Assembly (NCBI RefSeq): GCF_006738645.1
Contig: NZ_AP019700.1
Location: forward strand, 5,638,351-5,702,350
Direction of reading: 5' to 3'
Length of the DNA stretch: 64,000 nucleotides
From: Stella humosa
Lineage (GTDB): Bacteria > Pseudomonadota > Alphaproteobacteria > ATCC43930 > Allostellaceae
Shown here: positions 1 through 64,000 of the stretch, in pieces
Numbering within the stretch: the stretch's first letter is position 1
Layout: every line of letters starts with the position of its first letter
Notes under the pieces: model-generated
The model's input: only the letters and a program-made list of their open reading frames with translations
Databases searched by the model: none
Told to the model about the DNA's origin: nothing
Made by a program: the position numbers and the translations under genes

Positions 1-602
1 CTGCCGGCGCCGACATCAGCGAGTTCGAGAAGGTGCGCGCCGACGCCGCGGCCGAGGAGGCCTACCACGCGCGCTCGGCCGCGGCCGGCCGGGCGATGAA
101 GTCGCTGACGGTGCCGCTGGTGGCGATGATCCGCGGCTTCTGCGTCGGCGGCGGCATGGCGATGGCCATGCGGGCCGACCTGCGCATCGCATCCTCGGAC
201 AGCAAGTTCGGCATCCCGGCCGCCAAGCTGGGCGTGTCCTACGCCCAGGAGTCGCTGGAGCGGCTGACCCAGTTGGTCGGGCCGTCGATGGCCAAGCACG
301 TGATGTTCCTGGGCCGGCTCTACACCGCCGACCAGGCGCTGGCCATGGGCCTGGTGAACGAGGTGGTGGCGCCCGAGGAACTGGAGGCGACCGTCGAGGG
401 TATTGCGGCCGAGATCGCCGCCAACGCCCCATTGTCGATCCGCGCGGCCAAGACGATGATCGAGCAGAGCCTGATCGACGCGCCGCGCCGCGACCATGAC
501 GGCAACGCCGCGCTGGAGCGCGCGTGCTTCGACAGCGAGGACTACAAGGAAGGCCGTCGCGCCTTCATGGAGAAGCGGCGGCCGGTGTTTCGCGGCCGCT
601 GA
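1..602 (+). CDS. Enoyl-CoA hydratase/isomerase (crotonase) family protein, 5' end cut by window
   Basis: The frame is open from the first bases (AGADISEFEK...) and ends at TGA 600-602, so only the N-terminal part is missing. The 'GADI' motif and the later 'GFCVGGGMAMAM' form the two oxyanion-hole peptides of the crotonase fold, followed by 'ADLRIAS' and the C-terminal helices ending in 'KRRPVFRGR'. Crotonases act on acyl-CoA thioesters, as hydratases, isomerases or related enzymes. The position where true hydratases carry a catalytic Glu in a 'PE' pair reads 'IPAAKLG' here, so classical hydratase activity is uncertain. The acyl-CoA substrate cannot be told. It is followed after 107 bases by a separate ABC importer operon. 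Confidence 0.85.
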   Translation, partial: AGADISEFEKVRADAAAEEAYHARSAAAGRAMKSLTVPLVAMIRGFCVGGGMAMAMRADLRIASSDSKFGIPAAKLGVSYAQESLERLTQLVGPSMAKHVMFLGRLYTADQALAMGLVNEVVAPEELEATVEGIAAEIAANAPLSIRAAKTMIEQSLIDAPRRDHDGNAALERACFDSEDYKEGRRAFMEKRRPVFRGR

Positions 603-637
603 GGGCCGACGACCTTCAAGGCGAGAGGACGGCGCGA

Positions 638-680
638 GATGGCGGCCGGACCGGCAACGGGTCCGCAACGCCATCCGGCC
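638..680 (+). promoter_or_regulatory. Structured leader upstream of the ABC binding-protein gene
   Basis: Bases 638-643 (GATGGC) pair with 670-675 (GCCATC). Inside this, 647-652 (CGGACC) pair with 660-665 (GGTCCG). A competing pairing exists between 644-649 (GGCCGG) and 675-680 (CCGGCC), so two exclusive folds are possible just before the ribosome site at 695-700. The sequence shows only the complementarity; a role in attenuation or mRNA stability is inference. It matches no riboswitch class I recognise. Confidence 0.35.
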
Positions 681-709
681 GGAAACGACAAGGCAGGAGG
701 AACGCCAAC

Positions 710-1771
710 ATGACCATCATTACCAGACGAGGTCTGCTGCAGGCCGGTGCCGCGCTCGGCACCGTTGGCGCCATGGGCCGTTTCCCGGCCCTGGCGCAGG
801 AGATGACCCCGCACGAGAAGCAGCTCTACGAGGCGGCCAAGAAAGAGGGCGAGGTCACCTGGTACTCAGGCCAGCTCAGCGCCGAGCCGGGCGAGGCGGT
901 GGGCAAGGCCTTCGGCGAGCGCTATCCGGGCCTGAAGGCGAACGTCATCCGCAGCACGTCCCAGGTGGCCTTCCAGCGCCTGTCGCAGGACATGCGCGCC
1001 CGCACCGCCCAGTGCGACATCTTCAGCTCGACCGATTCCGGCCATTACGGCTTCCTGAAAAAGGAAGGCCTGCTGATGAAGTACCGGCCGAAGAACGCGG
1101 ACGGCATGATCGAGGCGGCCCGCAAGGGCGACCCCGACGACATGTTCCAGACCTGCTACTTCGGCCTCTACCTGATGGGCTACAACACCCAGAAGGTATC
1201 CGCGGCCGACGCGCCCAAGAGCTGGACCGACCTGCTCGACCCCAAATGGAAGGACCAGATCGCGGTCGGCCATCCGGGCTACAGCGGGGCCATCGGCATC
1301 TGGGCCCTGCTGATGAAGCAGATGTACGGCGTCGACTACCTGAAGAAGCTGGAGCGCAACAAGCCGCAGATCGGCCGTTCCAGCATGGACCCGGTGACGC
1401 TGATGAACGGCGGCGAGCGGGCGATCGGCGTGGCGATCCCGTCCGCCACCACGCTGCTCAGCATCTCGCGCGGCAACCCGCTGAAGCTGATCTACCCGAC
1501 CGACGGCACGGTGGCGACGCCGGCGCCGACGGCGATCATCGCCAACGCGCCGCACCCCAATGCCGCCAAGCTCTTCATGGAGTTCGCGACCGGGCCGGAA
1601 TATTCGCGGGTCATCACCAAGCTGTTCAACGAGTCGCTGCGGCCGGAAGTGCCGCCCCCGGTGGGCGGCCGGCCGCTCAACGACATCAAGCTGATCATGC
1701 CGACCATGGAAGAGGCCGAGAAGGGCGTGCCGGAAATGCGCGAGGTCTGGCGCGACATCTTCGGCGTCTGA
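710..1771 (+). CDS. ABC transporter substrate-binding protein, iron/small-anion type
   Basis: A 353-residue periplasmic binding protein that delivers ligand to the permease and ATPase encoded next. The ATG at 710 follows a strong AGGAGG (695-700). The N-terminus carries 'TRRGLLQAG' and a hydrophobic stretch ending near 'FPALAQ', a plausible Tat or Sec signal with cleavage around residue 30. The mature part begins 'YEAAKKEGEVTWYSGQ', typical of the Fe(3+)/AfuA-FbpA-like binding proteins (extracellular solute-binding family 1), and 'YNTQKV...PKSWTDLLDPKWK' is a family hallmark. The same fold also binds aminoethylphosphonate, thiamine or sulfonated ligands, so the substrate is open. A strong hairpin separates it from the permease gene. 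Confidence 0.88.
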   Translation: MTIITRRGLLQAGAALGTVGAMGRFPALAQEMTPHEKQLYEAAKKEGEVTWYSGQLSAEPGEAVGKAFGERYPGLKANVIRSTSQVAFQRLSQDMRARTAQCDIFSSTDSGHYGFLKKEGLLMKYRPKNADGMIEAARKGDPDDMFQTCYFGLYLMGYNTQKVSAADAPKSWTDLLDPKWKDQIAVGHPGYSGAIGIWALLMKQMYGVDYLKKLERNKPQIGRSSMDPVTLMNGGERAIGVAIPSATTLLSISRGNPLKLIYPTDGTVATPAPTAIIANAPHPNAAKLFMEFATGPEYSRVITKLFNESLRPEVPPPVGGRPLNDIKLIMPTMEEAEKGVPEMREVWRDIFGV

Positions 1772-1796
1772 CACCGCCGGCATGTAAGACCGGATC

Positions 1797-1820
1797 CCCG
1801 GCGCCCATGCGGGCGCCGGG
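1797..1820 (+). other. Perfect 10-bp GC hairpin between binding-protein and permease genes
   Basis: Bases 1797-1806 (CCCGGCGCCC) are exactly complementary to 1811-1820 (GGGCGCCGGG) with a four-base ATGC loop. There is no T-tract, so it is not a classical intrinsic terminator. In other ABC operons a hairpin at this spot protects the binding-protein mRNA and lowers expression of the membrane genes. That role is inferred here from position only. Confidence 0.6.
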
Positions 1821-1853
1821 TCGCCGACACCATTCCAGGCGGATCGTTCCAGC

Positions 1854-3587
1854 ATGACCGACAGTGCGGCAATGGGCGCGCCGGGTCGCCCCCTCTCCAT
1901 CCAGGCGCGGCTGCGCAACATCGAGCCCGCCACCCTCATCTGGGTGGCGCTGGCGGCCGTTCTTCTCGTCCTCGTCGCCTATCCCATGGGCAAGCTGCTC
2001 GTCTCCAGCTTCGAGACGCGCGGCACGGGCGCCTTCACCCTCGACAACTACATGACCGCCTATGGCCGGGCCCGCTATCTGGAGGCGCTCGGCAACTCGC
2101 TGATGCTGGGGCTGGCCGCCGCCGGCATCTCGGTGGTGCTGGCGGTGCCCATGGCCTGGGCGGTCTCACGCACCGACATGCCCGGCAAGAGCATCGTCTG
2201 GATCACGGTGCTGGGGGCCTTCATCCTGCCGCCCTTCCTGGGGGCGATCGGATGGATCCTCCTGGCCGGCCCCAATGCCGGCTTCCTCAACCAGTTCTGG
2301 CGTTGGGCGACGGGGCTGCAGGCGCCGCTGGTGAATGTCTATTCCTTCTCCGGCCTGGCCCTGGTCATCGCGCTGCACTCCTTCCCGCTGATCTTCATTT
2401 TCGTGAAGTCCGCGCTCGACCTCGTGTCGTCGGAAATGGAGGACGCGGCCAACATCCTGGGCGCCGGCACCTGGACGACGACCCTGAAGATCACCCTGCC
2501 GCTGGTCTGGCCGGCCATCCTGGGCGGCACCATCGTCGTCTTCCTGGAGACGATCGCGCTGTTCGGCACGCCCGCCATCATCGGCATCCCGGCCCGGATC
2601 AACGTCGTCACCACGCAGCTGTGGCAGTTCTTCGAGTATCCCGTCCGGGTCGAAGTGGCGTCGGCCTACGCCATGCCACTGCTGCTGATCACCGTCGTGA
2701 TGATCCTGGCCCAGCGCCTGCTGCTCAACCGCAAGGGGTTCGTCTCGCAGAGCGGCAAGGGCGGCGAACGCCGGCCGACCCGGCTCGGCCCCTGGCGCTG
2801 GCCGGTGTTCGGCTGGTGCGCCTGCGTCGGCATTTTCTCCGTCGCCATGCCGATGATCGTGCTGATCCAGGCCTCCTTCGCCAAGGGCTGGGGCCGCGGC
2901 TTCAGCTGGGACAACCTGACCCTGCGCAACTACGAATACCTGCTGTTCCGCCACGAGATGGCGATTCAGTCGATCTGGAACACGCTGATCTTCTCCAGCA
3001 TCGCCGCCACGGCGGCGGTCATCCTGGCGCTGCTCATCGCCTACATCGCCGCACGCCGGCTGGTGCCGTTCGCGGGTGCCTTAGGGTTCCTGGCGATGGC
3101 GCCCTTCGTCATCCCCGGCATCGTCATGGCCATCGGCTTCTACGCCGCCTACGCGTCGCCGCCGCTGGCGCTCTACGGCACGGCCGCCATCATCGTCATG
3201 GCCTTTGTCGCTCGCTTCCTGCCGATCGCCTATGCCAACTCCACCGCGGCCATTCGCGCCGTCCATCCCGAGATGGAGGAGGCGGCCCGCATCCTGGGCA
3301 GCGGGCGCATGCGCACGGTGGCGAAGATCACCGCCCCCCTGATCCGCAAGAGCCTGCTGGGCGGCTGGTTGCTGGTCTTCATCGTCTCGGCCCGCGAGCT
3401 GTCGTCGGCGGTGTTCCTGGTCGGGCCGAAGACGCTGACCATGGCCGTGCTCATCTACGACCTGAGCGAGGCCGGCAATTTCGAGGTCGTGGCCGCCATG
3501 GGCGGCCTGATGCTGGTCATCACCCTGGTGCTCGTCGGCGTCGGCATGAAGCTGGCCGGGCGCGATTTCATGTTGCGGAGGGATTAG
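1854..3587 (+). CDS. ABC transporter permease, two fused membrane domains (FbpB type)
   Basis: A 577-residue inner-membrane protein holding two binding-protein-dependent permease domains in one chain, so a single protein may form the whole channel. Each half has about six membrane helices. Each carries a cytoplasmic EAA loop that contacts the ATPase: 'EMEDAANILGAGTWTTTLKI' in the first half and 'EMEEAARILGSGRMRTVAKI' in the second. This double form is usual for iron(III), thiamine and aminoethylphosphonate importers. The start at 1854 gives a short cytoplasmic N-tail before the first helix ('LIWVALAAVLLVLVAYP'). The stop is two bases from the ATPase start. Confidence 0.92.
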   Translation: MTDSAAMGAPGRPLSIQARLRNIEPATLIWVALAAVLLVLVAYPMGKLLVSSFETRGTGAFTLDNYMTAYGRARYLEALGNSLMLGLAAAGISVVLAVPMAWAVSRTDMPGKSIVWITVLGAFILPPFLGAIGWILLAGPNAGFLNQFWRWATGLQAPLVNVYSFSGLALVIALHSFPLIFIFVKSALDLVSSEMEDAANILGAGTWTTTLKITLPLVWPAILGGTIVVFLETIALFGTPAIIGIPARINVVTTQLWQFFEYPVRVEVASAYAMPLLLITVVMILAQRLLLNRKGFVSQSGKGGERRPTRLGPWRWPVFGWCACVGIFSVAMPMIVLIQASFAKGWGRGFSWDNLTLRNYEYLLFRHEMAIQSIWNTLIFSSIAATAAVILALLIAYIAARRLVPFAGALGFLAMAPFVIPGIVMAIGFYAAYASPPLALYGTAAIIVMAFVARFLPIAYANSTAAIRAVHPEMEEAARILGSGRMRTVAKITAPLIRKSLLGGWLLVFIVSARELSSAVFLVGPKTLTMAVLIYDLSEAGNFEVVAAMGGLMLVITLVLVGVGMKLAGRDFMLRRD

Positions 3588-3589
3588 CG

Positions 3590-4660
3590 ATGCCCCGTCT
3601 GGTCCTGAACCGCCTCGGCAAGGCCTTCGGCAAGACGACCGTCGTCGACGGCGTCGAGCTGTCGCTCGAAGAGGGCGAGTTCGTCTCCCTGCTGGGTCCG
3701 TCGGGCTGCGGCAAGACGACGACCTTGCGCATGATCGCGGGCTTCATCGAGCCGTCCGCCGGCACGATCGAGCTCGATGGCAAGGTCGTGTCCCAGCCCG
3801 GATCGACCCTGCCGCCGGAGCGGCGGCGCATGTCGATGATCTTCCAGAGCTATGCCATCTGGCCGAACATGACAGTGGCCGAGAACGTCGCCTTCGGGCT
3901 CAAGCTGCGCAAGCTGCCCTCCGACGAAGTGCGCCGGCGGGTCGGCGAGATCCTGGAGGTGGTGCAGATGGGCCACCTGGCCGGGCGCTACCCGGCCGAG
4001 CTGTCGGGTGGCCAGCAGCAGCGGGTGGCGTTGGCGCGCGCCATCGTCGTCAAGCCGTCGGTCCTGCTGCTGGACGAGCCGCTGTCCAACCTCGACGCCA
4101 ACCTGCGCGAGGAGATGCGGTTCGAGATCCGCCGCCTGCATGACGAGTTCCGCATCACCACCGTCTATGTCACCCACGACCAGGCCGAGGCGATGGCGAC
4201 GTCCGACCGCATCGCCGTCATGCATGCCGGCCGCATCGAGCAGGTCGACGTCCCCCACCTGCTCTACACCCGGCCGCAGACCCGCTTCGTTGCCGGCTTC
4301 ATCGGCCGCACCAACCTTCTGTCGGCGCGCTGGCAGAATGGCGAGGTCGGCTTCGAGGGAGGGTTCGCGCTGCCGGCCGGCATGCTGGGCCTGGCCCCGC
4401 CGGCGGGCGCGGCCGAGGGCACGGTGTCGATCCGCCCCCAGGGCATGCGCCTCCATCGCCAGGCGCCTGCGGCCGGCGTGCCGGTGCTGCCGGCCACCCT
4501 GTCGAGCCGGGTCTTCCTGGGCGAGACCTGGGACTATGGCGTGACCCTGCCCGGCACCGACCAGAAGTTGCGGGTGGCGGCACCGCCGTTCGATGTCTTC
4601 GATGTCGGCTCGGCGGTGTGGGTGGAGTTCGACCCGCGGCAGATGGCGGTGGTACGCTGA
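3590..4660 (+). CDS. ABC transporter ATP-binding protein (FbpC/PotA-like)
   Basis: A 356-residue cytoplasmic ATPase driving the importer above. It shows Walker A GPSGCGKT (residues 36-43), the signature LSGGQQQRVALARA, Walker B 'VLLLDEPLSNLDANLR' and the switch 'VTHDQAEAM'. The last roughly 110 residues form a TOBE-like regulatory domain ('TVSIRPQGMRL'). The ATG at 3590 lies two bases after the permease stop, with GGAGGG upstream inside the permease end. Substrate specificity comes from the binding protein, not this subunit. Confidence 0.93.
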   Translation: MPRLVLNRLGKAFGKTTVVDGVELSLEEGEFVSLLGPSGCGKTTTLRMIAGFIEPSAGTIELDGKVVSQPGSTLPPERRRMSMIFQSYAIWPNMTVAENVAFGLKLRKLPSDEVRRRVGEILEVVQMGHLAGRYPAELSGGQQQRVALARAIVVKPSVLLLDEPLSNLDANLREEMRFEIRRLHDEFRITTVYVTHDQAEAMATSDRIAVMHAGRIEQVDVPHLLYTRPQTRFVAGFIGRTNLLSARWQNGEVGFEGGFALPAGMLGLAPPAGAAEGTVSIRPQGMRLHRQAPAAGVPVLPATLSSRVFLGETWDYGVTLPGTDQKLRVAAPPFDVFDVGSAVWVEFDPRQMAVVR

Positions 4661-4664
4661 TCCG

Positions 4665-5237
4665 ATGATCCAGATCCTCCGCGCCGCCGACCGTACCCCC
4701 ATCCCCTGGAAGAACGGCGGCGGCCGGGCGGAGGACATCGCGTCTGGCCCCGCCGACGCCACCTGGGACGCCATGGACTGGCGGGTAAGCCGGGCCTGGA
4801 TCGAAGCGTCCGGCCCCTTCTCGGTCTTCGGCCCGATCGACCGCACCTTCATGGTGGCCGACGGCGACGGGGTGGAACTGTCGCCAGCCGGCATGCCGGC
4901 CGCCCGGCTCGACATGACCTCGGCCCCGTTCTCGTTTCCGGGCGACGTCGCCACCGGTTGCCGGCTGCTGGGCGGCCCTGTGATCGCCTTCAACCTGATG
5001 ACCGCGCGCGGCCGCTGGCGCCATCGCCTCGCCCGTCGCGCCTGTTCGGGTCCGACCGAACTGGCCGGCGCGGCGACGCTCAGCTTCGCGGTGCTGCTGC
5101 AGGGTGCTGCCCGCATGGGCGCCGAGGCGCTGGCATTGCAGGATGCCGTCCGGCTGCCGCGCGGCGAACACGTCACCCTGGATGCATCCGGCGCCACCAT
5201 CGCCTGGGTGGAACTGTGGGACGCGCCCGTCTTGTGA
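4665..5237 (+). CDS. HutD family protein
   Basis: 190 residues. The N-terminal 'PIPWKNGGGRAEDI' is the hallmark of the HutD/Ves family of cupin-like proteins. HutD is often found with histidine-utilisation genes and is thought to influence that pathway, but its biochemical role is not settled. No hut genes are present here. It starts four bases after the ABC ATPase and its stop overlaps the next start (TGATG), so it is likely co-transcribed with the importer. Confidence 0.75.
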   Translation: MIQILRAADRTPIPWKNGGGRAEDIASGPADATWDAMDWRVSRAWIEASGPFSVFGPIDRTFMVADGDGVELSPAGMPAARLDMTSAPFSFPGDVATGCRLLGGPVIAFNLMTARGRWRHRLARRACSGPTELAGAATLSFAVLLQGAARMGAEALALQDAVRLPRGEHVTLDASGATIAWVELWDAPVL

Positions 5238-6097
5238 TGCTCCGTCTGCCGGGGTTTCTGCTCGCCGTCCTGCTGCTGGCCACCTTGCTGCTGGCCGTCT
5301 CGCTCGCGTCGGCCGCCTCGGCGCAGGCCTTGCGGGTGGACCGGGTCGCCGTCGCCTCGTCCTCCCTCAAGCCTGGAGAGGCGCCGGTTCCGGTCGAGCT
5401 GGTCGCCTGGTTCTCGCGGCCGCCGGTGGCAGGGGCGGTGCCGGCGGTGCTGCTGATGCATGGCTGCAGCGGCCCCGGCCGCAACCTCCCGCAATGGCGC
5501 CAGGTGCTGGATGGCATGGGCCTGGCCGTGCTGTCGCTCGACAGTTTCGCCGGTCGCGGACTGAAGGAGATCTGCAGCGACTTTACCCGCCTGTCGGACC
5601 GGGAGCGGCTGGTCGATGCCCTGGCCGGGCTCGACTGGCTGGCATCGCGCCCGGATATCCTGGGCGGGCGCATCGCGCTGATCGGCTTCTCTCATGGCGG
5701 CGGCATCGCGCTCGACGCGGCGGCCCTGCCACCGCGGGACGCTGCCCCGCGCGGCTTCCGGGCGGCGATCGCCTTCTATCCTGCCTGCCGGCTGCCCCGC
5801 CGGCAGCAGGCGGAATACCGCGTGCCGCTCAGCATCCTGATCGGCGACGCCGACGACTGGACACCCGCAGCCGCGTGTCGCGATCTCGTGGCCCGCAGCC
5901 GCGGCCTGCCGATCGAACTCGAGGTCTATCCCGAAGCCCGGCACGCCTTCGATGTGGCCGGTCTGGCCGAGACGCTGCGCCCGGACGTCCAGAACCGCAA
6001 CAGCCCGACCGGCCGGGGCTCCGTCGTCGGCGAGAACCCGGCGGCGCGGGCGGCCGCCATCGACGCGGTACGTGGGTTCCTGAAACGCCACCTTTGA
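5237..6097 (+). CDS. Secreted dienelactone-hydrolase-like alpha/beta hydrolase
   Basis: 286 residues. A hydrophobic N-terminal stretch ending 'ASAASAQA' (about residue 30) predicts export. The catalytic set of an alpha/beta hydrolase is visible: nucleophile Ser152 in 'GFSHGGG', acid among Asp204-Asp207 ('GDADDWTP') and His236 in 'EARHAFD'. 'LLMHGCSGPGRNL' gives the oxyanion region. The family hydrolyses esters or lactones; true dienelactone hydrolases use Cys, so substrate is open. The start overlaps the HutD stop. It ends 11 bases from the convergent Na/Pi transporter gene with no terminator between them. Confidence 0.82.
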   Translation: MLRLPGFLLAVLLLATLLLAVSLASAASAQALRVDRVAVASSSLKPGEAPVPVELVAWFSRPPVAGAVPAVLLMHGCSGPGRNLPQWRQVLDGMGLAVLSLDSFAGRGLKEICSDFTRLSDRERLVDALAGLDWLASRPDILGGRIALIGFSHGGGIALDAAALPPRDAAPRGFRAAIAFYPACRLPRRQQAEYRVPLSILIGDADDWTPAAACRDLVARSRGLPIELEVYPEARHAFDVAGLAETLRPDVQNRNSPTGRGSVVGENPAARAAAIDAVRGFLKRHL

Positions 6098-6108
6098 GGT
6101 GGCTCGGG

Positions 6109-7758
6109 TCAGGCGAGCGTGGCTCCGGCGGCCATGCGCGGCACCGATCGGCGCTCCACATCGATGCGCGCGACCAGGTGCAGCATGCGCTCGGCGCTGC
6201 CCAGCAGGGCCAGGAGCGCGCCGCGTTCGCCGGCGGTCAGCGACGGTGCCAGGTGCAACGTGCGCCGGCGCAGCAACGACAGGTCGGCCAGCAGGGTCGG
6301 GACGGCCAGCGCCGTTGCCAGGTCCGGGTCGGGGTCGAGCGTATCGAGTGCGATCGCCATCTCGTGCAGGATGGAGTCCACCAGTTCGCGGCCGCCGTCG
6401 GAGAAGGTCTCGCCCGTTACCCGGTGGGCCGTCTGGTAGAGCGCGTCGCCGACGCTGGCGGCCAGGTCGGCTTCGGTGATCAGGCTGCCGACCAGTTCGG
6501 CGGCAGGCTCCGACATGCCGGGCCGGAACAGGTCGGCCGTGAAGCGGCGGATGTCGCGGCCCAGCACGTCGACGGCGAAGCGGTGCTCGCCGGCATCGTC
6601 GGGCGCACCCGCGCGCCCTTGGGCCGCGTGCAGGAACAGGCCCGCTCCCCACAGCAGACGGGCGATCTCCCGCCGGACCGCGGGGACGCCAAGGGCGAGG
6701 TCGCCCGTCATCGCCGCGGTGATGAAACGCGGCCGGGAATAGTCCTCGATGTCGTCGGCCTGCGTATGGCCGACGCGTGCCAGCACGCGCTCGAAGGTGC
6801 CGACGAAGGGGAAGAGCAGGGCCGTGTTGAAGATGTTGAAGGCGATCGAGTAGACGCCGACCGCGACCGGTGCCAGCGGATAGGCGGCGCCCCCGTTCGT
6901 CATCGTCGGTATTCCCGGGTCGCCCACCAGCAAGATCACCACCTGGCAGGCGAGCGGGAACAGCGGCAGCATCACCGCCACGCCGATGAGGTTGAAGGCG
7001 ATGTGGGCGTAGGCCGTGCGCTTGGCATTGCGCGACAGGTTGAGCGAGGCGATGAAGGACGTGATCGTCGTGCCGAGGTCGGCGCCGAGCGAGAAGGCGA
7101 GCGCCGTCTGCCAGTCGAGGATGCCCGACCCGGCCAGCCCCATGACGATGCCGATGGTGGCCGAGGACGAGTGGATGAGTGCGGTGATGACGGCGGCCAC
7201 GATCACGCTGTAGAGGAGGCCGGCAAAGCCGTCGGCGCGCAGGCCGGTGATGACGGCCATGACGTCGGGCATGTCCCGCAGCGGCCGCAGGCCGCCGGTC
7301 ATCAGGCCCAGCCCATAGAAGATGAGGCAGAATCCGAGCAGCGCCAGGCACAGGTTGCGCGTGGCCTCGCGCCGCGAGAATACCATGGCGATGGCGAATA
7401 TGCCGGCGAGGAAGAGGCCCCACAGGCCAAGCGGCAGCGCCACCAGGGCATTGGTCAGGGTGGTGCCGATGTTGGCGCCCATGATGACGCTGATCGCCGG
7501 CCGCAGGCCCAGCACGCCGGCATTGACGAGGCCCACGACCATCACCGTCATGGCCGTGCTCGACTGGATGACGGCGGTGATCAGGGTGCCGGCGAGCAGC
7601 CCCTTGATGGGCGTGCCGGCCAAGCGGGCCAGCATGGCGCGCATGCGGTTGACGGCCATCGCCTGGATGCCGTCGGCCATGAACTCCAGGCCGAGCAGGA
7701 AGAGGCCGAGGCCGCCCACGACGGGGGCTAGTACCTGCGCGAAGAGATCCACCTGCAC
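6109..7758 (-). CDS. Na+/phosphate cotransporter family protein with PhoU-like C-terminus
   Basis: 549 residues. The N-terminal roughly 320 residues contain the inverted repeat of Na/Pi-cotransporters, seen as 'TAVIQSSTAMTVMVVGLV' and 'TALIHSSSATIGIVMGLA', with 'MGANIGTTLTN' between them. The C-terminal roughly 200 residues are helical and soluble, matching the PhoU-like domain common in bacterial members. It probably moves phosphate coupled to sodium, or a similar anion, at the inner membrane. The start is GTG at 7758; a second GTG two codons later is possible. It lies 24 bases downstream of ftsK on the same strand. Confidence 0.85.
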   Translation of the reverse strand: MQVDLFAQVLAPVVGGLGLFLLGLEFMADGIQAMAVNRMRAMLARLAGTPIKGLLAGTLITAVIQSSTAMTVMVVGLVNAGVLGLRPAISVIMGANIGTTLTNALVALPLGLWGLFLAGIFAIAMVFSRREATRNLCLALLGFCLIFYGLGLMTGGLRPLRDMPDVMAVITGLRADGFAGLLYSVIVAAVITALIHSSSATIGIVMGLAGSGILDWQTALAFSLGADLGTTITSFIASLNLSRNAKRTAYAHIAFNLIGVAVMLPLFPLACQVVILLVGDPGIPTMTNGGAAYPLAPVAVGVYSIAFNIFNTALLFPFVGTFERVLARVGHTQADDIEDYSRPRFITAAMTGDLALGVPAVRREIARLLWGAGLFLHAAQGRAGAPDDAGEHRFAVDVLGRDIRRFTADLFRPGMSEPAAELVGSLITEADLAASVGDALYQTAHRVTGETFSDGGRELVDSILHEMAIALDTLDPDPDLATALAVPTLLADLSLLRRRTLHLAPSLTAGERGALLALLGSAERMLHLVARIDVERRSVPRMAAGATLA

Positions 7759-7782
7759 CCGCCGGCACCGAGGGCCGGCGGC

Positions 7783-10374
7783 TCAGCTACCCTCGCCGTG
7801 CTTCCACAGGACTTCGCGCTTGCCGACATGGTTGGCCGAGCTGATCACGCCCGCCCCCTCCATGCGCTCGACCAGGCGGGCGGCGCGGTTGTAGCCGATC
7901 TGCAGGTGGCGCTGGATGAAGCTGGTGGACGCCTTGCGCTCGCGGATGACGATCTGCACGGCCTGCTCGTAGAGCCCATCGGCATCGCCGTCGTCCCCGT
8001 CGCCCGACCCGCCCTCGCCGCCCGTGGCCATGTCGTCCTCGGTCACCTCGTCGAGATAGGCGGGCTCGCCCTGGGCCTTCAGGAACTTCACCACCTCCTC
8101 GACCTCGTCGTCGCGCACGAAGGGGCCGTGGACGCGGGTGATGCGGCCGCCGCCGGCCATGTACAGCATGTCACCCCGGCCCAGTAGCTGCTCGGCCCCG
8201 GCCTCGCCCAGGATCGTGCGGCTGTCGATCTTGGAGGTGACCTGGAAGCTGATGCGGGTCGGGAAGTTCGCCTTGATGGTGCCGGTGATGACGTCGACCG
8301 ACGGGCGCTGGGTTGCCATGATGATGTGGATGCCGGCCGCGCGCGCCATCTGGGCCAGGCGCTGGATCGCGGCCTCAATGTCCTTGCCCGCCACCAGCAT
8401 CAGGTCGGCCATCTCGTCGACGACGACGACGATGAAGGGCAGCGGCTTCAGGTCGAAGGGCTGGTCCTCGAACACGGGCTCGCCGGTCTCGGCGTTGAAG
8501 CCGGTCTGCACGCGGCGCTTGCCGTCCTCGCCGCGCTTGGCCATCTCGGCCAGTCGGGAATTGAAGCCCTCGACGTTGCGCACGCCGAGCTGGGACATGG
8601 CACGGTAGCGGTTCTCCATCTCTCGCACGGTCCATTTCAGCGCGACGATGGCCTTGCGCGGGTCCGTCACGACCGGCGCCAGCAGATGCGGGATGCCGTC
8701 ATAGACGGACAGTTCCAGCATCTTGGGGTCGATCATGATGAACTTGCAGCGGTCGGGCGGCAGCCGATAGAGGAGCGACAGAATCATCGCGTTCATGCCG
8801 ACCGACTTGCCCGAGCCGGTGGTGCCGGCGATCAGCAGATGGGGCATGCGGGCGAGGTCGGCGATCACCGGCGCGCCGCCGATGTCCTTGCCGATCGCCA
8901 GCATGAGCTGGGCCGAGGTCTTCTCGTAGGCGTCGGCCGACAGGAGCTCGCGCATCCACACCGTCTCGGCCTTGCGGTTCGGCAGCTCGATGCCGATGAC
9001 GTTGCGGCCGGGCACCACGGCGACGCGGACGGAGACGGCGCTCATCGAGCGCGCGATGTCGTCGGCCAGGCCGATGACGCGCGACGACTTGGTGCCGGGG
9101 GCGGGCTCCAGCTCGTAGAGGGTGACGACCGGGCCGGGGCGGACCTTCACGATCCGGCCCTTCACGCCGAAATCCTCCAGCACCCCTTCCAGCATCTTGG
9201 CGTTGTTGGACAGGGCCGCCTCGTCGACGCCGGCATCGATCACCGGCGGGATCGGCGCCAGCAGGTCGAGCGGCGGCAGGCGGTATTCGCCGTCGACCGA
9301 CAGGTCGAGGGCCGCCTGCTTGGTGGCGGGCTTCTTGGCGGCGGCGGCGGTCGCCTGCCGCCGCTGGCTGAGGTCGACGGCGACGGTCTGGCGCCGCGGG
9401 TCGGGAATGGGCGGCACGATGGCGGGTGCGGCCGGCATCGCGGCGCGCGCCGGCAGCGGCATCGGGCGCAGGTCGTCCTCGGGCTCGTCGTCCGGGCCGT
9501 CGCCATCGGGGTCGGCCGGCTGGACGCCGCCGCGGCGGGCGAAGACGGGCTCCACCCGCTCGGCCGGCTCCGGCACGGCGCGGGGCGCGCGACCGGGCTT
9601 GCGCGGCTCGGCCGCCGGTGCCACGGCGGCGGGCGGGCGGGCGGCCGCGGGGGCGGCAGTGGCCCGCTTGGGCGGACGTAGCTGGTCCCACAGGCGCAGC
9701 AGCAGGTTGCCGAGCCCGACCACGCCGCGGCTGACGAGGCCGCCGGCACTGCCCGCACCGCGGCCGGCCCCGCTCCATTCCGCCCGCGACAGGCCGATCA
9801 CATAGGCCGCCCCGACCAGGCTGGTGATCGTCACGACGAACAGCAGGATGCCGTAGCCGAACGGCCCCAGCGTGTATTCCAGCCCGCTCATCCGGTGCAG
9901 CAGCAGGCCGCCGGTGAAACCGCCCCAGCCGCCCTGCAGCCACCAATTGTCGGGAAACGGCATGATCGACAGGGTGGCGGCCAGGCCCAGCAAGGTCGGG
10001 AAGAAGGCGATCAGGCGGAAGGCGATGTGGTTGACGAGGCGGTGGGCCGCCAGCCGCCAGCCCCAGGCGATCAGCACGACGGGGATCAGCAATGCCGCCA
10101 TGCCGACGCTCTGCCACAGCAGGTCGGCGGCGTAGGCGCCGCTATGGCCCATCAGGTTGCGCACCGGCGCGTCGACCGCCCGGTTGAAGGACGGGTCGCC
10201 GCGATCGTAGGTGACGAGCGCCACCAGGAAGGCCAGCCCCAGCGCGAAGAGGAGGACGCCGGCGGTCTCTTCCAGCCGCCGCCGCAGGAACCGAGAGACG
10301 GTCTCGGTGCCGCCGGTGGCGCGCTCCATGAAGGCGCGCGCCATCGTCTCCTTGCCCATGTTTCCCCGCGCCAT
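7783..10374 (-). CDS. ftsK: DNA translocase FtsK
   Basis: 863 residues. FtsK pumps chromosome ends across the division septum and activates XerCD recombination at dif. The N-terminus has about four membrane helices (residues 35-205) that anchor it at the septum. A Pro/Ala-rich linker follows (about 215-350). The motor has Walker A 'GTTGSGKS' near residue 517 and Walker B '[11 protein letters not shown]' near residue 650. The C-terminal winged-helix gamma domain (about 800-863, '[20 protein letters not shown]') reads the KOPS sequences that give direction. Length and domain order are normal for the shorter alphaproteobacterial form. Confidence 0.96.
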
Positions 10375-10404
10375 CGGTCGGTCGCTCGTCTTCCCGGGTG
10401 CCGT

Positions 10405-11598
10405 CTAGCCCAGGGCGCGGACGAGGCGGCCGAGACCGGCCTCTACCTTGTCCGCGTCATGGACCAGCGCCACGCGAATGTAGGGTTGGCCGATGTTGCT
10501 GCCGTCGGCATTCGGCCGGGCGATGTAGCCGCCCGGTACGACCTTGATTCCGGCCTGGGTCCACAGCCGGTGCGTCGCCTTCTCGCCGTCGCCCACGTCG
10601 AGCCACAGGAAGAAGCCGCCCGGCGGCCGGTAGAAGGCGAAGCGATCACCGATCACCCGCTCGGCGATGTCGATCTTCTGGCGATAGAGCGCGCGGTTCT
10701 CGGCGACGTGCGTCTCCTCGTCCCACAGCGCGGTCGCCGCCGCCAGCAGCGGCATCGGCACCGTGGAGCCGCCATAGCTGCGCAGGCGGGTGAACATCCG
10801 CAGCAGATCCGGGCAGCCGGCGACGAAGCCGCAGCGGATGCCGGGCGCGCTCGACCGCTTGGACAGCGAGTGCATGACCAGCACATGGTCGGTCGAGCCG
10901 CCCATCGCGGCCGCGGCCTCCAGCGCGCCGGGCGGCGGCACGGTGTCGTAGATCTCGGCGTAGCACTCGTCGGCCAGCAGCACGAAGTCGTATCGCCGGG
11001 CGAGCGCGATCAGGCGCTTCAGATAGTCGAGATCGGCCAGCGCCCCCTGCGGGTTGGCGGGCGAGCAGAGATAGAAGAGCGCGCAGCGCTCCAGCGTCTC
11101 CTCGGGGATGGCGTCGAGGTCGGGCAGGAAGCCCGTCTCCTTCGTCGCCGGCAGGAACACGGCCTCCGCGCCCGACATGACGGCTGCGGCGTTGTAGACG
11201 TGATAGTAGGGGTTGGGCAGCAGCACCGTCGGGCGCTTGCCCTTCTTCTCCTGTGGCACGGCCACCTGCGCCAGCAGGTAGAGGCCCTCCTTGGTGCCGA
11301 CGAGCGGCAACACCTGGCGCTCGGGGTCGATCATGCCCTCGGGCAGACCGTAGCGGCGGTTCAGCCAGTTGGTCGCGGCGCGGCGGAACTCGGGGCTGCC
11401 CTCGTTACCGGGATACTTGCCCCACAGATGGGCATTGGCGGCCACCGTCTCGGCCAGCAGCGCCGGCGGCGGGTGCTGCGGCTCGCCCGCCGACATCAGG
11501 AGGGGCGTCTCGTTGGCCAGCGGCTGGGTGCCGGCCAGCAGGGTGGCAAGGCGATAGAAGGGGTTGTCCCCCAGCGCTTCTAGGCGTTCGTTCAGCAT
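10405..11598 (-). CDS. dapC: Aminotransferase class I/II, probably succinyldiaminopimelate transaminase
   Basis: 397 residues, PLP-dependent fold type I. The PLP lysine is in 'HSLSKRSSAPG' (about residue 246), and 'LCSPANPQG' and 'LLADECYAEIY' are the usual cofactor-binding motifs. The N-terminus 'MLNERLEALGDNPFYRLATL' resembles DapC, which makes N-succinyl-LL-diaminopimelate for lysine and cell wall synthesis. Close relatives act on other amino acids, so dapC is likely rather than certain. The start chosen at 11598 fits the family; the frame stays open further upstream. It lies 30 bases upstream of ftsK on the same strand and may be co-transcribed with it. Confidence 0.8.
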   Translation of the reverse strand: MLNERLEALGDNPFYRLATLLAGTQPLANETPLLMSAGEPQHPPPALLAETVAANAHLWGKYPGNEGSPEFRRAATNWLNRRYGLPEGMIDPERQVLPLVGTKEGLYLLAQVAVPQEKKGKRPTVLLPNPYYHVYNAAAVMSGAEAVFLPATKETGFLPDLDAIPEETLERCALFYLCSPANPQGALADLDYLKRLIALARRYDFVLLADECYAEIYDTVPPPGALEAAAAMGGSTDHVLVMHSLSKRSSAPGIRCGFVAGCPDLLRMFTRLRSYGGSTVPMPLLAAATALWDEETHVAENRALYRQKIDIAERVIGDRFAFYRPPGGFFLWLDVGDGEKATHRLWTQAGIKVVPGGYIARPNADGSNIGQPYIRVALVHDADKVEAGLGRLVRALG

Positions 11599-11731
11599 GC
11601 GTAGATGATTCCCCCCGGGAAGCCGGGGATCGTACAAGCCGACCTGCGCCAAAACAACCACCTGGCCCCGGAGCCTCACAAACTGGATGCGGCCAGGGCG
11701 GCGGCACCAGCAAGGCCTGCCCAAGACGGCG

Positions 11732-11760
11732 TTGCACTTTCTCGTCATGAAACGCATAGT
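11732..11760 (+). promoter_or_regulatory. Candidate sigma-70 promoter for the peptide-type ABC operon
   Basis: TTGCAC (11732-11737) and CATAGT (11755-11760) are separated by 17 bases, about 37 bases before the start of the binding-protein gene. The -35 keeps only TTG and the -10 matches four of six positions, so this is a moderate candidate chosen partly for its position in the 199-base divergent gap. Confidence 0.4.
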
Positions 11761-11797
11761 TGGGCCGATCGAACCCTGACAAGCCGGAGACGCAAGC

Positions 11798-13354
11798 ATG
11801 CGCCGTGCCGCCCTTGCCCTGACATTGCTCGCCGCCCCGATGATGATGGCCGGATCGGCGGTGGCCCAGTCGCCTGACACTCTGCGGGTCTCGATCAATG
11901 CCGACATCCGCACCAACGACCCCGGCGTCAACCGCGACGGCAATACCGACGCGGTGATGATGCATGTCCTGGAGGGTCTGGTCGGGCTGACGGAAACCGG
12001 CGACGTGGCGCCGCTGCTGGCGGCCAAGGTCGATGTGTCTCCCGATGGCAAGGCCTACACCTTCACGCTGCGCGACGGGCTCGTCTTCCATAACGGTCAG
12101 CCGGTGACGTCGGCCGATGTCGCCTGGAGCTGGAAGCGCTACCTCGACCCGGCGACCAAGTGGCGCTGCCTGTCGGAGTTCGACGGCAAGGGCCTGACCC
12201 GGATCGAGGCGGTCGAGACGCCGGACGCGAAGACGGTCGTCTTCCGCCTCGACAAGCCGACCGCCCTCTTCCTGTCGGTCATGGCCCGCCCCGACTGCGG
12301 CGGCTCGGCCATCCTGCACAAGGACTCGGTCGATGCCGACGGCAAATGGAAGGGTCCGATCGCGACGGGCCCCTTCAAGTTCGGCGAGTGGAAGCGCAGC
12401 CAATATATCGAGCTGGAGCGGTTCGCCGCCTACCAGTCGCTGCCGGGCCCCCGCAACGGCTATGTCGGCGGCAAGAAGGTCGAGGTGGAGCGGGTCCGCT
12501 TCCTGGTCATCCCCGACCCCTCGGCGATCAAGGCGGCGCTGATGGCGGGCTCGATCGACGTGTCGACCGATGTCACGGCCGAGGACGTGGCTGAGCTGAA
12601 GCGCCGCGGCGACATCACCGTCGAGACCGCCCCCACCATGTCGGTCAGCGCCTTCCTGCTGCAGACCCGCGACCCGGTGCTGCAGGACGTGCGCGTGCGG
12701 CGCGCCATCGCACACGCCATCGACACGGCCGAGATCGCGACCGGCATCACCCAGGGCACGGCCAAGCCCAACGCCTCGATCGTGCCGACGCCCAGCTCCT
12801 ACTACAGCCCGGCCCAGGCCCAGCGCGCGCCACACGACCCGGCGCTCGCGAAGAAGCTGTTGGCCGAGGCCGGCTATCGCGGCCAGCCGATCAAGATCCT
12901 GGCCAACAAGCGCTATGGCGCGATGTACGATGCCGCGGTCCTGGCCCAGGCGATGATGCAGCAGGTGGGCATCGCGGCCGAGCTCGAGGTGCTGGAGTGG
13001 GCGACCCAGCTCGACCGCTACCTCAAGGGCGACTACCAGATGATGTCGTTCTCCTATTCCGCCCGGCTCGATGCGGCCCTGAACTACGAGATGATGACGG
13101 GTCCGAAGGACAAGCAGCCGCGCAAGATCTGGGACAATCCCGCAGCCCAGAAACTGCTGGACGAGGCGATGGTGGTGGCCGACCGCGGCCGACGGCAGGC
13201 GATCTTCGACCAGTTGCACGCCATGTTCCTGGCCGATACCCCGATGCTGGTTCTTTACAACGGCGTCGACATCTCGGCCTCGTCCAAGCGGGCAAGCGGC
13301 TATAAGGGCTGGGCTGCCGGACAGCCGCGCCTCTGGGGCGTATCGCTGCAGTAG
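11798..13354 (+). CDS. ABC transporter substrate-binding protein, family 5 (peptide/opine/nickel type)
   Basis: 518 residues, first gene of a four-gene importer. A Sec signal peptide ends near residue 24 ('GSAVAQ'). The mature part shows the family 5 pattern: 'ADIRTNDPGVNRDG', 'YTFTLRDGLVFHNGQPVTSADVAWSWKR', then 'VRRAIAHAID' and 'ATGPFKFGEWK' (given here in pieces). Members bind oligopeptides, opines, glutathione, heme or nickel; the ligand cannot be assigned. It is divergent from the aminotransferase gene. Confidence 0.9.
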   Translation: MRRAALALTLLAAPMMMAGSAVAQSPDTLRVSINADIRTNDPGVNRDGNTDAVMMHVLEGLVGLTETGDVAPLLAAKVDVSPDGKAYTFTLRDGLVFHNGQPVTSADVAWSWKRYLDPATKWRCLSEFDGKGLTRIEAVETPDAKTVVFRLDKPTALFLSVMARPDCGGSAILHKDSVDADGKWKGPIATGPFKFGEWKRSQYIELERFAAYQSLPGPRNGYVGGKKVEVERVRFLVIPDPSAIKAALMAGSIDVSTDVTAEDVAELKRRGDITVETAPTMSVSAFLLQTRDPVLQDVRVRRAIAHAIDTAEIATGITQGTAKPNASIVPTPSSYYSPAQAQRAPHDPALAKKLLAEAGYRGQPIKILANKRYGAMYDAAVLAQAMMQQVGIAAELEVLEWATQLDRYLKGDYQMMSFSYSARLDAALNYEMMTGPKDKQPRKIWDNPAAQKLLDEAMVVADRGRRQAIFDQLHAMFLADTPMLVLYNGVDISASSKRASGYKGWAAGQPRLWGVSLQ

Positions 13355-13396
13355 CCGCCCCAACAGGTTCCACCCGCTCCGGAAGGCAGGCCCGCC

Positions 13397-14341
13397 GTGC
13401 TGCGCTATATCCTCCACCGCCTGCTGATGACGGTGCCGACGGCACTGCTGGTCGCGCTGGCGGTCTTCGTCATGCTGCGGCTGGTGCCGGGCGACCCGGC
13501 CCAGCTCATGCTGGGCGACACTGCCACCGAGGAAACGCTGGCCGAGCTTCGCCGTCAGCTCGGCCTCGACCACTCGATCCCGATGCAGTTCATGTACTGG
13601 CTGGGCAACGTCCTGGTCGGCGACCTCGGGCGCTCGATCACCAACGACCTGCCGGTCCTGCCGCTGATCCTCGACCGCTTCCGGGTCAGCGCCAGCATCG
13701 TGCTGGCGGCCGTCGTGCTGGCGACGCTGGTGGCCGTGCCGGCCGGCATGATCGCGGCCTGGAAGCAGAACAGCCTGGGCGACCTGATGATCGTCGCCGG
13801 CGCCACCATGCTGCTGTCGATTCCCAGCTTCTGGCTGGGCCTGCTGATGCTGCTGCTGTTCGGGGTGAAGCTCGGCTGGCTGCCGGTCGTGGGCTACGTC
13901 TCGTTCGGCGAGAATTTCGGCCGGGCCCTGGCCTACGTCATCCTGCCGATCGCCACGCTGACGCTGATCGAGATCGGCGTCATCACCCGCATGGCCCGCG
14001 CCGCCACGATCGAGGTGCTGCGGCTGGAGTACATCACCCACGCCCGGGCCAAGGGCGTGCCGGAGGGCCGGGTGCTGTGGCGCCATGCCCTGCCCAACGC
14101 CTTCGCCCCGACCTGGACGCTGATCGGCCTTATCCTCGGCAACCTGCTGGGCGGCATCGCCGTGATCGAGACGGTCTTCACCTTGCCCGGCCTCGGCCGG
14201 CTCCTCGTCGACGGCATCTTCGCGCGCGACTATCCGGTCGTGCAGGGCTGCCTGCTCTTCATTGCCATCATGTATGTCCTGGTGAATCTCCTGGTCGACC
14301 TGCTCTATCCCGTCTTCGATCCCCGGGTGGCGGCGGAATGA
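13397..14341 (+). CDS. ABC transporter permease, DppB/OppB type
   Basis: 314 residues with about six membrane helices. 'MLRYILHRLLMTVPTALLVA' is the typical N-terminal helix of the DppB family, and 'DLGRSITNDLPV' and the EAA-type loop 'THARAKGVPEGRVLWRHALP' confirm it. It is the first half of the channel of the family 5 importer. Translation starts at GTG 13397, preceded by GGAAGG. The stop overlaps the next gene's ATG (ATGA). Confidence 0.93.
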   Translation: MLRYILHRLLMTVPTALLVALAVFVMLRLVPGDPAQLMLGDTATEETLAELRRQLGLDHSIPMQFMYWLGNVLVGDLGRSITNDLPVLPLILDRFRVSASIVLAAVVLATLVAVPAGMIAAWKQNSLGDLMIVAGATMLLSIPSFWLGLLMLLLFGVKLGWLPVVGYVSFGENFGRALAYVILPIATLTLIEIGVITRMARAATIEVLRLEYITHARAKGVPEGRVLWRHALPNAFAPTWTLIGLILGNLLGGIAVIETVFTLPGLGRLLVDGIFARDYPVVQGCLLFIAIMYVLVNLLVDLLYPVFDPRVAAE

Positions 14342-15162
14342 GGCGGCGGATGCGCGTGCGCGCCAATGCGGTCATCGGCGGAACGCTGATCGGCCTCCTC
14401 GCAGTGGTCAGCCTCCTCGCCAACTTCTGGACCCCGTACGAGCCGCTGCGGATCAATCTCCGCGCCCGGCTACGGCCGCCGTCCGACCTCTACTGGCTCG
14501 GCACCGACGAGTTCGGCCGCGACGTCATCAGCCGCCTGATGGCGGGTGCTGCCACCAGCGCGCTGGTGGCGCTGCTGACGGTGGTGGCGGCCGTGGTGCT
14601 GGGCATCGTCATCGGCGTGCTGGCCGGCTTCGTGCGCGGCTGGCTCGACCGCATCCTGATGGCGGTGAACGACACGCTGCTGGCCTTCCCCGGTATCCTG
14701 CTGGCGCTGGGGCTGATGGCGATCATCGGCCCCAACAAGTGGGGCATCATCCTGGCGCTGGGCCTGGCCTATGCGCCGTCCGTCGTGCGCGTCGTGCGCG
14801 CCACCGTGCTGTCGGTACGCGAGCGCGAGTATATCGAGGCCTCCCGCGTCATCGGCAATTCCGAGGTCTACACGATGGCCCGGCACGTGCTGCCCAACTG
14901 CGTAGCGCCGATCGTGGTGCTGGCGACCAGCATGTTCGGCTGGGTGGTGCTGGCCGAAAGCGCGCTCAGCTTCCTCGGCCTCGGCGTGCCGCCGCCGGCA
15001 CCCACCTGGGGCAACATGCTGTCGGCCGCCCGGCCCTATCTCGACCAGGCGCCGTGGCTGTCGATCGCCCCCGGCCTCTGCATCGCGCTCACCCTTCTTG
15101 GCATCAACCTTCTGGGCGACGCGCTGCGCGACCGCCTGGACCCGCGCATGGGGACGGCATGA
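14338..15162 (+). CDS. ABC transporter permease, DppC/OppC type
   Basis: 274 residues, second half of the channel. 'LYWLGTDEFGRDVISRLMAG' is the DppC signature. The EAA loop is 'EASRVIGNSEVYTMARHVLP', and the C-terminus 'LGDALRDRLDPRMGTA' is typical. The start at 14338 forms an ATGA overlap with the preceding stop and gives 'MRRRMRVRANAVIGG', a positively charged N-tail before the first helix. The stop also overlaps the ATPase start, so all four genes are translationally coupled. Confidence 0.93.
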   Translation: MRRRMRVRANAVIGGTLIGLLAVVSLLANFWTPYEPLRINLRARLRPPSDLYWLGTDEFGRDVISRLMAGAATSALVALLTVVAAVVLGIVIGVLAGFVRGWLDRILMAVNDTLLAFPGILLALGLMAIIGPNKWGIILALGLAYAPSVVRVVRATVLSVREREYIEASRVIGNSEVYTMARHVLPNCVAPIVVLATSMFGWVVLAESALSFLGLGVPPPAPTWGNMLSAARPYLDQAPWLSIAPGLCIALTLLGINLLGDALRDRLDPRMGTA

Positions 15163-16787
15163 GCGCAACCCGGGCGGATGCCGCCCCACTTCTGCCCGCT
15201 CCCCTTCTGTCGGTCACCGACCTCACTGTCTCGGCCGGCGATCGGCCGGTGGTCGACCGGGTGTCCTTTTCGGTCCAGCCGGGCGAGATCATGGCGCTGG
15301 TCGGCGAATCCGGCAGCGGCAAGACGATGGCCGCCCGCTCGGTGCTGGACCTGCTGCCGCCCGGCGTGCGGCGCACCGGCGGGCGTATCGTCTTCGACGG
15401 CCGCGACCTGACGGCCCTGCCGCCGGCGGCCATGCGCGGCCTGCGCGGACCCGGCATCGGCATGGTCTTCCAGGAGCCGATGGTGTCGCTGAACCCGGCG
15501 CTCACCATCGGCTCGCAGCTCTCCGAAGGGCTGGAGCTGCATCGCAAGCTGTCGAAGGACGAGGTCCGCCGCCTCTGCCGCCAGATGCTGGAGCGGGTGC
15601 AGATCAGCGATCCCGACCGCTGCCTCGGCGCCTTCCCGCACGAGTTCTCGGGCGGCATGCGCCAGCGCATCATGCTGGCGGCCGTCATGCTGCTGCAGCC
15701 CAAGCTGCTGCTGGCCGACGAGCCGACTACCGCTCTCGACACGCTGACCCAGCGCGAGGTGCTGGACCTGATGGTCGAGCTGACGCGCGACAACGGCACC
15801 GCCGTCATCCTCATCACCCACAATCTGGGCCTGGTCGGGCGCTATGCCGCCAACGCCGTGGTGATGGAGCGGGGCCGGGTCGTCGAGGCCGGCACTTCGC
15901 GCGACATCCTGCTCCGCCCGCAGCAGCCCTATACCCAGACGCTGGTGGGCGCGCTGCCGCGCCGCGGCCCCGCCCGCCCTGTGCCGGCCGAAGCCAAGCC
16001 GATCGTCTCGGTCCGCGACCTCGAGGTGCTGTTCCCCGGCCGCAAGCGGCTCTTTTCCACCGGCCGCCCGGTGCATGCGGTGAAGGGTGTCAGCCTCGAC
16101 ATCCGCCCGGGCGAGGTGCTGGCCGTCGTCGGCGGCTCGGGCTCGGGCAAGACGACGCTGGGCCGCGCCATCCTGGGGTTGATCCCGGCCAAGGCGGGGC
16201 GCATCCATTTCGCCGGCACCGACATCGCCGCCAGCGATGCCGCCGCCATGCGCCGCTTCCGCCTGGCCTGCCAGCTCGTCTTCCAGGACCCCTATTCCTC
16301 GCTCGACCCCCGCATGCGCGTCGGCCCGATCGTGGCCGAGCCGCTGCGCCATGCCGAGGGCATGGACGGCCGGGCCAAGGCCGCCCGCGTGGCCGAGGTG
16401 CTGGAGGAGGTGGGCCTGGCCGGCTTCGCCGATCGCCACCCGCACGCGCTCTCGGGCGGGCAGCGCCAGCGCGTCGCGATCGCCCGCGCCCTGGTCCGCC
16501 GCCCGGCCTTCGTCGTCGCCGATGAGCCGGTGTCGGCGCTCGACATGACCATCCAGCAGCAGGTGCTGTCGCTGCTCCAGCGCCTTCAGGCCCAGCACGG
16601 CTTCGCCTGCCTGTTCATCTCCCACGACCTGGCGGCCGTAGCCCAGATCGCCGACCGCGTGGCCGTGATGGAACATGGGCTGGTGGTGGAGACCGGCACC
16701 CGCGACGAGATCTTCGACCACCCGAAGCACCCCTACACCAAGGCCCTGCTCGAGGCCTCGCCCCGGATCGACGACCTGGCGGCATGA
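15159..16787 (+). CDS. ABC transporter double ATP-binding protein (DppD-DppF fusion)
   Basis: 542 residues with two complete nucleotide-binding domains, so one chain supplies both ATPases. Domain one (about 10-260) has Walker A 'GESGSGKT', signature 'FSGGMRQRIMLA' and Walker B 'LLLADEPTTALD'. Domain two (about 285-540) has 'GGSGSGKT', 'LSGGQRQRVAIA' and 'FVVADEPVSALD'. Each ends with the 'PQQPYTQTLVGALPRRG' / 'PKHPYTKALLEASP' motif of oligopeptide-type ATPases. The fused form is common in alphaproteobacteria. It overlaps the permease stop by ATGA. Confidence 0.94.
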   Translation: MSATRADAAPLLPAPLLSVTDLTVSAGDRPVVDRVSFSVQPGEIMALVGESGSGKTMAARSVLDLLPPGVRRTGGRIVFDGRDLTALPPAAMRGLRGPGIGMVFQEPMVSLNPALTIGSQLSEGLELHRKLSKDEVRRLCRQMLERVQISDPDRCLGAFPHEFSGGMRQRIMLAAVMLLQPKLLLADEPTTALDTLTQREVLDLMVELTRDNGTAVILITHNLGLVGRYAANAVVMERGRVVEAGTSRDILLRPQQPYTQTLVGALPRRGPARPVPAEAKPIVSVRDLEVLFPGRKRLFSTGRPVHAVKGVSLDIRPGEVLAVVGGSGSGKTTLGRAILGLIPAKAGRIHFAGTDIAASDAAAMRRFRLACQLVFQDPYSSLDPRMRVGPIVAEPLRHAEGMDGRAKAARVAEVLEEVGLAGFADRHPHALSGGQRQRVAIARALVRRPAFVVADEPVSALDMTIQQQVLSLLQRLQAQHGFACLFISHDLAAVAQIADRVAVMEHGLVVETGTRDEIFDHPKHPYTKALLEASPRIDDLAA

Positions 16788-17412
16788 AGCGCCCGCCCGC
16801 CGCCCCACCCGCCCCGATCCGGCCCACCGGCCGCCGGAGGGGCGGCTGGAGGCGGCGATCGGGCGGGCGGTCCGGGCCTTCCGCCTGCGCCACGACCTGA
16901 CGGTGGCGGCGTTGGCCGCCCGCGCCGGCCTGTCGGTCGGCATGCTGTCGAAGATCGAGAACGGCCGCACTTCGCCATCGCTGGCCACCATCCAGCGCCT
17001 GGCCGATGCGCTGGGCGTACCGGTCAGCGCGTTCCTGCGCTCCTACGACGAGCAGCGCGACGCGGTCTATGTCCCGGCCGGCCAGGGCCTGGCGATCGAG
17101 CGCCGCGGCACCCGCGCCGGCCACCAGTACCAGCTTCTCGGCCACGGCATCGGCAAGCGCGTTGCGGTCGAGCCCTACCTCATCACCCTGACCGAGAAGT
17201 CCGAGGTCTTCCCGGTCTTCCAGCATGCCGGGCAGGAATTCATCCACATGCTGGCGGGCGAGGTCGTCTATCGCCACGGCGTCAAGGCCTGGCTGCTGCG
17301 ACCCGGCGACTCCCTGCTGTTCGACGCCGACGCCCCGCACGGGCCGGAGGAACTGCGCCGCCTGCCGATCCGCTTCCTGTCGATCCTGGTGTCGGAGCGG
17401 GAGGAGCGCTAG
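16675..17412 (+). CDS. XRE family regulator with C-terminal cupin domain; start unresolved
   Basis: The recognisable protein begins near base 16837 ('PEGRLEAAIGRAVRAFR'). It has a helix-turn-helix ('LTVAALAARAGLSVGMLSKI') and a cupin sensor domain ('EFIHMLAGEVVYRHG', 'LRPGDSLLFDADAPHGPE'). Such regulators control nearby transport or catabolic genes in response to a small ligand, probably the adjacent ABC operon. The only in-frame ATG is at 16675, deep inside the ATPase gene, which would add an unnatural Arg/Thr/Pro-rich tail. A natural ATGA-overlap start exists at 16784 in another frame; one missing base between about 16800 and 16840 would join the two. The start given here is therefore a placeholder. 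Confidence 0.75.
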   Translation: MGWWWRPAPATRSSTTRSTPTPRPCSRPRPGSTTWRHEAPARRPTRPDPAHRPPEGRLEAAIGRAVRAFRLRHDLTVAALAARAGLSVGMLSKIENGRTSPSLATIQRLADALGVPVSAFLRSYDEQRDAVYVPAGQGLAIERRGTRAGHQYQLLGHGIGKRVAVEPYLITLTEKSEVFPVFQHAGQEFIHMLAGEVVYRHGVKAWLLRPGDSLLFDADAPHGPEELRRLPIRFLSILVSEREER

Positions 17413-17460
17413 CGCCGGCCGGACTGCATGCGACGGGGCAATAAGCGCGGATTGCGCATT

Positions 17461-17976
17461 TCAGTCGGCGCGGGCACGGACTCGTCGCCAGCGTGCGACC
17501 AGAAGTTCGCCGTCGGCAGATCGAACCGTCGACCCGGCGCAGTCGAATATCTGCCAGTCGCTGCCATCATCGCTCGGCGTTCCTGCTGCCCCATCTGCCT
17601 GGTCCCGAATGTGCGCTCGGCGCGTCGTGTTCAATCGACGATCGGGCGGCCAAGCCGTGATGAGATGTAGTTCGGTCGCGAGAACATAGATGCGCTCTCC
17701 GTGGCGATTGAGCCTGACGGAATAGATGACTTGGTCGCCTCGTCGTCGCTCAACTACCAGCGCCTTGCCTGTTCGTATCGCGCGAATGATGCCACCGAAC
17801 TCACCTGCGCCCAGGACGATGCCGTACCGCTGAAGCAACTGGCGGTGAAAATGCCAGTGCTTCTGAGGGATGGATGCACCATCCCAGCGGGTGTCGAGCA
17901 CGTCCGATGGATTAGGGCCGGGACCACACTCATCCTTCTTGCTCGATAGTGGAGACGGCACCGTATCGATAGCCAC
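17461..17976 (-). CDS. Hypothetical protein, orphan gene in a lower-GC islet
   Basis: 171 residues from GTG 17976, which has AAGGG seven bases upstream; a TTG at 18006 would add ten residues. I do not recognise the family. The middle shows 'GGIIRAIRTGKALVVERRRG', 'VIYSVRLNRHGERIYVLATE' and 'LHLITAWPPDRRLN'. This run of short strands ending in an 'ITAWPP' turn is reminiscent of small RNase-fold toxins, but this is only a visual impression. No signal peptide or membrane segment is seen. Base composition is lower than in flanking genes, suggesting transfer, and no immunity or antitoxin partner is obvious nearby. Bases 17977-18224 hold no further gene that I can support. Confidence 0.5.
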   Translation of the reverse strand: MAIDTVPSPLSSKKDECGPGPNPSDVLDTRWDGASIPQKHWHFHRQLLQRYGIVLGAGEFGGIIRAIRTGKALVVERRRGDQVIYSVRLNRHGERIYVLATELHLITAWPPDRRLNTTRRAHIRDQADGAAGTPSDDGSDWQIFDCAGSTVRSADGELLVARWRRVRARAD

Positions 17977-18224
17977 GCGGCAACCCTTCAATCCGTAGGC
18001 ACACAATCTGTTCGGCTTAAAAGTGTCGACAAAGAGGTCATATCGTCAACCTATACTGGTCTCCGTGCAGAGCTCGCCGGGGGGCGGGTGGTCCCATTCC
18101 TGCCGTCAAGCCATTGACCGGTCCGACGAGCAAGCGGTTCGCGGCTGCCCAGTCGTGTTTCCTATGATGAAAAACTGTTGCTTTCTATTGCGCCGGTTCG
18201 CCGGCTGTTTCTAGACTCGCGCCC

Positions 18225-19124
18225 ATGTGTGGAATCGTCGGACTGTTCCTGAAGAACGCGGCGCTGCGGCCCGACCTGGGTCGGCTGCTGGCGCGCATGT
18301 TGGTCGAGATGGGCGATCGCGGGCCGGACAGCGCGGGGTTCGCGGTGTATCGGCGGCCGGCGCCGGAAGGGTCGGTGAAGATGACCCTGTTCCATCCCGA
18401 CCCGGCCCATGACTGGGCGGGCTTGGCGGCCGGCTTCGCGCTGGCGCTCGAATGCAGCGCCTCGGCCGAGCGGCGCGGCAGCCATGCGGTGCTGACGGCC
18501 TCGGTCGAGGAGGCGCCGGCGCGGGCCTGGATCGCCGCCCGCCATGCGGAAGTGCGGGTGATGGGCTTCGGCCGCCGCATCGAGGTCTTCAAGGACATGG
18601 GCGGACCGGAGGAGGTCGCCCGGCGCTTCGATCTGGCCGGCATGGACGGGACCCACGCGTTGGGCCACACCCGCATGGCGACCGAGAGCGCCGTCACGAC
18701 CGAGCATTCCCACCCCTTCGCCGTCGGGTCGGAACTGTGCCTGGTCCATAACGGCTCGCTGTCGAACCACAACCGGCTGCGCCGCAACCTCGCCCGCGCC
18801 GGCATCCGCTTCGACACCGACAACGACAGCGAGGTTGCCGCCGGCTACTTCGCCCACCGCCTGCAGCAGGGGGATTCCCTGGCCGACGCGATGCGGGCGG
18901 GCCTGGACGACCTCGACGGCTTCTACACCTTCGCCGTCGGCACCCGCGACGGCTTCGCCGTGCTGCGCGACCCCGTCGCCTGCAAGCCGGCGATCCTGGC
19001 GGAGACCGACGACTGGGTCGCCATGGGCTCGGAATGGAAGGCGATCGCGCCCCTGCCGGGTGCGGCGGGCGCGCGCGTCTGGGAGCCGGAGCCCGCCACC
19101 GTCTATGCCTGGGGTGCCGCGTGA
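18225..19124 (+). CDS. Class II glutamine amidotransferase (GlxB/MgsA-like)
   Basis: 299 residues. It starts MCGIVG, so Cys2 is the N-terminal nucleophile of an Ntn-type glutaminase; 'RGPDSAGFAVY', 'ALGHTRMATES' and 'LVHNGSLSNHN' are the conserved glutamine-site motifs. It corresponds to the amidotransferase domain of glutamate synthase as a separate subunit. It should release ammonia from glutamine, or methylamine from gamma-glutamylmethylamide in the N-methylglutamate pathway, and pass it to the FMN subunit encoded two genes later. Its stop overlaps the next start (GTGA). No clear promoter is visible in the roughly 250 bases upstream. Confidence 0.88.
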   Translation: MCGIVGLFLKNAALRPDLGRLLARMLVEMGDRGPDSAGFAVYRRPAPEGSVKMTLFHPDPAHDWAGLAAGFALALECSASAERRGSHAVLTASVEEAPARAWIAARHAEVRVMGFGRRIEVFKDMGGPEEVARRFDLAGMDGTHALGHTRMATESAVTTEHSHPFAVGSELCLVHNGSLSNHNRLRRNLARAGIRFDTDNDSEVAAGYFAHRLQQGDSLADAMRAGLDDLDGFYTFAVGTRDGFAVLRDPVACKPAILAETDDWVAMGSEWKAIAPLPGAAGARVWEPEPATVYAWGAA

Positions 19125-19804
19125 TCACCGTCGACCTGGAGGCGGCCACCGTCCGCGAACTAAACCAGCGCCTGCACGACCTGCCCCCCGACACCAACGA
19201 GACGGCCTGGACCATCGTCAATCCCGGCGGCCGCCATGCCCTGCTGGCGGGCCTGACCCAGCCGGTCTCGATCACCGTCGAGGGGCATGTCGGTTACTAC
19301 TGCGCCGGGATGAACGAGGCGGCCGACATCGTCATCGACGGCCATGCCGGCGTCGGCGTGGCCGAGAACATCATGTCGGGCACCGTGCGCGTGCGCGGCA
19401 ACGCCTCGCAGGCAGCCGGTGCGTCGGGCCATGGCGGGCTGCTGGTGGTCGAGGGCGATGCCAGTGCCCGCTGCGGCATCTCGATGAAGGGCGTCGACAT
19501 CGTCGTCGGCGGCTCGGTCGGCCATATGAGTGCGTTCATGGCCCAGGCCGGGCGCCTCGTCGTCTGCGGCGATGCCGGCGGCGACCTGGGCGATTCGCTC
19601 TACGAGGCCGTCATCTACGTCCAGGGCCAGGTCGCCAGCCTGGGTGCGGACTGCGAGGAGCAGCCGATGGAGGACGCCGACCGGGCGGCGGTGGCCGACC
19701 TCCTGGCGCGGGCCGGCATCGCGGGCGACCCTGCCCGCTTCCGCCGCTACGGGTCGGCCCGCCGCCTCTATCATTTCCACGTCGATCACGCCGACGCCTA
19801 CTGA
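19121..19804 (+). CDS. GXGXG-repeat glutamate-synthase-like subunit (GlxC/MgsB-like)
   Basis: 227 residues. The repeated glycine pattern of the glutamate-synthase C-terminal beta-helix is clear: 'VEGHVGYYCAGMNE', 'DGHAGVGVAENIMSGTVRVR', 'VGGSVGHMSAFMAQAGRLVV', 'CGDAGGDLGDSLYEAVIYV'. In large glutamate synthase this domain holds the subunits together; here it is a separate structural subunit of a three-part enzyme. The start is GTG 19121, overlapping the amidotransferase stop. The FMN subunit follows after 11 bases. Confidence 0.87.
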   Translation: MITVDLEAATVRELNQRLHDLPPDTNETAWTIVNPGGRHALLAGLTQPVSITVEGHVGYYCAGMNEAADIVIDGHAGVGVAENIMSGTVRVRGNASQAAGASGHGGLLVVEGDASARCGISMKGVDIVVGGSVGHMSAFMAQAGRLVVCGDAGGDLGDSLYEAVIYVQGQVASLGADCEEQPMEDADRAAVADLLARAGIAGDPARFRRYGSARRLYHFHVDHADAY

Positions 19805-19815
19805 GGCCACAGACA

Positions 19816-21126
19816 ATGGACGGCCGTCCCCCCCTGCGCTACTCCGCCGCCTTCCCGCCGGAGACGATCCACGAGATCCAGCGCGCCGCCGCCGAGGGCA
19901 TCTACGAGATCCGCGGCTTCGGCGCCAAGCGCCGGCTGCCGAGTTTCGACGACCTGGTGCTGCTGGGTGCCTCCATCTCGCGCTACCCGCTCGAGGGCTA
20001 CCGCGAGAAATGCGCGACCGATGTCGTCATCGGCGCCCGTTTCGCCAAGAAGCCGATCCACCTGAAGATCCCGGTCACCATCGCCGGCATGAGCTTCGGC
20101 GCGCTCTCGGCCACCGCCAAGACGGCACTCGGCCGGGCGGCGACCGCGATGGGCACGACGACGACGACCGGCGATGGCGGCATGACCGACGAGGAGCGCG
20201 AGGCATCGAGCCTGCTCGTCTATCAGGTGCTGCCGTCGCGCTATGGGCTGAACCCGCGCGACCTGCGTCGGTGCGACGCGATCGAGGTGGTGGTGGGCCA
20301 GGGCGCGAAGCCCGGCGGCGGCGGCATGCTGCTGGGGCAGAAGATCACCGAGCGCATCGCCGGCATGCGCGTGCTGCCGGCCGGCATCGACCAGCGCAGC
20401 GCCTGCCGCCACCCGGACTGGACCGGCCCCGACGACCTCGCCATCAAGATCCAGGAACTGCGCGAGATCACCGACTGGCAGAAGCCGATCTATGTGAAGG
20501 TGGCGGCCGCCCGGCCGCGCTACGACGTGCAGCTTTCCGTGAAGTCGGGCGCGGACGCCATCGTGCTGGACGGCATGCAGGGCGGCACCGGCGCCACCCA
20601 GGACGTCTTCATCGAGAATGTCGGCATCCCGACGCTGCCCGCCCTGCGCGAGGCGGTCGAGGCGCTCCAGGAACTGGACATGCACCGCAAGGTGCCGCTC
20701 ATCGTCTCGGGCGGCATCCGCTCGGGCGCGGACGTGGCCAAGGCGCTGGCGATGGGGGCGGATGCCGTCTCGATCGGCACGGCGGCGCTCATCGCGCTCG
20801 ACTGCAACCGACCGATCCATGTCGGCGACTATGCGGCACTGGGCACCGCGCCCGGCGCCTGCCACCATTGCCAGACGGGCCGCTGCCCGGTCGGCATCGC
20901 CACCCAGGACCCGGCGCTGGAGGCGCGCCTCGACGTCGATGCCGCCGCCCGGCGCGTGCGCAATTTCCTGTCGACCATGGTGCTGGAAGCGCAGACCCTG
21001 GCCCGGGCGTGCGGCAAGTCGCACCTGCACAATCTGGAGCCGGAGGACCTGGCGGCGCTGACGGTGGAGGCTGCCGCCATGGCCGGCGTGCCGCTGGCCG
21101 GCACGAGCTGGATTCCCGGCCGCTAG
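19816..21126 (+). CDS. FMN-binding glutamate-synthase-like subunit (GlxD/MgsC-like)
   Basis: 436 residues with the TIM-barrel glutamate synthase core. 'PVTIAGMSFGALSATAKTAL' and 'VGQGAKPGGGGMLLGQKI' are substrate-site motifs, and 'LIVSGGIRSGADVAKALAMG' is the FMN phosphate site. 'CHHCQTGRCPVGIATQDP' supplies cysteines for an iron-sulfur cluster. It should add ammonia (glutamate synthase) or methylamine (N-methylglutamate synthase) to 2-oxoglutarate. The glutamine synthetase gene 50 bases downstream fits either pathway. N-methylglutamate dehydrogenase genes, needed for full methylamine oxidation, are not in this window. Confidence 0.88.
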   Translation: MDGRPPLRYSAAFPPETIHEIQRAAAEGIYEIRGFGAKRRLPSFDDLVLLGASISRYPLEGYREKCATDVVIGARFAKKPIHLKIPVTIAGMSFGALSATAKTALGRAATAMGTTTTTGDGGMTDEEREASSLLVYQVLPSRYGLNPRDLRRCDAIEVVVGQGAKPGGGGMLLGQKITERIAGMRVLPAGIDQRSACRHPDWTGPDDLAIKIQELREITDWQKPIYVKVAAARPRYDVQLSVKSGADAIVLDGMQGGTGATQDVFIENVGIPTLPALREAVEALQELDMHRKVPLIVSGGIRSGADVAKALAMGADAVSIGTAALIALDCNRPIHVGDYAALGTAPGACHHCQTGRCPVGIATQDPALEARLDVDAAARRVRNFLSTMVLEAQTLARACGKSHLHNLEPEDLAALTVEAAAMAGVPLAGTSWIPGR

Positions 21127-21176
21127 CTGGCACGGCCGTCGCATCCAGGGGCAGCATCCAAGGGGGAACGAGGGCG

Positions 21177-22508
21177 ATGGCCAAGGCACCGAAGGCAGAG
21201 AAGACGAGCGACCTGGCGGCGATCGCGCGCGAACGTGGCATTGCCTATTTCCTCATCGCCTATGTCGATCTCTTCGGCGCCACGCGGGCCAAGCTGGTGC
21301 CGGCCTCGGCGATCGGCGGCATGCAGAAGGCAGGGGCCGGCTTTGCCGGCTTTGCCACCCACCTCGACCTGTCGCCGGCCGATGCCGACATGTTCGCCGT
21401 GCCTGATCCGGCCAGCCTGATGGTGCTGCCCTGGAAGAAGGAGGTGGCCTGGCTGGCGGCCGACCTGTGGATGGGCGGCGCCCCGGTGCCCCAGGCCCCC
21501 CGGGTGCTTCTGAAGCGCTTGATCGCCGAGGCCGCGGCCAAGGGCTGGCGCATGCGCACGGGCGTGGAGTGCGAGTTCTTCCTGCTGTCGCCGGATGGCT
21601 CGGCCATCGGCGACACCGGCGACCAAGCCGACAAGCCCTGCTACGACCAGCAGGCCCTGATGCGTCGCTTCGACATCATCCGCACCATCTGCGACGGCAT
21701 GGCCGAGCTGGGCTGGGGGCCGTACCAGAACGACCACGAGGACGCCAACGGCCAGTTCGAGATGAACTGGGAGTATGACGACGCGCTGGTGACGGCCGAC
21801 CGGCACGTCTTCTTCAAGTTCATGGCGCGCTCGATCGCCGAGGCGCATGGCCAGCGTGCCACCTTCATGCCCAAGCCCTTCCCGCACCTGACCGGGTCGG
21901 GCTGCCATGCCCATGTCTCGCTGTGGGACAAGGCGGGCGCCCGGAACCTGTTCGAGGATGCCGGGGGCGAGCTCGGCCTGTCGCCGCTGGCCTACCAGTT
22001 CATGGCGGGCGTCCTGCACCATGCGGGCGACCTGTGCGCGCTCTTCGCGCCGACCGTGAACAGCTACAAGCGGCTGAACGCCCCCAACACGCGCTCGGGC
22101 GCCACCTGGTCGCCCAACACCATCACCTACGGCGGCAACAACCGCACCCACATGGTCCGCATCCCGGAGGCCGGGCGGTTCGAGCTGCGGTTGATGGATG
22201 CGGCCGTGAACCCGTATCTGGGGCAGGCGGCGATCCTGGCCGCGGGGCTGGAGGGCATCGCCGCCGGCCGCGACCCGGGCCGCCGGCTCGACATCGACAT
22301 GTATCGCGACAGCCACAAGGCCAAGGGCGTCCGCCGGCTGCCGCTCTATCTGCTGGATGCCATCCGCCTGTTCGAGAAGAGCGCCTTCACGCGGGCGGCC
22401 TTCGGCGCCGACGTCGTCGCCAGCTATGCCAAGCTGAAGATGGCGGAATGGGACGATTTCTCGCGCACCATGTCGGAGTGGGAGCGGCGCAACACGCTCG
22501 ACGCCTGA
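21177..22508 (+). CDS. glnT: Type III glutamine synthetase-like ligase (GlnT / gamma-glutamylmethylamide synthetase)
   Basis: 443 residues. Glutamine synthetase motifs are present: 'GVECEFFLLSPDG' and 'GQFEMNWEY' for metal-binding glutamates, 'HLTGSGCHAHVSLWD' for the ammonium/glutamate site, and 'NSYKRLN' and 'FELRLMDAAVNPYL' for ATP and glutamate. The 'YVDLFGATRAKLVPA' start is typical of the GlnT/GmaS group, which uses ammonia or methylamine to make glutamine or gamma-glutamylmethylamide. Sequence alone does not separate the two. Its linkage to the three glutamate-synthase-like subunits and to a dioxygenase and amine-type importer suggests a catabolic amine role. AGGGGGAACGAGGG precedes the ATG. 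Confidence 0.86.
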   Translation: MAKAPKAEKTSDLAAIARERGIAYFLIAYVDLFGATRAKLVPASAIGGMQKAGAGFAGFATHLDLSPADADMFAVPDPASLMVLPWKKEVAWLAADLWMGGAPVPQAPRVLLKRLIAEAAAKGWRMRTGVECEFFLLSPDGSAIGDTGDQADKPCYDQQALMRRFDIIRTICDGMAELGWGPYQNDHEDANGQFEMNWEYDDALVTADRHVFFKFMARSIAEAHGQRATFMPKPFPHLTGSGCHAHVSLWDKAGARNLFEDAGGELGLSPLAYQFMAGVLHHAGDLCALFAPTVNSYKRLNAPNTRSGATWSPNTITYGGNNRTHMVRIPEAGRFELRLMDAAVNPYLGQAAILAAGLEGIAAGRDPGRRLDIDMYRDSHKAKGVRRLPLYLLDAIRLFEKSAFTRAAFGADVVASYAKLKMAEWDDFSRTMSEWERRNTLDA

Positions 22509-22513
22509 TCCGC

Positions 22514-22570
22514 CGATCGAGGCGGCGGTCGATCGAAGCGGCGGCGGTGGCGCGCCGATTGCTTCGATCG
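22514..22570. repeat. Direct and inverted CGATCG repeats between the ligase and dioxygenase genes
   Basis: A 15-base direct repeat with one mismatch (22514-22528 and 22530-22544, CGATCGA[G/A]GCGGCGG) is followed by an inverted copy. CGATCGAAGC at 22530-22539 pairs perfectly with GCTTCGATCG at 22561-22570 across 21 bases. The cluster lies 5-60 bases after the glutamine synthetase stop and about 90 bases before the dioxygenase start. It could be an operator or an mRNA hairpin; there is no T-tract. The function is inferred from position. Confidence 0.5.
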
Positions 22571-22656
22571 GTCGCGCGGAATGCCGATGACAGTTGCCGC
22601 CGGGCGTGATTGACTCCGCCACGGGTTGCGCCTGGGCGCATTCGGAGGTGCGAGCG

Positions 22657-23727
22657 ATGGCAATAGCGGCACGGCAGATGATTCCCGGCCCCGTGGCCTG
22701 GTACGGCAAGGATCTCCAGGCATCGAACGCCTGGGTGCGCAAGCTGTCCGACGGGCAGATCGCCACCATTGAGGCGGCACTCGCCGCCGTCGACCGCGCC
22801 GGCATCCCCACCCTGTCGATCCGACGCGAGGATTTTCCGCTGCCGGGCTTCGAGCCCTTCATCGCCGACCTGCGGCAGGAGTTGGAATCCGGCCTGGGCG
22901 CGGTGCGCATCTCGGGCCTGCCGGTGGCCAGCTATTCGCTGGACGACATGCGGCGGATCTTCTGGGGCTTCGGCACCCACATGGGCACGGCCGTCCACCA
23001 GAATTCCCGCGGCGAGTTGATCGGCGAGGTCCGTGACGAATCGGGCGACGCCCAGCCGACCTATGTCGAGCCGGTGGCCGGCCGCGTGAAGTCGAGCCGG
23101 GCGCGCGCCCGCTCCAATGGCCCCTTGCGCTTCCACACCGATCGCTGCGACGTGATCGCGCTGCTCTGCGCCCAGAACAGCATCGAGGGCGGCGTCAGCA
23201 AGCTGGCCAGCATCGCCACCATCCACAACGAGATGCTGAAGCGCCGGCCGGACCTGCTGGAGGAGCTGTTCCAGGACTTCTACCGCTCGCGGCCCGAGGA
23301 CGAGGACGGGCTGCACACGCAGCCCTGGTTCAAGCTGCCGGTGTTCGGCATGATCGACGGCTGGCTGACCAGCCAGTATTCGCGCACCTATGTCGAGCAG
23401 GCGCAGGAGTTCCCCGACGTGCCGCGGGTGACGCCGGCCCAGGTCGCCGCCATGGACCTGCTGGCCGAGCTGGCCGAGGAGAACTGCCTCTACGCGCCCT
23501 TCGTCGAGGGCGACATGCAGTTCCTCAACAACCATGTCGTCTATCACGGCCGCACCGCCTACGAGGACGACCGCACCACCGGCCGTGCCCGCCGCCTGAT
23601 GCGGCTGTGGCTGTCGATGCCGGGCAACCGCCCCCTGCCCCCCGGGTTCGAGGTGTTGTGGGGCTCGACCGCGCCCAATTCCCTGCGTGGCGGCGTCGCC
23701 GTCCAGCGCGTTTCCGCCGCCGCCTGA
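22657..23727 (+). CDS. TauD/TfdA-family Fe(II)/2-oxoglutarate dioxygenase
   Basis: 356 residues from ATG 22657, which follows GGAGGT; an upstream ATG at 22594 has no ribosome site. The iron triad is visible: His160 and Asp162 in 'LRFHTDRCD', and a distal His near residue 297 in 'NNHVVYHGRTAYED'. The 2-oxoglutarate-binding Arg is in 'RLMRLWLSMPGNR'. Such enzymes hydroxylate small molecules, often releasing sulfite, an aldehyde or an amine. The polyamine-type importer directly downstream (24 bases) probably brings the substrate. The substrate itself cannot be read from sequence. Confidence 0.85.
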   Translation: MAIAARQMIPGPVAWYGKDLQASNAWVRKLSDGQIATIEAALAAVDRAGIPTLSIRREDFPLPGFEPFIADLRQELESGLGAVRISGLPVASYSLDDMRRIFWGFGTHMGTAVHQNSRGELIGEVRDESGDAQPTYVEPVAGRVKSSRARARSNGPLRFHTDRCDVIALLCAQNSIEGGVSKLASIATIHNEMLKRRPDLLEELFQDFYRSRPEDEDGLHTQPWFKLPVFGMIDGWLTSQYSRTYVEQAQEFPDVPRVTPAQVAAMDLLAELAEENCLYAPFVEGDMQFLNNHVVYHGRTAYEDDRTTGRARRLMRLWLSMPGNRPLPPGFEVLWGSTAPNSLRGGVAVQRVSAAA

Positions 23728-23750
23728 ACCTTCGCGAAAGTATCCCTCCC

Positions 23751-24803
23751 ATGGGTCCGATCAGCCGCTCCACCCTGCTGCGCACCGTCCTGGGGGCGGC
23801 CATGTCCACGGCCCTGGCCGGCGGGGCGGCCGCCCAGGGCACCAACAAGACGGTCTATTTCCTGACCTGGGGCGGCACCGTCCAGCAGACGCTGGAGAAG
23901 GAAGGCTGGGGCAAGAAGTTCACCGAGGCGACGGGCTACACCGTCCAACTGGTGCCCAAGGCGACCGGGCCGGAGATCATCGCGGCCGCCGTCGCCCAGA
24001 AGGACAAGCCGCAGGTCGACGTGGTGCAGAGCGACCTGCTGCCCTTCCTGGCCGGCAACGACCAGGGCATCTTCGTGCCGCTCGACGAGAAGGACATCCC
24101 CAACATCGCCAAGCTGGCCCCGGTCGCGCGCATCAACGCCAACGCGATCATGACCTATGGCGACGTCATGTCGATCATCTACAACCACGAGGTTTTCGCC
24201 CAGAAGAAGTGGGCCGAGCCCAAGGCCGACTGGGCCGAGCTGATGCGGCCGGAATTCAAGGGCGGCCTCGTGCTGCCGCCGGTCAATACCACCTACGGCC
24301 TCTATGTCCTGATCACGCTGGCGCGTGTCCATGGCGGCAGCGAGCACCAGATCGGGCCGGGCATGGATGCGCTCAAGAAGCTGGCACCGGGCGTCATCGA
24401 ATGGCCGACCACCTTTGCCCGCATGGGCCAGTTCCTGCAGGACGGCACGGCCTCGGTCGGCTTCTACAGCTCGTCCTCGGCGGCCGAGATGGCCAAGCGC
24501 GGCATCCCGGTGAAGTACGTCGTGCCGAAGCCGCTGTTCTTCACGGGTACCGCTGCCGGCATCATGAAGAACGCGCCCAATCCGGAAGGTGCCAAGGCCT
24601 TCCTGAACTGGTGGCTGTCCAAGGAGGTGATGAGCTTCCGGGCAGAGCGCTACGGCAACGTCACCATGAACACCGAGGTGACGAACAACCCGATCCCGGT
24701 CGCGGCGCTGAACGACATGCAGCGGATCGACTATGCCCATGTGAATGCCAGCCGCGCCGAATGGATCAAGACCTTCGAGCGTGAAGTGCTGCCGCTGAAA
24801 TAG
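23751..24803 (+). CDS. ABC transporter substrate-binding protein, spermidine/putrescine (PotD) type
   Basis: 350 residues. A short signal peptide ends around residue 26 ('AGGAAAQG'). The mature part starts 'TVYFLTWGGTVQQTLEKEGW', typical of solute-binding family 1 proteins of the PotD/PotF group, with 'YGDVMSIIYNHEVF' and 'NAPNPEGAKAFLNWWLSKE' further on. It likely binds an organic cation or a small carboxylated amine. It is the first transport gene after the dioxygenase and the ATPase follows at 23 bases. No good ribosome site precedes the ATG (only GAAAG), so coupling to the dioxygenase is likely. Confidence 0.87.
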   Translation: MGPISRSTLLRTVLGAAMSTALAGGAAAQGTNKTVYFLTWGGTVQQTLEKEGWGKKFTEATGYTVQLVPKATGPEIIAAAVAQKDKPQVDVVQSDLLPFLAGNDQGIFVPLDEKDIPNIAKLAPVARINANAIMTYGDVMSIIYNHEVFAQKKWAEPKADWAELMRPEFKGGLVLPPVNTTYGLYVLITLARVHGGSEHQIGPGMDALKKLAPGVIEWPTTFARMGQFLQDGTASVGFYSSSSAAEMAKRGIPVKYVVPKPLFFTGTAAGIMKNAPNPEGAKAFLNWWLSKEVMSFRAERYGNVTMNTEVTNNPIPVAALNDMQRIDYAHVNASRAEWIKTFEREVLPLK

Positions 24804-24826
24804 CACGACCGCCGAAGGCAACGCAG

Positions 24827-25897
24827 GTGGCTGCAACTCCGGCAGGGCTGGAGGCCGTTTCGCTCGTCAAGCGATTCGGCCAGACGGCGGCGGTCGACGG
24901 CATCGACATCCAGGTCCGGCCGGGCGAGTTCTTCACCGTGCTGGGGCCGTCCGGCTGCGGCAAGACGACCTTCCTGCGCCTGATCGCGGGCATCCTGACG
25001 CCGGATGGTGGCCGCATCGCGATCGGCGGTGCCGATGTCAGCCACGCCCCGATCTGGAGCCGGCGGATCGGCCTGGTCTTCCAGAACTACGCCCTCTTCC
25101 CGCACATGACGGTGGCCCAGAACGTCGCCTTCGGCCTGGCCATGCGCCGGGTGCCGCGGGCCGAGCGCGAACCCCGGGTGGAGCGCGCGCTGGCGACCGT
25201 GCGGCTGGAGGGATATGGCCGGCGCAAGCCGGCAGAGCTGTCGGGCGGCCAGCAGCAGCGCGTGGCGCTTGCCCGCGCCATCGTCGTCGAGCCCGACCTG
25301 CTGCTGCTCGACGAGCCGCTGTCGAACCTCGACGCCCGCCTGCGCGAGGACATGCGCAGCGAGCTGGCAGACCTCCAGCACCGGCTGGGCATCACGACGG
25401 TGCTCGTCACCCACGACATCCACGAGGCCTTCTCGCTGTCGGACCGGGTTGCCGTGATGCGCGCCGGCCGGGTGGAACAGGTGGGGGCACCGACCGAACT
25501 CTACGACCGGCCGGCCAACCGCTTCGTCGCCGGCTTCCTCGGGCCGGTCAACGAATGGACCGGCCGGGTCGAGCGGGTGGAAGGGGCCATGGCCGAGGTC
25601 GCGATCGACGGCCTGCGCGCCTGCCGCGTGCCGGCCCTCCCGGGCTGGAAGCCGGGCGACCCGGCCACCCTGGTATTGCGGCCGGAGCGGCTGTCGGTGG
25701 GGCCGCCGGTCGAGGGCGGTCTGGAGGGGCGCATCGACCAAGTGGCCCATCTCGGCAACCTGGTGAACTATCGCATCGCTCGCGGCGGGCACGCCCTGCT
25801 GGCACAGACGCCGCCCGGCCGCGCCGGCGCGCTGCCGCTGGGGGCGGCGGTCGGCCTCGCCTGGGACGACGCCGACTTGGCGCCGGTCGCCCCGTGA
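24827..25897 (+). CDS. ABC transporter ATP-binding protein (PotA type)
   Basis: 356 residues. Walker A 'GPSGCGKT' (about residue 44), signature 'LSGGQQQRVALARA', Walker B 'LLLLDEPLSNLDARLRE', switch 'VTHDIHEAF', and a C-terminal TOBE domain ('LVLRPERLSVG') that modulates uptake. The start is GTG 24827. Its stop overlaps the permease GTG (GTGA), coupling the two genes. Confidence 0.93.
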   Translation: MAATPAGLEAVSLVKRFGQTAAVDGIDIQVRPGEFFTVLGPSGCGKTTFLRLIAGILTPDGGRIAIGGADVSHAPIWSRRIGLVFQNYALFPHMTVAQNVAFGLAMRRVPRAEREPRVERALATVRLEGYGRRKPAELSGGQQQRVALARAIVVEPDLLLLDEPLSNLDARLREDMRSELADLQHRLGITTVLVTHDIHEAFSLSDRVAVMRAGRVEQVGAPTELYDRPANRFVAGFLGPVNEWTGRVERVEGAMAEVAIDGLRACRVPALPGWKPGDPATLVLRPERLSVGPPVEGGLEGRIDQVAHLGNLVNYRIARGGHALLAQTPPGRAGALPLGAAVGLAWDDADLAPVAP

Positions 25898-26781
25898 GTG
25901 GCGGGGCAGCCGGGCGGGCCGCGCTCGGCGTCCGGCTCGGCGGCGGGGTGTGGCTGTTCCTCGGGCCGGCGCTGGCGCTGATGCTGGCGGCCTACCTGGC
26001 GCCGCTCTTCGATACCGCGATCATCAGCCTCCACCCCAACACGCCGGCCGGCATCGACCGCAGCCAGTGGACCGGGGCCAACTTCCTGCGCCTGGTCGAC
26101 AGCTACTATTGGGGCGTGCTGGTGCGCACGCTGCGCGTCAGCATCATCATCACGGCGCTGTCGGTCGTGCTGGCCTATCCCGTCGCGGTGTGGCTGGCGG
26201 GCCTCAGCCCGCGGGCGCAGGCCTGGTCGATCCTGGTCTACATGTCGCCCTGGTTCGTCAACGCCGTGGTGAAGTCGTTCGGCTGGACGCTGATCCTCGG
26301 CAACAACGGGCTGGTCAACAACGGGCTGCGCGGCCTGGGCCTGATCGACACGCCCATTCGGCTGATGCTGAACGAGACCGGCATCGTCATCGGCCTGCTG
26401 CCGGGCCATTTCCTCTTCGTGCTGCTGCCGCTTTGGGCGGCGCTCAAGGGGCTGGACGGCAACCTGCGCTGGGCGGCGATGACCCTGGGTGCCCGGCCCT
26501 GGCAGGTGTTCTGGCGGGTGACGGTGCCGCTCACGCTGCCGGCCCTGCTGGCCGGGGCCATCATCAACTTCACCATGAACATGGCGGCCTTTGCCGCGCC
26601 TGCGCTGCTAGGCGGCACGCGCACGCGGGTCCTGTCCTTCATCGCCTACCAGGTGAACCTGGAGGAGCTGAACTGGCCCTTCGGCGGCGCGCTCGCGGTC
26701 GCCATGCTGGTGGTGACGCTGGGCTTCGTGCTGCTGGCCCAGGGCATCACCGCCCGTGGGCTGGCAGGCCCCAGGCGGTGA
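25894..26781 (+). CDS. ABC transporter permease (PotB type)
   Basis: 295 residues from GTG 25894, overlapping the ATPase stop. It has about six membrane helices, starting 'VWLFLGPALALMLAAYLAPL', with 'LVYMSPWFVNAVVKSFGW' and the EAA-type loop 'WAAMTLGARPWQVFWRVTVP'. It forms one half of the polyamine-type channel and pairs with the next gene, 24 bases downstream. Confidence 0.9.
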   Translation: MSGGAAGRAALGVRLGGGVWLFLGPALALMLAAYLAPLFDTAIISLHPNTPAGIDRSQWTGANFLRLVDSYYWGVLVRTLRVSIIITALSVVLAYPVAVWLAGLSPRAQAWSILVYMSPWFVNAVVKSFGWTLILGNNGLVNNGLRGLGLIDTPIRLMLNETGIVIGLLPGHFLFVLLPLWAALKGLDGNLRWAAMTLGARPWQVFWRVTVPLTLPALLAGAIINFTMNMAAFAAPALLGGTRTRVLSFIAYQVNLEELNWPFGGALAVAMLVVTLGFVLLAQGITARGLAGPRR

Positions 26782-26805
26782 GATCAAGTCGGTGAGAACG
26801 GGGCG

Positions 26806-27582
26806 ATGAAGCGGCTCCTGACCGCGTTCAACCTGCTGATGGTCGCCTATGTCGTGGCGCCCATCGTGCTGGTGGTGTGGATGTCCTTCACCCCCAGCAT
26901 GCGCTTCGAGGTGCCGATATCGGCCTTCTCGCTGCGCTGGTATCACGAGCTTTTCTCCTACGACGCTTTCATCGACAGCGCTTGGCTCAGCCTGCGCCTG
27001 GGGCTGCTGGCCGCCTTGATCGCGACGGCCCTGGGGTTCCTGGCGGCCTATGGCCTGGTGCGTGGGCGCCCGCCGGGATCGGCCGCCCTGCTCGGGCTCT
27101 TCACCGCGCCGTTGATCGTGCCGGCGGTGGTCTACGGCATCGCCATGCTGCAGTTCACCAACCTGGTCGGGCTCTACGGGGCCTTTCCGGCGCTGCTGGC
27201 CGCCCATGTGGTGATCGTGCTGCCGTTCGCGGTGCGCACGCTGCTGGCGGCGCTGGAAGGCCAGGGGCCGGAGCTGGAGTGGGCGGCGATGAGCCTGGGG
27301 GCCCGCCGCCGCCACGCCGTCCTGCTCGTCACCCTGCCGCTGTGCCTGCGCGGCATGGTGTCGGCCTTCCTCTTCTGCTTCCTGATCTCCTTCTCGGAGG
27401 TCACGGTGACGCTGTTCATGGCCGGGCCCGCGCACCAGACGCTGCCGGTGCGGATCTTCAACTATGTCAGCGACCGCATCGACCCGACCATGGCCGCGGT
27501 ATCGGCCCTGATCGTGCTGGTGTCGGTGGCGCTGGTGCTGGTCCTCAATCGCCTGGGCGCGCTCGGCACGGTCCGCAAGTAG
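26806..27582 (+). CDS. ABC transporter permease (PotC type)
   Basis: 258 residues with about six membrane helices beginning 'FNLLMVAYVVAPIVLVVW' and continuing 'MSFTPSMRFEVPISAFSLRW', the typical PotC entry. The EAA loop is 'WAAMSLGARRRHAVLLVTLP', and 'FLISFSEVTVTLFMAGP' marks the fifth helix. It completes the importer and is the last gene of the plus-strand run, ending 20 bases before the convergent rhodanese gene. Confidence 0.9.
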   Translation: MKRLLTAFNLLMVAYVVAPIVLVVWMSFTPSMRFEVPISAFSLRWYHELFSYDAFIDSAWLSLRLGLLAALIATALGFLAAYGLVRGRPPGSAALLGLFTAPLIVPAVVYGIAMLQFTNLVGLYGAFPALLAAHVVIVLPFAVRTLLAALEGQGPELEWAAMSLGARRRHAVLLVTLPLCLRGMVSAFLFCFLISFSEVTVTLFMAGPAHQTLPVRIFNYVSDRIDPTMAAVSALIVLVSVALVLVLNRLGALGTVRK

Positions 27583-27601
27583 ACGTGGGTGAAGGCGGCC
27601 G

Positions 27602-27982
27602 TCAGGCCGGCTCCACCTCCAGCCCGCCCTCGACCGCATCCTTGAAGCCGCCCAGGTTGTGGACGTTGGTGTAGCCCATGTCGTGCAGCGTCTTGCCCGA
27701 CAGGGCCGAGCGCCCGCCCGACGCGCAATAGAGGATGATCGGTCGGTCCTTGCGGAAGGCCGCGTCGTGCGCCGGGCTCTCCGGGTCGGCGCGGAACTCG
27801 ATCAGGCCGCGCGGGGCGGCGACCGCGCCCTTCACCTTGCCGCTCTTGGCGACTTCGGTGCCGTCGCGGACATCGACGATCAGCGCGTCGGCGCCGGCCT
27901 GCATTTCGCGCGCCTTGGCCGCCGTGATCTTCGGCACGACCGCATTGGCCGCCGCCAGCATTTCCTTCACCGATGTCGCCAT
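27602..27982 (-). CDS. Rhodanese-like sulfurtransferase domain protein (cytoplasmic)
   Basis: 126 residues, a single rhodanese domain: 'ADALIVDVRDGTEVAKSGKV' at the start and the active loop 'LYCASGGRSALSGK', where the Cys is the persulfide carrier. No signal peptide is seen. The start at 27982 follows AAGGCAGG; an in-frame ATG at 28021 is less likely. Rhodaneses transfer sulfane sulfur to acceptors such as cyanide or thiols. The partner is unknown; it stands alone between the ABC operon and amt. Confidence 0.85.
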   Translation of the reverse strand: MATSVKEMLAAANAVVPKITAAKAREMQAGADALIVDVRDGTEVAKSGKVKGAVAAPRGLIEFRADPESPAHDAAFRKDRPIILYCASGGRSALSGKTLHDMGYTNVHNLGGFKDAVEGGLEVEPA

Positions 27983-28042
27983 GATGCCTGCCTTCCTCTC
28001 GAATCGGGATCCAGGCCCCATAGTGCACCATCCGCACGCACG

Positions 28043-28070
28043 AAAAAGGGGGCGCCGAAGCGCCCCCTTT
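28043..28070 (-). terminator. Rho-independent terminator of the ammonium transporter gene
   Basis: A perfect 11-bp stem (28045-28055 with 28060-28070) with a four-base loop that reads TTCG on the minus strand, an exceptionally stable tetraloop. On the minus strand the 3' arm runs into a T-tract (28047-28043). It lies 22 bases after the amt stop and upstream of the rhodanese gene. This is the clearest intrinsic terminator in the window. Confidence 0.85.
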
Positions 28071-28092
28071 CCCCTCGACCGCTGGCTGATAT

Positions 28093-29508
28093 TCAGGACA
28101 CGGTTTCACCGTGCAGCCGGAGGTCGAGACCATCGCGCTCCATCTCCTCGTCGACACGGAGCCCCACCAACACATCGACGATCTTGAGGAGCACGAAGGA
28201 GGCGATCGCACACCAGACGATGGTGACGAGAACCCCGACGATCTGGGCGATGACCTGGCCGCCATTGCCCTCGATCAGGCCGCCGACACCGGCCACCGCG
28301 GCGCCATCGGCACCCGTGGTGGCGCTCATGGCGGCGACGGCGAAGACGCCGGTCAGGACCGCGCCGACGATCCCGCCCATGCCATGGATGCCGAACACGT
28401 CGAGCGCGTCGTCATAACCCATGGCGTGCTTCAGGCCGGTGCAGGCCCAGAAGCAGACGATGCCGGAAACGAGGCCGATGATCAGCCCGCCCATCGGGCT
28501 GACGAAGCCGCAGGCCGGCGTGATGGCGACCAGGCCGGCGACGGCGCCGGAGATGATGCCGAGCACGCTGGGCTTACCCTTGGTCAGCCATTCGGCGAAC
28601 ATCCAGGACATGCCCGCCGCCGCCGTCGCGACATGGGTCACCACCATGACCATGCCCGCCCGCTCGCCGGCCGCCAGGGCGGAGCCCGCGTTGAAGCCGA
28701 ACCAGCCGACCCACAGCATCGAGGCGCCGATCACCGACAGGGCCAGGTTGTGCGGCGGGAAGGGATCCTTGCCGTAGCCGCGCCGCTTGCCGATCACGAG
28801 CGCCGCCACCAGGCCGGCGATGCCGGAATTGATGTGCACGACCGTGCCGCCCGCGAAGTCGAGCACCGCGCCGACGCCGAAGGGCCCCGGATAGTCGGTC
28901 AGGCCGGTGCCGCCGAGGAAGCCGCCCGGGCCCCACACCATGTGGGCGACCGGCGCATAGACCACGATCGACCACAGGCCGCTGAACAGCAGCATGGCCG
29001 AGAACTTCATGCGGTCGGCGACGGCGCCCACGATCAGCGCCGGGGTGATGGCGGCGAACGAAAGCTGGAACATGAAGAAGACGGTCTCGGGAATGGTGCC
29101 CGAGAGCGTCGACATCTCGACGCCGCCCATGAACATCTTGGACAGGCTGCCGATGAAGGGGGTGCCTTCGGCAAAGGCGATCGAATAGCCGATGACGAAC
29201 CAGATGATGCTGATGAGGCACATGCAAGCGAACGACTGCATCAGCGTCGCCAGCACGTTCATCTTGCGGACCATGCCGGCATAGAAGAGCGCCAGCCCGG
29301 GAACCAGCATCATCAGGACGAGGACCGTGGAGGTCAGCATCCAGGCGGTGTCACCGGCGCTCAGCGTCGGCGGGTCGGCGGCGAACGCCGGGCCGGCCGC
29401 GACGGCGGCGGCAATGCCGGTCAGCACCGCGACCGGCGCCGTCCATGCACCGCGGCGCCGCTGCGCCGCCAGTTCGGCAGAAATCTTGTCCTTGTTCGGC
29501 GACGTCAT
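28093..29508 (-). CDS. amt: Ammonium transporter (Amt family)
   Basis: 471 residues. A cleavable signal-like segment ('VAVLTGIAAAVAAGPAFA') precedes about eleven membrane helices. The twin histidines of the ammonia pore are in 'FAGGTVVHINSG' and 'DVFGIHGMGG', and the Amt signature 'YAPVAHMVWGPGGFL' is intact. It imports ammonium under nitrogen limitation. The start at 29508 follows GGAGAGGG. No glnK (PII) gene is adjacent, unlike the usual glnK-amtB pair. A candidate sigma-54 promoter lies 100 bases upstream and a strong terminator follows, so it seems monocistronic. Confidence 0.94.
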   Translation of the reverse strand: MTSPNKDKISAELAAQRRRGAWTAPVAVLTGIAAAVAAGPAFAADPPTLSAGDTAWMLTSTVLVLMMLVPGLALFYAGMVRKMNVLATLMQSFACMCLISIIWFVIGYSIAFAEGTPFIGSLSKMFMGGVEMSTLSGTIPETVFFMFQLSFAAITPALIVGAVADRMKFSAMLLFSGLWSIVVYAPVAHMVWGPGGFLGGTGLTDYPGPFGVGAVLDFAGGTVVHINSGIAGLVAALVIGKRRGYGKDPFPPHNLALSVIGASMLWVGWFGFNAGSALAAGERAGMVMVVTHVATAAAGMSWMFAEWLTKGKPSVLGIISGAVAGLVAITPACGFVSPMGGLIIGLVSGIVCFWACTGLKHAMGYDDALDVFGIHGMGGIVGAVLTGVFAVAAMSATTGADGAAVAGVGGLIEGNGGQVIAQIVGVLVTIVWCAIASFVLLKIVDVLVGLRVDEEMERDGLDLRLHGETVS

Positions 29509-29607
29509 CGAACCCTCTCCTGAGCAGCTCCTTGGCCCATACCGCGTCCCGGGCGGCAATCCCGGGTGCCATCGTCCCTCGGCAACGGGGGACGCGTGGG
29601 AATAGAG

Positions 29608-29623
29608 TCCAAATTCCGTGCCA
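29608..29623 (-). promoter_or_regulatory. Candidate sigma-54 (-24/-12) promoter for amt
   Basis: Read on the minus strand the site is TGGCACGGAATTTGGA. It matches the sigma-54 consensus TGGCACG-N4-TTGCW with correct spacing and one deviation (G for C in the -12 GC). It lies 100 bases before the amt start, in a 212-base gap. Ammonium transporter genes are classically under NtrC/sigma-54 control, which supports it. The mismatched base is normally important, so this is a candidate only. Confidence 0.45.
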
Positions 29624-29698
29624 CATCGCCGCCCGAGCCGAATCTCCCGACTCCCGGCGATATTGCCTACAATTTAGGCGATGCGCGACCGTGTGCTG

Positions 29699-29718
29699 AA
29701 AAAACGGCAGCCCTGCTG
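29699..29718 (-). terminator. Weak intrinsic terminator after tadA
   Basis: A short stem (29708-29711 CAGC with 29715-29718 GCTG, three-base loop) is followed on the minus strand by six T (29704-29699). It lies just after the tadA stop at 29721. The stem is only four pairs and three bases separate it from the T-tract, so strength is doubtful. Confidence 0.3.
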
Positions 29719-29720
29719 AC

Positions 29721-30176
29721 TCAGCCCCGCCGTCCTGCAAAGAATTCGCGCAGAAGAATGGCTGCGGCCTGCTCCTCGATGCCGCCATAGACCTCGGGCC
29801 GGTGATGGCAGGTGGGCTGGGCAAAGATCCTGGGGCCGTGATCGACGCCGCCGCCCTTGGGGTCGTAGGCGCCGAAATAGACCCGCCGCAGCCGGGCGAA
29901 GGCGATCGCCTGCGCGCACATCGGGCAGGGCTCGAGCGTCACATAGAGATCGCAGCCGCTGAGCCGCGGCGACCTGGCGCGGGCGGCTGCCGCGCGGATC
30001 ACGAGCAGTTCGGCGTGCGCGGTCGGGTCGTGGTCGGTCTCGACGCGGTTGTGGGCGGCCGCCAGCTCCCGGCCGGTCGCGCCGTCGACGATGACCGCGC
30101 CCACCGGAACCTCGCCGGCCGCAGCCGCAGCGCGCGCCAGTTCCAGCGCGCGCGCCATGGGCCGGGCATCGGTCAC
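29721..30176 (-). CDS. tadA: tRNA adenosine deaminase TadA
   Basis: 151 residues, the normal length. The zinc and catalytic motifs 'PTAHAELLVI' (His and the proton-shuttling Glu) and 'LEPCPMCAQAI' (two zinc Cys) are intact, and 'RRVYFGAYDPKGGG' is characteristic of TadA over other cytidine deaminases. It converts A34 of tRNA-Arg(ACG) to inosine so that CGN codons are read. It starts at 30176 and ends in front of the amt leader; the cytochrome gene stop is 26 bases upstream. Confidence 0.88.
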   Translation of the reverse strand: MTDARPMARALELARAAAAAGEVPVGAVIVDGATGRELAAAHNRVETDHDPTAHAELLVIRAAAARARSPRLSGCDLYVTLEPCPMCAQAIAFARLRRVYFGAYDPKGGGVDHGPRIFAQPTCHHRPEVYGGIEEQAAAILLREFFAGRRG

Positions 30177-30201
30177 GCGGCAGCCGGCCCGCCGGGACGG
30201 G

Positions 30202-30683
30202 CTACTCGCGGTTGAGGAAAGGGTTGGTGAAGCCGCGCTGGCGCCGTGGCGGCAATGCCTGGCTGAGGTAGTCGAGGTACTTGTCGCGCTCTGTGCCTTC
30301 GAGCGGCGCCATGCCGTGGCGATCGGTCATCCAGGTCAGCAGCTCGTCCCAGCGCTCGCGCGTCAGGCCCTGACGGCGGACGAGGTCCGAGCTGTGGCAG
30401 GCGGTGCAGAACCAGAAGATCTCCTCCCGGTCCGGCCCCTCGGGCAGGTTGGCCGGCACGTCGGCGCTGTCGCGGACATAGCCGGGGGGCACGGCGCCGG
30501 CCGACGCCGTCGGCTCCCGGGCGGCAGGGGCCAGGGCCGCAGGGGCCGGGCAGGGCGGGCCGCGACCGGCGGCGGGGCGGGTGGCTGCGGCTTGTCCCGC
30601 AGCCACCCGGCCTTGTCCGCACCCAGCACGGCTACCGTCAGCGCGATGCAAAGCGTGGCCAGGCGGGCGGGTCCGAATGCCAT
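30202..30683 (-). CDS. Cytochrome c subunit paired with the sulfite dehydrogenase; appears frameshifted
   Basis: The likely true start is ATG 30683, 13 bases after the SorA-like stop. That frame gives a signal-anchor ('LATLCIALTVAVLGADKAGW') and a Pro-rich linker, then becomes meaningless. A second frame (open 30202-30651) continues with 'AGAVPPGYVRDSADVPANLP', the heme site 'FWFCTACHSS' (CxxCH) and 'LPPRRQRGFTNPFLNRE'. One missing base between about 30530 and 30580, a GC-rich repetitive run, would fuse the two into one exported monoheme cytochrome of about 160 residues. It would accept electrons from the Mo enzyme. A real frameshift mutation is possible, but an assembly error is simpler. Confidence 0.7.
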
Positions 30684-30696
30684 CGCGCTGTCCGCA

Positions 30697-31998
30697 TCAG
30701 GCCTTGATCAGCACCGCCACCCGCTGGATGGCGTTGCCGCCATAACCCTGCGGGTTCCAGTTCGCGGCGGCTGCCGGCTGCATGCGGCCACGGCTGTCGG
30801 TGCCGCGCACCCAGAACTCGAAATAACCCGCGCTCGGCAGGGTCATCTCGGTCCGCCAGTTCTGCCAGCAGTACTTGTTGGGCGGCGCGTCGACGGTGCA
30901 GGCCTGCCAGGTCTGGCCGAAATCATGGCTGACATCGACGGCCTTGACCGTCTCCTCGCCGGCCCAGGCATGCCCGCGCAACGCCACCTTGCGGGTGCCG
31001 GCGGCCAGTTCGGTGCCGTTCCGCAGGTTGGTCAGGATGGCGCGCACCGGCATCGATTCCAGGATGACGAAGTCCTTTTCGTCGGCCTTGCCGCCGGGGA
31101 TCATCGGCGTCTTCGGCACCCGGTACGAGGTGCCGGTCATGCCGGCGCCGTCATGCTCGCGGTCGCGCAGCGTGATGCGCGTCAGCCACTTGGCCGAGGC
31201 CGAGCCCGGATATCCGGGCGCGATCACGCGCAAGGGGAAGCCGTGGACGGGCGGGAGCGGCTGGCCGTTCATGGCGAAGGCCAGGATCGTGTGCTCCTCC
31301 ATCGCCTTGGCGATGGGCACGCCGCGCGAGAGCGTGATCCGGCTGGCATCGCCCGACAGATGCGGGTCGGCGGCATAGTTGCCGGTATAGACCGCCGACG
31401 GCTTCACCCCGGCCGCCTGCAGCACGTCGCGCAGCCGGACGCCGGTCCATTCGGCATTGCCGACGCCGCCATTGGTCCACTGGTTGCCGCGGGCCTCGGG
31501 GCTGAAGGCCGCCCGGCCGTTGCCGCCGCATTCGAGCTGCAGGCGATAGGTCACGTGCGGGAAGCGCTTCTTCAGCTCGCCCAGGGTCAGCTTCAGCGGC
31601 GTGTTCACCTCGCCGTCGATGGTCAGCTCCCAGGCATCCGGGTTGGCGGTCGGCTCGGGCACCTGGCCGTTGTTGCGGATGAAGAACTTGTCGGTCGGGG
31701 TGACGTCGTCGTCGAGCAGGTATTCCGGCGTCTCGGCGACCAGCGGCCGGTCCCCCAGCAGCACCAGGTCGGCCTTGCCGTCCATCTTCAGGATCTTCGG
31801 ACCGGCCGCGGCCTGGGCCATGGCGCCCGGCACGAGGCCAGTCGGCAGGTTGCCGGCGAACGGGATGGCGCCACCCACCGCCGCACCCATGGCGGCCAGG
31901 CCGGCACCCTTCAGCAGCCCGCGGCGACCGAAGACCAGCGCATCCGCACGCTCCGGATCGTCACGATAGAGTTCGTCGATTCCCCGCTCCCTGCGCAT
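30697..31998 (-). CDS. sorA: SorA-type sulfite dehydrogenase, molybdenum subunit
   Basis: 433 residues. A Tat signal is evident ('FGRRGLLKGAGLAAMGAAVG'), so the enzyme is exported folded to the periplasm. The sulfite-oxidase fold shows 'TDKFFIRNNGQVPEP', the Mo-ligating Cys (about residue 157) in 'LQLECGGNGRAAF' and 'VIAPGYPGSASAKWL'; the C-terminal dimerisation domain holds 'VDVSHDFGQTW'. Sulfite is oxidised to sulfate with electrons passing to a c-type cytochrome, matching the gene 13 bases downstream. The start at 31998 follows GAGGGA; the ATG at 32064 would put extra residues before the Tat motif. The upstream TauD-type dioxygenase could be a sulfite source, though it is not adjacent. Confidence 0.88.
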   Translation of the reverse strand: MRRERGIDELYRDDPERADALVFGRRGLLKGAGLAAMGAAVGGAIPFAGNLPTGLVPGAMAQAAAGPKILKMDGKADLVLLGDRPLVAETPEYLLDDDVTPTDKFFIRNNGQVPEPTANPDAWELTIDGEVNTPLKLTLGELKKRFPHVTYRLQLECGGNGRAAFSPEARGNQWTNGGVGNAEWTGVRLRDVLQAAGVKPSAVYTGNYAADPHLSGDASRITLSRGVPIAKAMEEHTILAFAMNGQPLPPVHGFPLRVIAPGYPGSASAKWLTRITLRDREHDGAGMTGTSYRVPKTPMIPGGKADEKDFVILESMPVRAILTNLRNGTELAAGTRKVALRGHAWAGEETVKAVDVSHDFGQTWQACTVDAPPNKYCWQNWRTEMTLPSAGYFEFWVRGTDSRGRMQPAAAANWNPQGYGGNAIQRVAVLIKA

Positions 31999-32089
31999 CG
32001 TCCGCTCCCTCAGCAATGCATGGTTCCTGGCCGGTAGGATAAGGATCGTGGCGACATTGACCACCCCTGCTATGGTTAAAAAACGGTGA

Positions 32090-32120
32090 GTTCCGCCGGA
32101 ACAGGCACTTTGGACGTTCC
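32090..32120. promoter_or_regulatory. GTTCC/GGAAC palindrome cluster in the sorA-kinase divergent region
   Basis: GTTCC (32090-32094), GGAAC (32098-32102) and a second GTTCC (32116-32120) form a palindrome with a three-base centre plus an extra half-site 13 bases on. The cluster sits in the 230-base gap between sorA and the hybrid kinase. It could be an operator shared by both genes. The known EcfG-type promoter spacing (GGAAC then CGTT after 16-17 bases) is not met on either strand. Confidence 0.3.
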
Positions 32121-32228
32121 ATACCGCGCATCGTCGCGACTATCCTGCTCGCGCGCGCGATTTCGGCCCCCCGACTTGGGGCGTCCCTCCCAACGAGGCG
32201 CAATCCGGCAAGAGGCGGCGGGACCATC

Positions 32229-34832
<2,604 letters not shown>

Positions 34833-34848
34833 GCCGGCCATGGCGCCT

Positions 34849-34878
34849 TTGCCGCGGGGCTGGGGAGCGCGCTATAGT
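34849..34878 (+). promoter_or_regulatory. Candidate sigma-70 promoter for the periplasmic rhodanese gene
   Basis: TTGCCG (34849-34854) and TATAGT (34873-34878) are 18 bases apart. The -10 matches five of six positions and the -35 four of six. The expected start of transcription (about 34885) leaves a leader of some 45 bases before ATG 34932. Confidence 0.5.
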
Positions 34879-34931
34879 GGCGGCTGCTGCATGATCCTGC
34901 ACCGTGATCCGGTGCGGAAAGGGTGAAGACC

Positions 34932-35387
34932 ATGAAGACGCGGTTTGCGACCTTCGCGCTGCTCGCCATCCTGATCGGGGCGCCGACCCAGGCGGTGCTT
35001 GCCCAGACCCCGGCGCCGGCCGCCGCGGCCACCGCCCCGATGGAGCTCACCGGCGCCAAGACGGTCGATGCCGACAAGATCATCGCCCTGCTCGATGCCC
35101 ACAAGAACCTGGTGCTGGTCGACAATCGCCGCGCCGAGGATTTCGATGCCGGCCATATCGAAGGGGCGATCCGCATCCTCGACACCGACCTGACGGAAGC
35201 CCGCATGACGCAGCTGGCGCCGCAGAAGGACCGGCCGGTCCTCTTCTACTGCAACGGGCTGACCTGCGGCCGCGCCGCCAAGGCGGTGCAGATGGCGGTC
35301 GGCTGGGGCTACCAGAACGTCTATTACTACGCGCTCGGCATGGACGAGTGGAAGAAGCTGCAGCTACCGCTGGTGACCGCAAAATAG
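34932..35387 (+). CDS. Periplasmic rhodanese-like sulfurtransferase
   Basis: 151 residues from ATG 34932, preceded by AAAGGG; a GTG at 34923 is also possible. A Sec signal ends about residue 25 ('TQAVLAQ'). The single rhodanese domain reads 'KNLVLVDNRRAEDFDAGHIE' and the active loop 'LFYCNGLTCGRAAKAV' carries the catalytic Cys plus a second Cys. Being exported, it may handle sulfane sulfur near the sulfite dehydrogenase. A GC hairpin 12 bases after the stop may end the transcript. Confidence 0.83.
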   Translation: MKTRFATFALLAILIGAPTQAVLAQTPAPAAAATAPMELTGAKTVDADKIIALLDAHKNLVLVDNRRAEDFDAGHIEGAIRILDTDLTEARMTQLAPQKDRPVLFYCNGLTCGRAAKAVQMAVGWGYQNVYYYALGMDEWKKLQLPLVTAK

Positions 35388-35398
35388 GGCCGTCCGCC

Positions 35399-35425
35399 CG
35401 GGCGCGCCGCCCACGGGCGCGCCCG
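35399..35425 (+). terminator. GC hairpin downstream of the rhodanese gene
   Basis: Bases 35399-35408 (CGGGCGCGCC) pair perfectly with 35416-35425 (GGCGCGCCCG) around a seven-base loop. It begins 12 bases after the rhodanese stop. There is no T-tract, so it may be a weak or factor-assisted terminator, or simply a stabilising 3' hairpin. Confidence 0.45.
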
Positions 35426-35461
35426 ATTGCGGCCCGCGCGGCCGGGGCCTACATTCGGCCC

Positions 35462-36184
35462 ATGCATATGCTGAACAAACGCCCGACCATCGGCATCACG
35501 CTCGATTCGGAACAGCCTGGCGGCTATTCCAAGATGCCGTGGTACGCCATTCGCGAGAACTACTGCGCGGCCGTGCTGGCGGCCGGCGGCCTGCCGATGC
35601 TGCTGCCGCACGAGCCCGACCAGGCGCCGGACTATCTCGACCGCATTGATGGGCTGGTCATCACCGGCGGCGCCTTCGATGTCGATCCCGCCCTGTTCGG
35701 CGCCGGGTCGCGGCATGCGACCGTCCGCACCAAGGACCGGCGCACCGCCTTCGAACTGGCCATCACCCGCGGCGCCATGGAGCGCGGCCTGCCGGTGCTG
35801 GGCATCTGCGGCGGTCAGCAGCTCCTGGCGGTGATCCTGGGCGGAACGCTGGTGCAGCACATCCCGGACGAGGTGGCGGGCGCGCTCGCCCACGAGCAGC
35901 CCAACCCGCGGACCGAGCCCGGCCACACCGTCCGCGTCGCCCGCGACACGCTGCTGCACCGCATCGTCGGCGTCGACGAGCTGGCGGTGAACAGCGCCCA
36001 CCACCAGGCGGTGAAGTCGGTGCCCGCCGGCATCGTCGTCGACGCGGTCGCCCCCGACGGGGTCATCGAGGGCATCGAGGACCCTGGCCGCCGCTTCTGC
36101 CTTGGCGTGCAGTGGCATCCCGAATACGACATCAGCGCAGGCGACGGCCGGATCTTCCAGGCCTTCGTCGGCGCGACCGGCTGA
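35462..36184 (+). CDS. Gamma-glutamyl-gamma-aminobutyrate hydrolase family amidotransferase (PuuD-like)
   Basis: 240 residues, class I glutamine amidotransferase fold. The nucleophile Cys is in 'VLGICGGQQLLAV' and the His/Glu pair in 'GVQWHPEYDI'; 'GLVITGGAFDVDPALFG' is characteristic of the PuuD/peptidase C26 group. Members hydrolyse gamma-glutamyl amides, for example in putrescine breakdown. That activity would suit an organism with a gamma-glutamyl-amide-forming ligase at 21.2 kb, but the genes are 14 kb apart. Two ATGs (35462, 35468) are possible. The next gene starts seven bases after its stop. Confidence 0.82.
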   Translation: MHMLNKRPTIGITLDSEQPGGYSKMPWYAIRENYCAAVLAAGGLPMLLPHEPDQAPDYLDRIDGLVITGGAFDVDPALFGAGSRHATVRTKDRRTAFELAITRGAMERGLPVLGICGGQQLLAVILGGTLVQHIPDEVAGALAHEQPNPRTEPGHTVRVARDTLLHRIVGVDELAVNSAHHQAVKSVPAGIVVDAVAPDGVIEGIEDPGRRFCLGVQWHPEYDISAGDGRIFQAFVGATG

Positions 36185-36191
36185 CGGTCCC

Positions 36192-37040
36192 GTGACCGAG
36201 CCCGAAAATGCGGTCGCCAAGGGCGACCGGATCGCCAAGGTGCTGGCGCGCGCCGGCCTCTGCTCGCGCCGAGACGCCGAGCGCTGGATTGCCGAGGGCC
36301 GCGTGCGGGTCAATGGTCGGCTGCTGGATACGCCGGCCTGCGTCGTGACCGAGCGCGACCAGATCGTGGTCGACGGCAAGCCGCTGCCGGCGGCCGACCG
36401 CACCCGGCTGTGGCGCTTCCACAAGCCGGCCGGCGTCGTCACCACCCACCGCGACCCCCAGGGGCGTCCGACCCTGTTCGACATCCTGCCGCCGGAGCTG
36501 CCGCGCGTGGTGTCGGTCGGCCGGCTCGACCTCAACAGCGAGGGCCTGATCCTCCTGACCAACGACGGCGCCCTGGCGCGCCGGCTGGAGCTGCCGTCCA
36601 CCGGCTGGGTGCGACGCTATCGCGTGCGTGTCCACGGCATCGTCGACCCCGCCCAGCTCGCCTCGCTGGAAAACGGCGTCACGGTGGACGGGGTGGTCTA
36701 TGGACCGATCCGCGCCACGCTCGACAGCCAGAAGGGCGAGAATGCCTGGCTGACGATCAGCCTGCGCGAAGGCAAGAACCGTGAGATCCGCCGGGTCATG
36801 GAGCATCTGGGCTACATGACCAGCCGTCTCATCCGCGTCGCCTATGGTCCGTTCCAACTGGGCGAGCTGGAACGCGAGGGCGCGGCCGAGGTGACCGGCA
36901 AGGTATTGCGCGACCAGCTTGGCGCCGCAGCGGAGGCAGCGGTGGAGCGGACGGGGCAAACTTCCGTGAAGCAGGCATCCGCGCCGACCGCGCCCGCCGC
37001 CAGGACGGCCCCCCGTCCGCCGCGTCGGCCGCGGGCATGA
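36192..37040 (+). CDS. rluB: 23S rRNA pseudouridine synthase, RluB/RsuA family
   Basis: 282 residues from GTG 36192. An S4 RNA-binding domain (about 12-60, 'RIAKVLARAGLCSRRDAERW') is followed by the pseudouridine synthase core with catalytic Asp in 'VGRLDLNSEGLILLTNDG' and 'LREGKNREIRRVMEHLGY'. The family modifies U in 23S (RluB) or 16S (RsuA) rRNA. The basic, Ala/Pro-rich tail (about 240-282) favours the RluB type. The stop overlaps the rsmD start (ATGA), a common pairing. Confidence 0.85.
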   Translation: MTEPENAVAKGDRIAKVLARAGLCSRRDAERWIAEGRVRVNGRLLDTPACVVTERDQIVVDGKPLPAADRTRLWRFHKPAGVVTTHRDPQGRPTLFDILPPELPRVVSVGRLDLNSEGLILLTNDGALARRLELPSTGWVRRYRVRVHGIVDPAQLASLENGVTVDGVVYGPIRATLDSQKGENAWLTISLREGKNREIRRVMEHLGYMTSRLIRVAYGPFQLGELEREGAAEVTGKVLRDQLGAAAEAAVERTGQTSVKQASAPTAPAARTAPRPPRRPRA

Positions 37041-37603
37041 CCTTGCGCATCGTCGGCGGCCGCCATCGCGGCCGCCTGCTCCAGGCACCGTTCGACGACC
37101 GCCTGCGGCCGACCGCATCGCGCGCGCGGGAGGCGGCGTTCAACATCCTGCTGCATGGCGCGCCGGCCGAAGCCCGGGCGCTGCAGGACGCCGTCGTCCT
37201 CGATGCCTTCGCCGGCACCGGGGCGCTCGGGCTGGAGGCCCTGTCTCGCGGTGCCGCGCGGGCCACCTTCATCGAGAAGGACCGGGCGGTCCTGGATCTG
37301 CTGCGTCTCAATGCCGATCGCCTGGGCGAGACGGCGCGGACCCACATCATCGCCGGCGATGCGACGCGCCCGCCGCCGGCGCCCCAGCCCGCCGACATCG
37401 TCTTTCTCGATCCCCCCTATGGCGAGGGGCTGGTCGACGCGGCTCTCGCGGCCCTTTCCGCCGCCGGCTGGATCGCCGGCGGGACGGTCGTGATGGTGGA
37501 AAGCGCGGTCAAGGACGCCTTCGTCGCCCCGGCCGGCTTTGTCCTGCTGGACGAACGCCGCTACGGCAAGGCCGCGATCAGCTTCCTGCTGTTCCAGCGA
37601 TAG
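37037..37603 (+). CDS. rsmD: 16S rRNA (guanine-966-N2)-methyltransferase RsmD
   Basis: 188 residues. It starts 'MTLRIVGGRHRGRLL', typical of RsmD, with 'LRPTASRAREAAFNIL', the SAM loop 'LDAFAGTGALGLEALSRGA' and the catalytic 'FLDPPY' motif. It methylates G966 of 16S rRNA. It overlaps the pseudouridine synthase stop and ends one base from the convergent cytochrome gene. Confidence 0.92.
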   Translation: MTLRIVGGRHRGRLLQAPFDDRLRPTASRAREAAFNILLHGAPAEARALQDAVVLDAFAGTGALGLEALSRGAARATFIEKDRAVLDLLRLNADRLGETARTHIIAGDATRPPPAPQPADIVFLDPPYGEGLVDAALAALSAAGWIAGGTVVMVESAVKDAFVAPAGFVLLDERRYGKAAISFLLFQR

Positions 37604-37604
37604 A

Positions 37605-38414
37605 TCAGCAGGGCTTGCCCTCCCCGCACGACTTGCGCGTCTTCATCGCCGAGAGATAGGCCACCGCGGCGGTGCGATCGGCCTCCGGCAGGGTCGCGAA
37701 GCTCGGCATCTTGCTGCGCAGGCGATAGCTCTCGGGTGCCGCGATGAAGGCGGCGATGTGCCGGGTCGACCAGTATTCGGTGATGTTCTTCGGCACGTTC
37801 AGCTCCGGCCCCGTATTACCGCCGATCAGGTTGACGGAATGGCAGGGCATGCAGTTCTGCACGAACACGCGGAACCCCCGTTGCACCTGGGGGTTGGCGC
37901 GTGCCGGCGGGGCCGCCCCGCCATAGCGCGCGTCGAACGAGGTGACGGACACGGTCGCCAGCTTGTACGGCCAGCGGAAGTGCGGGTCGTCGGCGGCGAT
38001 CCCGGTCCACACCAGATAGTAGGGATCGGGCGTCAACATCGACCGGCCCTTGGCGAACGGCTCCCACGGGTCGTTCTCCGGCCGGTCGGCTTCGCGGAAG
38101 GCGACGATGCCGTTGTGGTTCAGGGCGCGCGCAAGGTCCATCGACGGCGCATAGCCATCGACCGCCGTCAGGACCAGTTCGGCGCCCTCCTCGGCCCATC
38201 GGTCGACATCGGGCCAGGCGGCCCGCAGCACGGCCGCCAGCGGATAGCCGACATAGCTCTTGGACCTCTTGTAGACCGGGTCCTCCGTCGTCACCGTGAC
38301 CGGTGTCATCTGGCGAACGAGGTCGGCGATGGCAACTGGGGGGGCTGCGGGCTCCGCGCGCGCTGAACCCAAGATCGAAACCAGGACAATCAGGACTGCG
38401 GCGGCGCGGGTCAT
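37605..38414 (-). CDS. Exported cytochrome c with N-terminal oxidoreductase-like domain
   Basis: 269 residues. The signal peptide ends about residue 20 ('LGSARA'). Residues 25-170 ('SYVGYPLAAVLRAAWPDVDRW', then 'LVLTAVDGYAPSMDL', in pieces) resemble the molybdopterin-binding fold of sulfite-oxidase-like proteins, but the Mo-binding Cys is not seen, so it may be a structural relic. The C-terminal part is a monoheme cytochrome: 'FVQNCMPCHSVNLIGGN' supplies CxxCH and 'LRSKMPSF' a likely axial Met. It ends with two Cys ('KSCGEGKPC'). It may carry electrons in the periplasm; the partner is unknown. Confidence 0.75.
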   Translation of the reverse strand: MTRAAAVLIVLVSILGSARAEPAAPPVAIADLVRQMTPVTVTTEDPVYKRSKSYVGYPLAAVLRAAWPDVDRWAEEGAELVLTAVDGYAPSMDLARALNHNGIVAFREADRPENDPWEPFAKGRSMLTPDPYYLVWTGIAADDPHFRWPYKLATVSVTSFDARYGGAAPPARANPQVQRGFRVFVQNCMPCHSVNLIGGNTGPELNVPKNITEYWSTRHIAAFIAAPESYRLRSKMPSFATLPEADRTAAVAYLSAMKTRKSCGEGKPC

Positions 38415-38420
38415 CGCGGG

Positions 38421-39035
38421 TTACCCGATCGTTGGTTCATCAGTGGCGACAGGCGGTACGGCGGCAGGGGCTCCCGGCGCCGCGGACTTCGCGACGCCGA
38501 CCAATGCCGGCCGCAGCAGGCGGTCATGCATGACCCAGCCTGCTTGCAGACATTGGACCACCGTGCCGTTCGGCTTGCCGCTGTTCGGCACCTCGAACAT
38601 GGCCTGGTGACGATTGGGGTCGAAGGCAACGTCGACCGGGCTGATGCGCTCGATCCCGTGGCGGCCAAAGCCGGCCAGCAGCTCGCGCTCGGTCAACTCG
38701 ACACCCTCGATGAAGCCGCGCACCCGCTCGTCCTCGCGCGCCTCGCCCGGCAGGGCATCCAGGGCGCGGCGCAGATTGTCGGCGACGGCCAGCATGTCGC
38801 GGGCAAGGTTGGTCGCGGCATACTTGGCAACGTCCTGGCGCTCGCGCTCGCCCCGGCGACGGATGTTCTCGGCCTCGGCGACGGCGCGCAGATACTGGTC
38901 CTTCAGGCTCGCCACTTCGGCTTCGAGATCGGCCAGCCGGTCCTCGCCCGCTGCCTGGGCAGACTCGGCGTTCTCGGTTGCTGCATTGTTGGCGGGCGCG
39001 GGCCGCTCGGTCGGATCCTGGTGCGAAGCGTTCAT
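38421..39035 (-). CDS. grpE: Nucleotide exchange factor GrpE
   Basis: 204 residues from ATG 39035 (preceded by GAAAGG). The long N-terminal helix has 'LEAEVASLKDQYLRAVAEAE' and 'NIRRRGERERQDVAKYA', and the C-terminal beta part 'DVAFDPNRHQAMFEVP' and 'VVQCLQAGWVMHDRLLRPA' are diagnostic. GrpE promotes ADP release from DnaK in heat-shock protein folding. It lies 14 bases downstream of hrcA. The Ala/Pro-rich tail is variable in the family. Confidence 0.95.
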   Translation of the reverse strand: MNASHQDPTERPAPANNAATENAESAQAAGEDRLADLEAEVASLKDQYLRAVAEAENIRRRGERERQDVAKYAATNLARDMLAVADNLRRALDALPGEAREDERVRGFIEGVELTERELLAGFGRHGIERISPVDVAFDPNRHQAMFEVPNSGKPNGTVVQCLQAGWVMHDRLLRPALVGVAKSAAPGAPAAVPPVATDEPTIG

Positions 39036-39049
39036 GAAACCTTTCCGTA

Positions 39050-40108
39050 TCAACCTATTATACGACCGATCACCTTGGCCGTGTAGTCGACCATGGGGAT
39101 GATTCGGGCATAATTGATGCGCGTCGGCCCGATCACGCCGATCGCACCGACGATTTGCTCGCGGCTGTTGTGATAGGGCGCGATCACGACCGAACAGCCG
39201 GTGTTGGCGAACAGATTATGCTCCGCGCCGATGAAAATCTGCACCCCTTCGCCGATCTGCGTGGCGTCGAGCAGGCGCAGCATCGAGTCCTTCGCCTCCA
39301 GCATCTCGAACAGGGTGCGGATCTTCTCAAGATCCTCGATCGCCGTCACGTTGCCCAGCAGGTTGGACTGGCCGCGGACGATCAGCGAGCCTTCGGTCCG
39401 GTTGCCGGTCCAGGTTGCCAGCCCGGCCGCCACGACCCGGCTCGACAGTTCGTCCAACTGAGAGCGGTGGCTTTCCAGTTCGGTGGTGATCTCGCTCCGC
39501 GCCTCGTCGATCGTGCGACCGCTCAGCCGCGCGTTCAGGTAGTTGCCGGCCCGCACCAACGCCGATGGCGGCATGCCGACCGGCACCTCGCAAATGCGGT
39601 TCTCGACCAGCCCGTCCTCGGTCACCATGACGACGAGCGCGCGGCCCGGCCCCAGATGCACGAACTCGATATGGCGCAGCGAGCGTTCCACCTTGGGCGC
39701 GAAGACGACGCCGGCGCAGCGCGACAGGCCGGACAGCAGCTCGGTCGCCTCCTCCAGCACCTGGCCGACGCTGCGGCCGGACGCCGCGCAACGGCCGTCG
39801 ATGTTGCGCCGCTCCTCCTCGCTGAGGCCGCCCAGCTCCAGCAGGCCGTTGACGAAAAGGCGCACGCCGGCTTCGGTCGGCAGGCGGCCGGCCGAGGTGT
39901 GCGGCGCGAACAGCAGCCCCGCCTCCTCCAGGTCGGCCATGACGTTGCGGATCGTGGCGGGGGACAGTTGCTGGCCCAGGCGGCGGGAAACGGTGCGCGA
40001 GCCGACGGGCTCGCCCGTTTCCATGTAGGCGTCGACGACCAGGCGGAAGACTTCGCGCGACCGCTCGTTCAATTCCGTCACCATCCCGGACCGGAACGGC
40101 TGAATCAT
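39050..40108 (-). CDS. hrcA: Heat-inducible transcription repressor HrcA
   Basis: 352 residues. The N-terminal winged helix has 'SREVFRLVVDAYMETGEPVG' and 'SPATIRNVMADLEEAGLL'; the C-terminal part has 'FIGAEHNLFANTGCSVVIAP' and 'GAIGVIGPTRINYARIIPMV', all typical. It represses chaperonin genes through CIRCE operators. No CIRCE element is visible in front of hrcA or grpE here, so its target lies outside the window. It is divergent from the epimerase. Confidence 0.96.
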   Translation of the reverse strand: MIQPFRSGMVTELNERSREVFRLVVDAYMETGEPVGSRTVSRRLGQQLSPATIRNVMADLEEAGLLFAPHTSAGRLPTEAGVRLFVNGLLELGGLSEEERRNIDGRCAASGRSVGQVLEEATELLSGLSRCAGVVFAPKVERSLRHIEFVHLGPGRALVVMVTEDGLVENRICEVPVGMPPSALVRAGNYLNARLSGRTIDEARSEITTELESHRSQLDELSSRVVAAGLATWTGNRTEGSLIVRGQSNLLGNVTAIEDLEKIRTLFEMLEAKDSMLRLLDATQIGEGVQIFIGAEHNLFANTGCSVVIAPYHNSREQIVGAIGVIGPTRINYARIIPMVDYTAKVIGRIIG

Positions 40109-40138
40109 CGCTCGACAACGCCCAAGGGCACACCCCGA

Positions 40139-40167
40139 GATCTAGGAACCGGACCAGCGACCGTCAA
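40139..40167 (-). promoter_or_regulatory. Candidate promoter for hrcA-grpE
   Basis: On the minus strand TTGACG (40167-40162, five of six) is followed after 17 bases by TAGATC (40144-40139, three of six), about 30 bases before the hrcA start. The -10 is poor. A heat-shock sigma-32 pattern was not seen. Confidence 0.3.
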
Positions 40168-40224
40168 TGCACCAAACCTCCAGCTTGGGGTACCATGCCA
40201 CCCTTGGATATAGGGAGGAAAGAG

Positions 40225-41286
40225 ATGGAAGCCACCACCCCAGCAATATCCGTGGCCGGCGGCCGGTTCCTGATCGTCGGCGGCGCCAGCCTGGTCGGCT
40301 CCACCACCGCCGACCTGCTGCTGGAACGCGGCGCGGCCGAGGTCATGGTGCTGGACAATTTCGCCTTCGGGTCCCCGGCCGTGGTCGCCCATCTCGAACG
40401 GAACCCCCGCGCGCGCCTGGTCCGCGGCGACGTCATGCGGCTGCCGCAACTCCTGGCCGCGAGCGAGGGCATGGACGGCGTGCTGCACCTGGCGGCCGCC
40501 ATGTCGATCTCCATGGACGCCGACCCCTGGACCGGGCTCGACGTCAATATCCGCGGCGTCCAGAACGTGATCGAGGCCTGCCGCGCCAACCGGGTCCGCA
40601 AGCTGGTGTTCGCCTCGTCCAATGCCGTCTACGGCTACGGGCCGGGGGTCGCGGGCGACCTGGTGGAGGCGACGCCCTTCCATTCCCTGGGCGCGCCGTC
40701 CGGCGCCGTCATCTATGGCGCGTCGAAGATCATCGGCGAGCAGCTCTGCCGCGACGCCCACCGGCGCCATGGCCAGGACTATGTGGTGCTGCGCTATTCG
40801 ACCGTCTATGGCGAGCGCCAGCACTACCGCGCGGCCAATGCCCTCTACATCATCGAGACGCTGGACCGGGTGCGCCAGGGCCTGCGCCCGCGCGTCGTCG
40901 GCGACGGCAGCGAGACCAAGCACTTCCTCTATGTGGGCGACGCCGCGCGTGCCAACCTAGCCGCCTTCGCCGCTGCGGCAACCGACGTGGCGGTGAACGT
41001 CTCTGGCCCCGCGCCGGTAACGACGCTGGAGTTGGTGCGCATGGTGACGCGCCTGGCCGGCAGCGACCTGGCGCCCGAGCATGTCGAGCCGCCGGCCGGC
41101 CGTGTCCGGCTGACGTCGGGCGGGGCCTTCCGCATCGACCATTCGGCGGCGGAGAAGGCGATCGGCTGGCGGCCCGAGGTCGCAATGGAGGAGGGACTGG
41201 CGCGGCTGATCCGTTGGCGCGACGAACAGACCGGCCAGGATGGCGCGCAAGACGCTGGGCTGGACGCCGGGCGAGGCGGCGCGTAG
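40225..41286 (+). CDS. NAD-dependent epimerase/dehydratase (extended SDR)
   Basis: 353 residues from ATG 40225, which follows GGGAGGAAAG. The Rossmann loop reads '[18 protein letters not shown]', a GGxxxxG variant. The catalytic YxxxK is in '[13 protein letters not shown]', with the serine in '[12 protein letters not shown]' and '[13 protein letters not shown]' for substrate binding. Such enzymes epimerise or dehydrate nucleotide sugars; substrate unknown. It interrupts the usual hrcA/rph neighbourhood and ends 44 bases before rph, with a small hairpin (41288-41309) between. Confidence 0.82.
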
Positions 41287-41330
41287 GGTCCGGCGCGATT
41301 TTCCCGGACATAAACCAAGGAACCCCGACG

Positions 41331-42050
41331 ATGCGCCCATCCGGCCGCGCCGCCGACGCTTTGCGTGCGATCCATCTCGAGCCCGGCTTCTCCAAGCATG
41401 CCGAAGGCTCGTGCCTGGCGCGTTTCGGCGACACCCACGTGCTCTGCACTGCATCGGTGGAAGAGAAGGTGCCGCCCTTCCTGCGCAACAGCGGCAAGGG
41501 CTGGGTGACGGCGGAATACGGCATGCTGCCGCGCTCGACCCACACCCGCACCGATCGCGAGGCCGCCCGCGGCAAGCAGTCCGGCCGGACGCAGGAAATC
41601 CAGCGCCTGATCGGCCGCTCGCTGCGCGCCGTGGTCGACATGGCAGCGCTCGGCGAACGGCAGATCAAGATCGACTGCGACGTGCTCCAGGCCGATGGCG
41701 GCACCCGCACGGCCGCCGTCACCGGCTCGTGGGTCGCGCTGGCGATCGCCTGCCGCGGCCTGGTCGCCGCGGGCCGCATTCCGGCCACGCCGATCCGCGC
41801 CGGGGTGGCCGCGGTCTCCTGCGGCATCTACAAGGGCACGCCCGTGCTGGACCTCGACTATCTGGAGGATTCCGCGGCCGAGACCGACGCCAACTTCGTG
41901 ATGACCGACAATGGTCGCATCGTCGAGGTCCAGGGCACGGCCGAGGGCGCGCCCTTCGACGAGAGCGAGCTGCTGGAGCTGCTGCGCCTGGCCCGCCACG
42001 GCATCGGCGAGCTGTCGCTCCACCAGCAGCGGGCGCTCGAGGCCGCCTGA
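41331..42050 (+). CDS. rph: Ribonuclease PH
   Basis: 239 residues. '[20 protein letters not shown]' is a standard start, followed by '[20 protein letters not shown]', '[20 protein letters not shown]' and '[19 protein letters not shown]', the phosphate and RNA sites. It trims the 3' ends of tRNA precursors by phosphorolysis. Its stop overlaps the rdgB start (TGATG), the usual rph-rdgB arrangement. Confidence 0.96.
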
Positions 42051-42673
42051 TGGCGCGTCGGTTCCCGGCCGGTGCCCCGGGCGGGCGCCTCGTGATCGCC
42101 AGCCACAATGCCGGCAAGGTCCGCGAGATCGGGGAGCTGCTGGCCCCTTGGGGCGTGACGGTGGTGTCGGCCGGCGAACTGGGCCTGCCCGAGCCGGAGG
42201 AGACCGGCACCACCTTCGTCGCCAATGCCGAGCTGAAGGCGCATGCCGCCGCCCGCGCCAGCGGCCTGCCGGCGCTGGCCGACGATTCGGGGCTGGAGGT
42301 GGCCGCGCTCGGCGGCGCGCCTGGCATCTATTCCGCCCGCTGGGCCGGGCCGGGCAAGGATTTCGGCCATGCCATGGGCGAGATCGAGCGCCGGCTGGCC
42401 GGGGCCGCCGACCGCCGCGCGCGCTTCGTCTGCGCGCTGACGCTGGCCTGGCCGGACGGGCACGCGGATACCTTCCTCGGCACGGTCGACGGGACGCTGG
42501 TCTTTCCGCCCCGCGGCGATCGCGGCTTCGGTTACGACCCGATGTTCCTGCCCCTGGGTTCGTCGGAAACCTTCGGCCAGATGGATGGGGCGGCCAAGCA
42601 CGGCATCAGCCATCGCGCCGATGCCTTCGCCCAGCTCGTCGCGGCCTGCTTCGCGGGGCCGGCCGCCTCATGA
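42050..42673 (+). CDS. rdgB: XTP/dITP diphosphatase RdgB (Ham1 family)
   Basis: 207 residues. '[14 protein letters not shown]' is the nucleotide-binding start motif; '[20 protein letters not shown]' and '[20 protein letters not shown]' hold metal and base-binding residues, and '[13 protein letters not shown]' is diagnostic. It removes deaminated purine nucleotides (ITP, dITP, XTP). Overlaps rph by one base; hemW starts 14 bases after its stop. Confidence 0.94.
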
Positions 42674-42686
42674 TCCTGCTCACCCC

Positions 42687-43865
42687 ATGACGGGCGTGGG
42701 CGACCCCGATTCGCTGGCGGTCTATGTCCATTGGCCGTTCTGCGTCTCCAAGTGCCCCTATTGCGACTTCAACAGCCATGTCCGCGAGCGCATCGACGAG
42801 GCGCAGTGGCAGGTGGCCTACGCCGCCGCGATCGATGCCGCGGCCGCCCGCACGCCCGGCCGGCGCGTCACCAGCATCTTCTTCGGCGGCGGCACGCCGT
42901 CCCTGATGGCGCCGGCCACGGTGGCTGGCATCCTCGACCGCATCGCCCTGGGCTGGACGGTCGACCGCGACGTCGAGGTCACGATCGAGGCCAACCCCGG
43001 ATCGGTCGAGGCGGGGCGCTTCGCCGGCTACCGGGCGGCCGGGGTCGGCCGGGTATCGCTCGGCGTCCAGGCGCTGGACGACGAGGCGCTGCACCAGCTC
43101 GGCCGGCGCCACGACGCCGGCGAGGCGCTGCGGGCGCTGGCGCTGGCCGCGCGCATCTTCCCGCGCTGGTCGTTCGACCTGATCTATGCCCGGCCCGGCC
43201 ACACCGTGGCGGCCTGGCAGGCGGAGCTGGCGCGCGCGCTGCCGCTGGCCGGCGACCATCTCTCGGTCTACCAGCTCACGATCGAGGCCGGGACGCGCTT
43301 TGCCACCCTCCACGAGCGGGGCGAACTGGTCCTGCCCGACGAGGAGGTGCAGGGCGCGCTCTACGAGGCGACCCAGCAGACGCTGGCGGACGCCGGCCTG
43401 CCGGCCTACGAGATCTCCAACCATGCGCGGCCGGGCGGCGAGAGCCGGCACAACCTCGCCTACTGGCGCTATGGCGACTATGCCGGGATCGGCCCCGGCG
43501 CCCATGGCCGGCTGACCCTGGGCGGGGTCAAGATCGCGACCCGCCAGAAGAAGGCGCCCGAATCCTGGCTGGCCGCGGTCGCGGCCACCGGCGACGGGGT
43601 CGAGGACGAGGTGCCGGTCGACCAGGGCGAGCGGCTGTCGGAACTGCTGATGATGGGCCTGCGCCTGGCCGAGGGCGTGCCGCTGTCGCGGGTGGAAGCC
43701 GAGACCGGGCGGTCGCTGGCGGGCTGGATCCGGCCGGATCGTATAGAGCGGCTGGTGCGCGGCGGGTTCCTGGCCTGCGACGGGGATCGCCTGGCCGCGA
43801 CCGACAGCGGCCGGCAGCGGCTGAATGCCGTGCTGTCCGCGCTCCTTCCGGCCGCTGCCGCGTAG
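42687..43865 (+). CDS. hemW: Radical SAM heme chaperone HemW
   Basis: 392 residues. The radical SAM cluster motif is Cys19, Cys23 and Cys26 ('FCVSKCPYCDF'). 'SIFFGGGTPSLM' binds SAM, and 'SRHNLAYWRYGDYAGIGPGA' and the C-terminal HemN-type domain follow. HemW was long annotated as coproporphyrinogen oxidase but acts as a heme chaperone. Its place after rph-rdgB is the standard alphaproteobacterial order. Confidence 0.92.
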   Translation: MTGVGDPDSLAVYVHWPFCVSKCPYCDFNSHVRERIDEAQWQVAYAAAIDAAAARTPGRRVTSIFFGGGTPSLMAPATVAGILDRIALGWTVDRDVEVTIEANPGSVEAGRFAGYRAAGVGRVSLGVQALDDEALHQLGRRHDAGEALRALALAARIFPRWSFDLIYARPGHTVAAWQAELARALPLAGDHLSVYQLTIEAGTRFATLHERGELVLPDEEVQGALYEATQQTLADAGLPAYEISNHARPGGESRHNLAYWRYGDYAGIGPGAHGRLTLGGVKIATRQKKAPESWLAAVAATGDGVEDEVPVDQGERLSELLMMGLRLAEGVPLSRVEAETGRSLAGWIRPDRIERLVRGGFLACDGDRLAATDSGRQRLNAVLSALLPAAAA

Positions 43866-43950
43866 GCTCCGGCTTTCGGTCCCGGCGCGACGGACCTATG
43901 CTGGCGCCGCGGCCGCCCGATGCGGCCCTCATCCATGAGGGGGTGTTGCG

Positions 43951-44199
43951 ATGAGCAGTGATCCAGGCCGATCCCCCGACCTGCCCCGAAGCCCGCTCGC
44001 CGCCGCCGTGGGCGAGGCCGATGCGCGCGAGAACGTCCGCCGCCATTCCCAGAATCTGGCTGCCCTGGCCGAGAATCTGCGCCGGCTGGGGCTCGACGAG
44101 GTGCTGGTCGACGACCAGGTCATGAGCGTTTTCCGCCAGTACGAGCGCGAACTGGCTCGCTATGTGGAGGCAGCGGCCGATCGGCGGCCGCAGGAATAG
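43951..44199 (+). CDS. Small hypothetical protein upstream of a diguanylate cyclase
   Basis: 82 residues from ATG 43951 with GAGGGGG upstream. Not recognised. Residues 18-75 form predicted amphipathic helices ('RENVRRHSQNLAALAENLRR', 'MSVFRQYERELARYVEAAA'); no membrane segment or signal is visible. It lies 15 bases before the diguanylate cyclase and is probably co-transcribed. A helical binding partner or regulator of the cyclase is conceivable but unsupported. Confidence 0.6.
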   Translation: MSSDPGRSPDLPRSPLAAAVGEADARENVRRHSQNLAALAENLRRLGLDEVLVDDQVMSVFRQYERELARYVEAAADRRPQE

Positions 44200-44214
44200 A
44201 GCAGGAGACAGCCG

Positions 44215-45204
44215 ATGCCAGACGACACGGGGCCCGACGATGTGGCCCCCGAGGCGGCCCGCCTGGATGCGCTCTATCGCTACGACGTGCTCGACAGCGC
44301 GCCCGAGGAATCGTTCGACCGCATCACCCGCCTGGCGCAGATCGCCGTGCAGACCCCGATGGTGCTGATCTCGCTGGTCGACCGCGACCGGCAATGGTTC
44401 AAGTCGCGGATCGGCCAGGACGCGACCGAAGGGCCGCGCAGCACGTCCTTCTGCACCCACGCCATCCAGCGCGACACGCCGCTGGTCGTGCGTGATGCCC
44501 TGGCGGACCCCAAGTTCCACGATCATCCTGCCGTGCTGGGCGAGCCGTTCGTGCGCTTCTATGCCGGCGTGCCGCTGCATACGCCGGGCGGCTACAACAT
44601 CGGCACGCTCTGCGCGGTCGACTTCGCGCCGCGTGACATCTCGCCGATCCAGCTCGCCGTGCTCCAGGATCTGGCCCGCCTGGTGGTGGACGAGCTGGAA
44701 CTGCGGCGGCTGGCGACGACCGACAGCCTGACGGGGGCGATGACGCGGCGCGCCTTTGCGGCCGACGCCGCCCGCGAAGTGGCGCGCGCCCGGCGCAGCG
44801 GCGGGCCGCTCGCCTGCATCGTCTTCGACATCGACCATTTCAAGTCGATCAACGACCGCTTCGGCCATGCCGCGGGCGACCGGGTGCTGCAGGCGGTCAC
44901 GCGCGTCTGCCGCGAGAACCTGCGCGCCGTCGACCTGCTGGGCCGCATGGGCGGCGAGGAGTTCGCCATCGCCCTGCCCGAGGCGCCGCTGGCCGAGGCC
45001 GTCGGCGTGGCCGAGCGCCTGCGACTGGCCGTGGCCGACACCGGCGTCGCCGATGGCGCCGGCGAGATCCGCATGACCGCCAGCTTCGGTGTCAGCGAAC
45101 TGGCGCCCGGCGACGAGACTTTCGCCGACACCGTGCGCCGGGCCGACGATGCGGCCTACGAAGCCAAGCGCGGCGGCCGCAACCGCACGGTCACCGCGTC
45201 CTGA
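44215..45204 (+). CDS. Diguanylate cyclase with N-terminal GAF sensor domain
   Basis: 329 residues. A GAF domain spans about 20-165 ('RLDALYRYDVLDSAPEESFD', 'FCTHAIQRDTPLVVRDALAD', 'FYAGVPLHTPGGYNIGTLCA'). A GGDEF domain spans about 170-325, with active site GGEEF (about 246-250) and 'FDIDHFKSINDRFGHAAGDR'. It should make c-di-GMP from two GTP in response to a small ligand or redox cue. No RxxD-type inhibitory site is seen in front of GGEEF ('LLGRMGGEEF'). AGGAG precedes the ATG. Confidence 0.92.
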   Translation: MPDDTGPDDVAPEAARLDALYRYDVLDSAPEESFDRITRLAQIAVQTPMVLISLVDRDRQWFKSRIGQDATEGPRSTSFCTHAIQRDTPLVVRDALADPKFHDHPAVLGEPFVRFYAGVPLHTPGGYNIGTLCAVDFAPRDISPIQLAVLQDLARLVVDELELRRLATTDSLTGAMTRRAFAADAAREVARARRSGGPLACIVFDIDHFKSINDRFGHAAGDRVLQAVTRVCRENLRAVDLLGRMGGEEFAIALPEAPLAEAVGVAERLRLAVADTGVADGAGEIRMTASFGVSELAPGDETFADTVRRADDAAYEAKRGGRNRTVTAS

Positions 45205-45207
45205 CGG

Positions 45208-45828
45208 CTAGGCCGCTGGCAGGAGACCCAGCCCGGCGAGCCACGTCCTGAGGGCCTCCGGCCCGCGGAAGTGATGGCCGTGGAAGCCAAGCGCGGCCGC
45301 CCCTTCGACGTTCCGGGCGGAATCGTCAATGAAGACGGCATCGGCCGGTTCGATCGCGAAGTCCGCGCACAGGCGGCGGTAGATCGCCGCATCGGGCTTG
45401 ATCAGGCCGACCTGGCCCGACACCAGCACGCCGCGGAACCGCCCCAGGAACGGGAACAGCGGCAGCGCCAGCGGCCAGGTCTCCGCCGACCAGTTGGTCA
45501 GCGCGTAGAGCGGCACGCCGCGGGCGTCGAGCTCCTCCAGGATCGCCACCGTGCCGTGGATCGGGCCGTTCAGCATCTCGATCCAGCGGCCGTGGAAAGC
45601 CTCGATCATCGCCCGTTCCTGCGGGTGGCGGGCGACGAGCAGGGCGGTTGCCTCGGCAAACGGGCGGCCGCGATCCTGCTCGACGTTCCAGTCGCCGGTA
45701 CAGACCTCGGCCAGGAACCGCTCCATCGCCTCTTCCCGCTCGAACAGCTTGCGGTAGAGGTGGCGGGGGTTCCAGTCGATGAGGACGCCGCCCAGGTCGA
45801 AGACGACGGTCGTGGGCCGGGCCGCCAT
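45208..45828 (-). CDS. HAD superfamily hydrolase
   Basis: 206 residues. Motif I 'VVFDLGGVLIDWNPRHLY' has an Asp followed by Gly where phosphatases often have a second Asp; motif II is 'YALTNWSAE', motif III Lys in 'GLIKPDAAIY', motif IV 'VFIDDSARNV'. This pattern fits the YihX/epoxide-hydrolase-like group of small phosphatases. The substrate is unknown. It lies five bases after the lpoA stop on the same strand. Confidence 0.82.
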   Translation of the reverse strand: MAARPTTVVFDLGGVLIDWNPRHLYRKLFEREEAMERFLAEVCTGDWNVEQDRGRPFAEATALLVARHPQERAMIEAFHGRWIEMLNGPIHGTVAILEELDARGVPLYALTNWSAETWPLALPLFPFLGRFRGVLVSGQVGLIKPDAAIYRRLCADFAIEPADAVFIDDSARNVEGAAALGFHGHHFRGPEALRTWLAGLGLLPAA

Positions 45829-45833
45829 GCGGG

Positions 45834-47096
45834 TCAGCTCCCCCGGTCGTCGAAAGCCGTCGGCGCGGGTCGCACCACGGCCGGCGGCTGGCCGCGGCGG
45901 ATCTCCATGATCGCCAGCGCCCGGTCCGACAGCCCGTCGCGGCGGAAGCGGAACAGCCCCTCCACCCCGGCAAAGCCGTTCGGCCGCGTGATCGCGTCGA
46001 CCGAGAAGTCGGCGCCGCCCGGCTGGCGGGCCAGCGCCACCGCCAAGGCTGTCGCGTCATAGGGCAGGGTGGCGATGCGCGGCGGCTGGCGGCCCTGGAG
46101 CGCGGTGAAGCGCTCGGTGAAGGCGATGCGCGCCTCCGCGGGCGGGGCCGCGAACCACGAGCCGTAGAGCGCCGGCTCGCGCCACATCGACGGGTCGTCC
46201 CACAGCTGGGTTCCCAGGAACTTGGCCCGGTTGCCGCGGGTCTCGTAATAGGAATAGAGCGGCGCCAGGGTCACCGCGCGCGCCGGCGCCTCCGGCAGCA
46301 CCACGAAATCGGCTGGCTGGCGGGCGAGGCGGCGCGCCGTCTCCTGCGAGTCGGCCCCGCCCGGATCGTAGAACTCGACCGAGACGATGGTGCCGCCGAC
46401 GCGCGGCACGGCCTCCTCGGCCGCCTGGGCGCCGCGCTGCCCGTAGGGCGAGGCGGGCGCCAGGATCGAGAAGCGCTTGCCGCCCGCGGCGGCGGCCTCC
46501 TCGACGACCCGGCGGATCTGCGGCCGCGGGTGCAGCCCCATCACGAAGACGCCGTCGGCCGCGACATCGGCATCGTTGGTGAAGGCGATGACGGCCACCC
46601 CGCGCTCGCGGGCGGGGCCGGCGGCGGCCCGCACCTCGTGCGAGAAGAGTGGCCCGAGAATGAGGGCGGCACCGTCGTCCAGCGCCTTGCGGACGGCGGC
46701 CTCGGCCCCTTCGGCGGTACCGTTGGTGTCGCGCGGCACCAGCGTCATGCCGCCATTGTTCTGGCCGGCGTCGAGCAGCGCCATCTGCGCTGCCTCCAGC
46801 ATCGCGTTGCCGAGGGCGGCGTGCTGGCCGCGCAGCGGCAGCAGCAGGGCCACCTGAGCGCCCCCACGGGAAATGCCACCCAGCATCGGGTTGGGCGCCG
46901 GGGCGGGCGGCGGCGGCGCTTCGACCACCGGCGGGGGCTGCATCACCATCGCCTGGGGCGGCGGCATCGGTTGCGGTCGGGGCGGGTCGTCCCGTACGGT
47001 GGGACCGCATGCGGCAAGCGACAGGGCCAGGGCGACACATGCCGCGATCGATGGATGAGACGGACGGACAGGGCGGGCGGCGCGCACGGTCGGCAC
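45834..47096 (-). CDS. Penicillin-binding protein activator, LpoA-like lipoprotein
   Basis: 420 residues. The lipobox 'LSLAAC' puts the lipidated Cys at residue 30. A Pro-rich linker (about 38-70) is followed by a periplasmic-binding-protein-like fold ('QVALLLPLRGQHAALGNAML', 'GPLFSHEVRAAAGPARERGV'). LpoA homologues activate class A penicillin-binding proteins from the outer membrane. The divergent rsmI-yraN pair is the same neighbourhood as E. coli lpoA (yraM-yraL-yraN). Start GTG 47096, with a second GTG three codons later. Confidence 0.83.
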   Translation of the reverse strand: MPTVRAARPVRPSHPSIAACVALALSLAACGPTVRDDPPRPQPMPPPQAMVMQPPPVVEAPPPPAPAPNPMLGGISRGGAQVALLLPLRGQHAALGNAMLEAAQMALLDAGQNNGGMTLVPRDTNGTAEGAEAAVRKALDDGAALILGPLFSHEVRAAAGPARERGVAVIAFTNDADVAADGVFVMGLHPRPQIRRVVEEAAAAGGKRFSILAPASPYGQRGAQAAEEAVPRVGGTIVSVEFYDPGGADSQETARRLARQPADFVVLPEAPARAVTLAPLYSYYETRGNRAKFLGTQLWDDPSMWREPALYGSWFAAPPAEARIAFTERFTALQGRQPPRIATLPYDATALAVALARQPGGADFSVDAITRPNGFAGVEGLFRFRRDGLSDRALAIMEIRRGQPPAVVRPAPTAFDDRGS

Positions 47097-48058
47097 TCCC
47101 AGCAGGGGGACAGGGTCGGCCGGAGCCTATCGACGCCCTTCCGGCAAGTAAACCGGATGGCGACGACGACCCTGCCGATGGCGATGCCAACGCCGCAGAC
47201 GCCCGCGGGTTGCTGCCGGCCGGCCTGCATGTCGTGGCGACCCCGATCGGCAACCGGCGCGACATCACCCTGCGCGCCATCGACACGCTCTGCGCGGCCG
47301 ACCTGATCGCCTGCGAGGACACCCGCGTCAGCGGCCCCTTCGTGCGCGGGCTGGGGGCAACGGCACCCCTGCTGGCCTATCACGACCACAACGCGGCCCG
47401 TGTCCGGCCACGCCTGCTCGATCGCATGGCGGGCGGGCTGGCCGTGGCGCTCGTCTCGGACGCGGGCACGCCCCTGGTGTCGGACCCGGGCTACCGGCTG
47501 GTGGCCGAATGCGTGGAGCGCGGCATCGCCGTCACCACCCTGCCCGGCCCATCGGCGCCGCTGGCTGCCCTGGTGCTGTCGGGCCTGCCCAGCGATCGCT
47601 TTCTCTTCGCGGGCTTCCTGCCGCCCCGGCAGGGCCAGCGCGGCACGGCGCTGGCCGAGGTGGCGGCGGTGCCGGCGACGCTGCTCTTCTTCGAGACCGG
47701 GCCACGGCTGGCGGAAAGCCTGGCGCAGATGGCGACCGTGCTGGGCGACCGCCCGGCTGCCGTGGCGCGGGAACTGACCAAGCTGCACGAGGAAGTGCGG
47801 CGCGGGCCCCTGTCGGCCCTGGCCGCGCACTATGAGCAGGCAGGCCCGCCCAGGGGCGAGATCGTGGTCGTCGTCGGCCCGCCTTTGCCGGCCGCGGCCG
47901 TGGGGCCGGCGGAAGTCGACCGGCAATTGCGTCTGGCCCTGGCGACGATGCGGGTGAAGGATGCTGCGGCGGCCGTCGCGGCACTGACCGGCCTGACACG
48001 GCGAGAAGTCTATGCCCGCGCGCTGGCGTTGGGCGCTGCCGAGGGAGAGCGCGAATGA
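47051..48058 (+). CDS. rsmI: 16S rRNA (cytidine-1402-2'-O)-methyltransferase RsmI; start uncertain
   Basis: The core begins 'GLHVVATPIGNRRDITLRAI' and includes 'ACEDTRVSGPFVRGLG', 'VALVSDAGTPLVSDPGYRLV' and 'FLFAGFLPPRQGQR', all diagnostic of RsmI, which methylates C1402 of 16S rRNA. The start shown (ATG 47051) gives about 55 extra Asp/Ala-rich residues and overlaps the divergent lpoA gene by 46 bases. A TTG at 47210 would give the normal length of about 282. A third option is ATG 47157, which lies in another frame and would need one base missing before 47210. The stop overlaps the yraN start. Confidence 0.85.
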   Translation: MDETDGQGGRRARSALPAGGQGRPEPIDALPASKPDGDDDPADGDANAADARGLLPAGLHVVATPIGNRRDITLRAIDTLCAADLIACEDTRVSGPFVRGLGATAPLLAYHDHNAARVRPRLLDRMAGGLAVALVSDAGTPLVSDPGYRLVAECVERGIAVTTLPGPSAPLAALVLSGLPSDRFLFAGFLPPRQGQRGTALAEVAAVPATLLFFETGPRLAESLAQMATVLGDRPAAVARELTKLHEEVRRGPLSALAAHYEQAGPPRGEIVVVVGPPLPAAAVGPAEVDRQLRLALATMRVKDAAAAVAALTGLTRREVYARALALGAAEGERE

Positions 48059-48456
48059 GTGCCGCCAGACAGCGTGCGATGCCGGGGGCGAACGCCCGGC
48101 GGGCCGCCGCCGAACGCCGCGGCCGCCGGGCCGAGGCCTGGGCCGCCTGGCTCCTGCGCCTGAAGGGCTATCGCGTGCTGGCCCGCCGCTGGCGTGGCCG
48201 CAGCGGCGAGATCGACCTGATCGCCCGGCGCGGCCGCATCCTGGCGGTGATCGAGGTGAAGGCGCGCGGCGACGAGGCGACGGCCGCGGGCTCGGTCCTG
48301 GCCAAGGGCCGCCAGCGCATCGGCCGGGCGGCGGCCGAGTATCTGGCCGGGCGGCCCGACCTGGCCGGCCTCGACGTCCGCTTCGATGTCGTGATGGCCA
48401 GCCCGAGGCGCCTGCCCCGGCACCTGCCCGATGCCTGGCGGCCGGAGTCGCGATGA
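48055..48456 (+). CDS. yraN: YraN/UPF0102 family nuclease-fold protein
   Basis: 133 residues. The nuclease-fold motif 'GEIDLIARRGRILAVIEVKA' (Asp, then Glu-x-Lys) and 'GRRAEAWAAWLLRLKGYRVL' identify the family, an uncharacterised restriction-endonuclease-like fold. The ATG overlaps the rsmI stop, keeping the conserved rsmI-yraN pair. The 'ATGA' at its end also overlaps the next gene. Confidence 0.85.
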   Translation: MSAARQRAMPGANARRAAAERRGRRAEAWAAWLLRLKGYRVLARRWRGRSGEIDLIARRGRILAVIEVKARGDEATAAGSVLAKGRQRIGRAAAEYLAGRPDLAGLDVRFDVVMASPRRLPRHLPDAWRPESR

Positions 48457-49292
48457 CGGAAGCGGCCGGCCGGGACGCGGCCCGGGCCATGTTGCAGTCG
48501 CTGGCCACCGTGCCGGACGCGGCGTTCGACCTCGGCCTGGGCGCGCTGGCGCTGGCGGCGCTCGACCGGCCGCAGGTGCCGCTCGACCGCTACCGGGCCC
48601 AGCTCGACGAACTGACGGCGGCGGTGGCGGCGGAAGCCGGGGCGGCGCCGGGCCTGTCGGCCCGCGCTGCCGCGCTGGCCGAGGTGATCGCTGTCCGCCA
48701 GGGCTACCAGGGCGACGGGCTGACCTACGACGACCTCCAGAACGCCAACATGATCCGGGTGATGGATCGCCGGAAGGGCCTGCCGGTGGCGCTGGGCATC
48801 CTCTACCTGCACGTCGCCATGCGGCTCGGCTGGGATGCCTGCGGCCTGTCCTTTCCCGGCCATTTCCTGATCGCGGTCGAGGGCGGCGGGGCGCGGGCCA
48901 TCCTCGACCCCTTCAATGGCGGCCGGCAGTGCGATGCCGCGACGCTGCGCCGCCTGCTGAAATCCCTGGCCGGCGAGCGCGAGGAGCTGGACCCGGCCCA
49001 CTATGCCCCGGTGCCCAACCGCTCGGTCCTGCTGCGCCTCCACAACAACGTGAAGCTGCGCCGCCTGCGCGGGCAGGACGCCGCCGGCGCGCTGGCCGCG
49101 ATCGAGGCGATGCTGCTGTTCGCGCCCGACGAGGCCGGGCTGTGGCACGAGTCGGGACTGATCAACGCCCATCTCGGCAACCTGCGGTCGGCCGTGGCGG
49201 CGATCGACCGGGCACTGACGTGTACGCCGGACGCCGCCGGCCGGCACCAGCTGGCGACCCTGCTGCAGGAACTGCGCGGCCGCCTGAACTGA
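48453..49292 (+). CDS. SirB1 family protein with transglutaminase-like and TPR regions
   Basis: 279 residues. The N-terminal and middle part matches the SirB1 family: 'LTYDDLQNANMIRVMDRRKG', 'LPVALGILYLHVAMRLGWD', 'GLSFPGHFLIAVEG', 'ILDPFNGGRQCD'. The C-terminal 60 residues have a TPR-like repeat ('EAGLWHESGLINAHLGNLRS'). Function of the family is not established. It overlaps the yraN stop and ends 15 bases from a convergent gene. Confidence 0.8.
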   Translation: MTEAAGRDAARAMLQSLATVPDAAFDLGLGALALAALDRPQVPLDRYRAQLDELTAAVAAEAGAAPGLSARAAALAEVIAVRQGYQGDGLTYDDLQNANMIRVMDRRKGLPVALGILYLHVAMRLGWDACGLSFPGHFLIAVEGGGARAILDPFNGGRQCDAATLRRLLKSLAGEREELDPAHYAPVPNRSVLLRLHNNVKLRRLRGQDAAGALAAIEAMLLFAPDEAGLWHESGLINAHLGNLRSAVAAIDRALTCTPDAAGRHQLATLLQELRGRLN

Positions 49293-49306
49293 CGGGTGGG
49301 TGCGGG

Positions 49307-49678
49307 TCAGCGGGGCGGCGGCAATCCGGTGCAGCCACCGATCATGGCAAAGCCGATGTCGAGCGGCGGGTAGGCCGCCAGCGCGCCCGCCTGCCGCAGC
49401 CGGCCGACGAAGCCCGGCTCCCGCCCGTCGGCGATCACGACGTTGGGCAGGATGGTGTCGCGCACCAGGACGCCGTCGGCCGCCGCCACCGCGGCCAGCG
49501 CCGCCATGCCGCCGGTGCCGGGCGGAAACAGCACGGCCACCGTGCCAGAGCGGTCCGGCGGCAGGGTGCCCAGGGCCAGCAATAGCCCGGCACCCGCCGC
49601 CCAGGCGACGACGATGGCGGCCGCGATGGCAAGCGCCAGCCGGTGCGGCCGGGCCGTGCCCGCCATTGCCGCCGCCAT
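49307..49678 (-). CDS. Hypothetical single-pass membrane protein downstream of the MFS gene
   Basis: 123 residues. One membrane helix near the N-terminus ('LALAIAAAIVVAWAAGAGLL') is followed by a periplasmic part containing 'TVAVLFPPGTGG' and ending 'IGGCTGLPPPR'. I do not recognise the family. It starts eight bases after the MFS stop, without a clear ribosome site, which suggests translational coupling. A second in-frame ATG lies four codons later. Confidence 0.6.
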   Translation of the reverse strand: MAAAMAGTARPHRLALAIAAAIVVAWAAGAGLLLALGTLPPDRSGTVAVLFPPGTGGMAALAAVAAADGVLVRDTILPNVVIADGREPGFVGRLRQAGALAAYPPLDIGFAMIGGCTGLPPPR

Positions 49679-49686
49679 CGCCAGCG

Positions 49687-50886
49687 CTACCGGGCCGGGG
49701 CCAGCCGCACCGACCGCTCGGCGATCGGCAGGTGGATGAGGGCCGCGAACAGACCCAGGGCCACGCCCAGCCACCACACCATGTCGTAGCTGCCGGTGGC
49801 GTCGTAGATGCGCCCGCCCAGCCAGACGCCGAAGAAGGCGCCGACCTGGTGGCTGAGGAAGACGATGCCGAAGAGCGTCGCCATGTAGCGGGGTCCGAAC
49901 ATGACGGCGACCAGGCCCGAGGTGAGCGGCACGGTCGACAGCCACAGCAGGCCCATGGCGGCGGCAAAGATCAGCACCGAGGCCGACGACGGCGGTGTCA
50001 GGACGAAGATGGTAATGACGATGGCCCGGCCCAGATAGATCAGGCTCAGCAGCCACTTCTTGCTGAGCCGTCCGCCCAGCACGCCGGCCGTGTAGGAGCC
50101 GACGATGTTGAAGAGTCCGACCAGCGCCAGCGACCAGCCGGCGATCGAGGCCGGCACGCCGACGTCCTTCAGGTAGGGCGGCAGGTGGGTCAGGATGAAG
50201 GCGACGTGGAAGCCGCAGACGAAGAAGCCGGCGACCAGGTACCAGTAGCTGCCATGGCTGCCGGCTTCGCGCAGGGCCTGGCCCATGGACTGCTGGCCGG
50301 CGACGTTCTCGGGCCGGCCGCGCAGGAACCAGGCGAGCGGCAGCATCAGGAGACACATGGCGCCGATGATGATGAGCGCGCTGCTCCAGCCGAAGAGGCC
50401 GAGCAGGAGCTGCTCGATGGGCGCGATCAGGAACTGGCCCATGGAGCCGGCGGCGGTGCCGAGGCCGAAGGCCCAGGTCCGCTTCTCGGCCGGCACGGCG
50501 CGGCCGAGTGCCGCCAGCACGATCGAGAAGGAGGCGCAGGACAGGCCGAAGCCGACCATCACGCCCATGGTGGCGTGCAGCATCCAGGGCTCGGTCGCCA
50601 GCGGCATCAGGGCGATGCCGGCGCCGTAGAGGCTGGCGCCGAAGCCCAGCACGCGGGCCGTGCCCCAGCGGTCGGCGGCCGCTGCCGCGAACGGCACGCC
50701 CAGGCCCCACAGCAGGTTCTGCACGGCCGATGCCAGCGAGAACACCTCGCGGCCCCAGCCATTGGCGTCGCTGAGCGGATCGAGGAACAGGCCGAAGCCC
50801 GTCCGCAGGCCGAACGACAGGATGTTGAACAGACACCCGGCGACGATGACGATCATCATCACCCGGCCGGCTTGAGCGCCCTGCAT
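49687..50886 (-). CDS. MFS transporter
   Basis: 399 residues with twelve predicted helices. The family signature between helices 2 and 3 is recognisable in 'PFAAAAADRWGTARVLGFGA', repeated in the second half as 'GVLGGRLSKKWLL'. The overall pattern resembles the oxalate/monocarboxylate-type branch, but substrate cannot be assigned. Start at 50886 with GGGGGAG upstream. It lies downstream of the HxlR regulator gene on the same strand, which may control it. Confidence 0.85.
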   Translation of the reverse strand: MQGAQAGRVMMIVIVAGCLFNILSFGLRTGFGLFLDPLSDANGWGREVFSLASAVQNLLWGLGVPFAAAAADRWGTARVLGFGASLYGAGIALMPLATEPWMLHATMGVMVGFGLSCASFSIVLAALGRAVPAEKRTWAFGLGTAAGSMGQFLIAPIEQLLLGLFGWSSALIIIGAMCLLMLPLAWFLRGRPENVAGQQSMGQALREAGSHGSYWYLVAGFFVCGFHVAFILTHLPPYLKDVGVPASIAGWSLALVGLFNIVGSYTAGVLGGRLSKKWLLSLIYLGRAIVITIFVLTPPSSASVLIFAAAMGLLWLSTVPLTSGLVAVMFGPRYMATLFGIVFLSHQVGAFFGVWLGGRIYDATGSYDMVWWLGVALGLFAALIHLPIAERSVRLAPAR

Positions 50887-50920
50887 CGCACCACTCCCCC
50901 GGGCTCCGCCCGGATTGAAC

Positions 50921-50939
50921 AGGCCGGCATTGCCGGCCT
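50921..50939 (-). terminator. Hairpin between the HxlR and MFS genes
   Basis: An 8-bp perfect stem (50921-50928 AGGCCGGC with 50932-50939 GCCGGCCT) and a three-base loop sit directly after the HxlR stop. There is no T-tract on the minus strand. It may reduce readthrough into the MFS gene rather than stop it. Confidence 0.4.
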
Positions 50940-51458
50940 TCACGAATCCTGCGTGCCGGCCCGGCCCTCCGGGTCGGCACGCGCCGCGCGCTCGGCCGCA
51001 TAGGCCGGGCTGAATTCCACTGCAATGTCGCCCGGCGCGATCGGCCCGGCGCATTCCGCGCACACCAGCGTCGGCCGGGTCGCCCGGCCGCAGCCGCCGC
51101 GATCGGCGCGATGCACCAGCCGGACGGGCGGCCGCGCCGGGTCGCCCATCCAGCGCTGGCCCCACAGGCTCAGCATGACCATGACCGGGTGCAGCTCGCG
51201 GCCCTTGGCCGTCAACCGGTACTCGTGGCGCACCGGCCGGTCCTGGTACGGCCGCTTGTCCATCACCCCTTCGGCCACCAGCTTGGCCAGCCGGTCGGAG
51301 ACGAGCCGCGGCGAGGCCCCGGTCAGGCGCTGGAAATCCTCGAACCGGCGCACGCCGAAGAAGGCCTCGCGCAGGACGAGCATCGTCCAGCGGTCGCCGA
51401 CGATGGCGAGCGCCCGGGCGATGGAGCAGGCGGAATCGCCGATGTCCGACCAGCGCAT
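50940..51458 (-). CDS. HxlR family transcriptional regulator
   Basis: 172 residues from ATG 51458 (GGAAG upstream). The winged-helix reads '[20 protein letters not shown]', '[20 protein letters not shown]' and '[20 protein letters not shown]', all HxlR hallmarks, with an early Cys often used for redox or aldehyde sensing. The C-terminus is extended and has three Cys ('[18 protein letters not shown]'), suggesting metal binding. It is divergent from gshB. Confidence 0.88.
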
Positions 51459-51482
51459 GAGGTGACTTCCTTTTCGGAAGGA

Positions 51483-51512
51483 ACTATAGGCGGGCCAGCC
51501 GCGGGCGGTCAA
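51483..51512 (-). promoter_or_regulatory. Candidate sigma-70 promoter of the HxlR gene
   Basis: On the minus strand TTGACC (51512-51507, five of six) and TATAGT (51488-51483, five of six) are 18 bases apart. The predicted start of transcription is about 18 bases before the coding start, just in front of the GGAAG ribosome site. A second TATAGT at 51554-51559 on the plus strand may serve gshB, but no good -35 accompanies it. Confidence 0.6.
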
Positions 51513-51599
51513 TCGGCCTTGCGCCCCGGCTCGTCTGGCGGCCCGGGCGCGGCTATAGTCGCCGCCCTGCCCGTTTCCTTCCCGTCCCGGAGCTGCCCC

Positions 51600-52562
51600 A
51601 TGAGCCTCGCCGTCGCCATCCAGATGGATCCGATCGAGACCATCAACATCGATGCCGACTCGTCCTTCGTCCTGGCGCTCGAGGCGCAGCGGCGCGGCCA
51701 CACCCTGTTCCATTACCTGCCGCAGCACCTGTCGCTCAGCGCCGGACGGGTAGTGGCGCGCGGCCGGCCGCTGGAGGTGCGGCGCGAGAAGGGCAACCAC
51801 CACACCTTCGGGCCGTGGCAGACGGTCGACCTGGCGACCATGGACGTCATCCTGATGCGCCAGGACCCACCCTTCGACATGGCCTACATCACCGCCACCC
51901 ACCTGCTGGAGCACATCCACCCGCAGACGCTGGTGGTGAACGACCCGGTCCGCGTGCGCAACGCGCCCGAGAAGCTGTTCGTGACCCACTTCCCCGACCT
52001 GATGCCGCCGACGCTGATCACCGCCGACCGGCAGGAGGTCCTGGCGTTCCGGGCCGAGCACAAGGACATCATCGTCAAGCCGCTGTTCGGCAATGGCGGG
52101 TCGGGTGTCTTCCATATCGGCCCCGACGACGAGAACCTGTCGGCTCTGCTGGAGATGTTCACCCAGATCTATCGCGAGCCGATCATCATCCAGCGCTACC
52201 TGCCGGAGGTGCGGCGCGGCGACAAGCGCATCATCCTGATCGACGGGGTGCCGGGCGGCGCCATCGACCGGGTGCCCGAGAAGGGCGAGGCGCGGGCCAA
52301 CATGCATGCCGGCGCCAAGCCGCAGCAGGCCACCCTGACCGAGCGCGACCGCGAGATCTGCGCGGCGATCGGCCCGGCCCTGCGCGAGGCCGGCCTGATC
52401 TTCGTCGGCATCGACGTGATCGGCGACTATTTGACCGAGATCAACGTGACCTCGCCCACCGGCATCCAGGAGATCAACCGGTTCGACGGCGTGCGGCTCG
52501 AATCCGATCTGTGGGATGCGATCGACCGCCGCTTGGCGGCGCGCCAGCCGCGGGCGATGTAG
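51600..52562 (+). CDS. gshB: Glutathione synthetase
   Basis: 320 residues, the normal bacterial length. '[20 protein letters not shown]' is the typical alphaproteobacterial start. ATP-grasp motifs follow: '[18 protein letters not shown]', '[15 protein letters not shown]' (glycine-rich loop) and '[20 protein letters not shown]' with the metal-binding Glu/Asn. It joins gamma-glutamylcysteine and glycine. The gshA partner is not in the window. Confidence 0.95.
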
Positions 52563-52584
52563 CCGGGCGGCCGGGCGGTGTTTC

Positions 52585-52611
52585 GAGGGGGGCGCAGGCA
52601 TGGCCCCCCTC
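52585..52611. terminator. GC hairpin between convergent gshB and CoA-transferase genes
   Basis: A perfect 9-bp stem (52585-52593 GAGGGGGGC with 52603-52611 GCCCCCCTC) with a nine-base loop lies 23 bases after the gshB stop. No T-tract flanks it on either side. Its place between converging genes suggests a two-way terminator or a transcript-end hairpin. The rest of the gap (52612-52697) shows nothing else I can name. Confidence 0.45.
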
Positions 52612-52697
52612 CTGCACCCGCCCCGCCCGATCGGCCATGTACAGTCGGAAAGATGCCGCGCGCATCTGTATCGGTCGCGGCAGCGGTCCAGGCGACC

Positions 52698-53897
52698 TCA
52701 GATCGTCCCGGCTGCCTCCAGCGCGGCGAGCCGGTCGCGGCCTACACCCAGGCGGTCGCCCAGGATCTCGGCGTTGTTCTCGGCCACCTGGGCATCGCGG
52801 AAATCGCGCAGCGACGACTGGTCGTAGCCGCGGGGCGAATAGCCCGGCACGACCACCGGCCCGACCACCGCGTCCTCGGTCGGCACGACGTCGCCGCGGG
52901 CGAGGAAATAAGGGTCGGTCGCCAGCGTCGCGCCGTCATGCACCAGGGCGGCCTCGATGCCGAGCGGGGCCAGCGCTGCCAATGCGGCCTCGGGCGATTG
53001 CCCGGCGAACCAGGGCGCGAGCGCCGTCGCCAGCCCGGTCCGGTCGCTGTCGGCGGCAGCGCCAGCCAGCGCCGCCAACTTCTCCGCCCCGCCCGGCCGC
53101 ACCAGCAGCATCAGCCAGCGGCCGTCGGCGCAGGCAAAGCTCGGCAGCCAGTCGCCGTCGGCCTCGGCCGCACCCCAGCCATAGGGGTCGTTCGATCCCT
53201 GGCGGGCCGGGCTCCGCTGCTGCAGGTGATGGAGGGCGAGCTGGCAGTCTGCCATGCGCAGCAGCGGCTCGTAGAGGGCAAGGTCGATGTGCGTGCCGGA
53301 GCCGCCGCCGCAGTCGCGGGCGTGGAGTGCGGCCGCCACCGCGAAGAAGCCCATCAGGCCGGCCGATGTGTCGGCCAGGCTGAAGCCGACATGCTGGGGC
53401 GTCTCGGCCGGCTCGCCGGTCAGGGTCACCATGCCGCTCAGCGCCTCGGCGATCTTGCCGAATCCCGGCCGGCCCGAATCCGGCCCGGTCTGGCCGAAGC
53501 CCGACACGCTCAGCATCACCAGGCGGGGGTTGATCTTCGACAGGTGCTGCCAGCCGATGCCCAGCCGGTCCATGACGCCCGGCCGGTAGTTCTCGACCAC
53601 GACGTCGGCATCGGTCACCAACTGCTCGAACAGGGCCTTGCCCTGCGGATCCTTCAGGTTGAGCGTCACCACCCGCTTGTTGCGGGCGGCGACCCCCCAC
53701 CAGACCTGGACGCCGTTCTTGCGCCGGCCCAGCAGGCGCATGGGGTCGCCGCCGTCGCGCCGTTCCACCTTGATGACCTCGGCCCCCATGTCGGCCAGCA
53801 GGCTGCCGGCGAAGGGGCCGGCCAGCGCGATGCCGACCTCGACGACGCGCAGGCCGGCAAGCGGCAGCGGGCGCGGGGCGAGCGGGGTTCCGTCCAT
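52698..53897 (-). CDS. Family III CoA-transferase (CaiB/BaiF type)
   Basis: 399 residues. 'LAGLRVVEVGIALAGPFAGS' and 'LLADMGAEVIKVERRDGGDP' are the family start, 'VTLNLKDPQGKALFEQLV' binds CoA, and the catalytic Asp lies in 'FSLADTSAGLMG'. It moves CoA from a donor such as succinyl-CoA to a carboxylic acid. The CitE-like lyase gene 22 bases upstream and the TRAP importer suggest it activates the imported acid. Confidence 0.88.
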   Translation of the reverse strand: MDGTPLAPRPLPLAGLRVVEVGIALAGPFAGSLLADMGAEVIKVERRDGGDPMRLLGRRKNGVQVWWGVAARNKRVVTLNLKDPQGKALFEQLVTDADVVVENYRPGVMDRLGIGWQHLSKINPRLVMLSVSGFGQTGPDSGRPGFGKIAEALSGMVTLTGEPAETPQHVGFSLADTSAGLMGFFAVAAALHARDCGGGSGTHIDLALYEPLLRMADCQLALHHLQQRSPARQGSNDPYGWGAAEADGDWLPSFACADGRWLMLLVRPGGAEKLAALAGAAADSDRTGLATALAPWFAGQSPEAALAALAPLGIEAALVHDGATLATDPYFLARGDVVPTEDAVVGPVVVPGYSPRGYDQSSLRDFRDAQVAENNAEILGDRLGVGRDRLAALEAAGTI

Positions 53898-53919
53898 GGT
53901 CTGCCTCCTCGGGCGTCGG

Positions 53920-54816
53920 TCAGTCGGCCAGCACGCCGCGGCGGCGCGCCTCGCGCAGGATCTCCTCGGCGATCGGCAGCATGGCGTAGTCGACCATCTG
54001 CCCGCGATAGGTGACGGCGCCGGAGCCGGCGGCCTCGGCCGCGCGCATCGCCTCCACCAAGCCCTTGAAGTAGTCGACCTCGGCCTTTTCGGGCGTGAAG
54101 ACCTCGTTGGCGATGGCGACGTGGCTGGGATGGATCAGCACCGCGCCGGTGAAGCCCAGCGACTTGGCCCGCACGCACAGCCTGCGCACGAGGTCATGGT
54201 CGTCGAGCGCGGTGCCGATGATGCTCGACATGGGGAAGAGGGCACCGCCCGCCCGGCTGTCCAATACCATCTTGGAGGCGAGGTAGAGCTGCTCCGTCCC
54301 TTCCACGGTCGGCCGGAAGCCGGCGGCGCGCGCGACGTCGCCGATCACCGGACCGCCGACGATGCCAATGACGCCCTTCACCCGCGGGCTGGCGGCGGCC
54401 AGGTCGCGCGCGGCCCACAGGCCCTCTGCCGTCTCGGGCAGGGCCATGATCGCGACCGACCGCTGCGACAGGCCGGCCTTGCCCTCGGCATAGGCCAGCG
54501 CCACGTCGAGCTGGCGCACCTCGTCCGGCGTGCGGCCCTTGGGCAGCATGACGCCGCTGAAGCCCTCGGTGGCGACGGCGACCGCATCCTCCAGCCCACC
54601 CTGGTCGAGCGAGTTGATGCGCACGAAGGCGGGGATGCCCATCGCGTGCAGCAGGCCGATCGCCTCCCGGGCGATGGCGCGGGCCGGGATCTTGTCGGCC
54701 GGGGGCACTGCGTCCTCCAGGTCGAGCACCACCGAATCCGGCGAGAAGCGCTGGACCCGGCGGGTCCAGTCGAGCTTGTGGGCCGGGATGAACAGCATCG
54801 ATCGCAGGGGCCACAT
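53920..54816 (-). CDS. HpcH/HpaI aldolase / CitE-like CoA-ester lyase
   Basis: 298 residues. 'RSMLFIPAHKLDWTRRVQRF' and 'VVLDLEDAVPPADKIPAR' are typical of the CitE/malyl-CoA lyase group, with 'FVRINSLDQGG', 'MLPKGRTPDEVRQLD' and 'IMALPETAEGLWAARDLA' carrying the metal site. Such enzymes cleave beta-hydroxyacyl-CoA (malyl-CoA, citramalyl-CoA) to acetyl-CoA and an oxoacid. Start at 54816 after GGAG. It sits between the CoA-transferase and the TRAP genes, 17 bases from the small membrane gene. Confidence 0.83.
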   Translation of the reverse strand: MWPLRSMLFIPAHKLDWTRRVQRFSPDSVVLDLEDAVPPADKIPARAIAREAIGLLHAMGIPAFVRINSLDQGGLEDAVAVATEGFSGVMLPKGRTPDEVRQLDVALAYAEGKAGLSQRSVAIMALPETAEGLWAARDLAAASPRVKGVIGIVGGPVIGDVARAAGFRPTVEGTEQLYLASKMVLDSRAGGALFPMSSIIGTALDDHDLVRRLCVRAKSLGFTGAVLIHPSHVAIANEVFTPEKAEVDYFKGLVEAMRAAEAAGSGAVTYRGQMVDYAMLPIAEEILREARRRGVLAD

Positions 54817-54833
54817 GGCCGTCTCCTTGGTTT

Positions 54834-55037
54834 CTATTCGTTCCGGCCGTCGCCGCCGTCGCGCAGCATTTCCCACCACAGCAGCACCGTGAGCAGGAGT
54901 GCCGCCACGGCGACGAGCACGATGAAGGACAGCGGGTCGACCAGGTGCAGGCGGGTGCGGGCGCCGAAGAACCACAGGCCCGCCGTCACCAGCAGCACGC
55001 CCACCCAGACGATCGCGTTGATCCGTGCCTTGGACAT
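54834..55037 (-). CDS. Small two-helix membrane protein of the TRAP operon
   Basis: 67 residues from ATG 55037, with a strong AGGAGG upstream. Two membrane helices ('AIVWVGVLLVTAGLWFF' and 'LSFIVLVAVAALLLTVLLWW') are joined by a short loop; the tail is 'EMLRDGGDGRNE'. I do not recognise a family. It starts 11 bases after the fused TRAP permease stop. Since the permease already contains the DctQ-like part, this may be an accessory subunit. Confidence 0.65.
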   Translation of the reverse strand: MSKARINAIVWVGVLLVTAGLWFFGARTRLHLVDPLSFIVLVAVAALLLTVLLWWEMLRDGGDGRNE

Positions 55038-55048
55038 CGGTCTGCCTC

Positions 55049-57004
55049 CTACGACGCCGGGACGGGTCGGTCGCGCCGCAGGGTCGCCGGCAGGATCGCC
55101 ACGGCGGCAATCGCCAGGCCGAACAGGCGTGCCCGCCAGTCGGGCCAGGCCAGGCACAGGGTGGCGACCGCCAGCATGATCCGCACCGGCATGGTGAGGT
55201 TGCGGCCGAGCCAGCCCTCGACGCTGGCGGCCAGCAGGACGACGGCGATCAGGGTGGATACCGACACCATGGCGATCGCCGGCCAGGAGCCGCCCATCAG
55301 CAGGGCCGGGTCGTAGACGAAGATGAAGGGCACGACGAAGCCGGAGAGGGCCAGGATGAAGGCCTCGTAGCCCGTGCGGTTCAGGTCGGCGCCGGCGATG
55401 CTGGCCGCGGCATAGGCGGCCAGGGCCACCGGCGGCGTGACGTTGGCGAGGATGCCGAAATAGAAGGCGAACATGTGGCTGGGCAGTTCGGGCGCCCCCA
55501 TCCGCACCAGGGCCGGCACGATCAGCACGGCCACCGTCAGGTAGACGGCCGGCGTCGGCAGGCCCATCCCCAGCACCAGCGCGATGATCGCGGTCAGGAT
55601 CAGCGCCACCAGCAGCCGCCCGTCCGAGGCATAGACGACGAAGTCGGCCAGCAGGTTGCCCGCACCCGACACCCACAGCGTGCCCATCAGGATGCCGGCG
55701 GTGGCGACGGCGGCACCGACGGCCACGTTGTTCGACATGGCGTCGACCACGGCGTCGAGATAGCGGCCCATCGGGATGCGGGTGGAACGCGCCAGCAGCG
55801 AGGCCGCGAACAGCGATCCCAGCCCGATCAGGGCCGCCATCTGCGCCGAGAAGCCGAAGAAGAAGGGCGCGATCAGGGCGGCGATGGCGATCAGCAGGTG
55901 GCCGCCCTCGCGCATCGCCTTGGCGACGGTGGGCAGGGTCTCGGTGGTGGCGGCCAGCCCCATGCGCCGCGAACGGAACTCCACCTGGGTATGGATCGAG
56001 ACGAAGTAGATGACGGCCGGGATCACCGCGGCCACCACGATCGTCCAGTAGCTGACGCCCAGGAATGCCGCCATCAGGAAGGCGGCGGACCCCATCACCG
56101 GCGGCATGATCTGGGCGCCGGACGAGGCCACCGCCTCGATCGCGCCGGCCGTCGCCGGCTTGAAGCCGCTGCGGATCATCAGGGGGATGGTGACGTTGCC
56201 CATGCCGACCACGTTGCCGACCACGCTGCCCGAGGTCGTGCCCTGCAGCGCGCTCGAAAGGACCGAGACATGGGCGGGGCCGCCGGCGCGCCGGCCCATC
56301 AGCGCCAGCGACAGGTTCTCGAAGAAAGCGATGCCGTTGGTGCGCACCAGGATCGCGCCGAAGATCAGGAACAGCATCAGGTAGGTGGCCGCCACGCCGG
56401 TGGTGGAGCCGAAGATGCCCTGGTCCTGCATGAACAGGATCTCGACGAAGGTCTGCCAACGCACGTTGGGGGCGGCGAACATGCCGGGGAAATTCTCCCC
56501 AAAGAGCGCCTGGATCGAGAACAGCGCCACGATGATCAGCATGGCCCAGCCGATGAACCGGCGCGTCACCTCCAGCGTGACGACGATGTAGACGATGCCG
56601 AAGAAGAGGTCGGCCGGGTCGGGGAAGCCGATGCGCCGGGCGAAATCCTCGTAGTCGAGGAAGACGTGCAGCATGCCGGCAATCAGCAGGGCGACGCCGA
56701 CGAGGTCGGGCAGCAGGCCGAGCGCGCCGCGCTTGTGCCAGGGCAGCCCGCCGGCTGACCGCACCAGCAGCCCCAGCGAGCAGATGCCGCAGACGAAGGC
56801 GATGCGCTGCAGGTAGGCGGTGATGGTGCCGGCGGCGGCCGTATAGATCAGCAGCACGCCGAGGAACAGGCTGATGAAGATGATCGCGGCCGCCACGGCG
56901 CGGTGATGGAATGCGCCGTGGCGGATGACGTCCCGCAGTGGCCGCGCCGCATCCTGCTCCAGCAGGGCGAGGGCAGCGTCGGACGGCGGCGGGGCCTGGG
57001 TCAT
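55049..57004 (-). CDS. TRAP transporter fused permease (4TM + 12TM)
   Basis: 651 residues. The N-terminal part (about 25-150) holds the small DctQ-like unit; the rest is the DctM-like large permease. 'GVAATYLMLFLIFGAILVRT', 'TTSGSVVGNVVGMGNVTIPL' and 'ALVLGMGLPTPAVYLTVAVL' are typical of the fused TRAP permease of TAXI systems. It imports organic acids driven by an ion gradient. It lies 22 bases downstream of its binding protein gene. Confidence 0.92.
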   Translation of the reverse strand: MTQAPPPSDAALALLEQDAARPLRDVIRHGAFHHRAVAAAIIFISLFLGVLLIYTAAAGTITAYLQRIAFVCGICSLGLLVRSAGGLPWHKRGALGLLPDLVGVALLIAGMLHVFLDYEDFARRIGFPDPADLFFGIVYIVVTLEVTRRFIGWAMLIIVALFSIQALFGENFPGMFAAPNVRWQTFVEILFMQDQGIFGSTTGVAATYLMLFLIFGAILVRTNGIAFFENLSLALMGRRAGGPAHVSVLSSALQGTTSGSVVGNVVGMGNVTIPLMIRSGFKPATAGAIEAVASSGAQIMPPVMGSAAFLMAAFLGVSYWTIVVAAVIPAVIYFVSIHTQVEFRSRRMGLAATTETLPTVAKAMREGGHLLIAIAALIAPFFFGFSAQMAALIGLGSLFAASLLARSTRIPMGRYLDAVVDAMSNNVAVGAAVATAGILMGTLWVSGAGNLLADFVVYASDGRLLVALILTAIIALVLGMGLPTPAVYLTVAVLIVPALVRMGAPELPSHMFAFYFGILANVTPPVALAAYAAASIAGADLNRTGYEAFILALSGFVVPFIFVYDPALLMGGSWPAIAMVSVSTLIAVVLLAASVEGWLGRNLTMPVRIMLAVATLCLAWPDWRARLFGLAIAAVAILPATLRRDRPVPAS

Positions 57005-57026
57005 GGTGGGTCTTTTGCGCCAGCGA

Positions 57027-58100
57027 TCAGGACGGGGTGTCGCCGCCGTTGGCGATCACGCGGATCGGGATCTTCGCCTCGTCCAGGCACTTCTTAGCGC
57101 CGGGATGGAGCGGGATGAAGACCGTCTGCGCCGCGCGGTCGACCAGCTTTTCGGCCCCCTTCCAGGTCGGCACCACGTCGCCCCACACCTTGGCGTTCTC
57201 GGGCCAGTAGAGCTGGCGGCAGATGCGGTAGACGACGTCGTCCGGCAGGTCCTTGTGGACGACGTAGCCCAGCGAAAGCTGGACGCCGGTCACATCGTTC
57301 TTCTGCCAGTCATAGGTATTGGCCGGCAGCTCGTTGCGCACGAAGGTCGGATAGTTGTCGAGCAGCGCCTTCAGCACCGGCGGGTCCATCGAGACGATGC
57401 GCGCGGCGTTGGTGGCGGCGAACTGCGTCAGGATCGGCGAGGGATGGTCGGCCGTCAGGAACACGGCGTCGAGCTGGCCGTCGGCCAGCATGTCCATCTG
57501 CTGGTTCCAGTCGCCGGTGGCCACGACCCCGCCGTTCCGCTTGATCTGGTCGTAGGAGAGGTTGATCCCCTTCAGCCCGACATTGACCATGGTCGAGGTA
57601 AGGCTGTCGGGCGTGCCGACGCCGATGCGCTTGTTGGCGAGGTCGGCCCAGGAATTCAGGCCGGACTTGGCCGTGGTGATGAAGGTCGGGCTGGCTGACG
57701 GCCGGGTCATGAAGCCGATATAGGCGCCGACATAGCGCAGGGTCTGCATCTTCGGCCGGTTGGCGAAGGTTCGGCTGCTGTTCCAGGCGTCGACCACGCT
57801 TTCGCCGACGCCATGGCCGATCTGGGCCTCGCCGCTGTGGATGCGTGGCGGCACCGCCGTCGCCGTGCCCGGCAGGCGGCGGACGTTGATCGGCGCGCCC
57901 GGATAGGCGCGCTTGATCGCCTCTTCCATCACGGTGAAGGCGAGGTCGCTGGTGGACCCGGCCGAGCCGCGGCCGATGATCACCAGCGACTTCGGCGCCT
58001 CGTCGGCGGCGGCCGGCAGAATTGAGGCCGGCCATGCGCCGGCTGCGATCGCCGTCGCCAGCAGCAGGCGGCGGCCGACTGCGAACCTGTTCCCGTTCAT
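57027..58100 (-). CDS. TAXI family TRAP transporter solute-binding protein
   Basis: 357 residues from ATG 58100 (GGGGAGGG upstream). Sec signal to about residue 33 ('SILPAAADEA'). 'LVIIGRGSAGSTSDLAFTVM' is the TAXI ligand-site start, followed by 'HSGEAQIGHGVGESVVDAW' and 'LANKRIGVGTPDSLTSTMV'. TAXI proteins bind carboxylates such as glutamate or dicarboxylates; this one's ligand is likely the acid handled by the CoA-transferases and lyase. Confidence 0.9.
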   Translation of the reverse strand: MNGNRFAVGRRLLLATAIAAGAWPASILPAAADEAPKSLVIIGRGSAGSTSDLAFTVMEEAIKRAYPGAPINVRRLPGTATAVPPRIHSGEAQIGHGVGESVVDAWNSSRTFANRPKMQTLRYVGAYIGFMTRPSASPTFITTAKSGLNSWADLANKRIGVGTPDSLTSTMVNVGLKGINLSYDQIKRNGGVVATGDWNQQMDMLADGQLDAVFLTADHPSPILTQFAATNAARIVSMDPPVLKALLDNYPTFVRNELPANTYDWQKNDVTGVQLSLGYVVHKDLPDDVVYRICRQLYWPENAKVWGDVVPTWKGAEKLVDRAAQTVFIPLHPGAKKCLDEAKIPIRVIANGGDTPS

Positions 58101-58141
58101 GGTTCTCCCTCCCCGTGGCGTGTTCTTCTTCGATATCCTAG

Positions 58142-59344
58142 CTAGAGCCAGACGGCGCCGGAGCGGCGGAAGCCCGCGATCTCCTCGGCCGTGAATCCGG
58201 CGGCACCAAGGACGGCGTCGCTGTCGGCGCCGATCGCCGGCCCGGCATGGCGGATGGTGGCGCCCATGCCCGCGATCTTGGGCAGGATGGCCGGCTGCGG
58301 CAGCGCCTCGCCGGTGCCGTCGTCGACCCAGGCGACATCGGCGCGCGCGGCCAGGTGCGGGTCGGCCAGCACGTCGCCGGCATCGTAGAGGGGGCCGACG
58401 ACGACGTCGTTCTCGCGCACCAAGCGCATGGCGTCGGCCGAATCGTGGCGGGCCATCCATTCGGCAATGACGGCGTCCAGCGCATCCATGTTGCGCTGGC
58501 GGTCGGCGGTGGTGCGGAAGCGCGGGTCGTCGCGCAGGGCCGGGCCGCCGATCATCACCAGCAGCCGGTCGGCGACCGACGGCGTCGCGGCCGAGACCGT
58601 CAGCAGCCGACCGTCCTGCGTGCGGAAGACGTTGCCGATGTTGGAGTTCATCGGGAAGCGGTTGCCGTTGCGCGGCTCGGCCTGGCCGGTGATCGAGGCG
58701 ACGGCGAGCTGCCACTCGTTCATCCGCAGCAGCGCCTCATGCATGCCAAACGCAAGCGGGGCGGCTGTCCGCTTGCCGATGCCGGCGGCGCGCAGCTCGC
58801 ACAGCGCGCCCGCAGCGGCCAGCAGGCCGGCGGTATAGTCGGCCAGCGGGAACTCCGCCTGCATCGCCGGCCCGTCCGGCTGCCCCGTCAGCGCGACCGC
58901 GCCGGTCGCGGCGGCCGCGAGCTGCGGCGCGGTGCTCCACGGCCACAGATCCGGCCGGTCGCGGCCGGGTGCGTGCAGCGACAGGTCGAGCGGCGGCTTG
59001 GTCCCGGCGGTGGCGGCCGCCTGCCAGGAGGCGGCACTGCCGTCGTCGCGCACCAGCACCTGGGCCTGCTCCAGCAGGCGGGCGGCGATCTCCGCACCCC
59101 CCGGGGCATCCGGGTCGAGGGCCAGGGACTGCTTGTTGCGGGCGACGATCGGCCACCAGACACGGCGCACCACGGCGCTGCCGAGATGACGGATCGGTGA
59201 TCCGCCGGGCGGCTCGCAGACGATCACCCGCCCGCCGAAATCGGCGAACAGGCTGGCGGCGAACGCGCCGGCGGGCGTGCCCGCGGCTTCGATGACCGTG
59301 ATCGTCGAAAGATCCGACGCCCGGCTGGTCCCGGTATCCGGCAT
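58142..59344 (-). CDS. Second family III CoA-transferase-like protein
   Basis: 400 residues from ATG 59344, with AAGGCAGGGG upstream; an ATG at 59434 lies beyond the ribosome site. Family features are weaker than in the other copy: 'SLFADFGGRVIVCEPPGGSP', 'ARNKQSLALDPD', and the likely catalytic Asp in 'FPLADYTAGLLAAAG'. Two CaiB-type chains in one operon recall two-subunit transferases such as SmtAB. It is the first gene of the TRAP operon and divergent from the LysR regulator. Confidence 0.83.
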   Translation of the reverse strand: MPDTGTSRASDLSTITVIEAAGTPAGAFAASLFADFGGRVIVCEPPGGSPIRHLGSAVVRRVWWPIVARNKQSLALDPDAPGGAEIAARLLEQAQVLVRDDGSAASWQAAATAGTKPPLDLSLHAPGRDRPDLWPWSTAPQLAAAATGAVALTGQPDGPAMQAEFPLADYTAGLLAAAGALCELRAAGIGKRTAAPLAFGMHEALLRMNEWQLAVASITGQAEPRNGNRFPMNSNIGNVFRTQDGRLLTVSAATPSVADRLLVMIGGPALRDDPRFRTTADRQRNMDALDAVIAEWMARHDSADAMRLVRENDVVVGPLYDAGDVLADPHLAARADVAWVDDGTGEALPQPAILPKIAGMGATIRHAGPAIGADSDAVLGAAGFTAEEIAGFRRSGAVWL

Positions 59345-59392
59345 GCCCCTGCCTTCGCTGGTGTGCGCTTCCGATGCGGGTCGTTGATCGCC

Positions 59393-59423
59393 CGCTTTGT
59401 CCCGAGGGGATTGAAGCAAAGCG
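59393..59423. promoter_or_regulatory. Dyad in the LysR-divergent promoter region
   Basis: CGCTTTG (59393-59399) is repeated in inverse as CAAAGCG (59417-59423) across 17 bases, with TTGATC copies flanking both sides. The 125-base region separates the LysR gene from the CoA-transferase/TRAP operon, where LysR proteins usually bind. It is a plausible operator; a strict T-N11-A box is not obvious. Confidence 0.4.
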
Positions 59424-59469
59424 CGATTGATCACACCATTCGAAAAGTCTGACGGATTGGGAAGCCTAC

Positions 59470-60411
59470 ATGATCAATTACACCCTGGCCCAGGTCATGA
59501 CCTTCCTGGCGGTGGCCGAAACCAAGAGCTTCCGCCTGGCGGCCGAGCGCCTGCGGGTGTCGCCGCCCGCCGTCAGCCAGCGCATCCGCGAGCTGGAGGA
59601 CCGGCTGGGCGTGCGCCTCTTCCACCGCACCACCCGCTCCGTCGTGCCGACGGCCGAGGGCGAGCGGCTGGGGGCGGCCGCCCTCCAGGCGCTGGACCAG
59701 CTCCACGACGTGGCGCTGGCCTTGCGCGACGAGGCGGCACTGCGCCACGGCCGGTTCGTGGTGGCGACCCTGCCGTCGATGGCCGCGACCATCCTGCCGC
59801 TCGCCATGGCGGATTTCCGGGCTGGCCACCCCGGCGTCTCCATCGGCATGATCGACGCGCATGAGGGCCGGGCCCTGGATGCGGTCGCCCATGGCGAGGC
59901 GGCCTTCGGCCTGCTCGCGCGCGCGCCGCCGGCCCACCAGGACCTGCTGTTCACGCCGCTTTTCCGCGACGATTCGGTGGCGGTCATGGCGGTCGGCCAT
60001 CCCCTGGCGGGGCGCCGCAAGCTCGACCTGCGCGAACTGGTCGACCAGGCGCTGCTGGTGCCGGCGGTCGGCACCAGCGTGCGCGCCATGGTCGACGGGG
60101 CCTTCGCCCGCTGCGGCCTGTCGTTCGTGCCGGCCTACGAGGCGATGAACCTGACGACCCTGCTGGCCCTGGCCGAGACCGGCTTCGGCGTCACCTTCGT
60201 GCCGCGCATCTTCGCCATCCGCCTCGACCTGTCGCGGCTGAAGATGGTGCCGCTGGTGGGCCGGCCGATGCATCGCGACATCGGCATCGTCACGCCGCGT
60301 GGCCGGTCATTGTCGCCGTCGGCGGCGGCCTTCCGCGACTTCCTCGGCCGGCGCTTCGCCCGCCCCGGCCGCCACCGCGCACCCGTCCCGGCGGACATTC
60401 AGGCCATGTAG
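59470..60411 (+). CDS. LysR family transcriptional regulator
   Basis: 313 residues. The N-terminal helix-turn-helix (about 5-64) reads 'MTFLAVAETKSFRLAAERLR' and 'VSPPAVSQRIRELEDRLGVR'. The effector domain follows ('RFVVATLPSMAATILPLAMA', 'VAVMAVGHPLAG'). It likely activates the divergent CoA-transferase/TRAP/lyase operon on sensing the acid or its CoA ester. Its 3' end overlaps the convergent SDR gene by 13 bases. Confidence 0.92.
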   Translation: MINYTLAQVMTFLAVAETKSFRLAAERLRVSPPAVSQRIRELEDRLGVRLFHRTTRSVVPTAEGERLGAAALQALDQLHDVALALRDEAALRHGRFVVATLPSMAATILPLAMADFRAGHPGVSIGMIDAHEGRALDAVAHGEAAFGLLARAPPAHQDLLFTPLFRDDSVAVMAVGHPLAGRRKLDLRELVDQALLVPAVGTSVRAMVDGAFARCGLSFVPAYEAMNLTTLLALAETGFGVTFVPRIFAIRLDLSRLKMVPLVGRPMHRDIGIVTPRGRSLSPSAAAFRDFLGRRFARPGRHRAPVPADIQAM

Positions 60412-61187
60412 CCGCCGTCCATCACCAGCGGGCTGCCGATCACGAAGGACGCGGCACTGGAGCAGAGCCACAGCACGCCGTTCGCGATCTCCTCGGCCGC
60501 CGCGATGCGCCCGCGCGGCGTCTGCTGCAGGATGGCCGCGGCCTTCACCGGATCGTCGCGGAAATAGCGGGCGACCGGCGGCGTGTCGACCCAGCCGGGG
60601 CACACGGCGGTGATGCGCAGGCCGGATGCGGCGTGCTCAAGGGCCGCACTCTTGGTCAGGCCCAGTACCCCGTGCTTGGCGGCCGAATAGGCGGCCCCGC
60701 CCGGGAAGGGATAGCCGCGCAGGCCGTCGACCGACGCATTGTTGACGATGACCCCGCCGCCGCCCGCCAGCATCAGCGGGATCTGGTGGTGCATGCACAG
60801 GAAGGCCGATGTCAGGTAGCCGTCGATGGTCCGCCGCCAGTCGGCCTCGGCCGTGTCGGCGACCGGCGCCCAGCGGCCGCCGCTGCCGCCATTGTTGAAG
60901 GCATAGTCGAGCCGCCCGTGGCGCTCTGCGATGGTGGCGCAGAGCCGCTCGACGTCGCCGCCATCGGCCACGTCGCAGGCGATCCAGGATACCTGGCCGG
61001 CCAGGCCGATCTCCTTCAGCGCCGCCTCGGCCCGGTCGGCGTCCCGGCTGGCGAGGATGACCGTGGCGCCCTCGCGCGCGAAGGCCGCGACGGTGGCCAG
61101 GCCGATGCCGCTGCTGCCGCCCGTCACCAGCGCGATCTTGCCCCGCATTTCCGGGTAGCGGACCCGGTTGTCGTCGGTGCCTGTCAT
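60399..61187 (-). CDS. Short-chain dehydrogenase/reductase
   Basis: 262 residues, classical SDR. The cofactor loop is 'LVTGGSSGIGLATVAAF'. 'FNNGGSGG' replaces the usual NNAG, and the catalytic Tyr/Lys are in 'AAYSAAKHGVLGLTKSAALE', with Ser in 'NNASVDGLRGYP'. 'SRDADRAE' suggests NADP over NAD. Its substrate is unknown. It converges on the LysR gene. Confidence 0.88.
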   Translation of the reverse strand: MTGTDDNRVRYPEMRGKIALVTGGSSGIGLATVAAFAREGATVILASRDADRAEAALKEIGLAGQVSWIACDVADGGDVERLCATIAERHGRLDYAFNNGGSGGRWAPVADTAEADWRRTIDGYLTSAFLCMHHQIPLMLAGGGGVIVNNASVDGLRGYPFPGGAAYSAAKHGVLGLTKSAALEHAASGLRITAVCPGWVDTPPVARYFRDDPVKAAAILQQTPRGRIAAAEEIANGVLWLCSSAASFVIGSPLVMDGGYMA

Positions 61188-61251
61188 CCTGTCCCCACCA
61201 TGATTCCGGCCGCGATCATGCGCCGTCGCACCGCCGGATGAAAAGCAGCCG

Positions 61252-61281
61252 ATGACAGTCGCGGGATGGGACCACTACACT
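61252..61281 (+). promoter_or_regulatory. Candidate promoter for the ComM/YifB gene
   Basis: ATGACA (61252-61257, five of six) and TACACT (61276-61281, four of six) are 18 bases apart. The start of transcription would fall about 12 bases before the coding start, just ahead of the AGGAGGG site. Confidence 0.4.
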
Positions 61282-61300
61282 CCAGCCGGGCATAGGAGGG

Positions 61301-62818
61301 ATGATGGTCGCGCGGATCGCGACGGTCGCGTTTCAGGGGATCGAGGTCCGCGCGGTCGACGTACAGGTGCAGATGGCGGCCGGTCTCCCGACCTTCGCCC
61401 TGGTCGGGCTGCCGGACAAGGCAGTGGCCGAAAGCCGCGAGCGGGTGCGGGCGGCCCTGTCGGCCATGGGCCTGGCGCTGCCGCCCAAGCGGATCACCAT
61501 CAACCTGTCGCCGGCCGATCTGCTGAAGGAGGGCAGCCATTTCGACCTGCCGATCGCGCTCGGCCTGCTGGTCGCCATGGGCGTGCTGCCCGAGGAGGGG
61601 ACGGCCGGCTTCGTCGCGCTGGGCGAGCTGGCGCTCGACGGCGCGCTGGCCCCGGTCGCGGGCGTACTGCCGGCCGCCGTCCACGCCAATGCCTCCGGCC
61701 GCGGCATCATCTGCCCCGAGGCGTCGGGCGGGGAGGCGGCCTGGGCGGGCGAGATCGCGGTCGTGGCCGCCCCCACCCTGCTGTCGCTGGTGAACCACAT
61801 CCGCGGGACGCAGCTCCTGACGCCGCCGCGGGCGCGCCTGGCCGAGGAGGCCGGCGGCCAGCCCGACCTGGCGGCGGTGAAGGGGCAGGAGACGGCCAAG
61901 CGCGCCTTGGAGATCGCGGCCGCAGGCGGCCACAACCTCCTGATGATCGGGCCGCCGGGCTCGGGCAAGTCGATGCTGGCCCAGCGCCTGCCCGGCCTGC
62001 TGCCGCCGCTGACCCCGGCCGAGGCGCTGGAGGTGTCGCTGATCCACAGCGTCGCAGGATTGCTGGCGGACGGCCGGATCAGCCGGCGGCGCCCGTTCCG
62101 CGACCCGCACCATTCGGCCTCGCACGCTGCCCTCATCGGCGGCCCGCGCGCGCGGCCGGGCGAGGTGTCGCTCGCCCATCGCGGCGTGCTGTTCCTGGAC
62201 GAGCTGCCGGAATTCCAGCGGCCGGCGCTGGAATCCCTCCGCCAGCCGCTCGAATCCGGCCGCGCGGTGGTGGCCCGCGCGGCCGCCCACGTGGCCTATC
62301 CGGCCCGCTTCCAACTCGTGGCGGCGATGAACCCCTGCCGCTGCGGGCAACTGGCCGATGCCGGCCTGGCCTGCGCGCGGGCGCCGGCCTGTGGGCGCGA
62401 CTACCAGGCGCGCCTGTCGGGGCCGCTGCTCGACCGCATCGACCTGACGATCGACGTGCCGGCGGTCAGCGCGGCCGACCTCGCCCTGCCGCCGCCGGCC
62501 GAAGGCTCGGCCGAGGTGGCGGCCCGGGTCGGTGCCGCGCGCGACCGGCAGCGCGCCCGCTTCGACCGGCTGGGTGCCGCCACGGTCGCTTGCAATGCCG
62601 AGGCCGACGGCGAGTTGCTGGACGCCATCGCCGACCCCGAGCCGGACGGCAAGCGCCTGCTGGCCGACGCGGCCGACCGACTGAAGCTGTCGGCGCGCGC
62701 CTGGCACCGCGTGCTGCGCGTCGCCCGCACGCTGGCCGACCTGGAGGCCTGCGAGCGCGTCCGCCGCATCCATGTCGCCGAGGCGCTGTCCTATCGGCGG
62801 ACCGGCTTCGTCGGCTGA
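61301..62818 (+). CDS. comM: YifB/ComM family Mg-chelatase-like AAA+ ATPase
   Basis: 505 residues. The N-terminal ChlI-like domain ('FALVGLPDKAVAESRERVRA', 'ITINLSPADLLKEGSHFDLP') is followed by the AAA+ part with Walker A 'GPPGSGKSMLAQRLPGLLPP', Walker B 'LFLDELPEF' and 'MNPCRCGQ'. A C-terminal Mg-chelatase-like domain ends it. In competent bacteria ComM is a branch-migration helicase for natural transformation. Two tandem ATGs (61301, 61304) follow AGGAGGG closely; the second has better spacing. Confidence 0.92.
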   Translation: MMVARIATVAFQGIEVRAVDVQVQMAAGLPTFALVGLPDKAVAESRERVRAALSAMGLALPPKRITINLSPADLLKEGSHFDLPIALGLLVAMGVLPEEGTAGFVALGELALDGALAPVAGVLPAAVHANASGRGIICPEASGGEAAWAGEIAVVAAPTLLSLVNHIRGTQLLTPPRARLAEEAGGQPDLAAVKGQETAKRALEIAAAGGHNLLMIGPPGSGKSMLAQRLPGLLPPLTPAEALEVSLIHSVAGLLADGRISRRRPFRDPHHSASHAALIGGPRARPGEVSLAHRGVLFLDELPEFQRPALESLRQPLESGRAVVARAAAHVAYPARFQLVAAMNPCRCGQLADAGLACARAPACGRDYQARLSGPLLDRIDLTIDVPAVSAADLALPPPAEGSAEVAARVGAARDRQRARFDRLGAATVACNAEADGELLDAIADPEPDGKRLLADAADRLKLSARAWHRVLRVARTLADLEACERVRRIHVAEALSYRRTGFVG

Positions 62819-62844
62819 ACCGGCGGCCGGTCAACGGCCCCGGA

Positions 62845-63591
62845 TCAGTGCCGGTATTCGGGCTCCTGGCGATCCAGCATGCGCTTGATCGCGATGAAAT
62901 GCCGCTCGGCCACCTTGGGCAGGTCGCCTGCCATCTGCTGGCGGACGTGGCGGCGGACCTCGTCGGGGATGGTGCGCAGTTCCTCGCCGCCGGACCGGGC
63001 CAGCACCTGGAACATGCAGGCGCGCTCCAGGTAGTAGAGGTCGTTGAAGGCATCGGCCACGGTCGGACCGACGGCGATGACGCCGTGGCTTGCCAGCATC
63101 AGCACGCTGGCGCTGCCCAGCCCGTCGGCCAGCCGGTCGCCTTCCGACCGGTCGAGCGCCAGCCCGCCATAGATCTCGTCATAGGCGATGCGGCCGTCGA
63201 ACATCAGGGCGTTCTGCTCGCACATCTGGAGCTGCATGCGCTGGCGCAGGGTGAGTGCGGTCGCGTGCGGCTGGTGGGTGTGCAGGACGGCCACCGCGTG
63301 CGGCGCCTTCAGGTGGATGCGGCTGTGGATGAAGAAGGCGCTGTCCTCGACCGGCCCCTCGCCCTCCAGCACGTTGCCCTCGGCATCGCACAGGCACAGC
63401 GACGAGGCCGTGATCTCCGACCAGTGCCAGCCATAGGGGTTGATCAGGAACCGGTCGCCGCGCACCCGGCCGTCGGCATCGGGCACGGCGACCGAGAAAT
63501 GATTGTCCACGCCCTCGTTCATGCCCAGCCGTGCCGCCCAGCGCAGTGCCGCCGCCAGGTCGACCCGCATCCCCTCGATCACTTCGCTCAT
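62845..63591 (-). CDS. Class II aldolase/adducin family protein
   Basis: 248 residues. The zinc histidines are in 'AVLHTHQPHATAL' and 'LMLASHGVIAVG'; 'GVDNHFSVAVPDADGRVRGD', 'RFLINPYGWHWSEITAS' and 'YYLERACMFQVLA' are typical of the group close to fuculose-phosphate aldolase. The particular aldehyde or decarboxylation substrate is unknown. Its start overlaps the stop of the HEAT-like gene upstream by ATGA, so the two are coupled. Confidence 0.85.
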   Translation of the reverse strand: MSEVIEGMRVDLAAALRWAARLGMNEGVDNHFSVAVPDADGRVRGDRFLINPYGWHWSEITASSLCLCDAEGNVLEGEGPVEDSAFFIHSRIHLKAPHAVAVLHTHQPHATALTLRQRMQLQMCEQNALMFDGRIAYDEIYGGLALDRSEGDRLADGLGSASVLMLASHGVIAVGPTVADAFNDLYYLERACMFQVLARSGGEELRTIPDEVRRHVRQQMAGDLPKVAERHFIAIKRMLDRQEPEYRH

Positions 63592-64000
63592 GCCCCTGCC
63601 TCTGCTCCTGCCATGCCGGGTGGTGCGGCCAGATCGCGCGCGACGGCGGTCGCGACCAGATCGACATGGGGATCGAGCCGCGCCCAGGCGGCCAGCGTCG
63701 TCTGCCGCACCGCAGCGGGACGGTAGCGGAAACCGAAGGCGATCGCTGCACGCAAGTGCGAGGAACGGGCGCCGCTGGCCAGACTTTCCAGCATTTCCCA
63801 GCCCCCGGCCGTGGCGAACCGGGCCAGCACGATAGCGGCCGCCGCCCGCGTCGTGTCCGGCAGCCGGCCGTCGCCGGCGATGCGGGCCAGCAACGGCGCG
63901 GTCCGGCCGGCGATGGCCGGCGCCTTCCACAGGGCCGACGCCGCCCACATCCATTGCCACGGGTGCAGGCGGCTGGCCGCGGCATGCAGGGCCGCCTCGA
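63588..64000 (-). CDS. HEAT-repeat-like helical protein, 5' end beyond the window
   Basis: The frame is open from the window edge ('EAALHAAASRLHPWQWMWAA') to the stop at 63588, so the ATG at 63950 is probably internal. The visible 136 residues are Ala-rich helical pairs ('LLARIAGDGRLPDTTRAAAA', 'LESLASGARSSHLRAAIAFG') like HEAT repeats, often protein-binding scaffolds. No catalytic motif is seen. Linked by overlap to the class II aldolase gene. Confidence 0.6.
   Translation of the reverse strand, partial: EAALHAAASRLHPWQWMWAASALWKAPAIAGRTAPLLARIAGDGRLPDTTRAAAAIVLARFATAGGWEMLESLASGARSSHLRAAIAFGFRYRPAAVRQTTLAAWARLDPHVDLVATAVARDLAAPPGMAGAEAGA

Follow-up and report, generated by a model that had tools for sequence, protein, structure and literature searches.

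Organisation of the Locus

The question raised by this locus is what an importer, two CoA-transferase chains and a CitE-like lyase, encoded one after the other, could do together, and on which acid they could act. In the window, that is the whole stretch of 64,000 nucleotides of Stella humosa DNA that was analysed, six genes lie in a run on the minus strand. The run starts with CoATa, a family III CoA-transferase subunit of 400 aa (58142..59344, PF02515 208.3 bits), followed by a TAXI-family TRAP substrate-binding protein of 357 aa (57027..58100, TIGR02122 144.9 bits vs a cut-off of 84.35), a fused TRAP permease of 651 aa (55049..57004, TIGR02123 558.5 bits vs 320.65), a two-helix membrane protein of 67 aa (54834..55037), a CitE-like acyl-CoA lyase of 298 aa (53920..54816, PF03328 112.6 bits) and CoATb, a second family III CoA-transferase subunit of 399 aa (52698..53897, PF02515 310.3 bits). 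Both transferase chains are above the PF02515 gathering cut-off of 23.3 bits, and the gaps between the genes, from CoATa to CoATb, are 41, 22, 11, 17 and 22 bases.

A divergent LysR-type regulator is encoded on the plus strand (59470..60411, PF00126 and PF03466), 125 bases from CoATa, and the region between the two genes (59345..59469, no strand assigned), partly conserved at three Stella-group loci, is a putative control region. The LysR gene adjoins the operon in two congeners too; in congener G001, from which the operon is also absent, no LysR match was found at E 1e-60. The SDR gene at 60399-61187 was considered as a further member of the operon and rejected, having no match at the Stella vacuolata locus. 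The initial annotation had described a single minus-strand operon with a divergent LysR gene, and each gene that it named was found in its place. It was also correct on the missing hydratase: Pfam and NCBIfam scans of the six genes revealed neither a hydratase nor a dehydrogenase.

Recurrence in Other Genomes

The six minus-strand genes are a real operon and not a chance arrangement, since their full order recurs in six further genomes, alpha- or betaproteobacterial with one unclassified, which makes seven genomes with the window. One of the six further copies spans two contigs (L030 and L037), which we joined because G002:C144 agrees with L037 in contig number and coordinates, and another (L040) ends inside CoATa. 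In two Roseomonadaceae the CoATa-CitE-CoATb genes are kept next to a different TAXI-TRAP; in two copies the importer position is occupied by a non-orthologous TRAP permease and a TAXI-like (PF16868) protein. A search for CoATa on a known plasmid gave no match at E 1e-30. In the parts consulted of the literature on TAXI-TRAP/CoA-transferase systems, heteromeric family III structures and SmtAB, including portions of PMC10818641 and PMC3720670, we found no description of the cassette.

The Importer and the Two-Helix Protein

The binding protein and the fused permease, both exceeding curated cut-offs, identify a TAXI-type TRAP transporter. Glutamate was rejected as the ligand, as two binding-site residues of VcGluP, Tyr45 and Gln93, are not kept: the position of Gln93 is Val, and that of Tyr45 is Ser, in all six aligned operon TAXI proteins, the latter position being read through 1us4 because the VcGluP fragment starts later. 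A possible charge swap at VcGluP Glu125 was dropped, given that HMMER aligns an Arg and MAFFT a Ser at this place, where there is a six-residue insertion. For the 67-aa two-helix protein no Pfam family reached its cut-off; the protein is conserved, its gene occupies the same position in 7/7 six-gene copies, and it travels with this TRAP permease.

Reciprocal Domain Loss in the Two Transferase Chains

Family III (class III) CoA-transferases have the PF02515 fold, form interlocked dimers and use a catalytic Asp that forms an acyl-enzyme anhydride. The CoA-binding segment ENxRPG is kept in 11/11 CoATb and lost in 11/11 CoATa sequences; the catalytic Asp is present in every CoATb, while CoATa has Asp in 7/11 (window copy included) and Glu in 4/11. 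The two domains were then scored against three solved transferases, none of them heteromeric, with 15 control transferases that were collected using CoATa as the query and so may favour CoATa. For the large N domain the scores were 0.34-0.78 for CoATa (n = 10), 1.86-2.09 for CoATb (n = 11) and 1.61-2.32 for the controls (n = 15). For the small domain they were 0.51-0.71, -1.08 to 0.00 and 0.68-1.22, respectively, with the same numbers of sequences, so that the CoATa small domain stands, against the solved set, at or just under the lower edge of the controls.

Judged from these alignments, CoATb has a canonical large domain, with the catalytic Asp and the CoA motif, and the consensus of its small domain is gone; CoATa shows the opposite pattern, with a near-canonical small domain and a degenerate large one. 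An interlocked CoATa-CoATb heterodimer holding one complete active site, which would be made up of the CoATb large domain and the CoATa small domain, is thus strongly indicated, and a second, weak site may exist, because CoATa has Asp at the catalytic position in seven of its copies. CoATa and CoATb are moreover fused as a single 774-aa frame in two genomes. The fusions, together with the reciprocal loss, strongly support the earlier suggestion that the two CaiB-type chains cooperate. A predicted model of the fused chains, built on a two-row alignment, had a pLDDT of 31.2 and was not relied on, and an 18-row transferase alignment was left out as CoATa and CoATb types alike seemed to align with a single half.

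Enzymes with two family III chains are already known. SmtAB of Chloroflexus, the succinyl-CoA:malate CoA-transferase, is one of them, and its pathway includes a CitE-like lyase. The likeness to SmtAB, whose substrate is a hydroxy-dicarboxylic acid according to PMC5592240, is one of description and not of sequence. Both chains of the benzylsuccinate CoA-transferase BbsEF (PDB 9fn0), which PMC10818641 places in toluene degradation, match CoATa and CoATb distantly in sequence.

A Separate Clade of CitE-like Lyases

The lyase combines PF03328 with the Asp-x-Glu-Asp, Arg, Glu, Asp and lid Asp of the CitE-like superfamily. Asp32, Glu34, Asp35, Arg66, Glu128, Asp160 and Asp276 are all kept in 12/12 rows of its clade, and the same residues are named for malyl-CoA lyases in PMC3832036. 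The predicted model has a pLDDT of 91.1 overall and of about 63 in the loop before Asp160; its closest folds are malyl-CoA lyases and CLYBL (Z 30-31), in a search where families absent from the matches prove nothing.

The fold, the seven catalytic residues and the C-terminal lid Asp are shared with malyl-CoA lyase, CLYBL, RipC and the Pseudomonas citramalyl-CoA lyase, from which the window lyase differs in two respects. One is the loop before the metal ligand Asp160, which is 4-5 residues longer in 12/12 clade rows and is not lengthened in any of the six solved relatives or four aligned same-genome paralogs. The other is the position in the tree: a clade of 13 rows, made up of these 12 and of L050 and supported at 100/98, contains none of the five characterised references, namely two malyl-CoA lyases, CLYBL, RipC and the Pseudomonas (S)-citramalyl-CoA lyase. 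The last of these, an enzyme of known structure, falls in a different part of the tree; the point at which the long-branched reference lyases attach is unsure. Equivalog cut-offs of NCBIfam were missed by far, with 135.9/443.4 bits for citE, 93.2/375 for RipC and 50.8/500 for the haloarchaeal malyl-CoA lyase, the only three entries that the scan listed at E up to 0.001. No HpcH/HpaI aromatic aldolase is among these entries, and to this extent the scan speaks against a closer kinship with such aldolases, the placement that would have refuted the initial annotation. By these comparisons the lyase belongs to a separate, strongly supported clade, with no characterised member among those compared.

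The host has five other CitE-like matches, and two of them (L004 and L006) match malyl-CoA lyases best; we judge it unlikely that the operon lyase is the ordinary malyl-CoA lyase of the organism. Members of the clade also occur outside the cassette. In Xylophilus (L043) the lyase is accompanied by one, different, transferase, and in an Asaia assembly (L044) no transferase match was found within the 20.9 kb examined.

The Proposed Route

Since a TAXI-TRAP importer, two transferase chains and a lyase with an intact active site share one gene run, the sequence of import, CoA transfer and retro-aldol cleavage proposed at the outset is the natural reading and fits the data. The cassette would be a LysR-regulated uptake-and-cleavage module. 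The TAXI protein and the fused permease would take up an organic acid, though not glutamate. The CoATa-CoATb heterodimer would transfer CoA to this acid, with succinyl-CoA or acetyl-CoA as the probable thioester donor, and the conserved residues indicate that the lyase would then carry out a Mg2+-dependent retro-aldol reaction, which would split a 3-hydroxyacyl-CoA into an oxo acid and acetyl-CoA or one of its homologues. We consider these three steps, taken together, to be probable.

A comparable order of events is described in PMC12599236 for the Pseudomonas ict-ich-ccl itaconate operon with IctPQM, in which a TRAP importer, a CoA-transferase and a CitE-like lyase likewise serve import, activation and cleavage to acetyl-CoA and an oxo acid. 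There, according to the same source, the importer is of the DctP type instead of TAXI and a hydratase (Ich) is present, whereas the six genes of the window contain none. The Azoarcus/Aromatoleum o-phthalate cluster, again likened by description, also combines a TAXI-TRAP with a CoA-transferase, in the service of o-phthalate, and according to PMC13040137 a UbiD-type decarboxylase comes next, not a CitE-like lyase.

Which Acid May Be Cleaved

With low confidence, we favour a bulkier 3-hydroxy acid, possibly aryl-substituted. The lengthened loop hints that the oxo-acid half exceeds glyoxylate and pyruvate in size and may carry an aryl substituent; an acid of the 2-benzylmalate type would be an example. 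In the CitE-like lyase Rv2498c, the substrate is bound through its carboxylate and 3-methyl group by residues at the metal Asp138 and immediately ahead of it (PMC6689899); Rv2498c is outside our loop alignment and the likeness rests on its published description. A longer loop need not imply a larger substrate. An aromatic-acid-type oxygenase alpha/beta pair is encoded 62 bases upstream of CoATa in one betaproteobacterial copy (L039). Another such copy (L042) has, 100 bases upstream, a pair that looks similar to judge from its start and position. No oxygenase pair appeared next to the Stella or Rhodospirillales copies, and so it may be a mere neighbour. The complete proposal, that is TAXI-TRAP import of a bulky, probably aryl-substituted malate-type acid, its activation by a composite-site transferase and its cleavage by a new-clade lyase to acetyl-CoA and a large 2-oxo acid (e.g., an arylpyruvate), would be an undescribed route, and we advance it as tentative and, in its entirety, unlikely.

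Malate or citramalate had been the choice of the initial annotation. An alternative of this kind, in which malate, citramalate or 3-hydroxy-3-methylglutarate is activated in the SmtAB manner and cleaved to acetyl-CoA and glyoxylate, pyruvate or acetoacetate, shares the first three steps and departs only at the size of the oxo acid. It agrees with the retention of all seven catalytic residues, with the best fold matches, malyl-CoA lyases and human CLYBL, and with several reports: Rv2498c acts on both citramalyl-CoA and HMG-CoA (PMC6689899), the malate CoA-transferase of C. aurantiacus also acts on citramalate (PMC5592240) and uptake of 2-oxoglutarate and 2-hydroxyglutarate is reported for a TAXI-TRAP system of Proteus (PMC12344293). 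What speaks against so small an acid is the place of the lyase outside the clades of all five references, the distance from the citE and RipC cut-offs and the longer loop in every clade member; with the oxygenase pair in two relatives, these points turn us away from the choice of malate or citramalate, and we hold the small-acid alternative to be possible at most, and improbable. The authors of PMC6689899 themselves warn that function within PF03328 is not assignable from bioinformatics alone.

The imported acid could also lack the 3-hydroxy group; the hydroxyacyl-CoA would then be made after activation by a CoA-linked enzyme, a hydratase or dehydrogenase, whose gene lies elsewhere. Clade relatives lie near an acyl-CoA dehydrogenase gene in the Asaia assembly and beside two MaoC hydratases and an acyl-CoA dehydrogenase on a Sphingobium plasmid, but no such enzyme is encoded in the window operon and in the other copies, too, these six genes directly follow one another, and we find this explanation quite doubtful. 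That the lyase is synthetic, or a thioesterase or repair enzyme, with the transferase recovering CoA and the importer serving an unrelated acid, is very improbable: malyl-CoA lyase reactions are reversible, as stated in PMC3832036, but seven copies retain the importer, and the two mentioned above have a non-orthologous equivalent in its position. A malyl-CoA thioesterase in particular was rejected, for the lid residue is Asp276 and that of the thioesterase group is Glu (PMC3832036).

Significance of the Cassette

The enzymes of the cassette, as far as their sequences tell, are related to known families yet outside them. A heterodimer with a single composite site, if borne out, would illustrate the way in which two-gene enzymes can evolve from the homodimeric CoA-transferase family via complementary loss. 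The lyase clade would add a substrate class to its family, in which function is not readable from sequence. Finally, few substrates of TAXI importers are known, to our knowledge, and the cassette would for this reason be a tractable route to another one.

Organization and distribution of the operon

Six co-directional genes on the minus strand (59344-52698), with intergenic gaps of 41, 22, 11, 17 and 22 bases, encode in this order a first family III CoA-transferase chain (CoATa), a TAXI substrate-binding protein, a fused TRAP permease, a 67-residue two-helix protein, a CitE-like lyase and a second transferase chain (CoATb), and a LysR gene begins on the opposite strand at a distance of 125 bases. 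Apart from the small two-helix protein, the gene identities were upheld by Pfam and NCBIfam; coordinates and family assignments confirmed the gene set, the order and the divergent LysR gene reported in the initial annotation. The region between LysR and CoATa (59345-59469) is partially conserved across three Stella-group loci and contains, as read by eye, a GC-rich inverted repeat that surrounds TTGAT and is imperfect in the window.

A short product occurs at the place of 54834-55037 in 7/7 operon copies, indicating a real gene. It shows the pattern LWxFxxRxR[LM]HL[VI]D, set between two hydrophobic stretches, and had no family match in Pfam or NCBIfam. Searches of the Roseomonadaceae loci, where no orthologous permease is present, gave no match to the 67-aa protein, which is possibly an importer accessory.

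Genome contigs were scanned once with the lyase as query, yielding 10 loci, and whole-genome searches were added. From the combined results, seven genomes share the six-gene order. Besides that of the window, these are Stella vacuolata, assembly SJ646 of the Alphaproteobacteria, HOG25 of the Rhodospirillales (L041) and L039, L040 and L042, three assemblies that are betaproteobacterial or unclassified. The SJ646 copy was joined from two loci (L030 and L037) by contig number and coordinates; L040, which ends inside CoATa, is near-identical to L039 in the lyase tree. The lyase was carried by 4/43 genomes of the order, by 2/385 in the class sample and by 1/398 in the phylum sample, the last being the window's own genome. 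A Stella congener (G001) gave no match to the lyase, nor to LysR at E 1e-60, and the interval between its two flanking genes, which we read as glutathione-synthetase-like and YifB-like, does not resemble the operon block at the DNA level; it contains different reading frames along with incomplete copies of the two flanking genes. Since few genomes carry the lyase, and this congener has neither the lyase nor the operon block, the cassette is a rare accessory. Given these different frames and incomplete copies, the matching interval in the congener (L058) looks like a gene-turnover site.

A probable two-chain CoA-transferase

That the two CaiB-type chains would work as a pair, as initially proposed, now finds stronger support than could be given at that time, coming from gene fusions and reciprocal domain loss. 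In two genomes (G286 and G365) the CoATa and CoATb orthologues are joined in one 774-codon frame. Domains were scored against canonical single-gene transferases for 10 CoATa, 11 CoATb and 15 control transferases. Using three solved transferases as reference (118 columns for the large N-terminal part and 113 for the small domain), the large part scored 0.34-0.78 in CoATa, 1.86-2.09 in CoATb and 1.61-2.32 in the controls, and the small domain 0.51-0.71, -1.08 to 0.00 and 0.68-1.22, respectively. With the 15 controls as reference, the corresponding values for CoATa, CoATb and the solved enzymes were 0.66-0.97, 1.92-2.36 and 1.70-2.10 for the large part, and 1.17-1.77, -0.85 to 0.06 and 0.70-0.96 for the small domain. 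The contrast between a degenerate large part in CoATa and a degenerate small domain in CoATb was the same under both references, the fit being imperfect in that the CoATa small domain lies at or just under the lower edge of the controls with the three solved enzymes, and that the controls were themselves retrieved with CoATa as query. Moreover, the ENxRPG segment is absent from 11/11 CoATa and present in 11/11 CoATb, and the catalytic position is Asp in 11/11 CoATb and either Asp (7/11) or Glu (4/11) in CoATa. On these sequence patterns, the simplest reading would be a single intact composite active site, built from the large part of CoATb and the small domain of CoATa. The comparison with SmtAB made in the initial annotation is apt as an analogy for the transferase pairing.

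The fused gene (L033, 7217-9308; L034) adjoins Rv3169-family and APH-type genes, profiled in L033, and no CitE-like match was found near it within the stretch searched in the two loci.

The CitE-like lyase

The lyase has all seven residues described as conserved across the CitE-like enzymes (PMC3832036), namely Asp32, Glu34, Asp35, Arg66, Glu128, Asp160 and Asp276, and none of them varies among the 12 clade members. At the lid position it has Asp, in contrast to the Glu reported for the malyl-CoA thioesterase group (PMC3832036); a CitE-like paralog of the same genome (L006, G000:C1:5282701-5283540) has Glu at this position, as reported for that group. The structure model (pLDDT 91.1) matched two malyl-CoA lyases with Z 31.1 and 31.0 (rmsd 2.7 and 3.1 over 284 and 286 residues) and human CLYBL with Z 30.3 (rmsd 2.9 over 285 residues), differences too small for ranking. 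A maximum-likelihood tree of 25 proteins placed these 12 lyases, with a Sphingobium plasmid relative nested inside, in one clade (support 100/98), which a Haladaptatus plasmid lyase was the next to join (99/96). Two malyl-CoA lyases, CLYBL, RipC and the Pseudomonas citramalyl-CoA lyase fell outside, the last three on long branches and all five weakly attached.

The loop before the metal ligand Asp160 is 5 residues longer (4 in the Xylophilus relative, L043) than in 6/6 solved relatives, and likewise longer than in four same-genome paralogs (four aligned of five). The outer relatives L035 and L051 have 3 additional residues and L050 has a still longer loop; the extra residues of CLYBL sit further upstream. 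In Rv2498c, the backbone NH of residues 136-138, of which 138 is the metal Asp, hold the substrate carboxylate, and residues 133 and 135 contact the substrate 3-methyl group (PMC6689899). This site was carried over to the lyase via the shared metal Asp, Rv2498c lying outside the alignment. As the loop was modelled at low confidence (about 63), a larger acyl pocket is put forward as no more than a suggestion. The same paper warns that bioinformatics alone cannot assign function in this PF03328-type lyase family.

Importer, gene neighbourhoods and candidate substrates

Reported TAXI ligands include glutamate, 2-oxoglutarate, 2-hydroxyglutarate and o-phthalate (PMC12344293), and a Tyr and a Gln of VcGluP are said to be critical for glutamate (PMC11574862). 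The position of Gln93 is Val in 6/6 aligned operon TAXI proteins, and the Tyr position, located by way of the Thermus protein 1us4, has Ser in 6/6.

Two copies, L039 and L042, are immediately preceded by a co-directional pair of ring-hydroxylating oxygenase genes, at 62 and 100 bases from CoATa, respectively; the L042 pair was judged by similar start and place only. The L039 pair is nearest to the AndAc/AndAd anthranilate dioxygenase models, below their cut-offs (411.3/750 and 124.1/230 bits), and to structurally characterised enzymes acting on terephthalate and salicylate; divergent from it are an AMP-dependent ligase, an MmgE/PrpD protein and an ABC ATPase. The Falsiroseomonas and Roseomonas loci (L038, L045) have CoATa-CitE-CoATb without the orthologous importer; these genes converge on a different TRAP permease, which is accompanied by a TAXI-like protein (PF16868). 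The Asaia relative adjoins an acyl-CoA dehydrogenase, with no transferase matched in a stretch of 20.9 kb, and the Xylophilus one has a lone, distant transferase alongside. Taken together with the two plasmid loci described below, the neighbourhoods point to a recurring logic of import, CoA transfer and cleavage, exceptions being present. Two copies (L039 and L042) point to aromatic acids, and the neighbourhoods name no substrate. The outline of import, CoA transfer and cleavage in the initial annotation stands, and its preference for malate or citramalate is unsupported.

Two plasmid loci were also observed: on a Haladaptatus halobius plasmid (L051, archaeal), a CoA transferase, a CoA ester lyase with the loop longer by 3 and a TAXI protein make up one cluster, and on the conjugative plasmid pSHV1 of Sphingobium herbicidovorans (L050) the clade lyase has two MaoC hydratases on one side and an acyl-CoA dehydrogenase/thiolase set on the other.

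Among arrangements already described, the closest are the itaconate operon of Pseudomonas, which comes with a TRAP transporter (PMC12599236), and an o-phthalate cluster with a TAXI-TRAP and a CoA-transferase (PMC13040137). The cassette has parts in common with each of the two systems and is identical to neither.
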